Below are positions 1 to 48,351 of a DNA stretch of 48,351 nt, piece by piece. Positions within the stretch are counted from its first letter, which is position 1. Every line of letters starts with the position of its first letter. This DNA is from a virus: the IMG/VR virus record IMGVR_UViG_3300028920_000099, positions 1-48,351 of that record, one strand, 5' to 3'. The notes under the pieces are model-generated. The model was not told where the DNA came from. It did no database searches and saw nothing but the letters and a program-made list of their open reading frames with translations. The position numbers and the translations under genes are program-made.

Positions 1-1280
1 TCACCATATTTTGCATAATACTGCTCTTTCCATACGTTAAACATATTTTCTATCTTAGTTCCTTCAGGAATACCTAGAGTTTTATAACCTAGTTTGAACT
101 CATTGGTTGTCTGAGAGGACGCAATGTGCCACTGTCTTCGTATTAACTTACCCATAGAGTCGTCACCTTTAAGTACATTGGCTAGACTAGATACGTCAAC
201 CGTATGTAACCTAGGAGAAGTATAGTCATTCCCGAAGTTAGCTGAAAACGGTTTATTTGGTAAGTCACCCTTAATTGCTGCACTCTTAGCTACATCATCC
301 CTTAAAGTAAGATAAACTCCCATACCGTACTCAGAAGGAGAAGCACCCTCATAAGGTATTACTTGTCTTAAATCCCCAGTATAGGATGTACCGTGCTTCC
401 ACTGTTTTTGAACATAATCTATTGTATGGTCTAGAGCAGGGATATTACCAATTAAGTTGTTATTATTCTTACTTCTTAATTTTACTTTACCTCCCCTAAT
501 CTTATCAAGTTCAGAATTCTCCAGGTTTATTCTAGTACGCCTAAATGCTTGTTCCGTTATTTGTTCAATATTACTGTCATCTACAACATATACTGATACC
601 ATTTCCCCTAAACGCGGGTCAATTTCTTCAGCACGCTTTGCTGCGTAGTAACCTAGTTCATTACTAACTAACTCATAGTTATCTACACTTATTTGTCTAA
701 CTATTAATGGTTTTGCTAACGCACCTTTATTTTTTATTATAGACCGTGCTAAGTCTTCCACCTCTTTTGGGTCAACCAACTCCTTAGATTCTACTGGGGG
801 TCTTATTGTAGATGTATCTACTTGGTAATGTTGTGCTGGTTTAGCTGGGTTAGTTAGTTGTTTACTGTTTACGGAGTATTCTCCAGAAAAATACCGTTTA
901 GATTGGTCTATTATTTGTTTAACGTTACTATCATCTACCAGATACACTGTGACCATCTCAGCACGTTTAGGGTCAATTTCTTCAGCACGTTTTGCTGCAA
1001 AATACCCCAGTTCACTTCCTTCAACTAATTCATAAGAATCCCCGCCAATTCTCTTAATATAAATAGGTTGTGCTAAGCTTCCCTCATTTCTTACAATCGA
1101 CTTAGCTAGTTCTTCTACCTTATTAGGGTCAAGTCCTTCACTAGACGCTTTAGTAGTTATTGAACTTACATCTACTGTTCTGAATTCCGGAGGTTTAGGA
1201 CTATCAGGAAGTTCTACGTTAGGTCGTGGAGTTCCTAAATTGGGAGTAATACCTTGTTTTTCTGCTAGTAGTTCGGGCAT
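1..1280 (-). CDS. Ejection-cluster polyvalent protein, N-terminal 426 residues (continues at 48351)
   Basis: The frame is open from ATG 1280 to the window edge and continues in frame at 48351-47883, giving 582 aa in all. Residues about 38-125 and 154-243 are two similar ParB-like domains; both carry an E-L-G-Y-(F/Y)-A-A-K-R-A-E-E-I-D-P core and end in a Y-(L/V)-V-D-D-S-N stretch. From about residue 296 a putative ADP-ribosyltransferase (PARP/ART-like) module begins with WKHGTSYTG and GMGVYLTLRDDVAKSAA, matching the HGT and G-x-Y-(x)n-A pattern of that fold. Its C-terminal part lies on the other side of the junction. The gene sits among T7-type internal virion genes, so I infer the product is packaged and ejected with DNA. 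It shares its frame with the 806-aa gene upstream and is separated from it by one TAG. The start is uncertain: ATG 1280 has only AAGG three bases upstream. ParB-like call fairly sure, ART call moderate. Confidence 0.75.
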   Translation of the reverse strand, partial: MPELLAEKQGITPNLGTPRPNVELPDSPKPPEFRTVDVSSITTKASSEGLDPNKVEELAKSIVRNEGSLAQPIYIKRIGGDSYELVEGSELGYFAAKRAEEIDPKRAEMVTVYLVDDSNVKQIIDQSKRYFSGEYSVNSKQLTNPAKPAQHYQVDTSTIRPPVESKELVDPKEVEDLARSIIKNKGALAKPLIVRQISVDNYELVSNELGYYAAKRAEEIDPRLGEMVSVYVVDDSNIEQITEQAFRRTRINLENSELDKIRGGKVKLRSKNNNNLIGNIPALDHTIDYVQKQWKHGTSYTGDLRQVIPYEGASPSEYGMGVYLTLRDDVAKSAAIKGDLPNKPFSANFGNDYTSPRLHTVDVSSLANVLKGDDSMGKLIRRQWHIASSQTTNEFKLGYKTLGIPEGTKIENMFNVWKEQYYAKYG

Positions 1281-1346
1281 TGACCTTGTAGGAGCCTTTC
1301 GTGTACCTGCAGCTACTTCATCTGAGTATTTATGAGCCAGTAACTC

Positions 1347-3767
1347 CTATTCTAATAATTTGTTTCTTGGAGGGTCAACTGGTATAACGTCATCCTTAAT
1401 TGATATGGTGTCATCAACAATACCTGTAGATGCTTCTTTAGTAGTTTTTTCTACAGATAAATTACCACGGTATAGCGGGTATAATTCGAGTTTAGCTTTT
1501 AGTTCGTGGTTTACTGCATTTACTGAGTCAATTTGTTCTAGTATTCTACTTGCCTCTGCTGATTCCCCACTTAATTTTATGTCTGACCTAATATAGTCAT
1601 TCATATCCTCTACCACACTAGGGGATTCACTCTGTAAGTCTTTAGGGTATTGTTGCTTAATAGCGTCATACGCCTTACCCTCATCAGCAAGCTTAGCTAG
1701 TGCCACATTACGTTGATAATATAGGGGAGCTAATTCCTTAATATCAGCACCTTCACCTATTTTCTTTTTTATTACATCAGTTAACCTGTCATACTCAGTA
1801 TAAGCATTATCCGAGTTAATACCCATAATGGTTGTTCCTGGGTTTTCTGGAGGCGGATGTACTGCTTTTTCTACCTTAACTACTGTTTCATCAGGCATCT
1901 TTAGGGTTGTTGTGTCCGACAAGTTACGGTTAATTGGTGTACCGAATTCGCCTAGTGCTGCTCCTTGAGGACTACTTCTTAAAGCTCCTATCTCTGTATC
2001 CGTCAAAATACCAGAACTACTAGGAGTAACTAAAGGTTTTCCGTCTGTATCAGTTATTCTTTTAGCTGCTTCTGTTAAATCCTCACTATTTCTTGTAACG
2101 TCTTCTACTACCGATGCAGGGTTAAGTAATTTACTGGATACTAACTCAGATTTTAACTGAGGATACATTAGGTATTGTTCCGGTAAACCCGGTGGTAAGT
2201 CATCTACTATTTCAGCATCTACTGCCTGTACAGGTATTTCTACTGTGTATTTACCGTCGGGGGAAGTGTATCTTATATAACTTCTTGTAGAGATTACATC
2301 ACCAGGGTCTATATTGGGGTCTCTAGGGACAATACTGTAAGGCGTTGTTGGTACATCATCCGCAGCAGCAGACAACATTTTTAGTGGTTCGCGTCCTGGG
2401 AGTTGTATTAATTCTGGTAATACTTCTTCTGTTTGATTTAGTACATTATTATAGTTTTTTAGTCCCTCTCTAACTCCTTTAACTGTTTTACCGACAAGAA
2501 CGTCAGCAACTCCCCCCATGAAAATCTCGAAAGCGAATGACGGTATTCCTTGTAACGTCCAATGCAACGCACGACTAATAGTTTGTTCTCTTTGGGGTTT
2601 TCCTTGAGAAACTGCACTAGCAATATTTTCTGGTAAATCCCACATTATAGATGCGTGACGTTGCATAAATTCAGGAATTATTCTATTTTCTTCCTTCTCC
2701 CAAAATTCCTGTGTTACTCTATCACCTGCCTTAAACCCTTCAGGCTCATTCCAACTAAGATATTTTTCAGGACTCCATCTGTTAGATACACCCCAGTCTT
2801 TACCTTCTACTAACGCTTGCCAAACCCTAACTCCCTTATGTGGGTCAACTCCATCATTGTTCATCCTCATTATAGTATTATCTACAATGTCATATATACC
2901 ACCAACTAGGACACTTTCTACAGTGTTCAATACCTTTAATCCTAGTCCGACTACGGTTCCTACCCCTAATGTTTGGTCTCCTACTTGTGTTGCTCTAGGG
3001 TCAAACTTGTTTACTAGATTAGCTATACCGTCATAGTCACCATGTTCCGTTAAATACCTACCAAAAGGGCTATTAAAAAACCTACCAAGTAATCCACTAC
3101 CACCGGAACTCTCAACGCTTTGACCCATATCACTCACTGTACCATTTTGGCTAGTGTCTAAACTAATAGTGGGAGTTTTTGGTGTTACTGTACCATCGGG
3201 ATGCACAATAGCGTTATTGAACTCTATACCATGGTCTCTTCTAAAATTATGTAACTCAATTGCTTTATATGCTTCTTCTCTTAACTTTCTTGTTCTTTCT
3301 ATGTTTCCTTCTAAATCCGGTGTTATATCTTGAGGAAGTAAGTTATCCGGTAAACTATAAGGAGTACCTCCAGTGTCTGTCAAAAACTGTTCAACGCTTA
3401 ACTGTCCTTGTTGTGCTTCAATGGTTTTATTTTGAAGTCTTCTAGATGCTCCACTAATGTCACTGTCAAAACCATGAACGTCATAATATCTAGAAGGATT
3501 GACAGGTAGTACTGATTGAGGTATAAAGGGCTGCTCTGGTTGAACTTGTTGTTCTCCAGGTTGAGCTTGTTGTTCTGGTACTTGCTCAGTAGTTACCTGT
3601 TCTGGTTGTTCTTCAATAATAGGACTACTTTCTTGAGGTACACCTAATCCATCAGGAATGTCACCAGCAGTCGGTTGAGGTGCTTGTGAGGCTTGAGGTG
3701 AGCCTTCAGGTATGTTTCTACCCTCGGACAATTCTAATGGGTCAGGTTGGTCAAAAAAGTTAGACAT
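1347..3767 (-). CDS. Internal virion / ejection protein (806 aa)
   Basis: No enzyme domain recognised. The N-terminal 90 residues are rich in Pro, Gln and Glu and look disordered. The middle has two hydrophobic Gly-rich stretches, around VGLGLKVLNTVESVLVGGIY (about residue 275) and IPSFAFEIFMGGVADVLVG (about residue 412), which could touch or span a membrane. The C-terminal quarter is charged and helical. It lies between the 1421-aa cell-wall-degrading protein and the ParB/ART protein in the block that follows the tail tube genes, where T7 carries gp14-gp16, so an internal core or DNA-ejection role is inferred from position. It ends at a TAG, after which the same frame stays open into the next gene, so a readthrough form of about 1.41 thousand residues is possible. 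Its start at 3767 lies two bases after the TAA of the upstream gene. Confidence 0.7.
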   Translation of the reverse strand: MSNFFDQPDPLELSEGRNIPEGSPQASQAPQPTAGDIPDGLGVPQESSPIIEEQPEQVTTEQVPEQQAQPGEQQVQPEQPFIPQSVLPVNPSRYYDVHGFDSDISGASRRLQNKTIEAQQGQLSVEQFLTDTGGTPYSLPDNLLPQDITPDLEGNIERTRKLREEAYKAIELHNFRRDHGIEFNNAIVHPDGTVTPKTPTISLDTSQNGTVSDMGQSVESSGGSGLLGRFFNSPFGRYLTEHGDYDGIANLVNKFDPRATQVGDQTLGVGTVVGLGLKVLNTVESVLVGGIYDIVDNTIMRMNNDGVDPHKGVRVWQALVEGKDWGVSNRWSPEKYLSWNEPEGFKAGDRVTQEFWEKEENRIIPEFMQRHASIMWDLPENIASAVSQGKPQREQTISRALHWTLQGIPSFAFEIFMGGVADVLVGKTVKGVREGLKNYNNVLNQTEEVLPELIQLPGREPLKMLSAAADDVPTTPYSIVPRDPNIDPGDVISTRSYIRYTSPDGKYTVEIPVQAVDAEIVDDLPPGLPEQYLMYPQLKSELVSSKLLNPASVVEDVTRNSEDLTEAAKRITDTDGKPLVTPSSSGILTDTEIGALRSSPQGAALGEFGTPINRNLSDTTTLKMPDETVVKVEKAVHPPPENPGTTIMGINSDNAYTEYDRLTDVIKKKIGEGADIKELAPLYYQRNVALAKLADEGKAYDAIKQQYPKDLQSESPSVVEDMNDYIRSDIKLSGESAEASRILEQIDSVNAVNHELKAKLELYPLYRGNLSVEKTTKEASTGIVDDTISIKDDVIPVDPPRNKLLE

Positions 3768-3768
3768 A

Positions 3769-6700
3769 TTATAATCCTACTTGGTGTGTTCTAAAGTCTC
3801 CGTTATGTAACATTTGCTGGCATTGTGCGCACCCTTGTCTGGGGTTTCTGTGTATTACATTAGAATTGGAACCACCTTGAGGATTAGCGTAACTACGACC
3901 AACAACTGACCCCCATTTTTTTTTGTATTCATTCCATGTAATATAACCGTCAGTCCAATTAATTCTAGTACGTTCAGCTTCACTATGTTTTAACCCTACA
4001 GCTCCCCTCCAAATAGCTGCAGCAAAATCGTAAATACTTCTTACTTTCTTACCGTTTGCATCTTTTTCTACCTGTCTAATATACTTAGGTAAAGATACTG
4101 TCAGTTGCCAATGTAATCCTTTTTGTTTGTATTGCTCCATAGTCATTCCTGGATGTAACCATTTTAGGGTAGAGGGCATTACCTGGAAAGCACCAGTAGC
4201 ATTACCCTCACCAGTAGCCGCAATATTTGTGTTTACTGCATTAGCACTAAACCCTGATTCCCAATACAAATAATCAGCAATCCACACTGCAGGTAATCCA
4301 AGTATATCCCCTGCTTCTGCCAATGCTCTTGCTGCTTCTAAGTTTTTTGCTAAACCAGGATACCCATAATTGGCTGTTGGGTTATTTTTTCCTGAATAAG
4401 CCACACGATTAGATGAAGCTTGGTTATGGGCTGTACTTGGATTACCTGTATGACTAGAATTAATTGTACTTTTTCCAAGTGACTTATTTACTTTACTGGT
4501 ATTAACATACAGATTTAGACTACGACCAGAGTTTCGGACAAAGTTATAAATTTTGTCTCTATCCTGGATGTTAAACGTTGCTAAACTACCAGGAGTAACG
4601 CCGCTTTTACTAGCATCCCAATGAATACCAATTGCTGAACGGTTATGCCCACCAAAAGTAGGAGTTAATGACAAAAATTTATCACCAACTCCGGCTCCCG
4701 AACCAGGAATAGTGTCACGAGCTACAGTCCATTTACCTTCTGGTAACATACCCTGTCTTCCCGATGTAGTTCTATCACCACCAATACCTGTTGCTCCTGA
4801 TACTGCCTCAACAGCGAATAACTGACGACCATCTTTGTAACCCCTAATTGCTAATACTGGTTGTCCCGCTCTATTAGTACGACCAGTGGGATGAACAAAT
4901 AAATAAGAACCATCATTTATTGCCTCATCAGGTATTTCCCATCCCTCAACTGTTGTGCTACCATCTTTGTTGTTGTATTCCACGCTTGGTACGTTTTGAC
5001 TCCTATAACTTGTTGTTGTCATTGGTGTATAGCTTTTAAATCCAGCACTTTCGTTAGGAGTTGCTTGTCTGAATTTACCAGTATTCCTATCAAGAATGTA
5101 TCCATTGGAGTAATACACATTCTCAGATATCTTTCTTACTCCAGTATTACTTACTCCAGATGGAGTCCTATAGTAATCTGTATTACCGTGTCCTAAGTCA
5201 CCTTGACCTCTAGGTAGTTCGACATTACCAGTAAAACTTCCTATATAACCCATTGGGTCAACTTGACCAGAAATATATCCACCACTAAACTTGGTACCTA
5301 CCTCAAAGTGTAGATGTCTCCCGGTTGACGTTCCTCTACCTGGGTCATTAGCACCTCCACCCATTAATCCTATTTGGGAAGCAGGGTCTAATATTTGACC
5401 TTTAGTTACTGATACACTTCTTAAGTGAGCAAATAACTCGTATTTTCCATCTTTTGTTTTAACTATGACATAGTTACCGTAACCACCATTATGTTGGTTT
5501 TTTGCTCCGACATGAACAACCTCTCCACCTTGTATTGTAGCCACTCTAGGGTCATCAGAAGATATGTCAATCCCTTTGTGCATCCTCCTAGTACCGTGTA
5601 CTGGATGTACTCTCATCCCAAAAGGACTATGCATCCTTACATTACCTCCCCTAAACGGAGCATAACCCTTAGAACTAGGCATATTAGCTAAGTTACCAGC
5701 TAAGGGCATAGTTGGAGCATCTGGTTGTCTGTTACGAGGTGTAGCAACTGTTTGTGGTTTGGTGCGTTGCCCACCATCAGTAAAATTCGGTGTTACAACT
5801 ACTCCCTCAGAAGGTTCCCCCCATTCGTGTTTATACCATCTAGCTTTATTTACCAGTAAATCATCAGCATTCTCTAGTTTAGCTTTTAGAGTATTAAAAT
5901 GTTGTTGGTATAGTTTAACGTTAGTTCCTAGACCAGCTTTAGGTAAACCTTTGATTATTTTTTCTAAATCAACATATTTTCCATCAGTATGAGCTTTTTT
6001 TATTTCGGTAATACCCTGTAAATACCCCTGATTTAGTTCTATAAGAGCATCTAAAGTAGTTCTATCATCTTTAAGTCCACTGATTCTAGGAAGTTCGTAA
6101 TACTGACCACGCTCTAACTCAAAGTCTAGAGCCTTACCTAATTTGTTTGTTGTTGAGTTGTCTCTAGGTGCCGATGGTGGAGTTGGGTTAGATGATTCAG
6201 GTATCTGACTAGATGTTGATTCTTGGTCAACAACTGTCATAGTAGCTTCAACTCTTTGTCTAAACTCGTTTAGGGGCTTCTCGTCACTAGGGTTAAATAT
6301 GTTTAGTCCTCGTCTTTGCCACTTATTGCCTAATTCCCCAATACGACTTCTAGTAACTTCTAATTGTTGCTCAAGTGCGTCTAGTTCCTCTTGAGTAGCT
6401 TGAGGGACTCTTCTTTCTACATCAACAATGTCTACTCGTGATTGTGGAGATGTTCCAAGGGGAGTCCCCTGTTCATCCACACCTAAACCACTATCACCAG
6501 GTACTCGTATTTCTATTTGATTAGGCGGAGTAATACGGGATTTTAGTGCAGCATAAGCTTGTTCACGTTTAGCTAACTCATCTTGTAAGTCTAAAGCAGT
6601 TTTACGGTCACTATCAAACTCTTTATAGTAAGATAATACCCTATCCCATCCTCTTGCTTGTGCCTCACTAGGACTCTGTTTAATTGCGTATTCTAAATCG

Positions 6701-8034
6701 GCAATATCACCATCGGCACTACCGTCTCGAAGACCGTTATATACTTTTTTTGCTACAAGATAATTTCTTGCCTGTTCTATTTGGGGGTTATCTTCCCTTA
6801 ATCTACTTAGGTTCTCAGATTGGTGTACCGTTTCTTCTAAACGTCTTATCTGTTCATAATCCTCATTCCTTTGTCGGGCAATGTTTGTTTGAGTTGTTGG
6901 AAAAGATTCTAAACTACCAGGTAATCCTAGTTGTCTTAACAATAACGAACCTTGAGCCTGATACTCAGAGTCTGTCATTCCCACACCAGGAGTGCTTCTT
7001 AAATTTTCTAGTGCGGCAATACCCTGTACAGCTTGAACGAAACGTTGTCCCTCAGAAGAACGTTGTCCAGTAGTCTCATAATAGTTAGTTATTGCAGCGT
7101 TTAGTGGTTTATAGGCTTCCGAAATATATTCAAGATACGCTGTCTTATTTTTTATAATACCCTGTAAGGATGGGTCATTCTCAACAGTATCTAAGATTAT
7201 ATCATTAACTCTACCGATACGTTCATTAATGTCATCTGGAGTTAATACACTAGCCCCAGTATTAATTTCTTGAAGTATTGGGGCATACCTTACCTGAACC
7301 TGTTGTGCTGCAACATCCCTTTGTGAATTAATTAGTGCTTTACGTTCACCCTCTATCTGAGACAGCGACTCACCTCTTTGTTGGGTAAGCCACTTATTCA
7401 TATTAGAGTTAATATAGAATTGTTGGTGTGGAGGTAAGGCAGTAAAATACTCACTATTACGAAATTCATTAACATAGGCAGTAGCTTGGGTATAACCTGC
7501 CTCTCTAGAACCGTTAATGATAGTATCTTGTAACTGTAACTCCCATTCTTGAGTTACTGATTGTACCATCCCATCTAATTGTGCTAGTTGGGCTTTTTGT
7601 GCTTGTGCCTCTATTCCCATTTGGTGAGACTCTTTATTCATCTCATGAGACTCTTGGGCGCGTTGTTCTCTTTTTAGGGCTAGTTCGTTCTCTTTTCTTT
7701 GTTGGGCAATAGCTTCTCGTGCGCTTAGTCCTTGTGCAACAACTTGTCCTAGTTGAGATATTGCTCCCAAAATACCCGCACCATTATCTCCTCTATTAGC
7801 ATTATTAGCCCGATTTTGTGCAAGTCGTTCTTCCTCAGCTTGTATAGCCCGTCGTCTTAACTCACCAGCGTTTTGCTGGTCAACTTGAGCCTTACTTGCT
7901 GCTGCGGATGCTGCTTGAGAGTAGTTATCTAGGGTTTTTTGTATTACATTTTTGTAGTTATTAGTAGCAAAATCCGTTAATTCTGGAGTTTCTACCCCAG
8001 TAATCGGACTATTACCTCCTATCCGTCTAACCAT
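3769..8034 (-). CDS. Giant virion peptidoglycan hydrolase: M23 + L,D-transpeptidase-like + lytic transglycosylase (1421 aa)
   Basis: About 780 N-terminal residues are Ala/Gln/Glu-rich coiled coil. Three wall-related domains follow. (a) About 790-925 is an M23 (LytM) metallopeptidase, with SPFGMRVHPVHG, MHKGID and GRHLHFEV supplying the usual His/Asp zinc ligands. (b) About 1040-1165 resembles an L,D-transpeptidase (GMLPEGKW...IGIHWD), but where the catalytic Cys is expected the sequence reads TPGSLATF, so this domain may only bind. (c) About 1235-1390 is a lytic transglycosylase with YWESGF (catalytic Glu) and GAFQVMPSTL. The extreme C terminus has a CAQC motif. T7 gp16 has a single transglycosylase domain, so this protein is unusually well equipped. 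It probably forms part of the ejected channel that locally opens peptidoglycan. Domain calls come from visible motifs only. Confidence 0.85.
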   Translation of the reverse strand: MVRRIGGNSPITGVETPELTDFATNNYKNVIQKTLDNYSQAASAAASKAQVDQQNAGELRRRAIQAEEERLAQNRANNANRGDNGAGILGAISQLGQVVAQGLSAREAIAQQRKENELALKREQRAQESHEMNKESHQMGIEAQAQKAQLAQLDGMVQSVTQEWELQLQDTIINGSREAGYTQATAYVNEFRNSEYFTALPPHQQFYINSNMNKWLTQQRGESLSQIEGERKALINSQRDVAAQQVQVRYAPILQEINTGASVLTPDDINERIGRVNDIILDTVENDPSLQGIIKNKTAYLEYISEAYKPLNAAITNYYETTGQRSSEGQRFVQAVQGIAALENLRSTPGVGMTDSEYQAQGSLLLRQLGLPGSLESFPTTQTNIARQRNEDYEQIRRLEETVHQSENLSRLREDNPQIEQARNYLVAKKVYNGLRDGSADGDIADLEYAIKQSPSEAQARGWDRVLSYYKEFDSDRKTALDLQDELAKREQAYAALKSRITPPNQIEIRVPGDSGLGVDEQGTPLGTSPQSRVDIVDVERRVPQATQEELDALEQQLEVTRSRIGELGNKWQRRGLNIFNPSDEKPLNEFRQRVEATMTVVDQESTSSQIPESSNPTPPSAPRDNSTTNKLGKALDFELERGQYYELPRISGLKDDRTTLDALIELNQGYLQGITEIKKAHTDGKYVDLEKIIKGLPKAGLGTNVKLYQQHFNTLKAKLENADDLLVNKARWYKHEWGEPSEGVVVTPNFTDGGQRTKPQTVATPRNRQPDAPTMPLAGNLANMPSSKGYAPFRGGNVRMHSPFGMRVHPVHGTRRMHKGIDISSDDPRVATIQGGEVVHVGAKNQHNGGYGNYVIVKTKDGKYELFAHLRSVSVTKGQILDPASQIGLMGGGANDPGRGTSTGRHLHFEVGTKFSGGYISGQVDPMGYIGSFTGNVELPRGQGDLGHGNTDYYRTPSGVSNTGVRKISENVYYSNGYILDRNTGKFRQATPNESAGFKSYTPMTTTSYRSQNVPSVEYNNKDGSTTVEGWEIPDEAINDGSYLFVHPTGRTNRAGQPVLAIRGYKDGRQLFAVEAVSGATGIGGDRTTSGRQGMLPEGKWTVARDTIPGSGAGVGDKFLSLTPTFGGHNRSAIGIHWDASKSGVTPGSLATFNIQDRDKIYNFVRNSGRSLNLYVNTSKVNKSLGKSTINSSHTGNPSTAHNQASSNRVAYSGKNNPTANYGYPGLAKNLEAARALAEAGDILGLPAVWIADYLYWESGFSANAVNTNIAATGEGNATGAFQVMPSTLKWLHPGMTMEQYKQKGLHWQLTVSLPKYIRQVEKDANGKKVRSIYDFAAAIWRGAVGLKHSEAERTRINWTDGYITWNEYKKKWGSVVGRSYANPQGGSNSNVIHRNPRQGCAQCQQMLHNGDFRTHQVGL

Positions 8035-8054
8035 TTTTATTCTCCATAATAAGT

Positions 8055-9857
8055 TTAAGCTGGGGGTGGGCTTCTATAACCTCCCAATTGGGATAATAAC
8101 CCGTGAGTTTGTGCGCCTATTTGGTTTAGACCAGAATACTCCTGCATCCTAGTATTACCTTGGTTGGCTGTATTACTAGCTAAGTTGGAATACGCTTGAT
8201 TGTACCATTGTAAAGGTAAACTACTAAACGCTGATTTAGCATTCTCTACATCAATTAAGCCTTGTCGTTGTAGATTATCTCGTTGTGATTGCGTTTGTTG
8301 TTGTCTTACCCCTTCTTGTGTATTTCTTAGGTGTTGGTCTAGAGTTGAGTTAAAAGCTGATAACATACCTTGACCAGCATCTCTTACATCGGGAAGTAGA
8401 GACCTAGAAAATAAGTCGTTTAGGGATTGTGCTTTTAGTTGTGCTAATTCGAGTTCGGCATTACCTTGTTGTTGAGCATTACTTGCTAACCCACTTAATT
8501 TACTTAATTCTGCTTCTTGCCCTCCAATAGCTATACCAGACTGTCCTACATCATTAGCTCTGTTTTTCTGGTTCATTATATTAGCTATTTGTTCCTGTAA
8601 GTCTTGCCCTCCTTGTCTTCTAGCTAATCTATTAGACTCTAAACCTCTGTTTAACTGGTTATCAATCCCGGTAAAACTATTAGATAAGTCCCTATCAGCA
8701 AGTTGCCCTTCAACATCAACAAAACTTCTAGATATGTCATTAAATCTTCTAGATGTGTTGGCTCGTCGTGATGCTGATTGACTCTCTAGTGAGGCTGTAC
8801 CCTGTTCTAAACCGTACCTTTCCATCATGGAACGTCTTTGGGTAGCTGTATCATCATTAACTAATTGGTCAAAACCTACCCCAGCAGCTTGAGAACCTGA
8901 GCCTCTATCTTGCGCACCAAGTAACGCCTCAAATTGGGAGTATTGCCTCTCACTTCTACTTATTTGTCTAAGTAAGTCTCTTAAACTTTCACCCCGATTA
9001 AACTCTGATTGAGCCTTACTTAATTGTTCATTAACCTTAGCTTGGCTGTCTGCGTCGTCAATTTGGGTAAGTTCTTGGTTTAGTTGGTTCTCTCTTTGTT
9101 GAAGTTGTAGTCCAGTTTTGTCACGCTGGTTTAGTGCAACTCCCTTCTGGAAAGAAGCATCTCTAAAGTTTTGACGGTCACTAAGACTTAACTGTTCTAG
9201 AGACTGTTGGTAGTTTTGATTGGCAGTATCTAAGGCAATGTCGAACTGTTGTTGTCCGTACAATAAATCTTGTTTTTCTGCCTTTAACTTCTCAACGTCT
9301 AGAGAGTTACGAGCATTAATCATTTTTTCATTAAACTTAGCTAAATCTTGTCCTAGTTTAAGTGATTCTGCTCTTAGTGAACGTTGAGTCTCATCAGAAG
9401 CGTAGTTAACTTGTCTAAGTTGTCTATTAAGCTCTAACTCTTGTTGTGTAGCAAATCTGTTAGCCTCGTTAGCTAGTGTAGAGGCATTGTATTGCTGAGT
9501 CCTTAAATAGTTTTCTTGTTCTAGTTGTTGCCTCTCTAAACCATTTTGAAACAAAGCTTGTTGATACTGTGTTTGTATGTCATTAAACCCTAGTTCCATC
9601 TCTTTTTGAAGCTGCATATTCTGCATATCAAAAGAATACTGGTTAAAATCGTTTTGGGCTGCTAATTGACCTTTAAGTATGTCTTCTTGCATTTTTTGTG
9701 CCTCAATTGCACTCGTAAAAGCAAGTAAGTCTGCTTCATGTTTAGCTCTAGGGTCTGGTTGAAAAGCTGTACCACCACCACGAGTTAGACCCGCAATAGT
9801 AGAACCTACACCAACAACCTGCGAAATACCCGAAATAACTGTAGATGCTGCTCCCAT
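8055..9857 (-). CDS. Gln-rich internal virion protein (600 aa)
   Basis: The protein is almost entirely Gln/Asn/Arg/Leu-rich heptad-like sequence and probably forms long alpha-helical coiled coil, after a short N-terminal Gly/Val/Ala hydrophobic stretch (VISGISQVVGVGSTIAGL). It ends in YRSPPPA. No catalytic motif is seen. Its place after tail tubular protein B and two small membrane proteins, and before the hydrolase-bearing ejection protein, matches T7 gp14, so I infer an internal core protein that may insert in the outer membrane on ejection. Composition resembles the 261-aa and 155-aa proteins at the head of the late region, but this need not mean homology. Confidence 0.7.
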   Translation of the reverse strand: MGAASTVISGISQVVGVGSTIAGLTRGGGTAFQPDPRAKHEADLLAFTSAIEAQKMQEDILKGQLAAQNDFNQYSFDMQNMQLQKEMELGFNDIQTQYQQALFQNGLERQQLEQENYLRTQQYNASTLANEANRFATQQELELNRQLRQVNYASDETQRSLRAESLKLGQDLAKFNEKMINARNSLDVEKLKAEKQDLLYGQQQFDIALDTANQNYQQSLEQLSLSDRQNFRDASFQKGVALNQRDKTGLQLQQRENQLNQELTQIDDADSQAKVNEQLSKAQSEFNRGESLRDLLRQISRSERQYSQFEALLGAQDRGSGSQAAGVGFDQLVNDDTATQRRSMMERYGLEQGTASLESQSASRRANTSRRFNDISRSFVDVEGQLADRDLSNSFTGIDNQLNRGLESNRLARRQGGQDLQEQIANIMNQKNRANDVGQSGIAIGGQEAELSKLSGLASNAQQQGNAELELAQLKAQSLNDLFSRSLLPDVRDAGQGMLSAFNSTLDQHLRNTQEGVRQQQTQSQRDNLQRQGLIDVENAKSAFSSLPLQWYNQAYSNLASNTANQGNTRMQEYSGLNQIGAQTHGLLSQLGGYRSPPPA

Positions 9858-9861
9858 TATT

Positions 9862-9966
9862 TTAATCCCTTACTAACTCAATTTTTTGTCCTTCTTTATC
9901 GGATGCTACTATCTTTACATCAAAGGGTAATATCCAAACTAAAGTAATTAATAACTCCAACATCAT
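9862..9966 (-). CDS. Small membrane protein, 34 aa
   Basis: A short ORF starting ATGATG at 9966 with a strong GGAGG seven bases upstream. Its start overlaps the TGA of the 73-aa gene (ATGA overlap), so it is probably translationally coupled. The N-terminal half (LLITLVWILPF) is hydrophobic and the C-terminal half is charged. With its neighbour it makes a pair of tiny membrane proteins; holin or another lysis or ejection accessory is possible, but no family is recognised. Confidence 0.6.
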   Translation of the reverse strand: MMLELLITLVWILPFDVKIVASDKEGQKIELVRD

Positions 9967-10184
9967 TTTGTTGCCTCCAAAAATTTATATAACAATAAAA
10001 CCTTTTCCATTTGGGCTTCTGCCTCAATATTAGCTTGTTTATCATTTACTGTAACCCAAGAAGTTAGATTAGCTTCAAGGAAAGTAAATAATAGAACAAT
10101 AACTAACCAGTCTTTGACGGTCATTCGTACTTTAGAATCCGTAAAAATGTATTTAATGTCTTCTAAAATATCCTTAATATCCAT
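9963..10184 (-). CDS. Small single-span membrane protein (holin candidate), 73 aa
   Basis: A charged N terminus (about 24 aa) is followed by one hydrophobic segment, DWLVIVLLFTFLEA, then a soluble helical tail. The single-span layout and length would suit a phage holin or spanin-like partner, but no family signature is visible and the endolysin gene lies 4 kb upstream. The gene starts inside the 3' end of the tail tubular B gene and overlaps the next 34-aa gene, so the three are probably coupled. Confidence 0.6.
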   Translation of the reverse strand: MDIKDILEDIKYIFTDSKVRMTVKDWLVIVLLFTFLEANLTSWVTVNDKQANIEAEAQMEKVLLLYKFLEATK

Positions 10185-13100
10185 AAAGTGACCTTCTACC
10201 TTTCATCCGAGTTAAAACTTGATAACCAACTAATTGGAACCTATCTAAAGAAAAATTATAATTAATTGTTTGGAAAGAATAACCTACACCAACAACAGGA
10301 ACTACAATTCTTACTATGTCTGATTCTTGGTTCCTAAACGCATCAGACAATACATCAAAAGATGATAAGTCCCAATTTAGCTCTTCAGAACCGTAAATCT
10401 CGGATTCGTAAACCCCAGTGCGTCTATCATTATAGATAATACCGAAATTAACACTAACGGGAACAACATACTTATCAATAACAAACGGGTCAGAATTACT
10501 ATCATTTGTTTCTAGATAGCCCTTGTTTGAGTAATACCCTACATAATGAGACACTCTTTTCAGGTTAGAAACTGCCCTTCTAAAAAAAGAAGGTGTTACA
10601 TGGTAACATAGTATCGTTTGTCCTACTAGATATTCTGCAGTTGAGTCGCCTGTACTGTTTAGAGTTACTCGAACAAAATCTCCAGACTCATCAATTGTAT
10701 AATCTGTTACAGGAAGTTCGTAATTATCCCTAATAATATGTATTGGATAAGTACCAGAGTCGTTAACTAGTGTTACTTCAAGTAAATGCCCATCAGTATA
10801 GGGAAAGTTAATGTACCTAATACTGTTAGAGTTCGTTATTAATGTATAATCTTCTAAAAGTTGTTTATTTGTCCACTCAATACCATCATAGTATCTAACT
10901 CGTATATTGTTAGAAAGGTCATTTATTGGTATTAACCTAAACCCATGATTAGAACTAGGGATGTTTCTTGGAGATAAATTTAGGATAGTTTGGCTAGAAT
11001 TAATTGTGTACTCTACCTTAGTATGGAAAGTTTTTGTTACGGAACCAGCTTCTAAATTAGTTGAGGTTTCTTTGTATGTTAAATCTGTGAAAACACCGTC
11101 AAGGTTGAACTCACAGAATAAGACTTGTGATGATTCTCCAGGTTCCTCATCAAATTGTGTATCATCTCGTAAAACAACTGCAGCAAAACTCCTAAAAGTA
11201 TCAGTACACCCAAATATTGTAGGTAAATAACCACTAGATAAACTGTATTCCGACCATGAGCCGCGTTTATTGAAATACACTAAACAACGATTAGGGATAA
11301 AATTATCATCATCACTAGATAAACCAATCCATACCTCATCATCTAATTGATTATAGAATATCCATGATTCTTCTGGGTTATTAGAATTTTCAATAAAGAA
11401 ATCCTCAACTTTTAACCCTATGTTTGTTGTCATATAGTCACTTCCATTATTGGCTATTTCTATTTGATATAATCCACTGTTACTAATAAACACAATGTAA
11501 CTATCAGTTCTAGCTACACCATGAGTTGACTGACAACCTACACTAGACACAGTATTTTGGAATAAGCTTGTTGGTGTAATAGCTAGTGCGTCTCCACCAT
11601 GTATCCTACGAGTTGACTTTTTTGTCAAAACAAACATAGAATCAAACCAGGAAGCTACGTTAGTCACTTTGTCATCAGTATAACCATCAAGTATTACTTC
11701 TATTGGATTAGTAGAAATAGTTGTATCTTCATAATCTACCTGAAAATTCTGGTAATAGAACCTAGAACCATTATCCTTACTATTACTTAGTAACAAGGTT
11801 AAAGGTGCTGATAAAAACCCAGACAAAACTAATCTATCCTGATATAAACCAACAACTGTAGGAAATACACCAGATAAGTAATTAGCGTACAATGAAGCTC
11901 CATACCAAGGGCGGTAACTTCCTAGTACGATAGGACTATAATATGTTGATGATGCGTTACTCCCAACATAACTAGGATTAGGTTCACTATTACTTATCTC
12001 AACAAATTGCTCAGATATTCCATAAGGATAACCACCATTAAACCGAATTGCTTTTACTTGGTTTGTTGGTGTTTCTTGTATGTTTAGCGACTCATCTAGT
12101 AAAAAGTAATACTTATCATCCGACGTATTTTCTAGTATTGTAGTTGAAAAATTAGCTTCTAGATTAAATCCTGTATTGTCAACAACTTCTATATGTTCAG
12201 CGTTACTACCTGTACCACCATTAAAAGGTAAATAAATTTCTCTCACCATGTGTACTGGAGTTGGTGCGGAAGTACCACTACCAACAATACCACCAAAAGT
12301 TAAGTAAGCCGTACCAGGTGTGATACTATCTGTACCGGAAGTGAACACTCTGTTAGAAAATGCGTATTGTAAGTTAGTAGTTGGGGTAATATCGAAAGTA
12401 AACTCAGTACCAGCAGCAGTATTTACGGTATATACTTTCATCATTTTCCTACCGTAGTCAAGCACATCCCTAAATATTTGGGAGTCTGCCTCTAATCCTC
12501 TTCGTAACTCTGTATTAATCTCAACGTTAGCATCAGCAGTAACAGAAGTATTAAATCTAAAGTTAGTTCCATATAATTGGTCATTATTTCTTTTTATAGA
12601 CTCTGCCCACCAATGCCAGTTAATACAAACTAATTCAATAACTTGACCTGATGGTATTACTGTGTCAAAAGTAAATGTTGTATTACCCGCACTCTCTGAT
12701 AAAGATGTTACGTTTACTACTGTGTCTTCATAAATACCCCAAGAAAAGTCAGAGTTTACTATTTCGGTGTAATCACCAATAACTTGGATAGTGTCACTTC
12801 CGTTACCGGGCATTGCTAGTCTAAATATTTCTAAATCTATTGGTACACTATTTTTACTTACCATAATAAGTCTAGGTCTATCCTCTGAAGTCCATACAAA
12901 AGATGGTCGGTCAAATTCCGCACTAGATGCCCACACATTTTCAAAAGTATTGACTAGAGTGGCAGCTTTTTTACTTTCTTTACTTGGAAGTAGATAAACA
13001 GAAATTGATGTACCTAGTTTAGCTATTAGTAATACTAAACCAGAGTCTAACGTATAGGTAGTGCATATTGTACCTATTGGTTGAGTTGTTTCATTAGCTC

Positions 13101-13317
13101 TAATAAAACTTCCTCCCCTTTTACTTAAAACCCCTGCAAGACTAACCCTAATATTCCTCATATCGGGTGAATCAGCGTAAGGTAAGTTATTTGGTGGGGC
13201 TGTCTTATTAATACCACCATAGTTATCAACAAAAAAGGTAGTATCAGTGTCTAGTCCTGACTTATTTACTGAACCTTCTTGGTTCTCTGAGAACATTCTA
13301 CTATCTTGTTTTACCAT
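10174..13317 (-). CDS. Tail tubular protein B, T7 gp12-like (1047 aa)
   Basis: A large beta-rich protein that starts inside the end of the gp11 homologue (AGGAG six bases before ATG). The early NLPYADSPDMRNIRV segment is typical of tail tubular B proteins, which begin with a conserved 'partner of the tube' motif, followed by long strands rich in Ser, Thr, Asn and aromatic residues. Position directly after tail tubular A and size (T7 gp12 is about 794 aa) support the call; this version is longer by roughly 250 residues. It should form the nozzle of the short tail. Confidence 0.88.
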   Translation of the reverse strand: MVKQDSRMFSENQEGSVNKSGLDTDTTFFVDNYGGINKTAPPNNLPYADSPDMRNIRVSLAGVLSKRGGSFIRANETTQPIGTICTTYTLDSGLVLLIAKLGTSISVYLLPSKESKKAATLVNTFENVWASSAEFDRPSFVWTSEDRPRLIMVSKNSVPIDLEIFRLAMPGNGSDTIQVIGDYTEIVNSDFSWGIYEDTVVNVTSLSESAGNTTFTFDTVIPSGQVIELVCINWHWWAESIKRNNDQLYGTNFRFNTSVTADANVEINTELRRGLEADSQIFRDVLDYGRKMMKVYTVNTAAGTEFTFDITPTTNLQYAFSNRVFTSGTDSITPGTAYLTFGGIVGSGTSAPTPVHMVREIYLPFNGGTGSNAEHIEVVDNTGFNLEANFSTTILENTSDDKYYFLLDESLNIQETPTNQVKAIRFNGGYPYGISEQFVEISNSEPNPSYVGSNASSTYYSPIVLGSYRPWYGASLYANYLSGVFPTVVGLYQDRLVLSGFLSAPLTLLLSNSKDNGSRFYYQNFQVDYEDTTISTNPIEVILDGYTDDKVTNVASWFDSMFVLTKKSTRRIHGGDALAITPTSLFQNTVSSVGCQSTHGVARTDSYIVFISNSGLYQIEIANNGSDYMTTNIGLKVEDFFIENSNNPEESWIFYNQLDDEVWIGLSSDDDNFIPNRCLVYFNKRGSWSEYSLSSGYLPTIFGCTDTFRSFAAVVLRDDTQFDEEPGESSQVLFCEFNLDGVFTDLTYKETSTNLEAGSVTKTFHTKVEYTINSSQTILNLSPRNIPSSNHGFRLIPINDLSNNIRVRYYDGIEWTNKQLLEDYTLITNSNSIRYINFPYTDGHLLEVTLVNDSGTYPIHIIRDNYELPVTDYTIDESGDFVRVTLNSTGDSTAEYLVGQTILCYHVTPSFFRRAVSNLKRVSHYVGYYSNKGYLETNDSNSDPFVIDKYVVPVSVNFGIIYNDRRTGVYESEIYGSEELNWDLSSFDVLSDAFRNQESDIVRIVVPVVGVGYSFQTINYNFSLDRFQLVGYQVLTRMKGRRSLYGY

Positions 13318-14027
13318 CTTGTTCTCCTGTTATTACGTCTAAACATTCTATAACCTTTAACACTTTGCCCGTTATCTGTTTTTCTGTGTTGTTTAGCTAA
13401 ATTCTCATAAGTAACTAAAAATACTTGAGATTGGTCAAAATCTCCTAAATGTTGTGAACTAAGTAACTCACACGCTTTATACTTTATTAGATTAAGAAAT
13501 AAATCTGAACAATTAAAAACAGAAGAGTCACTTACTGGTAGGTCTAGTAGTTCGTAATACTCAAAAAAGCATTTAGAACGAGCCAATAAATTATTTGGGT
13601 AAGGATTTACTTTGACTACATTTCTACTTTGTATTGCCCAATACCTAGGAGTATTACCATTATCCGTGAACGGTATTAATACTTGTTGTTCATACTCTTC
13701 TAAGTCAACATAACTTAATTGTATTCTTCTATAATCATAAGAAGTATTTGGGTTTCCGTCTGGACTAAGATACCAATAAACATTCCTAATTCTAGTAATA
13801 TTTTGGGGTAAAGAAGCTTCATCTGTTGCCCAAGAAGAAGCATTAGTTAATCTTCTAAACTCACTCCAAGTATTACCGTTACAAACAGAGTAAATAGCAT
13901 CTTGTATTGCTCGTGTTGCTAGTTTAGCTACTGGATTACTTGCACTAGACCTAGTTTCACGCTCTCCGACAGAAAGTAATACTTCATTAACTAAGTCTAA
14001 CCTAGTTCTTTCACTTGTTATAGTCAT
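13311..14027 (-). CDS. Tail tubular protein A, T7 gp11-like (238 aa)
   Basis: The N terminus RLDLVNEVLLSVGE and the following AIQDAIYSVCNGNTWSEFRR pattern are characteristic of phage tail tubular protein A, which forms the ring between portal and nozzle. Length is near that of T7 gp11 (196 aa). The ATG directly follows the U-run of a predicted terminator, so no good ribosome binding site is left on the transcript other than GGGGTAG in the stem. Expression may therefore be reduced relative to the capsid. The end overlaps the tail tubular B start. Confidence 0.88.
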   Translation of the reverse strand: MTITSERTRLDLVNEVLLSVGERETRSSASNPVAKLATRAIQDAIYSVCNGNTWSEFRRLTNASSWATDEASLPQNITRIRNVYWYLSPDGNPNTSYDYRRIQLSYVDLEEYEQQVLIPFTDNGNTPRYWAIQSRNVVKVNPYPNNLLARSKCFFEYYELLDLPVSDSSVFNCSDLFLNLIKYKACELLSSQHLGDFDQSQVFLVTYENLAKQHRKTDNGQSVKGYRMFRRNNRRTRW

Positions 14028-14063
14028 AAAAAACTACCCCATGTGTTTTACAACATAAGGTAG
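14028..14063 (-). terminator. Rho-independent terminator just upstream of the gp11 homologue
   Basis: On the minus strand an 11-bp stem (two G-U pairs; 14063-14053 with 14044-14034) with an 8-base loop is followed by six U (14033-14028), directly abutting the gp11 ATG. It should lower transcription of the tail genes relative to capsid. Confidence 0.75.
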
Positions 14064-14109
14064 CACCTACAATCACTAACCAAGTACCCAATTTAATGGG
14101 TTATAAACT
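14064..14109 (-). other. Short spacer with a weak hairpin
   Basis: Between the endolysin stop and the terminator. It holds a 5-bp ACCCA/TGGGT hairpin; nothing else is seen. Confidence 0.3.
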
Positions 14110-14520
14110 TTACCAGCGTCGTCGTGAGCCTAGGTCAAGGTGAACAAAAGTTGAGTAACTACCGAAACCTCCCTCCCAATCTTGTAATAGACGCTGTACC
14201 TCTCGAATATTCATTCCCGAAACATAAAAATCAACTGCATGACCCTCTAAATGTTTACTGTTACTTACTCCCCCAGCTTTCTGGTTAGAAACGGGGTCTC
14301 TAAACCAACTAGTAACAATTACTGGATTACAATTAAACTCATTGTCTCTAAGTTTTTGTAACTTTTGAGCAACTCGTATGATATTTTGAGTAACCCTCCA
14401 GCTAGTTGGTATTCGAGTTAATCCCTTTGTTGCTTCTCCCCAAGTAAAGTTCTCTGTCCCGTCAATAAGTTGGTTTGTTGATACGGGGTCGGTTTTACCA
14501 GGGATTTTTTTAGTTGTCAA
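14110..14520 (-). CDS. Endolysin, peptidase M15 family (136 aa)
   Basis: A small Zn-dependent peptidase of the M15 (D-Ala-D-Ala carboxypeptidase / L-Ala-D-Glu endopeptidase, phage T5 endolysin-like) type. Ligand motifs are visible: SKHLEGHAVDF (His and Asp) and FVHLDLG (His-x-Asp), with SWFRDP upstream and a C-terminal RRRW. No signal peptide or membrane anchor, so it needs a holin or another route through the membrane. It follows capsid in the late operon after a 38-aa ORF and precedes the terminator. Length fits the single-domain members of the family. Confidence 0.85.
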   Translation of the reverse strand: MTTKKIPGKTDPVSTNQLIDGTENFTWGEATKGLTRIPTSWRVTQNIIRVAQKLQKLRDNEFNCNPVIVTSWFRDPVSNQKAGGVSNSKHLEGHAVDFYVSGMNIREVQRLLQDWEGGFGSYSTFVHLDLGSRRRW

Positions 14521-14532
14521 TACAACCTCCTA

Positions 14533-14649
14533 TTAAATTAAACTAAGGACAATAGTCCAGATTCGATTACCGATAAGTGCTTTTTCTGTCTCACTACCAT
14601 TCTCTTCAATAATTTTGAGTTGTTCGATTAAATTTTTTAGACTTTCCAT
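14533..14649 (-). CDS. Hypothetical small protein, 38 aa
   Basis: ATG at 14649 has AAGG eight bases upstream (AAGGTAAAACAATG). The protein has a charged helical N-terminal half and a hydrophobic C terminus (IWTIVLSLI). It lies 12 bases before the endolysin start on the late transcript, so a lysis-related function such as a tiny holin or lysis regulator is possible, but nothing is recognised. Confidence 0.5.
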   Translation of the reverse strand: MESLKNLIEQLKIIEENGSETEKALIGNRIWTIVLSLI

Positions 14650-14667
14650 TGTTTTACCTTGGTTGTT

Positions 14668-14688
14668 AGGTGAGTTTTTCTCTCACCT
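14668..14688. other. Perfect 7-bp hairpin between capsid and the small ORF
   Basis: AGGTGAG/CTCACCT around a 7-base loop. On the plus strand it is followed by TTTTATT (antisense terminator-like). On the transcribed minus strand no U-run follows, so a processing or stability element is as likely. Confidence 0.4.
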
Positions 14689-14691
14689 TTT

Positions 14692-14767
14692 ATTAGCAGT
14701 ATTACTCCGTAGTGTTTATTTTCAACACACTGCCCGAAATTAGCAGTATTACTCACTGGTGTTTATT
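14692..14767. repeat. 29-bp direct repeat, 47-bp period, covering the capsid stop codon
   Basis: 14692-14720 and 14739-14767 are 26/29 identical. The second copy spans the last capsid codons and TAA; the first lies just after the gene in transcription order, like a duplicated 3' end. Confidence 0.6.
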
Positions 14768-15753
14768 AAAACCGCATGGTCAGGACGGTAAACCATACAA
14801 TCATAAATCTGGGTTTGTACAATATGCCACTCCTGGAAATCTGTACTCCAATCAGCGTCAACTGAAGGTGATTTAACCATTGCCAATTTACCCCAATCAG
14901 GATGAACCAACATAGCCGTGTCATAACCTGCCGTTAGAGAACTAGGTGCTACTGTAGTTCCATCTCGTAAAGTAGGGTTTTGGGTTGGGTAATACAGAGA
15001 ACCAGACATACCAGGGGTAGGACTAGCAACCGCCTGTGACTTATCTCCATTATAGTACCCAGTTGGATTATTAGTTGTAATACTATTAGTAACATAAACG
15101 GGAACCCCGTATAGTTTACCTACCATACCCGAACTAGACATTGAGGAAATATTATAATCACTGTTAATGATAACATCCTGGACTAATAATGACTTATGTT
15201 GTTTAACACTAATAAGTAACTTAAGAGACTCTCGTGGTACGTTATCTAATTCTAGTCGCTCACAAGCTGCTAAAAAGTCTGTGTAATCAAAAGGAGAACC
15301 ACTGGTTATAACGTTACTACCAGAGTTATACCCATTAATTGTTGCACGCTCAGCAAGTAAACTGTACTCAATATCTCGTGATAATGCCCAAGCTGAACGT
15401 TCGGTATAAATACTTCTTAGGTCATTTTGAGACTGAATTTCGGTTAAGTTGTCAATAGCGAACGAGACTTCTTTATACCGATTTACTACCATTGTCCATC
15501 TTCTCTCTGAGAAAGACTGGTACTGAACCGGAATACCGGAAACCTTATTGTTAACCGCCATATCACTGACGTACGGAATGTAAATAGTATCCCCTTTACG
15601 TCCCTTAAAGTCAACCATAGAGACACAAGGTCTCATAACTAACTTTTCATCCCGTCTTCGGATTAAATCTGTACTCCATATCTCTGGGATAAATACTGCG
15701 GACTTATTGTTATTAAAAGGTGAACCTTGATATAAGGTATCATAGTAAGGCAT
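14749..15753 (-). CDS. Major capsid protein, HK97-fold (334 aa)
   Basis: Sequence features fit phage major capsid proteins: the early FIPEIWSTDLIRRRDEKLV segment, a GDTIYIPYVSD strand motif, a long helical stretch (ERSAWALSRDIEYSLLAERA) and the late VKSPSVDADWSTDFQEWHIV region. Similar N termini occur in capsids of cyanophage podoviruses. Length equals the T7 gp10A range (345 aa). Scaffold lies just upstream and portal before that, as in T7. A 15-base spacer separates it from scaffold. Confidence 0.88.
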   Translation of the reverse strand: MPYYDTLYQGSPFNNNKSAVFIPEIWSTDLIRRRDEKLVMRPCVSMVDFKGRKGDTIYIPYVSDMAVNNKVSGIPVQYQSFSERRWTMVVNRYKEVSFAIDNLTEIQSQNDLRSIYTERSAWALSRDIEYSLLAERATINGYNSGSNVITSGSPFDYTDFLAACERLELDNVPRESLKLLISVKQHKSLLVQDVIINSDYNISSMSSSGMVGKLYGVPVYVTNSITTNNPTGYYNGDKSQAVASPTPGMSGSLYYPTQNPTLRDGTTVAPSSLTAGYDTAMLVHPDWGKLAMVKSPSVDADWSTDFQEWHIVQTQIYDCMVYRPDHAVLINTSE

Positions 15754-15767
15754 TTTGTTCTAAACTC

Positions 15768-16559
15768 CTATACGTCGTAAATAAATGTACCATTTTGTTT
15801 TGCTCGTAGTATGTCACCATACCGTCTATCCATTTCCTCACCACTCCAACTCCGAAATTCAGACATCTTAATTACTGGAGAATCACTTTGTCTGTAGGAC
15901 ACTTGTCGTCTATTGGGTAAGTAAGTTGGAACATCATCTCTTTGTTGGGTATATGTACCCTGAGACTGTTCCTGTTTAATTTTTGCTGCTAAAAGCCGCG
16001 CCCCGTCGGGATTATCTAACGCTTGTGCCTGTTGAGGGTTTACTTTGCGTATTTGGTCAAAACGTTCCAATATTTGGGGCATCAAACTATCGAACTCATT
16101 ACCGAATTCCTGTTTAAGAGTATTAAGCTGCTGTTGTGCTACTGCTTCTTGCCTCCATTGGTCAACACCTTTGGTTACTTCTGCAGTTTCTTTAATTAAC
16201 CCATATACTTCCTTAATATCTAAACCAACATATTTTTTAAAGTCTTCAACAAACTTTGACGCTTCTGGATTAGAAAATTGTTGTTTATACCAATCTTCAG
16301 GGTCAGAAAACTTCTCTTCTTGTTTTTCTTCTTGAGGAGGGGTTTCTACTCCTAGTTCATCTGGGTTAATACCTAGTTTAGTTGATAATTCCTCAATATT
16401 AGGGTCAACAACTTCCTGTTGTGGAGGCTGTTCATGTTGACGAGCTATTACGTCCGATTGACTAGGTATATAACCACTGGTTGGAGTCTCACTTGATGGG
16501 GAACCAGGTACAGGCTGGTTAACTGGTTGTTGTTGTTCCGGTTGTTGTTGTTCAGGCAT
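15768..16559 (-). CDS. Scaffolding protein (263 aa)
   Basis: An acidic, Gln/Pro/Glu-rich, mostly disordered or helical protein that begins with repeated EQQQP and ends with a basic segment (REQ...YGDILRAKQNG), the usual layout of tailed-phage scaffolds whose C-terminal helix binds the coat. Located between portal and capsid like T7 gene 9 (307 aa). It stops with TAG, showing TAG is an ordinary stop in this genome. Confidence 0.8.
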   Translation of the reverse strand: MPEQQQPEQQQPVNQPVPGSPSSETPTSGYIPSQSDVIARQHEQPPQQEVVDPNIEELSTKLGINPDELGVETPPQEEKQEEKFSDPEDWYKQQFSNPEASKFVEDFKKYVGLDIKEVYGLIKETAEVTKGVDQWRQEAVAQQQLNTLKQEFGNEFDSLMPQILERFDQIRKVNPQQAQALDNPDGARLLAAKIKQEQSQGTYTQQRDDVPTYLPNRRQVSYRQSDSPVIKMSEFRSWSGEEMDRRYGDILRAKQNGTFIYDV

Positions 16560-16564
16560 AGTTA

Positions 16565-18589
16565 TTATTGGCTAATGTTTTCTTGAATAAGTTTAGCAGC
16601 TAATTCCGGGTTATTTGATAGGTCATCTGTGAACTGTTGGTTGTCTGCTGTTAATCCAGGTACTTGCTCTGGTTGTGCTTCTGGGGGTAACTGTGCTTCT
16701 GGAGGTACTTGACCTTGTTGTGGAGTGGGAGGAGGTGGTAACATACCTAATTGCTCAAATGGTGATTGTCCCGTTGCAGCATCTACACCCATGCTTCCTT
16801 GTTCCTCTGGTAAGATGACAAAACGTGACCAATCATCCTTAATCAGTTTAGATGCTAAGTCTTTAGCTACTTCTTTCCAATTCATAAATTGGGCTAACTG
16901 AGGATTACCAGTCATAAAAGTGTAAAAGTCAATGTGTTCTCTTAGTTCTAATTCCTTATCTACTACATGGGCAGCACCAATAGGTATTATATCAATTTCC
17001 ATGCTCATATCTTCAGGACTAACTTCAAAAAACTCGTAAGAGTCTGATACAGTTTCTTTTTGTGGTTTTTGTATTCTTACTACTTCATTATCTGTAGTAA
17101 ACTGTTTTAGGTACTCATACGCCTTAACTAAGAATTCTGACAAAGCAGTATCCTCTAAATGTTTATGGTAACGACTTAACCTATTACCCCCAGCGTCCTG
17201 TCTTGCTCTTACTTCTGCTGCTGTTACCCTTTCTGCATCACGACCAGTATTAACACCAACATAATCTCCAATACCACTAACCTTATTTATTCTGTCTTCT
17301 AGTAATCCCTCATCTTGGATAGTATTTTGTAAGTCACTAACATTCATCTGAATAGGTACTATTGATGATTCAGGGTCTTCTACAACAAATACTCTTCCTG
17401 GTTGAGAATACACATCCTCTGGATTAAGTGAACCGTCACTTGTCATCATCCACATAGGGTTAACTGTTATTTCGTCAACATCTAACCTATGATTCTGGTT
17501 AATATATAACTGATGTAGTTGTCCTAAGATTGGTTGAAGTAATCCTGTTCCATAAGGAGTACCGTGACCGTTAGATAATGTTCCAATAATGAACGGCTTA
17601 CCTCCCCAATAAGGATTAGGCTCAAATACTAATAGGTCATTCTGAGTACATATTGCGTGAACGTCTAAATACTCACAATCTCCGATAACTAAATGTCCCC
17701 AAAACTCTAACACTTCAACTTCTACATTCTCATTGTACTCAGTTAACCCATTTTGCCAATCTAACGAGTCTAACTTATTACCTGATGTAGAATTATTTGT
17801 TCCTTTATATGTTGTTAACTGATAAGCTTTTTGTAAGTCACCTAACGGAAATACTCCTGATTGTATTAATCTTACTAATTCACCCTTAGTTTTTATGAGT
17901 CTTCTAATAACGTCACCTTTACGGGATTCCCTAGATGTTGGGTCAATATAGAAGTTAAACATATCCACTATTTCAAAGTCAAAACCATTACGCTCGACCA
18001 TTGTGTATGGTACAGCTTTTACTTTTCCCGTGGCTTTATCTACTTGATTTTTGAAGGAGTCTTTAGTTCTATAATCCCATGGTAGTGCCAAAACAGAAGT
18101 ACCTACAACACATAGTTGTCGAATAAATCTATCCCAGTAATCCTTAAAGTTAGACTCGTCAAGTTTTTGTCGTATAAAATTGTTCATAACTTTAAGGTCT
18201 GTTCCCCAGTCGTCACTATCAATTGGACGTTTAGGGTATAAATCAAACCAGTTACGAGTAGGGAAAAATGCGTCTTGTAGGTAAGCGTTTACTGTCTCAA
18301 CTACTTCATATCCTTTAGATGTTGGTACTTTATGTCTGTAGTCATTTTCTACATTACCCACAGTTAATACTGTGTTTCTCTCAATAAGCTGGTTAGACCT
18401 CCAATTAGAAAAATAATGAGACCAGCACTCTTCCCAGTCTTCTTCCAAAACACGACGAGAACCTGACCAGGATTTAGTAAGGGCAAGGATTTGGTTAATA
18501 ACGTCCTGATGGTAATGACTATATTTTTTTGCGTCCCCTGACAGATAAGTCATTTGGAACTTTTTTTTGTCTATTTTGTCCTTTTTCAT
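16565..18589 (-). CDS. Portal (head-tail connector) protein (674 aa)
   Basis: Follows the large terminase with a TAATG overlap, as portal commonly does. Portal-like features include the N-terminal helical region with HYFSNWRSNQLIERN, YLQDAFFPTRNWFDLYPKR, a long beta/alpha middle with NPYWGGKPFIIGTLSNGHG, and the GRDAERVTAAEVRARQDAGGNRLSR helix typical of T7-type connectors. The C-terminal 60 residues are Pro/Gln-rich and probably flexible. Somewhat longer than T7 gp8 (536 aa). It forms the dodecameric DNA channel on which scaffold and terminase assemble. Confidence 0.88.
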   Translation of the reverse strand: MKKDKIDKKKFQMTYLSGDAKKYSHYHQDVINQILALTKSWSGSRRVLEEDWEECWSHYFSNWRSNQLIERNTVLTVGNVENDYRHKVPTSKGYEVVETVNAYLQDAFFPTRNWFDLYPKRPIDSDDWGTDLKVMNNFIRQKLDESNFKDYWDRFIRQLCVVGTSVLALPWDYRTKDSFKNQVDKATGKVKAVPYTMVERNGFDFEIVDMFNFYIDPTSRESRKGDVIRRLIKTKGELVRLIQSGVFPLGDLQKAYQLTTYKGTNNSTSGNKLDSLDWQNGLTEYNENVEVEVLEFWGHLVIGDCEYLDVHAICTQNDLLVFEPNPYWGGKPFIIGTLSNGHGTPYGTGLLQPILGQLHQLYINQNHRLDVDEITVNPMWMMTSDGSLNPEDVYSQPGRVFVVEDPESSIVPIQMNVSDLQNTIQDEGLLEDRINKVSGIGDYVGVNTGRDAERVTAAEVRARQDAGGNRLSRYHKHLEDTALSEFLVKAYEYLKQFTTDNEVVRIQKPQKETVSDSYEFFEVSPEDMSMEIDIIPIGAAHVVDKELELREHIDFYTFMTGNPQLAQFMNWKEVAKDLASKLIKDDWSRFVILPEEQGSMGVDAATGQSPFEQLGMLPPPPTPQQGQVPPEAQLPPEAQPEQVPGLTADNQQFTDDLSNNPELAAKLIQENISQ

Positions 18590-20349
18590 TAGTAATACCC
18601 TCCATATTTACGGTTAGGATTTTTGCCCACTACTTTACTCTTAGAGTCTGTAGGTCTTGTTGGTTTAGTTACTTCATTCAACATTTGCACAGCATCCACA
18701 CCGTCATCGTGTACTGTTTCTGAAGGGAAAAAGTTAAACTGGTCAACTAACTCAGTATTTTGTTTACACCAACCCATCATGTACAACATACCATTACTCA
18801 TCAATGGTTCTAAACCAGACTCAATACGTTCTTTCTTTGTGCTTTTTTGTGAAGGTCTATAATCCCTAATACCAATAGGGTAGAACTCCTTAAACTTGTC
18901 TCGTATTGTATTTTTCATAGTGACAAAGAACCCTACAGTCTCTAGATGAATACTCTTTATGTTCCATTTAGACAGTAACTTAAACATCTCTTTTACCCAC
19001 TTATCTGGTGTAAGTTTCCAGAGTTTAACATCTAGAACATATAAATTCTTGTCACTATCTTTACCGCCAATGACGCAAGCAGTGAAGTCACTATCTTTAT
19101 TACAAGTGACTGCAGGGTCAACTACAGCCTGTAATACTATTTCTCTTACTCTGTCTTCCCCATTCTCATCCTTAACTGTAATAACTGCCCTATTACTTCC
19201 ATCTTTAGTTACTACATTATTCATACTAAGGAATCTAATCTTATCAAATGGGAGTATCTGGTCTTCTGTTACAATAACTTTATTTAGGTATTGAGCATAG
19301 AAATGTTTTTTTGACATCTCCTTACGTTTTTTGGTCTCAATACTCTTACTCCATCTCTCATCCCAAATATAACCATCATCTGGGTTTTCTCCATTTTTGT
19401 AGATGTTTTTTAACCATATTCTATACTCTGTGTTTTCATCATCAATAACTTGTTTATACCAGTCATGCCTAAAATAACGAGTACCAACTACAGTACAATC
19501 CCCCCCAACCAGACTAAGATGTTTGAATTTTTCTCGGTAACTCTTACTTCTGGAGCATCCATTTAGCCAATCATTTAGGTCTTCATCCCAATACTCATCA
19601 TCTAATACAGAGAACATATCATTCCTCCAAGTATCTAGACGTTCTATTTTTTCCGGTTTATTGTAGTTGTCAAAGTTTATAATGTCATCAAAATACAATT
19701 TATCATAGTGAAATCCTGTAGCCGGAGTATCCACACTACCAACAACCACTGTAGGTTCTCTGAGGTTATACGGTCTTAACACCTGTATTGCTTCTTGCGT
19801 CCACATAACTTTTTTGTCAGCACCATCATCCAAATCTCCTGGTTTAGACGCTTCTTCTGTGAGTAATTCATCATCCCACTCCGAAAAATCCCCAGAAGAG
19901 TTCCTACGGGTGTTTCTTCTAGATTGTGCCAGTTTATCCATTAAAGGTATTAGACGACCTTCTATGTGAGGTCTAACGTTCCATACGTTCTCTTGTAACC
20001 AACTGTCAACTAAGTTGGCTTTAACTTCCCTTAGAATTGCTTTTCCTAACGCTTTGTTAGCCGAACCGATATAGATACGGATATTAGGATTAACGTAAAT
20101 ACTATATAGGATATCCAATACTGTAACGATAGTAGTTTTGAGGTGACCACGGGGCATTAGTATTATGTCACGTTTACTGGGTCTATCATCGGAATCATAC
20201 CAATTAAGTAGTTCCTTATGTATATTACCAAAGGCCTTAGTTCCTCCATGGAATCCTATTACATCCATAAAGTACCATTTATCTACTAGGGCTTTCACCT
20301 TGTCTCGTTGACTGGGTACTTTACGTTCTTTAAGGTAACGTCTTGCCAC
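18589..20349 (-). CDS. Terminase large subunit, T7 gp19-like (586 aa)
   Basis: The packaging motor ATPase and nuclease. The ATPase site is visible as MPRGHLKTTIV (about residue 63), with a Walker-B-like KLYFDDIINFD at about 220. The C-terminal nuclease part has VVDPAVTCNKDSDFTACVIGG (first metal Asp) and VHDDGVDAVQ near the end. Length matches T7 gp19 (586 aa). No obvious small terminase is next to it; the 141-aa protein just upstream holds that position but shows no HTH signature. Confidence 0.9.
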   Translation of the reverse strand: MARRYLKERKVPSQRDKVKALVDKWYFMDVIGFHGGTKAFGNIHKELLNWYDSDDRPSKRDIILMPRGHLKTTIVTVLDILYSIYVNPNIRIYIGSANKALGKAILREVKANLVDSWLQENVWNVRPHIEGRLIPLMDKLAQSRRNTRRNSSGDFSEWDDELLTEEASKPGDLDDGADKKVMWTQEAIQVLRPYNLREPTVVVGSVDTPATGFHYDKLYFDDIINFDNYNKPEKIERLDTWRNDMFSVLDDEYWDEDLNDWLNGCSRSKSYREKFKHLSLVGGDCTVVGTRYFRHDWYKQVIDDENTEYRIWLKNIYKNGENPDDGYIWDERWSKSIETKKRKEMSKKHFYAQYLNKVIVTEDQILPFDKIRFLSMNNVVTKDGSNRAVITVKDENGEDRVREIVLQAVVDPAVTCNKDSDFTACVIGGKDSDKNLYVLDVKLWKLTPDKWVKEMFKLLSKWNIKSIHLETVGFFVTMKNTIRDKFKEFYPIGIRDYRPSQKSTKKERIESGLEPLMSNGMLYMMGWCKQNTELVDQFNFFPSETVHDDGVDAVQMLNEVTKPTRPTDSKSKVVGKNPNRKYGGYY

Positions 20350-20350
20350 T

Positions 20351-20776
20351 TTATTCCTCCTGTTCTATTTCTTCTACAAAATCTTGAGGAAACCAACCAC
20401 GTTGCCTCATGAATTCATCTGTCCTTATGACGAATTCGGCATCCCTTTGTAGATTATTGAATAATACGTTTAATCTAATCCGGGAGCCTTGTTGTCTTAT
20501 TAGGTAATTTCTTACCCTTATTTGGTTCTCTAAAGGTAAATAGCCCAAAAAGTTAGTTACTATACCAGTTATTAACGGTTCTATATTCTCCCTCATCTTA
20601 AATCGTCTTGGTGGTAATAGAACAGCGAATGCTCTAGTTGTTGGGTGTCTAACTACTATTGTCATACTTTTTGTTACGTTTGACTCATTATTTTCTGAAG
20701 AAAGTAACCATAATGCTCTAGAGAACTGTCTTACTTCCTGTAATGTTTGTACTCGACTAATCATATATATTTTCAT
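20351..20776 (-). CDS. Hypothetical protein before terminase, 141 aa
   Basis: Basic in the middle and acidic at the C terminus (FVEEIEQEE), probably mixed alpha/beta. No family recognised. Its ATG overlaps the TGA of the upstream gene (ATGA) and no Shine-Dalgarno is visible, so it is probably translated by coupling. A second in-frame ATG lies at 20764. By position it could be a terminase partner or a small virion protein; both are guesses. Confidence 0.6.
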   Translation of the reverse strand: MKIYMISRVQTLQEVRQFSRALWLLSSENNESNVTKSMTIVVRHPTTRAFAVLLPPRRFKMRENIEPLITGIVTNFLGYLPLENQIRVRNYLIRQQGSRIRLNVLFNNLQRDAEFVIRTDEFMRQRGWFPQDFVEEIEQEE

Positions 20777-21666
20777 GATATTATATAATACTCAGAAATA
20801 TCCGTTTCTACATCAGAGAGTTGACTAAACATATCGAGTTGCCAAATTATAATCTCAAGAAGTTCTCCCTCAAATGGTGATGTACCTGAACCCGTGATTC
20901 CGTTTTTAGCACCAATACCAATAAAATAAGTAGAGGCTGGGGGTGTAAAATTTTTAGAGGCAGTACGCGAACTAGCCGTGGGATTTGTTAGACTTTTCAT
21001 GTAACGAGTGTACGTCGCACCATCAGTATAAAACCCGCCCTGTACACACCATGTCCCAGAACTTGTCAAACTATGATTAAGCTGAACACCATCTTCCCAC
21101 ATTGCCACACCGGAAGAACTGTTCCCATTAAGGAAGGTTAACCCTACGTCCCCTACACTTGTTTCTTCCATGTTAACGAAAATTTCAAAATTGGAATTAT
21201 TTTTTGCAACAATCAAAAAGTTCGACGGGTTCTCTAATGTGGTATCGAAACTGTCGACAGGAATAGGTGTAGTAAAACCATTACCACCCCCAACAAAGTC
21301 TAAAGCTGGTTGTCCTGAAGCGTCTGTAGTAACACTTCCCCCACTAACTATTAATGGTTGTGCTGATGCGTTTGACTGTGTTGCATTGTTTCCGTTACCT
21401 GATTGGTCGTACCAAGTAGCAACATAAGCAGTAGTCCCAGCCCATGTAGTTAGTGTACCATCACCTATCTCAGTAGGGTTAAAATCCTCTTCAGCGTTAT
21501 CTGAGGAACGTCTTACTCTTATTACATCTACCTCTGTATCTCCTAATTGTCTAAGAGACCATGCTGCTAAAGCTCCAGGATAGGTCGAAAGGAATGAGTC
21601 TCCTGGTATGGGAGGTTCAGGTGCGCCACCAAAACCAGTAATAGCTCGTCGTCTATTTCTAATCAT
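20773..21666 (-). CDS. Carbohydrate-binding (arabinofuranosidase-B/LamG-like) appendage protein, 297 aa
   Basis: Contains the consensus of the concanavalin-like domain of the ArfB/LamG type often seen in phage tail and virion proteins: AAWSLRQLG, VIRVRRSSDNAEEDF, a WYDQSGNGNNATQ motif and GQPALDFVGGG. No glycosidase active site can be confirmed, so I call it carbohydrate-binding. A GTG at 21693 would lengthen it by nine residues; I prefer ATG 21666, which overlaps the fibre gene stop (TAATG) and has GGAG ten bases upstream. It follows a repeat-containing fibre-like protein, suggesting a shared role in surface recognition. Confidence 0.72.
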   Translation of the reverse strand: MIRNRRRAITGFGGAPEPPIPGDSFLSTYPGALAAWSLRQLGDTEVDVIRVRRSSDNAEEDFNPTEIGDGTLTTWAGTTAYVATWYDQSGNGNNATQSNASAQPLIVSGGSVTTDASGQPALDFVGGGNGFTTPIPVDSFDTTLENPSNFLIVAKNNSNFEIFVNMEETSVGDVGLTFLNGNSSSGVAMWEDGVQLNHSLTSSGTWCVQGGFYTDGATYTRYMKSLTNPTASSRTASKNFTPPASTYFIGIGAKNGITGSGTSPFEGELLEIIIWQLDMFSQLSDVETDISEYYIIS

Positions 21667-22970
21667 TATGTTATGTCTCCTACCAATACCCACTCATTGG
21701 TCGCACGTTTTCTTAGTGATGCTTCACTGTATTGAGGTATTGTCCCAGAATTTCGTACAGTAACTCCTGTATCACCTTGAATAGTCAAAGCCGTACTATT
21801 TGAATTATATACGTTAATTACTGTTCCAATACTGTACGATACTGAGGAATTAGTTGGTACTGTCAAAGTTAGACTAGAACCGTTCATCCACACTACCTTA
21901 AAAGCGTCACCCAATACCATTGTGTAGTTAGATGTCTTTTCTGTTGTCTCTTCTAGTAGAAGTGGTGAATAACTTGAGTCATGATTGTGTACTAAGTTTA
22001 GATATTGTCCTTGACACTTACGAACTGCAGTAGCACTAGAATCGTAAAAACAAAACTCATCACTGCTTGTTGGTGAGTTCTCTGTAGTTAATCCTGTAAT
22101 ATCTAGATTAAACGAACGGCTAGAACTGATGTCACCTCCACCACTAAGCCCAATACCAGCAGTTAAGGTGACACTCGTGTGGTTAATATGTTCATTACCA
22201 ACAAAGTTTGTTAAAGTATCATGGTCATGGGTGTGAGTTAATCCAAGTGCTGTACCGTTACATTTCCTGATACCTGTAGCACTAGAATCATAAAAAGCAA
22301 AAGTGTCTACCGATGTTGGACTATTTTGTGAAGTAAGACCATTAATGTCTAGATTAAGTGTCCTACTACTAGATATATTACCACCTCCAGATAAGCCAGT
22401 ACCTGCTGTTAATACTACCCCTGTATGGTCAATATGTTCATTACTCGAAAAGTTCAGAAGAGCATTATGGTTAATTGATGAAGTGTGTTGAGTTACACTA
22501 GACTGAGATATTCTTGAATCACTAAAAGTCCCACTAATAACATCGGATGTAGAATGAGTGTGAGACACTGTAGCGTAGGAACTGTCATGGTTATGAACTA
22601 AGCTAAGGTATTGACCCTCACATTTACGGACAGCACCTGCACTAGAGTCATACACAGGAAATGTATCATTAGTTGTTGGGGAAGTAATTGATGTTAAACC
22701 GTTAACGTCCAGGTTAAAAGTTCTATTAGTTGTTATATCCCCTCCGCCACTAATACCCGTACCTGCTGTTAATACTACTGAAGAATGGTTAATATGTTTA
22801 TTACCAACAAAATCACTAAATGAGTCATGATTAAGGTTAGACTGCATATAAGACGCTATTACAGTAGCCAATACCTTATTAGACGTAGTACCTCCAGTAT
22901 CTACCTCGAACTGCATTGAGTCTGTAAGTGTACCTGCATTACTTAAATCATTAATTAGTACGTCAGCCAT
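21666..22970 (-). CDS. Repeat-containing tail appendage / fibre-like protein (434 aa)
   Basis: Three copies of a roughly 90-100-residue unit are visible. Each runs NEHI(N/D)H, LTAG(T/I)G(I/L)SGGG(D/N)I, a short RxxNLDxxGL segment, YDSSA, (V/I)RKC and a HNHDSSY- or HTHDHD-like His-rich stretch. The final about 95 residues form a different beta-rich cap (NYTMVLGDAFKVVWMNGSS and onward). Such repeats, with HxH motifs that bind metal along a trimer axis, are typical of phage tail fibres. The gene is far from the gp17-like fibre at 43-44.6 kb, so it may be a second, accessory adsorption device. Confidence 0.7.
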   Translation of the reverse strand: MADVLINDLSNAGTLTDSMQFEVDTGGTTSNKVLATVIASYMQSNLNHDSFSDFVGNKHINHSSVVLTAGTGISGGGDITTNRTFNLDVNGLTSITSPTTNDTFPVYDSSAGAVRKCEGQYLSLVHNHDSSYATVSHTHSTSDVISGTFSDSRISQSSVTQHTSSINHNALLNFSSNEHIDHTGVVLTAGTGLSGGGNISSSRTLNLDINGLTSQNSPTSVDTFAFYDSSATGIRKCNGTALGLTHTHDHDTLTNFVGNEHINHTSVTLTAGIGLSGGGDISSSRSFNLDITGLTTENSPTSSDEFCFYDSSATAVRKCQGQYLNLVHNHDSSYSPLLLEETTEKTSNYTMVLGDAFKVVWMNGSSLTLTVPTNSSVSYSIGTVINVYNSNSTALTIQGDTGVTVRNSGTIPQYSEASLRKRATNEWVLVGDIT

Positions 22971-22979
22971 TTTACCTCT

Positions 22980-23138
22980 TTAAGAAAACGATTTAGCAAC
23001 TCTTGTATCACCATTAGGCGTAGTTCTAGTATCTCCTGATGCAGTAACCCTAGTGTTCTCTTCAACACTAACTGTAGTTACTGAGTCATCCTCAACTAAA
23101 CCTAATATTTGTTTTTTCCCTATTAGTCTTAACTTCAT
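22980..23138 (-). CDS. Hypothetical small protein, 52 aa
   Basis: ATG 23138 has GGAG seven bases upstream, within the last codons of the 102-aa gene. The N terminus is basic and the rest is Thr/Val/Asp-rich with a repeated GDTR. It lies nine bases before the fibre gene in the late operon, so a small structural or assembly protein is likely. Not recognised. Confidence 0.55.
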   Translation of the reverse strand: MKLRLIGKKQILGLVEDDSVTTVSVEENTRVTASGDTRTTPNGDTRVAKSFS

Positions 23139-23142
23139 GGTA

Positions 23143-23451
23143 TTACTCCGGGGTGAACCATTGGTATTCTAATACAGCGTCGTTAGTAAGAAAGACTCTA
23201 ATATTAGAAAAGAAGTCTATACGAACTGCTCCGTCTCCTGGTTCCAATAAAAAGCCTAAAGATGCTGTAGGATTAGTTGTGTCATCTAAAGTGTACCTAA
23301 TATTATCACCAGATAATGCCGGGCTAGAATTTTGGATAATAATCCCTGTAGCACCTTCTGGTCTAGTTAATGTCGCTACCCCGTTTGTTGTTCTCTGTGT
23401 ATGAGACCCGATAGTTTTTATTGCGAATTTACTTAATTTATTTACTGGCAT
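23143..23451 (-). CDS. Small beta-rich virion protein, 102 aa
   Basis: Alternating hydrophobic/Thr/Asn pattern with GATGIIIQNSSPALSGDNIRY and GFLLEPGDGAVRI, resembling small phage decoration or head-fibre-like proteins that carry 'IQN...N..IRY..D' strands. That resemblance is general. It lies between two other beta-rich late genes. Confidence 0.6.
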   Translation of the reverse strand: MPVNKLSKFAIKTIGSHTQRTTNGVATLTRPEGATGIIIQNSSPALSGDNIRYTLDDTTNPTASLGFLLEPGDGAVRIDFFSNIRVFLTNDAVLEYQWFTPE

Positions 23452-23459
23452 ATTAATAA

Positions 23460-23477
23460 GGGAGTATTACTACTCCC
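23460..23477 (-). other. Perfect 7-bp hairpin upstream of the 102-aa gene
   Basis: TACTCCC and GGGAGTA pair around a four-base loop; on the minus strand TTATTA follows. This is a weak terminator or processing site between the 202-aa and 102-aa genes. Confidence 0.4.
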
Positions 23478-23490
23478 ATCCTCCTAAATA

Positions 23491-24099
23491 CTAAACAAGT
23501 CTTCCAAAAACTGAACCAGTTAAAGACGATAATCCTGACAGGTTATCTTGTAAGTAAAACCCAACAAGCTCCCCAGCACTTAAATACAAAGGAAGTCCCC
23601 ATGTTTTTTCAAAGTCAATCGTCACATATAAGGTATCTGTATTGTTTGCTGCAGAAGAACTTACTGTCTGTACATCTCTAAATGTGTCAGCACCAAGAAA
23701 TTCTGAAAAATCTTTAACTGATTTAGCTCCTTCAGTAGAAAATAAATCAGGAGAACCAGCAACACTTGCTACACCGAAAACAATACCATTAGTTAGCACT
23801 GCTCCCCCACCTAAGAACAATGTATGGTCTGTGATAGCGTTTTGACCTAAGTTACCATCTTCCAATGTTAGTAATACTTTGTGGATGACTGAGTTGGCAG
23901 TTGCTTGATAACTAAAGAATGTTTGAGTACCAGAATAGTTTTCGTTTGCTTCTGTATCGAGACCTAACCCGTTTTCGGATAATTGTCCGATTATGCTTAA
24001 CGCTTGCAGCTTTTCTCCAGAAATACCTCTTAGTTTGGCATTCTTTCGGTCATCCGCAGTTAATAGAACTTTTGAACCCTCGAATCTGTTATTAGGCAT
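23491..24099 (-). CDS. Hypothetical late protein, 202 aa (beta-rich)
   Basis: Beta-strand pattern rich in Gly, Ser, Thr and Asn, with LTLEDGNLGQNAITDH and DTLYVTIDFEKTWG. It overlaps the 184-aa gene by eight bases. Its place in a run of small late genes before the fibre suggests a virion or appendage component, but no family is recognised. Confidence 0.6.
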   Translation of the reverse strand: MPNNRFEGSKVLLTADDRKNAKLRGISGEKLQALSIIGQLSENGLGLDTEANENYSGTQTFFSYQATANSVIHKVLLTLEDGNLGQNAITDHTLFLGGGAVLTNGIVFGVASVAGSPDLFSTEGAKSVKDFSEFLGADTFRDVQTVSSSAANNTDTLYVTIDFEKTWGLPLYLSAGELVGFYLQDNLSGLSSLTGSVFGRLV

Positions 24100-24646
24100 T
24101 AGGAACCTCGTCTTGTGTTAACGTTGCTGTTGCTGCTTCTGGGAAGTTATTAGGTGCGACCAGTGCTTTGTATGTGTCATTAATCCATACAAACTCAATC
24201 TCTACACGACAATATACCTCTTGATTACCAGAGTTTTCCTCGACTTGTACCTCAAATCCATCAATATTGGTATTGCGCAGTAAATGGATACCTACATCTG
24301 AATCTACATCACCACCACTAAATGTTAGGTCTAGATTAGCTGGTGAGATTGTTCCCCCATCATTCTCAAAAGCAACATATGTGTCTGCTTCCATCTGTAA
24401 TGGGTAGGCTGTTCCTGCTGCAACGTCAAAAAGAAATCCTCGAACTCTTACGATAGAACCAAATGTCTCCGGTGGAATATAAATAGCTTGAGAACCTGTT
24501 TTACGCTTAAGGAATATACCACTGTTTGACGTGAAACCACGACCCTCAAATGTGATAACAGCACTGTTCTTAGACCAAAACAAACTGTAGTCCGAACCCT
24601 TAAACGTATTACCATATTCCCCAAAAGCAGGAGAAGTAAAACTCAT
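24092..24646 (-). CDS. Hypothetical late protein, 184 aa (beta-rich)
   Basis: Predominantly beta, with GIFLKRKTGSQAIYIPPETF, a GGDVDSDVGIHL segment and an acidic/Thr-rich end. Similar in style to the 202-aa and 102-aa neighbours and tightly packed with them (overlap of eight bases with the next gene). Probably a virion protein. No family is recognised. Confidence 0.6.
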   Translation of the reverse strand: MSFTSPAFGEYGNTFKGSDYSLFWSKNSAVITFEGRGFTSNSGIFLKRKTGSQAIYIPPETFGSIVRVRGFLFDVAAGTAYPLQMEADTYVAFENDGGTISPANLDLTFSGGDVDSDVGIHLLRNTNIDGFEVQVEENSGNQEVYCRVEIEFVWINDTYKALVAPNNFPEAATATLTQDEVPNA

Positions 24647-24647
24647 A

Positions 24648-25433
24648 TTATTGACCTCTTGTTAAGTAACTTAAAATAGAACTATTAGGATTAAATGCTA
24701 ATCCGGTTCTCTCTCGTCTAGATGATACTTGCTGTGACTGTCGTTGTTCAGCTTTCTGTACTCTACTTTGTCCCTCTTGTTCGGACATTTGTGACTTTAT
24801 CTGAGAACGTTCTCGTAACCGTCGAGCTTTCATCTCTTCTTGTCTTCTCCGACGAATATCATTTTGTTGTATTTGGTCAAAGTATTGTTGGTACAAGTTA
24901 GACAATACACTGGATGTATCGTACACCGGGGCATTCTGGTAACTACCCCATCCACCAAATAACGGATTATTTACGTCTAGTCTATTTTGTACTTGATAGT
25001 TCCCCTGGAAATCGGGAATACTGTTACCATATTGACTTAAGTCTGGACGTTGTGTATTAGATAACTGTCCTAGTTGTCCTATTACCCCTGCTTGTCGATT
25101 ACCTAAGTTGTTTGACAAGTTTGAGTAATTAGAGAATAACCCACTCAAAATACCAGATAAAGAGTTGTAATCATTACCAGCAGAGTTTAGGTATTGACTT
25201 CCTAGTGTGTTATAACGGTCAACAAAGGCATTGTAGTTCTGTTCTGCTCCTGACCGTGCCTGATTAGCTTGATTAAGAAAAGAATCTTTTTGACTAGCTA
25301 AGCCTTGTTGTTGTCTTTGTACTGATTGTTGTTGTTGCTTGTATTGTTCCGAATTTTGTTCAGCCGTTTTGAGATTAATACCACGATTTCTGTAGTACCT
25401 CTCCATTACGTCACGGTTACTCGTAAAAAACAT
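24648..25433 (-). CDS. Gln/Ser-rich hypothetical late protein, 261 aa
   Basis: The N-terminal 75 residues are Gln-rich coiled coil, the middle is Asn/Ser/Tyr/Gly-rich, and the C-terminal third is a strongly basic Arg/Gln helix (RRRRQEEMKARRLRERSQIK). Composition resembles the 600-aa internal protein. It lies early in the late operon. A structural role is inferred and no motif is recognised. Confidence 0.6.
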   Translation of the reverse strand: MFFTSNRDVMERYYRNRGINLKTAEQNSEQYKQQQQSVQRQQQGLASQKDSFLNQANQARSGAEQNYNAFVDRYNTLGSQYLNSAGNDYNSLSGILSGLFSNYSNLSNNLGNRQAGVIGQLGQLSNTQRPDLSQYGNSIPDFQGNYQVQNRLDVNNPLFGGWGSYQNAPVYDTSSVLSNLYQQYFDQIQQNDIRRRRQEEMKARRLRERSQIKSQMSEQEGQSRVQKAEQRQSQQVSSRRERTGLAFNPNSSILSYLTRGQ

Positions 25434-25436
25434 TAT

Positions 25437-25904
25437 CTACCCTCCATACAATGTCTGTTCAGGTCTTTGTTTAATTGAGCGTGGTTGGGTAGGTTTAACT
25501 CTACCACTACTAACCCTCGACAAAAGACCTCCTAAGTCCGAACCGTAGTTACCACTATCCATACCTTCTCTTAGTAGTTTAACTTGTTCATCAAGTAAGT
25601 CACTTGTCATCTTAGACTGACTCATAGCGGCATTGGCTGCTACTTGCTGGTCTTCAACATTCTTTAGTGTGGCTTGTTCACGGTTAACCTTACTTTGTTT
25701 AATACCATTATCCAAGATGTCTGACATAAATCCAATACCATCCCTGAGTAGTCCAACATTTATGTCTCTCATTGTATTGGCATCCTTAGCCGCACCATAT
25801 GCCCTTACACTTGTCTCGTCTTGTATCTTGGTCTTTTCCATCTGAAGCTTAGCATCATCCTCAGAAGGGTCATAATTCTGTACTTTAGGCTTACCACTAC
25901 TCAT
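25437..25904 (-). CDS. Hypothetical late protein, 155 aa
   Basis: A mainly helical, charged protein with many Asp/Gln/Lys and an Arg/Pro-rich end. Its ATG overlaps the TGA of the 86-aa gene (ATGA), so the two are coupled. No family recognised. The second gene of the late operon. Confidence 0.6.
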   Translation of the reverse strand: MSSGKPKVQNYDPSEDDAKLQMEKTKIQDETSVRAYGAAKDANTMRDINVGLLRDGIGFMSDILDNGIKQSKVNREQATLKNVEDQQVAANAAMSQSKMTSDLLDEQVKLLREGMDSGNYGSDLGGLLSRVSSGRVKPTQPRSIKQRPEQTLYGG

Positions 25905-26161
25905 GCTGTTTTGTTCTCCTTGGCTTTTTGTTGTCTAACTCCTCGTGCTTTTTTTAGTGATGCTGCTGCTTTTTCTTTATTCTTACCTATTTGACGTTTA
26001 ATATTGAACTTGTCACGAGTACTTGGTTCTTCAAAGTGTTCTAAATCGGCAAGAGTAATACGATGTTTGTTCATCATACCTAGTATTTTTTTTATTGAAC
26101 GTTCCTTGTTACGGTCACGAAAGTCAAATGACCGGTCAGTCAGTTTAGTAATACTATCCAT
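25901..26161 (-). CDS. Hypothetical basic protein, 86 aa, first gene of the leftward operon
   Basis: Basic and helical (RDRNKERSIKKILGMMNKH, then Lys/Ala-rich C terminus), so it could bind nucleic acid. The segment IKKILGMMNKHRITLADL faintly recalls the H-NS oligomerisation/linker style, but this is not enough for a call. It is the promoter-proximal gene of the late arm, next to the control region, which would suit a regulator. Confidence 0.55.
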   Translation of the reverse strand: MDSITKLTDRSFDFRDRNKERSIKKILGMMNKHRITLADLEHFEEPSTRDKFNIKRQIGKNKEKAAASLKKARGVRQQKAKENKTA

Positions 26162-26527
26162 AAGTGTCCCTTGAACTTTAACTAACTCAGTGTAGCTTGT
26201 ACTACAACGGTATTTTAGTCAGACTTATCTTCCCCAAACTAAATGTGTATTATAAAGAGCAGTAAATTACACTTTTGGTATTACTTTTTTTTAGTCGTAT
26301 TTTATAGTACAACAAAACCTTGTCTAACCTAGTATTAGTCACTGTTTAGTCAAGTAAGACACTCCCTTGTTTAGCTCGTGTCTTACTTAGTCACAGTATG
26401 TCCCTTGTCGCTTTCGGCCGCTTCACGCCACCCTGACGGGGCGTTACGCTACGTAAGCTTAGCAGTACGAAAAATTGTTAGTTCAAAAAAATTGACGAGA
26501 TAATGCGCTTTTCGGGGAATTAGGCTT

Positions 26528-26617
26528 GTTCGGTTAACCGTACCTCGTTGTAGTAATTACCGTATAAGTATATATACTGTTCGGTTTACCGTACCTTAAG
26601 GTAGTAATTACCGTATA
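26528..26617. repeat. Two 39-bp direct repeats, 51-bp period
   Basis: 26528-26566 and 26579-26617 share 34 of 39 bases. Each contains a GGTT(A/T)ACCGTACC element and a GTAGTAATTACCGTATA element, both with dyad character. Candidate operator or origin iterons. Confidence 0.75.
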
Positions 26618-26719
26618 GTACAGATTAATTTGGTTTGGTGCAAAATTGGCAAAAATTGTGAGATACCTTTTTAGTGTACTACCCTGAAACCCTCCCCCCC
26701 GTTGACTTTCCAGGTTTTT

Positions 26720-26951
26720 GTACTATTAGTACATCTGTACCTAAGTATATTCACTGATATAGTACATTCGAGTAGTACATCCGTACTGTAAGTGCGTTGA
26801 ATAGTACACCTATACCCTACACCGTACTATAGTACAACCGTACCAACCCAGTGAAACCCTTACACAGTGCCTGTTTGAGTGGTGTGTAGTACGTACTATA
26901 GTACACTTCGTACTGTGCCAACATTGTACTAACAAGGGACAAAAATAGTAC
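26720..26951. promoter_or_regulatory. GTAC-site cluster (operator/iteron array)
   Basis: Sixteen GTAC tetramers in 232 bases, about one being expected by chance. Two are in perfect 12-bp palindromes GTACTATAGTAC (26824-26835, 26893-26904), with a near copy at 26720-26732. Most sites read AGTACA or its complement. It lies just upstream of the first early promoter and the ParB-like gene. Confidence 0.65.
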
Positions 26952-26961
26952 AAATAAACCC

Positions 26962-26990
26962 TTGACAATTTTTTATTTTGGGGATATAAT
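26962..26990 (+). promoter_or_regulatory. Consensus sigma70-type promoter
   Basis: TTGACA (26962-26967), 17-base spacer, TATAAT (26985-26990). A perfect consensus pair pointing into the early arm; host RNA polymerase is the expected user. Confidence 0.85.
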
Positions 26991-27052
26991 AGATACACAC
27001 ATACACGCACATACGCACGCGCGGTTAAGTTACGCGCACGTACACGCACGCA
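26991..27052 (+). other. Alternating purine-pyrimidine tract in the early leader
   Basis: Long runs of alternating A/G and C/T (ACAC, CACG, GCGC units), interrupted by GTTAAG. GCGCG and CGCGC flank the interruption as an inverted repeat. Such sequence can adopt Z-DNA. It lies right at the predicted transcription start. Confidence 0.55.
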
Positions 27053-27100
27053 ATCTATTACTAACAAAAAAGGGATTTTGAAATTAGGTATATTTACCTA

Positions 27101-27130
27101 TTGACTTTTTGGAACGGGGGGTGTTATATT
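27101..27130 (+). promoter_or_regulatory. Second early promoter, upstream of the ParB-like gene
   Basis: TTGACT (27101-27106), 18-base spacer, TATATT (27125-27130), giving a leader of about 48 bases before ATG 27185. Confidence 0.65.
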
Positions 27131-27184
27131 GAAAGAGTAGAGAAAAGAACTACACCACACCAACAATCACAAAAGGAAAAAACA

Positions 27185-27976
27185 ATGACGTACTTAACTA
27201 AAGCCCAATACTTCGATTTCGACATCTGTGATATCCATGCCGATATCAAGAACAGTTACGATGAACAGTTAATTGAACAGCTTGCACAATCTATGCTCGA
27301 TACCGGGACGTTAATCTATCCGTTAATCGTTAAGAAAATCACTCTAACCTCATACGAATTAGTCAGTAACGAATTAGGGTACTTGGCAGCACAACGCGCT
27401 GAACAACTTGACCCTCGACGCGGTGAGATGGTTGCTGGTTATCTCATTGAAGAAGAAAACGTTGACGAGTTCACTAAACAGTTACTTGCACAAGCAGCGT
27501 TGTTCGACTCTATACACGCTACTGCTCCTGAAGTACAGCCCGAACCCGCAAAGGTATTATCGTTCAACGTACACCGTCAAGCCAAGTTAAACCGCGAACA
27601 TCCTGTGATTCCCATTAAACAAGCTAAACGAGTCAAAGAAGCCCGCACCTTGAACAGCTACGCTACTCCTCAGATTAAAGAAGAGACTGCAGAACAATGG
27701 GCTAAAGAGGACACCAAAGATGCTCCTACCAAGGTCAACAGAAAATCAAGATTCGGTAAGCTGTTACAAAGTGCTGAAGAATGGTCAGACTCAGTTAACA
27801 AGTTCGATAAAAAAGTTGAGTCATGTTCCAAGAAAGTACAAAAGAAACTAGAAGAGGTAGCCAAGACACCAACCAGTAAAACATTAGACCTCTGCCTCAA
27901 CCTATCAGAAAACTACGACGAGTGGGCAAGTAACTTCGACCAAATGGTTCAAGAACTTGACAACACTACCAAATAA
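27185..27976 (+). CDS. ParB-like (ParB N-terminal/Srx-fold) protein, first early gene (263 aa)
   Basis: Residues about 10-115 form a ParB-like domain: DEQLIEQLAQSMLDTG, PLIVKK, SYELVSNELGYLAAQRAE, LDPRRGEMVAGYLIEEENVD. The core is very close to that of the second ParB-like domain of the ejected protein at 1-1280. The C-terminal 150 residues are Lys/Glu-rich helix without recognised domain. ATG 27185 has AAAGGA upstream and fits the promoter at 27101. A longer TTG-initiated frame from 27101 would start inside that promoter and is rejected. Third positions look richer in C than in neighbouring genes, so it may have been acquired separately. Function is unknown: DNA binding, CTPase/nuclease-like or regulatory roles are possible. 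Confidence 0.75.
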   Translation: MTYLTKAQYFDFDICDIHADIKNSYDEQLIEQLAQSMLDTGTLIYPLIVKKITLTSYELVSNELGYLAAQRAEQLDPRRGEMVAGYLIEEENVDEFTKQLLAQAALFDSIHATAPEVQPEPAKVLSFNVHRQAKLNREHPVIPIKQAKRVKEARTLNSYATPQIKEETAEQWAKEDTKDAPTKVNRKSRFGKLLQSAEEWSDSVNKFDKKVESCSKKVQKKLEEVAKTPTSKTLDLCLNLSENYDEWASNFDQMVQELDNTTK

Positions 27977-27988
27977 CTGACAGACACA

Positions 27989-28011
27989 GAGAGGTGGTAC
28001 TTCCACCTCTC
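27989..28011 (+). other. Perfect 9-bp hairpin after the ParB-like gene
   Basis: GAGAGGTGG pairs with CCACCTCTC around a five-base loop, without a following U-run. Likely an mRNA 3'-end stabiliser or processing site rather than a full terminator. Confidence 0.55.
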
Positions 28012-28049
28012 ATCGACTAACTAACTAACTATCCATTAGGAGTATTATC

Positions 28050-28253
28050 ATGAACAGAACAAGTGAGATGAAGAAAGTTATTCGTGAATCACTGAATGAT
28101 GCACGAGAACTAATAGATAATGGACTGATTGAGGAGGGTCTAGATATCTATGACTCTGCAATAACACTGATTGAGGAAGGTCTTGATGTATATGAACGCG
28201 CACTAAATCAGTTACAGGACTTAGTACAAGAAGCATCAGACAAGAGTATCTAA
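28050..28253 (+). CDS. Small acidic helical protein, 67 aa
   Basis: ATG 28050 is preceded by AGGAG. It carries an internal duplication, LIEEGLDIYDSAI and LIEEGLDVYERAL, suggesting a two-helix repeat or coiled coil. Early, small and acidic, it would suit a host-takeover or DNA-mimic protein, but this is only inference. No family is recognised. Confidence 0.65.
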   Translation: MNRTSEMKKVIRESLNDARELIDNGLIEEGLDIYDSAITLIEEGLDVYERALNQLQDLVQEASDKSI

Positions 28254-28277
28254 TTTGCTGCATCATGGAGGTACATA

Positions 28278-28460
28278 ATGAACGAGTATATGATGTCCAT
28301 TTGTTTAACAGATAAAGAACTTCAGTATATTACTGAGAGTCTCTTATTATCAAGACGGTGCTACACTAAACAAGAACAGTACGATGATATTACTGAGCTT
28401 CATGACCGTCTAACTGACCGTGTTTCGAGAGAGAAAAAATTTCCTAAGAAGAGGGGTTGA
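28278..28460 (+). CDS. Hypothetical early protein, 60 aa
   Basis: Good GGAGG upstream. The N-terminal pattern CLTDKELQYITESLLLS is shared in style with the 49-aa gene at 31154 (SLTKKQMRHLVTVLEDSL), so the two are probably small paralogues. The C terminus is basic. The TTGACA of the next promoter overlaps its final codons and stop. Confidence 0.6.
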   Translation: MNEYMMSICLTDKELQYITESLLLSRRCYTKQEQYDDITELHDRLTDRVSREKKFPKKRG

Positions 28461-28486
28461 CATTTCAAAAGATTTGTGGTTAGAAT
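28457..28486 (+). promoter_or_regulatory. Early promoter
   Basis: TTGACA (28457-28462), 18-base spacer, TAGAAT (28481-28486). It drives the 28.5-29 kb non-coding stretch and genes beyond. Confidence 0.7.
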
Positions 28487-28599
28487 AGAGACATAGACAA
28501 GGGAAAAGACGAAGGCCTAACTAAGCAATATCAATAAGTCTTAAAGTTAGTAACCCTTCATTAAGTCTGAACTAAACCAAGTCTAAACAACCAAACCTC

Positions 28600-28628
28600 T
28601 TGACAATCCAAACCAAATGTGTTAGATT
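28600..28628 (+). promoter_or_regulatory. Early promoter
   Basis: TTGACA (28600-28605), 17-base spacer, TAGATT (28623-28628), upstream of the putative structured RNA. Confidence 0.7.
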
Positions 28629-28764
28629 AAAAGAGTAAAGAAACGAAGACAACTTAACCAAAAGGAAATAGGTAAACGACTGAAGGTAGGATAAAGGGTA
28701 ACGTGACAGGCTCTCCGAGGATAAGTCAAAAAAACCGAAACCAATGGGACATTACGGAACAGAA

Positions 28765-28934
28765 CGTAGGCTAATGGTTAGCAACCTTAAGAGGTAACCT
28801 CTGTATGAAGCCCACTGAGGACGGTGACAGTAAGTCCACAGTAAACAGGCAATACAAGTTATCTTGATTACGACGGGTGGTAGGGCTACTACAGTAACGG
28901 AATACTGTATTGTGGTTCGATTCCACTTCACCCA
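28765..28934 (+). ncRNA. Putative structured RNA ending in a tRNA-like module
   Basis: The hairpins in order are GCTA/TAGC, AGAGG/CCTCT and an 8-bp stem ACTG-GGAC/GTCC-CAGT with one A-A mismatch. A tRNA-like end follows: acceptor-type pairing GGGTGG/TCACCC (28875-28880 with 28928-28933), TA at positions 8-9, one 5-bp middle hairpin, and a T arm with the canonical TTCGATT loop. There is no normal D arm, the middle loop lacks U33, and no CCA is encoded, so it is not a standard tRNA. Function unknown. Confidence 0.45.
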
Positions 28935-28987
28935 TTTGGTATTATTAACAGTACCAATCAATCAACTACTAACTAATGAGGGTAACT

Positions 28988-29401
28988 ATGACACCACTAA
29001 AGGATTTGCTGCTTAAGAGTTCGGAAAGTTTGGATGAGCCTGAGTTCTATAACTTAGACGGTCACAAGCTTGAGTCTGGGTATGTTGTACAACGTTACGA
29101 ATACTTAGAGTTAATGTACAAAGAGGACTATGACCATCTCATTGATAGTTACCTTGATGAACACAATGAGGTATTTAAGGAAGAGGGTAGTTATCTTAAT
29201 GCTTCTGCTTACTCATCCAATGAGCTAATGGGAGTCTGCTTGTTCAAAGCATTCGACACCTATGATGAAGCATCAGACTTTGCACAATCTACTGATGTAT
29301 TGAGAGTGTATGACTTGGCTAACTGTACATATGAGTTAGTCAAAATCAACCTGAAGTATGACGTAAAAAAAGGTGAATACTACTTATCCAAGGAGAACTA
29401 A
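28988..29401 (+). CDS. Hypothetical early protein, 137 aa
   Basis: ATG 28988 has GAGGG six bases upstream; an ATG at 28976 has none. Acidic, mixed alpha/beta, with FKAFDTYDEASDFAQSTDVL near the C terminus. No family recognised. It is followed two bases later by the 151-aa gene, so one operon. Confidence 0.65.
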   Translation: MTPLKDLLLKSSESLDEPEFYNLDGHKLESGYVVQRYEYLELMYKEDYDHLIDSYLDEHNEVFKEEGSYLNASAYSSNELMGVCLFKAFDTYDEASDFAQSTDVLRVYDLANCTYELVKINLKYDVKKGEYYLSKEN

Positions 29402-29403
29402 TC

Positions 29404-29859
29404 ATGTTAAACACAGACATCAAACTAAATCAGACAGTGTACACAGTCCATAACGAGGACAACGTAATAGAAATCAGAGAATGTAAGATTACTAAGAAGA
29501 CTCCTAAAGGCTTAAAAGTTGTTGTTGAGTATCCTGATGGACACAGAATGACGTTCAATGCGAATTATCAGAAAAAGTCTGACGGAAATTACTACATCCT
29601 GTCATTTAATCATGAGCATAACAGTCGTCACATTCTACACCTTAGTTATGATGATGCTTACGCTTATGCGGAACAGAAAGTAAAGTCAAGAAATAATGTT
29701 CTGATTGACTACATTAACGGTGGGGTAGAGGCCAGTAAGTCGTATTTATTTAAGAACGCTTGTTCGGAGGAACTCATCGAGGAAATGACTAAGCACATTA
29801 AGGATTACTTAGTAGAAAAACAACTGACTGTACTAAAAACACCTACCAAAGGAGAATAA
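29404..29859 (+). CDS. Hypothetical early protein, 151 aa (paralogue of 31308 gene)
   Basis: The N-terminal about 60 residues look like a small beta-barrel (LNQTVYTVHNEDNVIEIREC, then SPKG/TPKG turn and V-x-V-E-Y-P-D-G). The same order occurs in the 137-aa gene at 31308 (GQKVYCVETYDNTLYI, SPKGKSISVLFEDGR), followed in both by a Y-D-x-A-Y-x-x-A helix. The two flank the ATP-grasp-like gene, which suggests local duplication. An SH3/Tudor-like fold is a guess. Confidence 0.65.
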   Translation: MLNTDIKLNQTVYTVHNEDNVIEIRECKITKKTPKGLKVVVEYPDGHRMTFNANYQKKSDGNYYILSFNHEHNSRHILHLSYDDAYAYAEQKVKSRNNVLIDYINGGVEASKSYLFKNACSEELIEEMTKHIKDYLVEKQLTVLKTPTKGE

Positions 29860-29861
29860 TC

Positions 29862-31151
29862 ATGCTTAAAGATGAAAAGCTGTTCAGTATTTACCAGTCT
29901 AACAACAACGTAGCTAAGTTTATTAGCTACGACGAACGTGGTTCAGTACGTTATGAGACTCACAAGAAACCAGAATTCCCAGTCAATGTAAGGTCTTTCA
30001 CAGAACATCTTAAGTCAGGTCGGTTTAAGATGAACGTGAACGACCAAGACACATTAGATAAAGTACTTAATGATAACATCAAGGATGGTTACTACTCAAT
30101 AGTCAACGAAAGTATTGACATCAATGACGGGGGTGTATCGGGTGTATTACTTGGTGATATCATAGAGTTCTCACCAAAGGATACGCCACGTTGTGTCGAG
30201 AAACCTGGAGTGTGTAGGCTACCCGCAGAACTTGGGTTAATACTGTTAGAGCTTATCTACTTCCCTCTTGATGAGTTAAGGAAATTCAAAAAGACTGAAC
30301 GAGTAGAGTTCAGTATTCATCCACTACCTCAAGGTGTATTCAATACGCACGTTATCATCTGGGAAGTTGAGGATGTTGGGTATTCACCCGAATTCACTGG
30401 CACTATGTCCCATCCCAATAACTTCTCAAGGTTCATTGGTGATAAAGCTTACGGAATTCTAATAGCCCATTTGCTGCATAATGAGGATTACTCAGTACCT
30501 TCGACCAATGTGATAGGACGCAACGTAAACCCGTTCCTTTTTGGAGATAATACACAAACCTATATTACTTGGATGAGGACTGCCCCTGCAGAGCCAATCC
30601 CAGGTAAGTTAATCACGACCAGAGGGTGGAGTGACCCATTCAAGGCTTGTACAGATGATGTAGTATCTGTTCTAGCTCAAGAGTCAGTTAACGCAGGGTT
30701 TAGTGGGGCTTACCTAACCGACGACTTAGGACGTATTATCATTGATGGTACTGCTGGGTATGGTGATGAGTATATGTTAGGTCAAACCAAGTGTGACTTA
30801 CCTGACTTTGTATTGACGAAAGTGAAGCAGGTAGCTCATCATCTAAACTCAATCCTTGGTTTTACTAAGTGTGAGTGGGTATTAGATGAAGACCATAGGT
30901 TATGGATTGTCCAACTACATACTAAGTCAGTAAAGTCAGTGGTATCACCAAGCACCATCTATCCGGGTAATCCAACAGACTGGATTAAGTATGATATCAG
31001 AGAGGGTTTAGAGGGTTTAAGAGACCTATTAGATAGCTTCCCGTCAAAAGATTTTGGTATTGAGCTTAGTGGCAGCGTGGGTTTAACGAGTCACTTCTGT
31101 GATGTGTTAAGACAAGCACAAGTACCATCAAGAATTAACCAAGGAGAATAA
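29862..31151 (+). CDS. PPDK/PEP-synthase N-terminal-like ATP-grasp protein (429 aa)
   Basis: The C-terminal two thirds resemble the ATP-binding domain of pyruvate phosphate dikinase and PEP synthase. FIGDKAYGILIAHLL recalls the 'GGKGANLGEL' start. QESVNAGFSGAYLTDD and IIIDGTAGYGDEYMLGQ recall 'Q.mv.s..SGV.fT' and 'GlGe.vV.G'. CEWVLDEDHRLWIVQLHTKS recalls 'DiEWa.d..g.l.ivQaRP'. The phosphohistidine and PEP-binding domains of the full enzymes are absent, so it cannot be a complete PPDK. A stand-alone phosphotransferase or nucleotidyl-type modifying role is possible. Sits in the early operon between two paralogous small genes. The family resemblance is from motif pattern only. Confidence 0.55.
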   Translation: MLKDEKLFSIYQSNNNVAKFISYDERGSVRYETHKKPEFPVNVRSFTEHLKSGRFKMNVNDQDTLDKVLNDNIKDGYYSIVNESIDINDGGVSGVLLGDIIEFSPKDTPRCVEKPGVCRLPAELGLILLELIYFPLDELRKFKKTERVEFSIHPLPQGVFNTHVIIWEVEDVGYSPEFTGTMSHPNNFSRFIGDKAYGILIAHLLHNEDYSVPSTNVIGRNVNPFLFGDNTQTYITWMRTAPAEPIPGKLITTRGWSDPFKACTDDVVSVLAQESVNAGFSGAYLTDDLGRIIIDGTAGYGDEYMLGQTKCDLPDFVLTKVKQVAHHLNSILGFTKCEWVLDEDHRLWIVQLHTKSVKSVVSPSTIYPGNPTDWIKYDIREGLEGLRDLLDSFPSKDFGIELSGSVGLTSHFCDVLRQAQVPSRINQGE

Positions 31152-31153
31152 CT

Positions 31154-31303
31154 ATGAAAGACATATTTTCATTGTCACTAACAAAAAAACAAATGAGGCA
31201 CCTCGTTACTGTTCTCGAAGATTCACTAGATGATGACTCAACCAATAAAGAGTTAACAAAGTATCTTCTTATGATACTAAGAAACCATCTAATCCGAGGA
31301 TAA
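31154..31303 (+). CDS. Hypothetical early protein, 49 aa
   Basis: ATG 31154 has AAGGAG nine bases upstream. Helical, with SLTKKQMRHLVTVLEDSL resembling the 60-aa gene at 28278. It lies three bases after the ATP-grasp-like gene and four bases before the next gene, so it is part of one operon. Confidence 0.6.
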   Translation: MKDIFSLSLTKKQMRHLVTVLEDSLDDDSTNKELTKYLLMILRNHLIRG

Positions 31304-31307
31304 AACC

Positions 31308-31721
31308 ATGATTGAAGTAGGACAAAAAGTTTACTGTGTCGAAACATACGATAATACCCTCTACATCGTGGTGGGGGCAGTCACTCACATCTCTCCAAAA
31401 GGTAAGTCAATTAGTGTACTATTCGAGGATGGACGCAAGACAAGATGTAAATCTGTCAGTAGTTACGATGGTAAGCTATTAATCTTAGATACTGAGAGGA
31501 ATGAGCCAATGTATGACGAGTACGATAAGGCTTATTCAGCAGCACAAGTAAAACTCGAAAGTCACAATCTATGGGTTCGAGATACTGTAGAAGAGGCAGT
31601 GCAACAAGCAATGTTTGTACTTAACGAAAAGCTTTTCTACCTTATCCCTAATCTTGATGGAGTTGAGCCAGACCTAATTGACCTCCTGGTCAGTAAAGGT
31701 AAACAAAGGCTCATCAAATAG
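31308..31721 (+). CDS. Hypothetical early protein, 137 aa (paralogue of 29404 gene)
   Basis: N-terminal beta-barrel-like segment (GQKVYCVETYDNTLYIVVG, ISPKGKSISVLFEDGRKTR) followed by a helical C-terminal half starting YDEYDKAYSAAQVKLESHN. Both parts match the order of the 151-aa protein at 29404. SD AGG lies in CCGAGGATAAAACC before ATG. A terminator-like hairpin follows it. Confidence 0.65.
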   Translation: MIEVGQKVYCVETYDNTLYIVVGAVTHISPKGKSISVLFEDGRKTRCKSVSSYDGKLLILDTERNEPMYDEYDKAYSAAQVKLESHNLWVRDTVEEAVQQAMFVLNEKLFYLIPNLDGVEPDLIDLLVSKGKQRLIK

Positions 31722-31730
31722 TTAATCATA

Positions 31731-31775
31731 CCCATTAGGCAACTTATTCAATATAGGTTGTCTAACGGGTTTATT
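31731..31775 (+). terminator. Terminator-like hairpin
   Basis: A 13-pair stem (31731-31743 with 31757-31769, one A-C mismatch and one G-U) around a 13-base loop, followed by TTTATT. Likely ends the operon before the GIY-YIG gene. Confidence 0.65.
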
Positions 31776-31786
31776 AAGAAAAGAAA

Positions 31787-32071
31787 ATGATTGTTTACTT
31801 AGTACAAATGGGAGATACTCAATACTATAAAATAGGTTACACATCAAACATAGTTAAAAGACTACGGACAATACAATCAGGTAATCCAATGAAGTTATCT
31901 TGTATAAATAGTATTGAGTGTGACAGTATCTTAGAAGCACGTCAACTAGAAAAGAAAATACATAATGAGTTGTATCCATTCAAAGAGGTAGGTGAGTGGT
32001 TTTTTAGTTCGACTATCCCTGAACGATTTGCTGCATTCTGTGACACACCTTGTTTGTGTCCGGCTCACTAA
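31787..32071 (+). CDS. GIY-YIG / T5orf172-like protein, 94 aa
   Basis: VYLVQMGDTQYYKIGYTSNI then KRLRTIQSGNP, EARQLEKKIHNEL and VGEWF match the T5orf172/MUG113 branch of the GIY-YIG superfamily, in which the second tyrosine motif reads K-I-G-(Y/F)-(T/S). It lies alone between a terminator-like hairpin and a tRNA-like element. Its stop codon overlaps that element (bases 7-10). This isolated placement would suit a homing-type mobile gene. The SD is weak (AAGAAAAG). Confidence 0.7.
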   Translation: MIVYLVQMGDTQYYKIGYTSNIVKRLRTIQSGNPMKLSCINSIECDSILEARQLEKKIHNELYPFKEVGEWFFSSTIPERFAAFCDTPCLCPAH

Positions 32072-32122
32072 GGTTAGCTAGTCTTGGTTAGGCTAGTCTA
32101 GGTTCGAGTCCTAGATGAGTCA
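32062..32122 (+). tRNA. tRNA-like element, 61 nt, one arm missing
   Basis: Acceptor pairing GGCTCA/TGAGTC (32062-32067 with 32116-32121), TA at 8-9, a middle hairpin TAGTC-TTGGTTA-GGCTA, two-base variable region, and a perfect T arm CTAGG-TTCGAGT-CCTAG, then discriminator A without CCA. The middle loop can be read as an anticodon loop (GGT) or as a D loop (TTGGTTA is a usual D-loop string). Either way one arm is missing, so aminoacylation is doubtful. Best called tRNA-like or a truncated tRNA gene. Confidence 0.4.
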
Positions 32123-32146
32123 TGTTAATACCTAAAGGAGGGTATT

Positions 32147-32395
32147 ATGTTAAACAACAATGATTCTTGGTATTGTCTAACACCTTGTGACTTTCCTGAA
32201 GGACAATGGAGACTTACTCAACATACTTGGTTTAGGGGTCACATGGAAACTTTAGACGACTTCTCCGATGTAACAACAACTCCAGTTGCTGAAGGGTCTA
32301 AAGAACAATTACTACACGCTGTGAGGAAAAATTGTAAAGATGTATTCTTCCCCGAAACTAATGATGAACCTATCTTTTATTTAGGAGCAAGATAA
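32147..32395 (+). CDS. Hypothetical early protein, 82 aa
   Basis: Strong AAAGGAGGG upstream. Small, slightly acidic, Trp-rich N terminus (WYCLTPCDFPEGQWRLTQHTWF). Not recognised. Its stop overlaps the next ATG (TAATG). Confidence 0.6.
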   Translation: MLNNNDSWYCLTPCDFPEGQWRLTQHTWFRGHMETLDDFSDVTTTPVAEGSKEQLLHAVRKNCKDVFFPETNDEPIFYLGAR

Positions 32396-32493
32396 TGAAC
32401 CTCAAATCCTATAAAGCACGCTTTGAGTCTAAATACTCATTAGTCATTAAAGACCTTCTTATACTGGCTTACGGTCTAGTGATTCTCTTTTAA
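32395..32493 (+). CDS. Putative membrane peptide, 32 aa
   Basis: TAATG overlap with the gene before and AGGAG nine bases upstream. The C-terminal half (LVIKDLLILAYGLVILF) is a hydrophobic segment, the N-terminal half basic, so a single-span inner membrane peptide is plausible. Confidence 0.5.
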   Translation: MNLKSYKARFESKYSLVIKDLLILAYGLVILF

Positions 32494-32511
32494 TTGACAA
32501 CATGAGGTAAC

Positions 32512-32688
32512 ATGAAGTACACTACCAACCAATGGATTGATAAACTTTACCGGGAACTAATTAATAGTATTCCACTTACCCTACAAGAAGAGATGGATGA
32601 GTGGGAACTATTTAATTTGTTGCACATTCCAACAAAATATCACGAAAACCAAAGACGAGAAACGGAGGAGATGTATTATGCTGAATAA
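32512..32688 (+). CDS. Hypothetical early protein, 58 aa
   Basis: ATG 32512 with GAGG close upstream. A helical acidic protein (QEEMDEWELFNLLHIP, ETEEMYYAE). Its last bases overlap the start of the ParB-fold gene at 32678 and contain that gene's GGAGGAG site, which supports both being translated. Not recognised. Confidence 0.55.
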   Translation: MKYTTNQWIDKLYRELINSIPLTLQEEMDEWELFNLLHIPTKYHENQRRETEEMYYAE

Positions 32689-33610
32689 AAGAACCAAGTT
32701 AACTGAACGTGAATTAACTAAACTCAAGCAGGGGTGGGATATATCTGTGACTATGGTTGGTAAGATAGTTAACCAACCTAGTATTCCTGGAGCATCTACC
32801 CGCACATTGAGTAGTCTTTTTAGCCTAAATAACTTTGACTTCAATCAAACACCAGTTAGCTCAACCAAGGTAAAATCTATTTTGTTTAAGCCGGACACTG
32901 GTCTAGTAAACAACGACTTTTGGTTGTTTAACCCAATTGTGCTTGCTTCCTCAGAAGGTAATGAAGATAGTGTTTGTTTAGTATCTGGTAGGACAAGGCT
33001 GCAAGCCTTAGTTACTATCTGTGATGTTGTTGGTATTGACCCGTCTACTGTAGATATTGAGGTCGTTGAATACCAATACGATACAGAAGAAAGAATGGCT
33101 ATGTCCATTGTTGCTTTCAATACTAATCGAACGATGCCAGCTTCTGAACGTGAACGTATCGTTATGTCAGCCAACTTAGGGGATGCTCCTACGCAGTTTA
33201 ATGCTAAAGGGATAAGAACAAAGGCGGACTGTAAACGTCACTTTAAGCAGGTATGTTTAGGTGAATTTATCGAAGTCCAAGAAACTGAAGAGGATGACGC
33301 TTCTTTGTTCTTGACACAGAACAACCTATACAGAGTATTCGGTTATCTGTTTGACATTATTTTTGACAACTATCCAGAAACGTACAAGTCCCTTAAGTCT
33401 GGGGACAATGATAGTTGGGAATGTATTAACTGGATGATAGGTAACGCTTACTCTAACAACGTATTTCTTAAAGAAAACTGTGAGGGTAACTCATCAAGAA
33501 ATAAAGAGTTCCTTATCTCAGTTGCGTACGAAATCATTAAACTATGGGAGTCAGTATCTAATGAAACAGACAATACGAGTGAAGATGAAACAAAGACTTC
33601 TGCTTTTTGA
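32678..33610 (+). CDS. ParB/Srx-fold-like protein, 310 aa
   Basis: ATG 32678 has GGAGGAG upstream; a longer frame from 32597 lacks a site. Residues about 85-175 follow the ParB N-terminal pattern: FNPIVLASS, VCLVSGRTRLQALVTI (the 'G.hRl.A' position), IEVVEYQYDTEERMAMSIVAFNTNR (the 'a.ieN.qR' position) and ASERERI. The C-terminal half is helical without known domain. Unlike the gene at 27185 it keeps the SGRTR core, so it belongs to a different ParB-like branch. Lies early in the replication operon. Confidence 0.55.
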   Translation: MLNKRTKLTERELTKLKQGWDISVTMVGKIVNQPSIPGASTRTLSSLFSLNNFDFNQTPVSSTKVKSILFKPDTGLVNNDFWLFNPIVLASSEGNEDSVCLVSGRTRLQALVTICDVVGIDPSTVDIEVVEYQYDTEERMAMSIVAFNTNRTMPASERERIVMSANLGDAPTQFNAKGIRTKADCKRHFKQVCLGEFIEVQETEEDDASLFLTQNNLYRVFGYLFDIIFDNYPETYKSLKSGDNDSWECINWMIGNAYSNNVFLKENCEGNSSRNKEFLISVAYEIIKLWESVSNETDNTSEDETKTSAF

Positions 33611-33755
33611 TGATGAGCATGAAGCAGCCAGTCACTTTTTTGGTGTGAAAAATCGCGTACTGATTAACTGGGTAGGAACCACCAAACAAACCAGGAAGAT
33701 ATTTAGTGAGATACTAGAAGATGCAGGAATTAACCAACAACCAACTAAGAGCTGA
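33561..33755 (+). CDS. Small putative HTH protein, 64 aa
   Basis: Starts at ATG 33561 inside the end of the previous gene, with GGGAG ten bases upstream. EAASHFFGVKNRVLINWVG looks like a helix-turn-helix (Ala-x-x-x-Gly turn, Trp in the recognition helix). A longer start at 33480 is less likely. The end overlaps the 226-aa gene. Confidence 0.5.
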   Translation: MKQTIRVKMKQRLLLFDDEHEAASHFFGVKNRVLINWVGTTKQTRKIFSEILEDAGINQQPTKS

Positions 33756-34401
33756 ATTAAAATCGGAAGGGTTGTTCGTTGACATTCTCGACAAATACCG
33801 TAATGAGTCAGACAGTCTAACAGATAAAGAAAGGAAACTTCTTTGGTTAGGGGTGTCTGACCTCTGCTTTAACCTTGCCAAAAAGCACTATGGTGAGCCA
33901 CAAAAGGTAGGCATGAGAGGTCAATGGTACGATCAAACAAAGGACAATGACTCACATTACTGTAGGATAATAACTGTCTTACAGTTTATTAAGGAGTCTA
34001 AGTTAGCGACACCTATTAAGAGCATATTGTTCAGTATTCATAGACGATACCCATGGATAGAGCTAGTTGTGGAGATGTCTGTTCTAGGTGTTAGTTACCT
34101 AGACGATTTACCAATTACCAAGAAAGTAAATTCGAGTATTACTCAGAATATTGTCTTAGGATGTCAATTAGAGAGGCAGCTTAATTATGAGCTTAACAGG
34201 ACACCAACTTATAAAGAGATTTGTTGCAGGTTCGCCGAAAACAAAAGTAAAACTACTGGTTCCGTTAATTTCCCAAGTATTCAACGGTTTATTACGCAAT
34301 ACTGGTTGTACAAGCAGTCCAAAAATTCATGTACTCCAATGCAACTTGACGAAACCTGCTTTGATGACACGAGCCTTACTGATTCAATTCTGTCCGCCTG
34401 A
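33721..34401 (+). CDS. Hypothetical protein, 226 aa
   Basis: Helical with many Lys, Leu and Ser. No motif recognised. Located directly before the primase-helicase region, so it may have a replication or regulatory role. ATG 33721 overlaps the HTH gene and has no clear SD. Confidence 0.55.
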   Translation: MQELTNNQLRAELKSEGLFVDILDKYRNESDSLTDKERKLLWLGVSDLCFNLAKKHYGEPQKVGMRGQWYDQTKDNDSHYCRIITVLQFIKESKLATPIKSILFSIHRRYPWIELVVEMSVLGVSYLDDLPITKKVNSSITQNIVLGCQLERQLNYELNRTPTYKEICCRFAENKSKTTGSVNFPSIQRFITQYWLYKQSKNSCTPMQLDETCFDDTSLTDSILSA

Positions 34402-34870
34402 CTGCTTAGTCAATACCCTACAGAGTATTTTACTTGACTCTAGTCACACTCATGTTAGAATGTTTATACCTTGTAAGGGAAATGATAGGATAGTTCATGT
34501 GATACAATTAACTTGGGATGGGTTTGAGAGTGTGTTTGTTCCCTTAGACGACATTTCCACTTTGTATCCAGTGTATGCCGGTACAGAAACATTTAGAGTA
34601 CCTGTTAGTGAAGAGACAATGAACTTTATTGGTGCGAAAATAAACATAATTAACACACTAGCACTAAGATGGTCTCATTGGTTTATTTGTGCCGCTTGTA
34701 CAGGTATGGGTGAATTCCCTTCACTAACTTGTTCTTCTACTATATCCTGGATTGTTTTTGATAGGATATTACCCACACCTAATGAGTTGTATCAACACAT
34801 TATAGACACATATCCGAGGATGACGACCTATGACCAACCAAGAAAAAGACACAACGTTCCTAAGACATGA
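34364..34870 (+). CDS. Hypothetical protein, up to 168 aa, start uncertain
   Basis: The frame is open from before 34187 to 34870 and bridges an otherwise empty 430 bases. Downstream of the possible promoter the sequence looks protein-like (VIQLTWDGFESVFVPLDD, RVPVSEETMNFIGAKIN). Candidate starts are ATG 34364 and ATG 34460, neither with a clear SD; the second overlaps the -10 element. The last 41 bases overlap the primase-helicase start. Not recognised. Confidence 0.45.
   Translation: MTRALLIQFCPPDCLVNTLQSILLDSSHTHVRMFIPCKGNDRIVHVIQLTWDGFESVFVPLDDISTLYPVYAGTETFRVPVSEETMNFIGAKINIINTLALRWSHWFICAACTGMGEFPSLTCSSTISWIVFDRILPTPNELYQHIIDTYPRMTTYDQPRKRHNVPKT
34434..34461 (+). promoter_or_regulatory. 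Possible promoter before primase-helicase
   Basis: TTGACT (34434-34439), 16-base spacer, TAGAAT (34456-34461). Same style as the early promoters; it would give the replication genes their own start. Confidence 0.55.
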
Positions 34871-36677
34871 AGCGTGTCCTAAATGTGGAAGTGAGGACAA
34901 CGTAAGTTTGTACCTGAACAAAGACTTAGACGGTAATACCTACGAGACTAAGTATTGTCAAACTCCGGGTTGTGACTACATGGTAACTGATAATGATGTT
35001 GTTGGATACACTGCACAATCAGTAGAGTTACCTAAGTATGCTAAACAAACTACCGTTCGTGGTATTACTCCAGAGGTACTCAGAAAATACTCATCAGGTA
35101 TTAGTGAGCAAAACGGCTCATTCATTTTCCCTTACATACAGTCCTACAAGCTGAAATGCTACAAAGAATTAAGTAAGCATCTAAAGCCTAATGGTAAAAA
35201 GGACATGAAATTTAGGGGTGATACTAATGCCCTGGGATTGTATGGGCAACAAACAACAGGAGGCACTAACAGAGAGTTAATAATTACTGAGGGTGAGATT
35301 GACGCAATGTCAGCATACCAAATGACCAGGATACCTAGTGTATCTATACCCAATGGTGCTGATAGTGCGTTAAAGAGCATCAAAGCTAACTTACCATTCA
35401 TCGAAAAATTCAGAAAAGTTTATGTCTGCTTCGACAACGATGAGGCGGGCAATAAAGCTGCTGATGTTGTAATGGACTTCCTTAAAGCTGGGAGTAGTTA
35501 CCGGGTAACTCTTACTCACTACAAGGACGCTAACGAATACTTAATTAATGGAGCTAACCAAAAGTTCAAGAGATGTATTGAGGAGGCAACACAAAAGCAC
35601 GTTGAGTCTCTCTATACCAGAGAAGAAACAAAGTCCCTGTTTGAGACACTAGCTACTGGGTATGACCCCGTTCTTAAGGGACTACCTACTGGCTTTACTG
35701 AGTTAGACAAAGTATTTAGTCTGAGGGATGAGGAAGTTACGACAGTATTTGCTGACCCTGCTGTGGGTAAGTCAAGCTTTGCTCGTCAAATGATTGCCAA
35801 CCTAATCCACCAAAAAGTAACGGTACTGATTGTCGCTTATGAAGAAAGTGACTTAACGTATCTTAGTAAAATTGTGGATATGTACTACGGTTTCAAGATG
35901 AGTCCAAGTAAATACAAGGAGTATTACGATGACATCTTAGAAAACGTATTTCCTTATGTGTGTGTAGCTAAGCTTCCTGGGGATGACGTAAAGAATGTAA
36001 GAGAGTCAATCGAATACGCTGTACGTTGTTATGACGTTAAGGTAGTATTTATTGATAATATTACTGCCTGTACTGCGGGTGCTGGTGAGGTACATTCCAA
36101 GATAGGTGAGTTTTACATGATGTTCACTCACTTAGGTAAGGAGTATAAACACCATACCGTTGTTGTTTCTCATACAAAAAGGGATAATACCCTAAAGAGT
36201 GAGAAAGGGGAAGTACCCTTCATGCGTCAAGGGTACGGTAGTGGAGGTATCGAAAGGTACTCATACAACGTATTGGCTCTCGGACGTGCTGTTGATAGTA
36301 ATGTTACTCATGTAGCAATACGAAAAAATAGAACTACAGGAGATTTGTCAGAGTTCGACATCACTTGGGATTACGAGACAAATTCATTTATTGAGGTAAC
36401 TGATTATGGGCAAAGAAACTCTGAGAGAGGGATACGACTCGATACTGGAGCAACAGTTCGAGAGGATGTTCCCCAAGAACACAAAGAGACTCCCGTCAAA
36501 GAAGAGACCGGGAACGTTCATTGTAACCATTCAACGGAACTACAACCCGGATTTTGTGATACCATGCAAGAACGGGAACGTATATGTGGAGGTGAAAGGG
36601 AAGTTCAACTATCGGGACAGGGAAACATTACAAAATTTGACACCCGAAGAAAAAGACTCACTCATATTGGCGGTTAG
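34830..36677 (+). CDS. Primase-helicase, T7 gp4-like (615 aa)
   Basis: N-terminal zinc ribbon with C16, C19, C43 and C48 (CPKCGS...CQTPGC). TOPRIM primase motifs are ELIITEGEIDAMSAY (about 149) and VCFDNDEAGNKA (about 200). The RecA-like helicase has Walker A ADPAVGKSSF (about 309; the first Gly of GxxxxGKS is replaced), Walker B VVFIDNITA (about 405) and the H4-type GSGGIERYSYNVLALGR (about 470). T7 gp4 is 566 aa. The homologous part seems to end near ITWDYETNSF (about 520), and the last 90 or so residues are read across endonuclease I exon 1 in another frame, so this tail is probably unconserved. Starts inside the previous ORF with GAGG upstream. Confidence 0.92.
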   Translation: MTNQEKDTTFLRHEACPKCGSEDNVSLYLNKDLDGNTYETKYCQTPGCDYMVTDNDVVGYTAQSVELPKYAKQTTVRGITPEVLRKYSSGISEQNGSFIFPYIQSYKLKCYKELSKHLKPNGKKDMKFRGDTNALGLYGQQTTGGTNRELIITEGEIDAMSAYQMTRIPSVSIPNGADSALKSIKANLPFIEKFRKVYVCFDNDEAGNKAADVVMDFLKAGSSYRVTLTHYKDANEYLINGANQKFKRCIEEATQKHVESLYTREETKSLFETLATGYDPVLKGLPTGFTELDKVFSLRDEEVTTVFADPAVGKSSFARQMIANLIHQKVTVLIVAYEESDLTYLSKIVDMYYGFKMSPSKYKEYYDDILENVFPYVCVAKLPGDDVKNVRESIEYAVRCYDVKVVFIDNITACTAGAGEVHSKIGEFYMMFTHLGKEYKHHTVVVSHTKRDNTLKSEKGEVPFMRQGYGSGGIERYSYNVLALGRAVDSNVTHVAIRKNRTTGDLSEFDITWDYETNSFIEVTDYGQRNSERGIRLDTGATVREDVPQEHKETPVKEETGNVHCNHSTELQPGFCDTMQERERICGGEREVQLSGQGNITKFDTRRKRLTHIGG

Positions 36678-36694
36678 TTTTAGCCCCCGTAGTT
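36406..36694 (+). CDS. Endonuclease I (T7 gp3-like), exon 1
   Basis: Codes for residues 1-96 of a Holliday-junction-resolving endonuclease. Predicted active-site residues are E15 (in YDSILEQQFE), D49 (NYNPDF), E62 and K64 (VYVEVKGKF), matching E20, D55, E65 and K67 of T7 endonuclease I. As an unspliced frame it stops at 36694-36696, too early for the family. Joined to 37269-37417 it gives 145 aa against 149 in T7. Starts with GAGG nine bases upstream and lies out of frame inside the primase-helicase 3' end. In T7 it cuts branched DNA to allow packaging and host DNA breakdown. Confidence 0.8.
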
Positions 36695-37268
36695 AGTAAT
36701 GACTATGAAAAATAACGACGTGAATTCGGTGGAACTCTCAACAGGTAAAGGACTCTCAAGAGAAGAGAGAGCTAATGCCTGCAGACAATACCGAGCCAAG
36801 GTCTCCTTACAACTTAAAGAGCTATTTGACTACAATGTTTCACTAAACCAAGCGTCAAAGATACTTGGGGAAAGTTACAAACTATTGTGGAAAATAGCCA
36901 AAGAGTATGACATGGTAATACCCGAAAGATATAGTAACCGTTGTGGCTTATCAAGAAGTCACTTACAATCTTACCATTATTACTATGGTGAAATACCTAA
37001 AGGTTGGGATGTACATCATATTGATGGAAACCACTTTAATAATACACCAACTAACTTAGTGGCATTACCACATAACGTACATATTGGTGTTCACAGTTGT
37101 AAGACTAGACAAGGTGTAGAGACTATCCTTCGGGAGTACCTGCAAGTGCGGGGAAGCGCGTCGGTACCTAAAGAGGTACGAGATATAGTCCGAGCTTAGT
37201 AGAAATACTAAGGAGTTCATAAGAGAACCGGGTAAGACTAACGACCTTACCTGAACATAACTGAAAAG
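36695..37268 (+). other. Group I intron in endonuclease I (574 nt)
   Basis: Predicted from structure. P1 pairs exon bases 36688-36694 (CGTAGTT) with 36701-36707 (GACTATG), with U-G at the splice site. The P1 loop AGTAAT (36695-36700) pairs with the first six exon-2 bases ATTATT as P10. P4 is TCGGT (36726-36730) with ACCGA (36790-36794); the Q-type element ACAATACCGAGCCAAG is at 36785-36800. P7 pairs GACTAT (37121-37126) with ATAGTC (37185-37190) inside the S-type element AGATATAGTCC. A P8-like hairpin GTACC/GGTAC lies between. The intron ends in G (37268). Removal restores a full endonuclease I frame. Confidence 0.82.
36699..37199 (+). CDS. Intron-encoded HNH homing endonuclease (166 aa)
   Basis: C-terminal HNH motif GEIPKGWDVHHIDGN, then NNTPTNLVALPHNVHIGVH (the H-H, N and H positions). 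The middle LNQASKILGESYKLLWKIA looks like a helix-turn-helix for site recognition. The ORF fills the intron: its first codons overlap P1-P5 and its last 25 codons overlap P7 and P8, so the coding sequence and the ribozyme fold constrain each other. Start may be 36699 or the second ATG 36705; both lie in the P1 element, with no good SD. Such proteins spread the intron into intronless alleles. Confidence 0.85.
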   Translation: MTMKNNDVNSVELSTGKGLSREERANACRQYRAKVSLQLKELFDYNVSLNQASKILGESYKLLWKIAKEYDMVIPERYSNRCGLSRSHLQSYHYYYGEIPKGWDVHHIDGNHFNNTPTNLVALPHNVHIGVHSCKTRQGVETILREYLQVRGSASVPKEVRDIVRA

Positions 37269-37417
37269 ATTATTCCCACTCTTATCCTGGAGTGAGCAGA
37301 CAGATGACAATTAAGAGATGGGGTGAGCGTCATAGTGTTGATGTTATTGATGCTAATGACAGACAGCCACTTATCAACAAGATAAAACAATTTGGAGGTT
37401 TATTAGACCATGAGTGA
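37269..37417 (+). CDS. Endonuclease I (T7 gp3-like), exon 2
   Basis: Codes for the last 49 residues after splicing (Y-Y-S-H-S..., then TIKRWGERHSVDVIDA, ending QFGGLLDHE). The WGERHSVDVIDA part aligns by position with YGEFCEKHGIKFAD of T7 endonuclease I. Without splicing, only an ATG at 37304 could start a 37-aa peptide and it has no SD. The end overlaps the next gene's ATG. Confidence 0.75.
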
Positions 37418-37715
37418 CATTACTAACGTTGCTTTGTTTAACCAACTTAACAGCCTTATCAGAGGTACACTACGACAGTTCTTTACTGTAGTTGCTGGTA
37501 ACATCACTAAGGATATTTCGGAGGTTAACGATAACCTTAATTTATTTCGGACTCAACTGAATAACCGTATTAAGGGTATTGACACTAAGCTCGATAAGCT
37601 TGATGAAATTCAGTTAATACGAAGTGAGATTGGAGGTATGTTCAGTACCATCGAGACAAAACTGTTTGAGTTAGATGAAAAGCTTGCAGAGTTAATCTCA
37701 AGTATCGGTAAGTAA
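37410..37715 (+). CDS. Hypothetical coiled-coil protein, 101 aa
   Basis: Mostly helical with heptads of Leu/Ile (ITKDISEVNDNLNLFRTQL and KLFELDEKLAELI). Starts within exon 2 of endonuclease I, with GGAGG twelve bases upstream, so its translation may depend on the reading of the spliced message. Not recognised. Confidence 0.6.
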   Translation: MSDITNVALFNQLNSLIRGTLRQFFTVVAGNITKDISEVNDNLNLFRTQLNNRIKGIDTKLDKLDEIQLIRSEIGGMFSTIETKLFELDEKLAELISSIGK

Positions 37716-37722
37716 ACGCTAC

Positions 37723-37739
37723 GGGGGTGTAATGCCCCC
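37723..37739 (+). other. G5/C5 hairpin before DNA polymerase
   Basis: GGGGG pairs with CCCCC (plus two wobble pairs) around TAA, directly before the AGGAGG of the polymerase gene. Probably a processing or translation-control element. A similar hairpin lies at 41775. Confidence 0.5.
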
Positions 37740-37750
37740 TAGGAGGCACA

Positions 37751-39553
37751 ATGAAACCAGTAATGATTGTCGATACCGAAACTAATTCGGAGGCTATTAA
37801 TGGTCATTTAACTGACCTATGGTGTATTGGGATGTATTGTCCAGATAAGGATGAACGGTACCTATTCACTGACTACGAGAACAAGAGACAAGAAATACAA
37901 GACATCTTCAATACACATAACATAGTGATGCACAATGCGTCATTTGATTTATGGGTGTTAAGACACTACGGATTTGACATAGAAGATTTCGATGACACTA
38001 TGATTATGTCTTACTGTATTCGGCCTGACGGTTCACATAGTCTAGCTGGTTTAGGTGAGTTATATCATGTCAAAGTAAAAAAGACTGAACATGAAGACTT
38101 TACTCAATATAGTGATGAGATGGGTGAGTATTGTCTAAATGACTGTGTAGCAACTTACGAAATTTACCGCTCAATGCTGCCTAAGATGAGTAAGGTAATG
38201 GACATCTACAAGATTGAGAGAGAGTTCATTGAGTGTATTATTGACCTAAACCACAATGGTATTTTCATGGACTTAGCTAACTGGGAAACCGTCATTAAAG
38301 AAGTAGAGGAGGCTTCTGAACAGACGAAAAGTGAGATAATGAATCTAATACCATTAGTCCCATCTAAGTCTGTCAAAACTAAAAATCCGAGGTCTGATGA
38401 CACTGTTTGTACTGAAGACAACTTAGAGTTATGTAAATACGTTTTTGTTGAACAAGATGACGAAGGATATTTCACCTACAAAAAGGTTGAAAACTACAAC
38501 CCAGGTTCTAGTGACCAATCAGTGTGGGCTTTATCTAAACTATATGGTTGGGAGCCTACAGCGTATTCAGAAAAGACAGGAAAACCAAAACTAGATAAGG
38601 AGGTATTGGGTGAGCTAGACTATGAGCTTTCTGCTTTACTGCTTAAACACGCTAAAACCAACAAGATTGTTACGACTTATGGAACGTCACTTCTTGAGAA
38701 AGTATCAGATAAAAGACTTAGAGGCAACTTCAATCAAACCGTCACTAGAACGGGAAGACTAAGTTCTTCTAACCCAAACCTACAAAACTTACCTGGACGT
38801 GGGGAAATTGGTGAAAAGATACGCCATCTCTTTATTTGTCCACCAGATAAGGTATTAGTTGGATGTGACGTTGACTCATTCCAAATGAGGATATTAGCTT
38901 GGTATTTACATCACTGTTTAGGTGACAAGATGCCTGACGCTAACGCCTTGTTTGATGAGTTCAATAATAACCCTGAAGCAGACCCGCATCAAGCTAAAGC
39001 GGATTTACTGGGGATTGAGCGTTCAATTGCTAAGAACTGTAATTTCGGAGGTGTGTTCGGTTTCGGCCCACAAAAGTTTGCTAAGATGTCTGACATATCA
39101 TTGGATCGAGCTAAGGAGATTATTGACTTAGAGTTAAAACATAACCCGTCTTTACCCAAACTAAAAGAAATGGTATGGACTGCTACTCGATTCCTTAAGG
39201 GGTATTGTTATGACTTGTACGGTCGTCGTGGTTATTACCCAGATATACTTAGTAGTGACTATGCTCTTAAGGGTCAAGCTGAGAGACGTGCATTTAACTT
39301 CTGTATCCAATCTACTGAGGCGTCAATCATCAAACTCTGGACAATATATAACTCCCAGAGTATCAAAAAACAAAACATCCGTGCTAAACTAATCTTACAG
39401 GTACACGATGAAATACTTTATGAGTGTGAGCCTGAAGATGCTGATAAACTCTGTAGTGTTATCCAAAGTAACCTACAAGACAGCGACTTTCTACCAGGAC
39501 TAAAAGTAACAGGAACCCCTAGTATAGGAAAGTCCTGGGGTGAGTGCCACTAA
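37751..39553 (+). CDS. DNA polymerase, family A, T7 gp5-like (600 aa)
   Basis: Replicative polymerase with proofreading. Exonuclease motifs: VDTETN (D8, E10), HNASFDLW (about 61), YCLNDCVATY (about 127). Polymerase motifs: A GCDVDSFQMRILA (about 374), O-helix RSIAKNCNFGGVFGFG (about 424), C LQVHDEILYE (about 552). T7 gp5 is 704 aa; this shorter form probably has a reduced thumb/thioredoxin-binding part. In the O-helix Phe stands at the E. coli F762/T7 Y526 position and Phe also replaces the usual Tyr766. Excellent AGGAGG seven bases from the start. Confidence 0.95.
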   Translation: MKPVMIVDTETNSEAINGHLTDLWCIGMYCPDKDERYLFTDYENKRQEIQDIFNTHNIVMHNASFDLWVLRHYGFDIEDFDDTMIMSYCIRPDGSHSLAGLGELYHVKVKKTEHEDFTQYSDEMGEYCLNDCVATYEIYRSMLPKMSKVMDIYKIEREFIECIIDLNHNGIFMDLANWETVIKEVEEASEQTKSEIMNLIPLVPSKSVKTKNPRSDDTVCTEDNLELCKYVFVEQDDEGYFTYKKVENYNPGSSDQSVWALSKLYGWEPTAYSEKTGKPKLDKEVLGELDYELSALLLKHAKTNKIVTTYGTSLLEKVSDKRLRGNFNQTVTRTGRLSSSNPNLQNLPGRGEIGEKIRHLFICPPDKVLVGCDVDSFQMRILAWYLHHCLGDKMPDANALFDEFNNNPEADPHQAKADLLGIERSIAKNCNFGGVFGFGPQKFAKMSDISLDRAKEIIDLELKHNPSLPKLKEMVWTATRFLKGYCYDLYGRRGYYPDILSSDYALKGQAERRAFNFCIQSTEASIIKLWTIYNSQSIKKQNIRAKLILQVHDEILYECEPEDADKLCSVIQSNLQDSDFLPGLKVTGTPSIGKSWGECH

Positions 39554-39577
39554 TCAATCTAACCAAGGAGAAAAGAA

Positions 39578-39979
39578 ATGACTTACGAAAACAACAAAAC
39601 CTGTTATACTTGTAAAAATTCCGGTCAAAGTGTTTGGGATGAACCTTGCAAGTCCTGTACAATAGATTTACTTAACTGGGAGTCAAAAGAAACTATGATA
39701 GACAAACAGCCTGAAAAAGTTACGCAAGAACGCAGTAGCCGTTACGGTAATTTTAGTGGTAACGCTCGTATTACTCAAATGTGTGAGGATATATTCCGTG
39801 AGTTCGGCCCAAGTTACCACCAAGCTAGTGATGAACAAAAAGAAGCACTCCATATGATACTACAAAAGTTATCTCGTGCTTTCTGCGGAGATACCACTTA
39901 TGAAGATAACTGGGTTGATATCATGGGTTATGCTCAATGTGTACTTGACTCTTTAATTGGAGAAGAAAATGATTCTTAA
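39578..39979 (+). CDS. DUF6378-like protein with N-terminal Cys motif, 133 aa
   Basis: A C-x-x-C and C-x-x-C zinc-ribbon-like start (CYTCKNSG...PCKSC) is followed by a domain with RSSRYGNFSG, LHMILQKLSRAFCGDT and DNWVDIMGYAQ, the pattern of the phage DUF6378 domain. Function of that domain is not known to me. Good AAGGAG site. Between polymerase and recombination genes. Confidence 0.65.
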   Translation: MTYENNKTCYTCKNSGQSVWDEPCKSCTIDLLNWESKETMIDKQPEKVTQERSSRYGNFSGNARITQMCEDIFREFGPSYHQASDEQKEALHMILQKLSRAFCGDTTYEDNWVDIMGYAQCVLDSLIGEENDS

Positions 39980-40172
39980 ATTCTGGAAAGAAAAGAAAAT
40001 CTGTGATATACTAGAAGTGAACAAGGTTAAAGACGAGTTCTTTGAGCTTCTTCCCTCAGAGTATTTCGTTAGTTCAATAACTGAAGACTACCATCCCGAT
40101 GAAGTAGATAAAGTAACTCTAACATTCCGTGGTTGGTTTAACCCTGAAGACTTCAATCAACAAGAAAACTAG
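39969..40172 (+). CDS. Hypothetical protein, 67 aa
   Basis: ATG 39969 with GGAGAAG upstream is preferred over an upstream TTG. Overlaps the end of the previous gene by 11 bases. Small alpha/beta, acidic, with FELLPSEYFVSSITEDYHPD. Not recognised. Confidence 0.6.
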   Translation: MILKFWKEKKICDILEVNKVKDEFFELLPSEYFVSSITEDYHPDEVDKVTLTFRGWFNPEDFNQQEN

Positions 40173-40179
40173 GAGCATC

Positions 40180-40683
40180 ATGATGAAAGAACTACTCAAA
40201 AAGATTCACAAAGTTAACCAAAAAATATCCACTGTAGATAAGGGTGGAACCAATACCTTCTCGAAGTACAATTACACACGACTAGGAGACATACTATCTC
40301 CCTTAAGACCATTACTCCTTGAAGTAGGATTAGTAGTAACTCAATCAACTGACCCAATACACAACGAAATCACGTTTGACCAAGAAAAAGGATGTTACTA
40401 CACTAACTCTGCTTGTACCTGTTTGACTAAAGTTTACGACATAGAGACGGGTGAGTCTTTAGAGGTACACAGTGTTGGGTATTCACTAGATAAGAATGGT
40501 GACAAAGCTGCCTACAAAGCTATTACTGGTGCGCGTAAGTATGGTATAACTTCACTGTTCAACCTTGATTGGGACGCGGTTGAACCGGAAGACGACAAGT
40601 ACGATAGTAACCGCCCTTCTAGTAAGAGCAATACTCTCCAAGCTAAGCCAGCAAGACGATTACAGTCTAAAGGATTGTTCTAA
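40180..40683 (+). CDS. ERF-like single-strand annealing protein (167 aa)
   Basis: Pattern of the ERF recombinase family: KIHKVNQKISTVDKGGTN, FSKYNYTRLGDILSPLRPLL, EVGLVVTQST, a sex-conserved LEVHSVGYSLDKNGDKAAYK and AITGARKYGITSLFNL, then an acidic spot DAVEPEDD. Preferred start ATG 40180 after AGGAGC; the longer frame from 40129 runs through the previous gene. With the RecB/Cas4-like nuclease downstream it makes a likely exonuclease/annealase recombination pair. Confidence 0.78.
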   Translation: MMKELLKKIHKVNQKISTVDKGGTNTFSKYNYTRLGDILSPLRPLLLEVGLVVTQSTDPIHNEITFDQEKGCYYTNSACTCLTKVYDIETGESLEVHSVGYSLDKNGDKAAYKAITGARKYGITSLFNLDWDAVEPEDDKYDSNRPSSKSNTLQAKPARRLQSKGLF

Positions 40684-40714
40684 TTAACTTGTCCTAAGCA
40701 TGACACTAAACTGC
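40684..40714 (+). repeat. 31-bp exact direct repeat, copy 1
   Basis: Intergenic, directly after the ERF-like gene. Identical to 41376-41406. Contains TTGTCC and ATGACACTAAACTGC; the ATG is probably not used. Candidate regulatory or processing element. Confidence 0.7.
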
Positions 40715-40744
40715 TTAACACACACTATAACCAAGGTAAAACAA

Positions 40745-41374
40745 ATGACAGTACAAAAAGCACGAGTAACTCAAGTACCTTTAGGTTCCGAATCATTAGA
40801 AGGACTTATGTTACCAGATGGGTCATTCGCAATAAGTGCCTCACAAGTTGCTGCCTATTTCCAATTCGACAGTAACCAATCATCAAGGACACTCAAATCC
40901 TTACTGGGTGCGGGTTTCCAGTTCGACAAAGTAGCATCAGAGATTCATCCTAAGAAGGTCAATGTAATCGACTTATTGACATTAGAAAAACTTATCATTG
41001 AGCTAGCCTTTCGAGGCAATGAAAAGGCACAATGGTTAGGACGTACGTTAGTCGGACTATCACTTACTCAATTATTTAGTGACGCATTTGGTGTTAAATT
41101 TAATACTGAAGAACGTGAACGCTATGTCAAGTTCCGTGAAGCCCACAAAAAGAGTTATCATCCTAACTTAACTAAGTGGTTACAGATTGATGGTTGTGAG
41201 GGTATTGAGTACGGTAAGCAGTGCAACATCTTCAAGGCTTGTTGTGGACTACCTCTTAAGAGTATTAATACCTACACAGAAGAAGAGATGGACTTAATGA
41301 ACAAGAAGGAAGTTGAGTATAATGTAATGCGTAAGCTTGGATTAACTCACCCAGAAGCATTAGAACGTCTCTAA
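40745..41374 (+). CDS. Antirepressor/KilA-N-like hypothetical protein (209 aa)
   Basis: Start ATG 40745 (AAGG upstream); an upstream ATG lies in the repeat. Residues about 15-110 have GLMLPDGSFAISASQVAAYF, SSRTLKSLLG and a later ELAFRGNEKAQ, resembling phage-regulator domains common in cyanobacteria and their phages. The C-terminal half has CNIFKACCGLPL and an Asn/Glu-rich end. Could regulate transcription, or act in replication given its neighbours. Only the N-terminal resemblance is claimed. Confidence 0.5.
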   Translation: MTVQKARVTQVPLGSESLEGLMLPDGSFAISASQVAAYFQFDSNQSSRTLKSLLGAGFQFDKVASEIHPKKVNVIDLLTLEKLIIELAFRGNEKAQWLGRTLVGLSLTQLFSDAFGVKFNTEERERYVKFREAHKKSYHPNLTKWLQIDGCEGIEYGKQCNIFKACCGLPLKSINTYTEEEMDLMNKKEVEYNVMRKLGLTHPEALERL

Positions 41375-41375
41375 G

Positions 41376-41406
41376 TTAACTTGTCCTAAGCATGACACTA
41401 AACTGC
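41376..41406 (+). repeat. 31-bp exact direct repeat, copy 2
   Basis: Identical to 40684-40714, here between the antirepressor-like gene and the putative SSB gene. Confidence 0.7.
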
Positions 41407-41451
41407 CTAATTTGTGGTAAGCTAGTTTCATTTACTAATCGAGGAAAAACA

Positions 41452-41763
41452 ATGTCTGACAAAAAATTTGCTTCTGATTTCGGAAAAATTGCTCTCTGGA
41501 TTTGTGAGAGTGAAGAAGGGTCAAATCTAGTAAGTAAGGGACGAGTCCAAATTCTTGACGAAGATGGTGACGTAGTACGGGAAGTAACTGTTTACTTGTA
41601 TGATAACGTAAACAAAAAAAGTGACCGGTCTCCTGATTACTACGGTTGGTTAAAAGTTCCTGCCAAGAAAGACGACGATGCTCCAGTTAAACGCGGGTTA
41701 ACCAAAAAGGATACACCTAAGTTAGATAATGACGAAGAAGGTTCTCAAGAAGTTGCGTTTTAA
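41452..41763 (+). CDS. Putative single-stranded DNA-binding protein (103 aa)
   Basis: ATG 41452 with GAGGA upstream. The N-terminal half is beta-strand-like (KIALWICESEEGS, LVSKGRVQILDEDGDVV, VTVYLYDN), in the style of small OB-type phage proteins. The tail is acidic and ends in a Phe (LDNDEEGSQEVAF), like the partner-binding tails of SSB proteins and T7 gp2.5. Its place beside the annealase, nuclease and polymerase genes supports this. No direct homology is claimed. Confidence 0.45.
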   Translation: MSDKKFASDFGKIALWICESEEGSNLVSKGRVQILDEDGDVVREVTVYLYDNVNKKSDRSPDYYGWLKVPAKKDDDAPVKRGLTKKDTPKLDNDEEGSQEVAF

Positions 41764-41774
41764 TTAGGAGGGAT

Positions 41775-41791
41775 GGGGGCGTTAAGCCCCC
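41775..41791 (+). other. G5C/GC5 hairpin between SD and start of the nuclease gene
   Basis: GGGGGC pairs with GCCCCC around GTTAA. AGGAGG (41766-41771) lies before it and the preferred ATG 41803 after it, so folding brings the two closer. Confidence 0.55.
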
Positions 41792-41802
41792 TTAACACAA
41801 TC

Positions 41803-42747
41803 ATGGAAAGACTATCATCTCTAAGTAGTTGTACTGATGAGTTCCTTTATGATAAGGACTACGAAGACTTTGCTTTAGACTTAGGCTCCGATGTGCTTAA
41901 TTCTATGCGTAGGCAATACGTTAACCAAGAAGAGGATAAAGTAATCATACGACTATCATCTCTAGGTAAGACACCAGCTAACGAGTTACTAGCAAAGAAA
42001 CTTGGTCTAATCAACAAAGGTGGCACGTTCTCAGTTAACGAACAACTGCGTACGATATTTACTGTAGGTGACTGGTACGAGGCGTTTACTTTATTCTGTC
42101 TTAAACGTATTGGTTACAAAATAATAGATACTCAAAGAACAGTTGATTGGAATGGTGTATCGGGTCATACAGACGCGGTAATAGAGGATGAGTACGGAGA
42201 GCAACATCTACTAGAAATAAAATCAGCCAATGACTGGTATTACACTCAGTGCAAAAAGCGTGGTTATCCTGGGGATGAACGAGGTTATCTAACTCAATTA
42301 CTCTGTTATGCTGATGCTACTGGATTTGATAAAAACCACACTCATTGGGTATTTTGGAATAAGAACAATAGTGAGATGAATATAATGCCTATGTCTAATG
42401 TACCGGAAAATTATGCCCAACAAAGGTTTAGGCGTGCTGAACTCGTTGCATCAGCGTTTAATGAATGTTGTGATGAAAAAGACCTATACACTAAGGTTCA
42501 GCCACCTCCACCAAAAATTGAGAAAGACAAGTCAGGAGAATACGTATTAGATACGTCAGGGAATCTTAAGTTGTATTCTCCCCCAGAAGTATCATTCCCA
42601 GAATTTTCATATAAGTTAGTTGAGGGAAAAACTAAATGGGGTAAAAAAAGAATGTACGTTACTGACTATAACTACCCTGAAGAGTTTAACTCATTCAAAC
42701 CAGACGTAAACCAAATGGCGTTACTAAATGACAAAGGAGAACTATGA
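41803..42747 (+). CDS. RecB/Cas4-like PD-(D/E)XK exonuclease (314 aa)
   Basis: Catalytic motifs: GHTDAVIEDE (Asp, about 124), LLEIKSAND (Glu-x-Lys, about 137-139) and GYLTQLLCYAD (the Gln-x-x-x-Tyr motif), typical of the PDDEXK_1 nucleases used in phage recombination. An ATG at 41773 is only one base from AGGAGG and lies in the hairpin, so ATG 41803 is preferred. Likely the 5'-3' exonuclease partner of the ERF-like protein. Takes the place of the unrelated T7 gp6 exonuclease. Confidence 0.78.
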   Translation: MERLSSLSSCTDEFLYDKDYEDFALDLGSDVLNSMRRQYVNQEEDKVIIRLSSLGKTPANELLAKKLGLINKGGTFSVNEQLRTIFTVGDWYEAFTLFCLKRIGYKIIDTQRTVDWNGVSGHTDAVIEDEYGEQHLLEIKSANDWYYTQCKKRGYPGDERGYLTQLLCYADATGFDKNHTHWVFWNKNNSEMNIMPMSNVPENYAQQRFRRAELVASAFNECCDEKDLYTKVQPPPPKIEKDKSGEYVLDTSGNLKLYSPPEVSFPEFSYKLVEGKTKWGKKRMYVTDYNYPEEFNSFKPDVNQMALLNDKGEL

Positions 42748-43010
42748 TGAAAAACGAATTTTCTTCGAGAGGTTTCAGAGCTAATCAACTACTTCCGTGT
42801 GCATTTGAGGCAGCGTATCAACGTATTAACAAGGAACCACGCTCTGATGTTTTGAGGGACTTAGTTTCTGTATTTCTTGAATGTAAGTTGTACGGTTTAC
42901 CAATGGATAGATTGTCAAGTCTTTACGTTCGAGTAGGAGAAAAGCTTGATGCTTATACGGATTACCGGGATGACGGGGGAGAACCCGCAACAGTGATTGT
43001 TGACTTATAA
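42744..43010 (+). CDS. Hypothetical protein, 88 aa, last gene of the early arm
   Basis: ATGATG start overlapping the TGA of the nuclease gene, with GGAG upstream. Helical, acidic C terminus (DYRDDGGEPATVIVDL). Not recognised. Followed at once by the terminator. Confidence 0.6.
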   Translation: MMKNEFSSRGFRANQLLPCAFEAAYQRINKEPRSDVLRDLVSVFLECKLYGLPMDRLSSLYVRVGEKLDAYTDYRDDGGEPATVIVDL

Positions 43011-43016
43011 ATTTAG

Positions 43017-43054
43017 TAGGGGATGTACTTAATTGTATGTCCCCTATTTTTTTT
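43017..43054 (+). terminator. Rho-independent terminator at the meeting point of the two arms
   Basis: 12-bp stem (43017-43028 with 43035-43046; two G-U pairs), loop TTAATT, then eight T. Strong for the plus strand. The reverse complement lacks a clear U-run, so leftward transcripts need not stop here. The fibre stop codon lies in the T tract. Confidence 0.9.
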
Positions 43055-44576
43055 ATATATCTAGTGTTACGTTTATGTGTGGATACCTAAATCTTATTGC
43101 AGAAATAGAGGAAACTCCACCAACACCTACTCTCCAGTTACCTCGTGTAGATGTACCAAAAGGCTCATAAATGTGCATACTACCATATGATGTTTGAGTT
43201 AAACGGTTAATACCACCAACAGCAAAGCTAGTCAGAGGGCTATTATCAAAGTCCGTTCCGGTATCATTAGCAAAGTTATTATCTATTAGGAACCAAGAAA
43301 ATATACCTGTCCCACTATTAGTTCTGATATCAGTTGAAAATTGATACAAGTAAGAATTTATTGACTCATGTAATGCTAGTGACGCAAGTTCATACTTAGT
43401 AGTGTCATAAGCGTCGTTTAGGGATTCATCATGAAAGTAAGCCCCATTGGATGCGTTGAATGTACTGTATTGACCATCTGATATATTTGAGTGTTTCTTA
43501 AAACAAGTTTTAACCGTATTGTAATAATTGACTAAACCTACGTAAGTAATAGTCATATCTGTACTCACTGTCACGGTTTGGTCGTCACCTATTTCACAAG
43601 TAGTGGCTGTTCTTGGTACTAATACCCCAATAAACCTTTTATTTAGTTCACCAGTCTTTACTGGGACTCCGTCTTGTCTAACAATAGATGTTGCTCTAGT
43701 GTCTCTGTCTGTCCATTCAGTTAATTCTAGTGTTAATGTACCGGAGTTATCATAAACGTACACATCATAAGGTAATGCCACAGTAAGACCTGATAAAGCT
43801 AGACTTACAGTCCCACTTAGTTTAGAGGGTTCCCATCTTGTATCAGTCGTATTATATAACCAAATAGTATTACCGTTATAAGGATGTAAATACAGATTAG
43901 ATGAAGTAATATCCCGTGCAAAAGGTTCAGTCTCCGATAAACTTAACCGTGCTTGGAATACGTTATGAGACCCGTTATTATATACCCATGACTGTGTTGC
44001 AACAAAGTTACCGTATTCACCTCCAATGGGTACTGTAGCTCGTGTAGGGTATTGAATAGAGTCTAATGTAGTTAAGTCAACATCACCAGTAAAATAGTCC
44101 GTTACTAAGGTAGTTAATTCATCATATACTGAGTTTCTTGATGGTGCATTAGTTTCGTCACCATCCCATGAACTACTAAACGGAGCATTAATTACTGTTC
44201 CTTCCGGTATTGTAGAAAAAGGATTACTGAACACTTCTTTCTCTTCCCTCCACCTAATAAGTCTATCAAATTCTTTATTCCATAAAGCAGACAATATTAT
44301 AGAATTAGGTGCTACCCGTTGAACTACTTTGTTCGGTGTTTTACGTCTTATCCCGACGGTATCCCCAGTATTTAGAGATGAACCAGAGTAAGTTAATAAT
44401 GTCCCTTGTGATGACTTAGACCATAGAGCTAGTTCATCAGCATCTTCTTGACTTCCGTTGTACAATACGATAAAATCTTTTATTGAGTTATCGGTAAGTA
44501 GGTCGCTTAGAGTGACATCGATACTCCCTGTCCACCCATCATTAGGAACATCAAAGTTAACTTGTTGTGTACCCAT
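43053..44576 (-). CDS. Tail fibre protein with T7 gp17-like N-terminal domain (507 aa)
   Basis: The first 150 residues match the tail-attachment domain of T7 gp17: NDGWTGSIDVTLSDLL, DFIVLYNGS, LNTGDTVGIRRKTPN, then PNSIILSALWNKEFDRL. The rest is beta-rich, with GDVDLTTLDSIQ and a C-terminal segment ending in VTLDI that should bind the receptor. Last gene of the leftward arm, eleven bases after the 1098-aa ejection protein. Confidence 0.82.
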   Translation of the reverse strand: MGTQQVNFDVPNDGWTGSIDVTLSDLLTDNSIKDFIVLYNGSQEDADELALWSKSSQGTLLTYSGSSLNTGDTVGIRRKTPNKVVQRVAPNSIILSALWNKEFDRLIRWREEKEVFSNPFSTIPEGTVINAPFSSSWDGDETNAPSRNSVYDELTTLVTDYFTGDVDLTTLDSIQYPTRATVPIGGEYGNFVATQSWVYNNGSHNVFQARLSLSETEPFARDITSSNLYLHPYNGNTIWLYNTTDTRWEPSKLSGTVSLALSGLTVALPYDVYVYDNSGTLTLELTEWTDRDTRATSIVRQDGVPVKTGELNKRFIGVLVPRTATTCEIGDDQTVTVSTDMTITYVGLVNYYNTVKTCFKKHSNISDGQYSTFNASNGAYFHDESLNDAYDTTKYELASLALHESINSYLYQFSTDIRTNSGTGIFSWFLIDNNFANDTGTDFDNSPLTSFAVGGINRLTQTSYGSMHIYEPFGTSTRGNWRVGVGGVSSISAIRFRYPHINVTLDI

Positions 44577-44586
44577 AATTATTCTC

Positions 44587-47500
44587 CTATAAGTAAGGGT
44601 TATCTACCCACATTTTATAATTTTCCTCAGCTAGTCTTTGTACTTCTTCCCTAGGAAGTAGGTCACTTATTTGACGGTTCCTTTGGATTATACGGTCAAC
44701 AGCCTTATGATAAGGTATATTATTCTTTTCAGCAAAACGAACAATGATACCCAATTCAGTACGCAACATGACATCATAAGTAATTAAGTCTAAAGCGTTC
44801 TGTTTAATTTTTGCTGCCTCTTCAGCATCTGATGCTAATGATATTTTCTTGTGTAATCCCCTTATTGTTTTTTGAGTATCCCTCAACATATACTCAATCT
44901 CTTTCCTTGACCGATAACCCATGTTCCAATAAACATTGATTGGGTGTGGGTTAGCTCCAATTAATTCTGCTAAACCAGCTAAGTTACCGAATACTGATTC
45001 TTGTTGTGCGCGTGACTCATAATCGGTCTCACCTCCTAACCAGGATTTCTTACCTTGAGTCCATTTACCGGTAGTAATGTCGAACTCAGGAGCTTCTGCC
45101 GCTAAACCAGTATAACTAAAAGACTTGTTTAAACTCTTTAGGGCTGGTAAGGCTGTTGTTATCCAGTAATACGATTGGTTACTTACTTCGATACCGAATA
45201 AGTCTCGTTTCTTGGATGAATTAGCTAGTGTCTGGTATTCTCTGTCGTACTCATCAATACCAGTAAAAGCAGTTGCTAAACCTTTTAGTATTGGTGAAGT
45301 TTCGCTGTTGAATAGTCTTCTTAGAAGTGGAGTCTTTTCCTTGTGTGGATTTTCGTTTCTGTTACTAGGACGCTTACCTGATTGAAACATACCTAAGTCA
45401 TCAAGAAACATATTAACTTCTTCAATACTTCCTAGTTGGGGTATTACGGTTACTAATGGATTAGCGTACCATTGAGCTTGACCTGTGCCAGTAAACTCCT
45501 TGTCAATCCTAATAGGTAAAGTAATACTATTTTGATTAGTCCATGGACTCTCTGTACCAGCAAACTCTACAGGGTAATCCTCCTTAAGAGTGTCTTGGTA
45601 ATTAGACGTTAACTTAAGAAATGCTGCGAACTTTTGAGGGTTTTCTACAACGTATCTTACTGTTTGTTGGGCGGATTTAATCCTCCAAGAAAGAAAGGGT
45701 AGTACAGATGATGCCGCTTTATATGCCGCATTGTCATTAGGTAAGTCATCAAACATAAAAGAGTGCTTCCTCACATAATCAAGTGCATCCTCAATATCAG
45801 CATGATACGGTAAACTATCCAAGAAATCATTATCAAAAATACGAGTAAAACGCTTTTTCGACATGACTTGCTCTAACATTGTTAATTTAGCCATATTGTC
45901 TGTCAATTCGTTACCGTAACTTAAACCCTTAAAAAGAGTATTATCTACTACAGCGTTAGCTCCACTGATTACCTTTTCACCAATAAACTCTCCTACGTTG
46001 TCAGGATAGTTCTCCTTCATCCATTGGTATTGTCTTACTGTTCTCCTAACGGAGTTTAGGTCTATTTTACTTGTTTTATTTACGTTACCGAACATAGTTG
46101 ATGTATCTATAAGACCAGCACGTTCTAATGCTTTCCAGAGGTCAAATTCACTATAACCTTTACCGTACTCCTTAACTTTACTTAATGACTCACTAAAGTT
46201 GTTTATTGTACCATTAATTACATTTCTTGAGTCATGCCAAGCTTTACGAGAAACATTGGATAAGTAGTTATGGGGGTGAATACCCATTGACTCCAAGTAA
46301 GCTGAATTACCGATGACTTGTTTTCCTAACCATTGAGTAGTCCCCAACATAACGCCACTACTTAACTTTCTTATGAAACCAAGTGTTTGTCCTACTAAAC
46401 CTAAACGTATTGGGTCACTAGCCAATAACATATCAGCATAGTTAACCTTGGCAATTCTTGGATGAACGTAAACGTTATTAAGCATATCACTCACGTCACT
46501 CCCTAAACGCCTCTTAAGTCTGTCTGGTATAGCTTTTCCTAGTCCAACAAACTCCTTATACTCAGGGTCACTTATTGCCACATCTTTTGGGATGCCGAAC
46601 TTTTCTTGCGCACCCCGAATAAAACCAAACATTCTAGATTGTTCAGTAGTTATAGTCTCTAGTGTATCTCTATAAGCTTGTGATGCTCTTACAGGGTCAG
46701 TAACAAATATATCATTAAGGTCATCAAATGGTAGTTTATAATGTTTGTATAGGTGTTCATGTACTTTACCGGAGTCTAATGGTATTTTACTGAGTAATCC
46801 AGTCTCTAACATAAAGTCTAGTTCATCTGGACTAAAGATGTTGTTGAACACATGGGATAATACAGCGTCATTCCCTTCATCAAGTAATTGGTTAATAGTG
46901 TCGTATTGTTTAATACCCTTAAGCTCCATTAAACCCCTGATACCCTCATCAGTAGTCGCATTTAGTCTATCAAAAATACCAGCCCTCTTAAATAGGTAAT
47001 CTATTGTTTGTAGGTCAGAAGGAATCAGCATATTGGTATTACGAGAGTCAACTAACCAGTTTTTTGCACTGTCAACAATATAATCCTGATGAGCTAATCC
47101 CTTATTTTTTACCACTTGGTTAATCATTTGTTTAGCTTCTGGACTAAAAACGCGTCCTATGTAGTCTTCATTAATTACGTCTGATAGGTCAATACCAGCT
47201 TTTTTGACAACATTAGCTATTTCGTATTGTGTTTGAACTAAGTCGTTAGCGTACTTTGACAAGCTCATAATATTATCATCGGATAAACCCGCTCTTTTTA
47301 GGTATTCTATGTTGTCTTGTTGTACACGCAATACTACTGCTTGTGCGGCGGGGTTAAGTTTTTGGGAATAATCTAAAAGGTATTGTAGGTTAGCCGTTTC
47401 TTGCAGCTTGTACATAATACTGTTTTTTGTGCTACCAGTCGGTAAATCTTTTAATACCTTGTTTGTTTGTACTCTTAATACTCGTGCTTTTTTGGCTAGT

Positions 47501-47883
47501 TCTACATTCTCAAACAAAGAAACAATATAACCTTTACCACGTCTGTCTAAGTTCTTTAAGTAACTAGCAATACCATCATCAAGGTTTAGTCCTTTAGCTA
47601 GTCTCTCTAAACCATGTAAAGCCCTACTTTCCATACGATAAAAGAAGTTCGGGTCAAAAGCACTTGCGTCAACTATACCAGCACTCTTTCTTAACCTATT
47701 AAAGAATAAGTCAATGTTATTTCGTGCTGATAGGTTAGATTTAACATGAGGGTTAACTCTTATCCATAAGTCGTGTAACATATTGACGTGCTTAATAACG
47801 TCTGATGGAGCATTGGGGTCAATGTCTTCCATCTTAAAGGACTCATCAGCCCACTCATTTAGTTTACAGTTTAGTATTGTCAT
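44587..47883 (-). CDS. Large internal virion / ejection protein (1098 aa)
   Basis: Mostly alpha-helical throughout, rich in Leu, Asp, Asn and Lys, with no recognised catalytic motif. There is a hydrophobic-amphipathic stretch near LGFIRKLSSGVMLGTTQWLG. Its TAATG overlap with the ParB/ART gene and place before the tail fibre match T7 gp16 in position and size (1318 aa), but the hydrolase domains are in the 1421-aa protein here. An ejected periplasmic-tunnel component is inferred. Confidence 0.72.
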   Translation of the reverse strand: MTILNCKLNEWADESFKMEDIDPNAPSDVIKHVNMLHDLWIRVNPHVKSNLSARNNIDLFFNRLRKSAGIVDASAFDPNFFYRMESRALHGLERLAKGLNLDDGIASYLKNLDRRGKGYIVSLFENVELAKKARVLRVQTNKVLKDLPTGSTKNSIMYKLQETANLQYLLDYSQKLNPAAQAVVLRVQQDNIEYLKRAGLSDDNIMSLSKYANDLVQTQYEIANVVKKAGIDLSDVINEDYIGRVFSPEAKQMINQVVKNKGLAHQDYIVDSAKNWLVDSRNTNMLIPSDLQTIDYLFKRAGIFDRLNATTDEGIRGLMELKGIKQYDTINQLLDEGNDAVLSHVFNNIFSPDELDFMLETGLLSKIPLDSGKVHEHLYKHYKLPFDDLNDIFVTDPVRASQAYRDTLETITTEQSRMFGFIRGAQEKFGIPKDVAISDPEYKEFVGLGKAIPDRLKRRLGSDVSDMLNNVYVHPRIAKVNYADMLLASDPIRLGLVGQTLGFIRKLSSGVMLGTTQWLGKQVIGNSAYLESMGIHPHNYLSNVSRKAWHDSRNVINGTINNFSESLSKVKEYGKGYSEFDLWKALERAGLIDTSTMFGNVNKTSKIDLNSVRRTVRQYQWMKENYPDNVGEFIGEKVISGANAVVDNTLFKGLSYGNELTDNMAKLTMLEQVMSKKRFTRIFDNDFLDSLPYHADIEDALDYVRKHSFMFDDLPNDNAAYKAASSVLPFLSWRIKSAQQTVRYVVENPQKFAAFLKLTSNYQDTLKEDYPVEFAGTESPWTNQNSITLPIRIDKEFTGTGQAQWYANPLVTVIPQLGSIEEVNMFLDDLGMFQSGKRPSNRNENPHKEKTPLLRRLFNSETSPILKGLATAFTGIDEYDREYQTLANSSKKRDLFGIEVSNQSYYWITTALPALKSLNKSFSYTGLAAEAPEFDITTGKWTQGKKSWLGGETDYESRAQQESVFGNLAGLAELIGANPHPINVYWNMGYRSRKEIEYMLRDTQKTIRGLHKKISLASDAEEAAKIKQNALDLITYDVMLRTELGIIVRFAEKNNIPYHKAVDRIIQRNRQISDLLPREEVQRLAEENYKMWVDNPYL

Positions 47884-48351
47884 TAGCAGGGGTCTCTCTG
47901 TATATCGGTTAGTTTTTCATTTTTGAGTGCTTGTTCGGCTGGTAGGTTATTTGTTACTGTGTCAACATCGGCTTTTACGTTATCAATATGTTTAATTGAC
48001 GTATCAGCTTTTATGTCAAACATATTATTAACTTGTTCTACCATTAACTGTTCTTTTTTATAATACTCCTCAGTTAGTTCCTGTAACTGAAAATCAGCGA
48101 ACTCTTTTTGGGCTTTAGTGGCATTAGCAATACTCACATCATCAGCAAGTTGCTCTGCTGTTACACCCTCTAAATGTCTCTTAGCTTCCATTACTTCCCC
48201 TAAATTGTTAGTTTTCTCTACAGGAGACGTACTAATTATGTCTAACTGGTTAGGCTTATAGACTACTAATGTTTGTATCCCGTTTTTGTCAACGAACATA
48301 CCCTCATAACCTATGTCAGCTAAGTTCTTTGTTAGGCGTTTCTGGAAATGT
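47883..48351 (-). CDS. Ejection-cluster polyvalent protein, C-terminal 156 residues (continues from position 1)
   Basis: Open to the window edge. The codon split by the junction is GA from positions 2-1 and A from 48351. Reading on gives E-HFQKRLTKNLADIGYEGMF then LVVYKPNQLDI, the 'GY(D/E)G...vV(F/Y).P.Q(I/L)' ending usual in phage ART-like and polyvalent proteins, so the ART module ends here. The remaining about 115 residues are Glu/Ala/Asn-rich helix. An ATG at 48299 is internal and not the true start. The stop overlaps the ATG of the 1098-aa gene (TAATG). Confidence 0.8.
   Translation of the reverse strand, partial: HFQKRLTKNLADIGYEGMFVDKNGIQTLVVYKPNQLDIISTSPVEKTNNLGEVMEAKRHLEGVTAEQLADDVSIANATKAQKEFADFQLQELTEEYYKKEQLMVEQVNNMFDIKADTSIKHIDNVKADVDTVTNNLPAEQALKNEKLTDIQRDPC

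Follow-up and report, generated by a model that had tools for sequence, protein, structure and literature searches.

Tandem ParB-like domains at a candidate domain-exchange site precede an ADP-ribosyltransferase-like module in a split ejection-cluster gene of a Saffermanviridae-type cyanophage

To our knowledge, little is known of the material that podophages inject beyond the DNA-entry machinery. ORF27 of the Anabaena phage A-4(L) matches chain B of PDB entry 9k3a over its full length; the title of this entry gives it as the cyanophage A4 pre-ejectosome, and 1071 of the 1717 ORF27 residues are modelled in it. The A4 pre-ejectosome structure is reportedly the subject of a paper by Hou and colleagues in PNAS in 2025. 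The family comprises A-4L ORF27 (9k3a chain B), Pf-WMP3 ORF26, Pf-WMP4 ORF32, Pbo-yong3 UVD33202.1 and PHROG 33290 and 832. T4 Alt, an injected ADP-ribosyltransferase (ART) with an R-S-E active site, provides by analogy a working model in which an ART enters alongside the DNA, ahead of any expression of phage genes. Polyvalent proteins are multi-domain late phage proteins encoded among virion genes that combine ART and ParB-like domains, and a paucity of them has been noted in cyanobacteria (Iyer et al. 2017, PMC5512222). The ParB/ART combination itself is not new, since relatives in the databases are already named ‘ParB-like partition nuclease’ or ‘mono-ADP-ribosyltransferase-like’; an earlier note on the DNA described here, which had regarded the combination as unprecedented in such a gene cluster, went too far in this respect.

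The window analysed here is the whole 48,351-nucleotide stretch of the IMG/VR virus record IMGVR_UViG_3300028920_000099. Its DNA polymerase, terminase and M23 peptidase have their nearest counterparts in Saffermanviridae and their kin (Pf-WMP3, PP, A-4L, TR020 and CHP58), with 32-39% identity for the terminase. By these comparisons, the phage has its affinities with Saffermanviridae (Pf-WMP3/4, A-4L) and not with the marine T7-like cyanophages, and the earlier label of ‘T7-like cyanophage’ is therefore replaced. The gene under study is flanked by the M23 peptidase gene and an ORF26-type gene, and the same gene order is seen for Pf-WMP3 ORF26, Pf-WMP4 ORF32, A-4L ORF27 and in TR020. The M23-peptidase ejection protein (3769..8034, minus strand) is an orthologue of A-4L ORF28 (PDB 9k2v chain E), and the gene beyond it (8055..9857, minus strand), whose product gave no match in the family search, is from gene order alone a probable internal virion protein corresponding to A-4L ORF29 (PDB 9k2v chain V). 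On the other side, the adjacent gene (44587..47883, minus strand) encodes the orthologue of A-4L ORF26. PHROGs lists it as ‘tail fiber; host specificity’, but since ORF26 is chain A of 9k3a it is better read as an ejection protein than as a tail fibre, and the listed name is probably a mistake throughout the family; so, probably, is the name ‘DNA-directed RNA polymerase’ carried by the Pbo-yong3 gene in this position. A search with PF00940 (phage RNA polymerase) gave no match, but neither did the controls, so that this negative carries no weight. In the related contigs G009 and G005 (L120, L122), the ParB/ART-type ejection protein is fused to its ORF26-type neighbour in a single ORF of more than 2000 amino acids (aa). 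No RNA family was found among those searched for in the window.

Because the A-4L orthologue belongs to a cryo-EM pre-ejectosome (PDB 9k3a chain B), it is likely, by analogy, that the window protein is packaged and ejected with the DNA; the ejection-cluster setting put forward in the earlier note is borne out by the same entry. Our main reading, which we hold with a probability of roughly 0.6, is that the part carrying the ParB-like and ART-like domains is the C-terminal cargo end of a capsid-core (pre-ejectosome) protein that a Saffermanviridae-type cyanophage ejects with its DNA.

The minus-strand ORF 1280..3 reads in frame over the contig ends into 48350..47883 to give a 582-aa protein, with the first 426 codons in 1..1280 and the last 155 residues and the stop in 47883..48351. 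The join is considered real because the ART-like module aligns with its relatives straight across it. The joined protein of the earlier note thus stands as far as the join is concerned, but its gene was mis-bounded: the 582-aa ORF forms the C-terminal portion of a 1411-aa ORF that a single in-frame TAG interrupts (1347..1349, minus strand; the sole stop in 1411 codons), and both the TAG and an 806-aa N-terminal part in the same frame (1347..3767, minus strand) had been missed. Between the two ORFs lie only the TAG and, ahead of the ATG, 22 sense codons, an anatomy that is directly observed.

Direct searches of viral_contigs and phages with the 582-aa protein found no close relatives, and relatives were therefore reached via the terminase. 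The nearest, G002 (IMGVR_UViG_3300047554_000625, terminase 61% identical), has a single 1809-aa ORF that aligns to both window parts (E = 4.6e-39 and 2.1e-22) and covers residues 86-781 and 1106-1393 of the 1411-codon unit. The ART module is present in 17 of 50 related contigs; no stop inside it was seen in any of the 17, and their ORFs are uninterrupted and at least 940 aa long unless truncated by a contig end. In gene position, backbone length and possession of an H-Y ART module the window gene agrees with the Saffermanviridae ejection-cluster protein, and homology to A-4L ORF27 extends over both backbone and ART module, so that the orthology to the A4 pre-ejectosome protein is also directly seen. 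The window gene differs in being split and in its ART module (about 19-23% identity), and because of the TAG at 1349-1347 it does not encode one continuous protein as A-4L ORF27 does; it is best described as ‘orthologous but split or interrupted’, not as an intact family member.

The TAG could have arisen recently by a nonsense change, could be an artefact of assembly, or could mark a split or a readthrough site from which two products result. Since TAG terminates 8 of the 42 listed genes in the window, it acts as a genuine stop codon here; for the same reason, and because the tRNA gene search of the window found none and hence no suppressor tRNA, recoding of TAG is unlikely and was rejected. 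We put just below even the chance that the gene is an ordinary single one, its TAG being due to faulty sequencing or assembly or to a newly arisen nonsense mutation. This would account for a single lesion at the backbone/cassette boundary of a gene that is continuous in relatives; against it, no second contig with the 21 bases around the TAG was found. If the TAG instead leaves the ParB-ART part as a free protein of its own, this would be made late and would not be ejected with the backbone. A real stop followed after 67 nt by an ATG with AAGG upstream fits such a protein, but the ribosome-binding site of this start is weak compared with those of neighbouring genes, the frame is unbroken over the 22 codons from TAG to ATG, and a split version was found in none of the relatives seen, which together make a free protein improbable. 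Under the main reading of an ejected cargo end, the cargo of the window genome itself might not be packaged, because the TAG separates it from the backbone.

Comparison of the relatives indicates that domains are exchanged in the stretch immediately ahead of the ART module, and the exchange is directly observed among close genomes. Six Wumptreviruses share 96-100% identity across most of the sequence on either side, their one point of difference adjoining the start of the ART module. This place is empty in Pf-WMP3, Lsp-JY17 and LPP-2 and holds an R-S-E ART in Lbo-JY12 (weak Pfam matches, 0.011 and 0.029). In PP and PP-DH22 it holds a cassette of ParB-like type, where the call for PP_26 is based on the name of PHROG 33290 and on a hand-made profile that includes PP_26, the independent profile being not significant. 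A-4L has one ParB-like domain at the cassette place (independent profile, 1.2e-7), at residues ~1318-1408 of ORF27 and followed by the ART part at ~1423-1600, whereas the window has two copies, its tandem pair lying just before the ART module. Canonical R-S-E ARTs are found in orthologues with E-values of 1.1e-9, 1.9e-11 and 9e-10; Pf-WMP4 and the morrisviruses have a canonical ART near the C terminus, and G045 has one upstream of the ART-like module. L130 has tandem ParB-like domains without an ART module. In G002 (L116:4993-10419), the cassette place is taken by ~640 aa of unrelated sequence with no ParB domains and no match in a Pfam search; it carries HESVH (HExxH) and may be zinc-peptidase-like, a domain call made from the motif alone. 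The presence of different domains at the same spot in relatives suggests a position for exchangeable cargo. As far as our searches show, this site of exchange, and its link to a pre-ejectosome of solved structure, are new.

The two ParB-like domains of the window protein occupy residues 32-124 (909..1187, minus strand) and 149-242 (555..836, minus strand) of the 582. Pfam ParB_N matches the gene fragment in two stretches (E = 6.6e-12). The repeats are identical at 45 of 73 compared residues and, in parts, 77-87% identical in DNA, with 36 of the 71 DNA differences at third codon positions; from these alignments, the two copies arose by duplication. An AlphaFold model of the pair (pTM 0.38, which is low overall, with domain cores mostly at ~65-86 pLDDT) matched ParB, Noc and sulfiredoxin in Foldseek at E-values of about 1e-5. 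Domain match and fold together place the protein in the ParB/Srx superfamily, in agreement with the two ParB/Srx-like domains anticipated by the earlier note. A search of bacterial genomes found no relative of the ParB-like domain. ParB-like domains of polyvalent proteins have been proposed to be DNases (PMC5512222), and this proposal, with the ParB_N match and the ParB/Noc fold, would favour true ParB CTPase clamps or nucleases acting on DNA. However, SELG/NELG replaces the GERR motif in the window copies, the GERR-type arginines of ParB CTPase and ParB nuclease are absent, none of the copies seen retains GERR, and the window protein gave no match to an HTH or any other ParB domain, so that a genuine clamp or nuclease appears quite improbable.

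The ART-like module is divided by the contig ends into an N-terminal part (1..404, minus strand), which contains the HGT motif (H296), E317 and Y323 of the 582 residues, and a C-terminal part (48234..48351, minus strand) with the third-residue region GIQTLVVYKP, in which Q/T stands for D/E. In the family alignment (n = 23) every sequence has the H and G of HGT, the E and Y of E-x-G-x-x-x-Y are conserved at 90% or more, and the third catalytic position is variable, with Q in the window and D in about 6 of 23. The module thus has the strand 1 His and strand 2 Tyr of Tox-ART-HYD2 (H296 and Y323), and GIQT in place of its strand 5 Asp. In the window protein itself the module gave no Pfam match, including to ART-PolyVal above the curated cut-off, and no match was found in the window to the R-S-E active site of T4 Alt type (PF03496/PF01129); R-S-E ARTs occur only as extra domains in relatives. 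The family ART profile finds PARP12 weakly (E = 0.022), and orthologues match ART-PolyVal below cut-off (1.9e-4 and 0.004). Since the window module spans the contig ends, the module of G002 was modelled (pLDDT 74.5), and this model matched 9k3a chain B (4e-8), MbcT (0.017) and AcrIF11 (0.065), as well as PfWMP3_26 and ART-PolyVal proteins in BFVD (3e-6 to 1e-5). MbcT and AcrIF11 are ART-fold proteins that use NAD. An ART fold, as the earlier note had suspected, is well supported, for the family by the fold search on the model and for the window by alignment.

Enzymatic activity of the window copy is doubtful from its residues, and modification of a target by it is uncertain because of the Q at the third ART position and the loss of the GERR arginines from the ParB-like domains. 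The non-conservation of catalytic residues in both domain types, and the position of the ART module as the constant part adjoining the ejection backbone, would suit catalytically dead ART-like and ParB-like folds that serve only in pre-ejectosome assembly or in gripping packaged DNA. Yet H and Y are nearly invariant despite very divergent sequences, several relatives have a complete R-S-E ART inserted, and a fixed structural part is not expected to show cassette exchange among near-identical genomes; a purely structural role is unlikely, though it retains some weight.

On the preferred reading of an ejected cargo end, the 806-aa N-terminal part would be the shared backbone of the ejection protein, and the C-terminal part would consist of an exchangeable cassette (two ParB-like domains in the window) followed by an ART-like module of the polyvalent H-Y type. 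The exchange site would accept ParB-like, R-S-E ART, HExxH-containing or other domains before the constant ART-like module. We hypothesize that the protein is ejected into the host with the phage DNA, where the ParB-like domains may bind or guard incoming or host DNA, and the ART-like module may bind NAD or modify a protein of the host, either RNA polymerase or one that acts in defence. With at least two effector-type domains in one late protein among virion genes, the window protein resembles polyvalent proteins, as previously noted; it differs from ART-PolyVal and DdrB-like ParB in lacking the strand 5 Asp and the ParB arginine, and in having the backbone of a pre-ejectosome protein. It would extend proteins of polyvalent type to phages of cyanobacteria, where few have been noted (PMC5512222). 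Effector-type domains differ among otherwise near-identical phages on a protein with an orthologue in a solved pre-ejectosome and, if the reading is correct, these cyanophages could vary what enters the host in the first minutes of infection.

A separate gene (27185..27976, plus strand) encodes at its N terminus a ParB-like domain (Pfam 1.6e-5, just under the cut-off) that is 42% identical to the corresponding region in the ejection protein. Following the leftward block, this is the first gene to point rightward, and a consensus sigma-70-type promoter (TTGACA-17-TATAAT, 12/12; 26962..26990, plus strand) lies about 200 bp upstream. From this position, the ParB-like domain is probably both brought in and made first, and the early gene would sustain its supply after the onset of transcription. 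That the ejection protein is a carrier of exchangeable cargo, swapping the domains injected within minutes of the onset of infection while the first early gene supplies the ParB-like domain anew, is a tentative proposal to which we give nearly even odds. Elsewhere in the window, at 40680-41410, the products of two neighbouring genes both begin with the peptide MTLNCL, and upstream of each gene lies TTAACTTGTCCTAAGC or a near-identical sequence, a pattern that resembles a local duplication.
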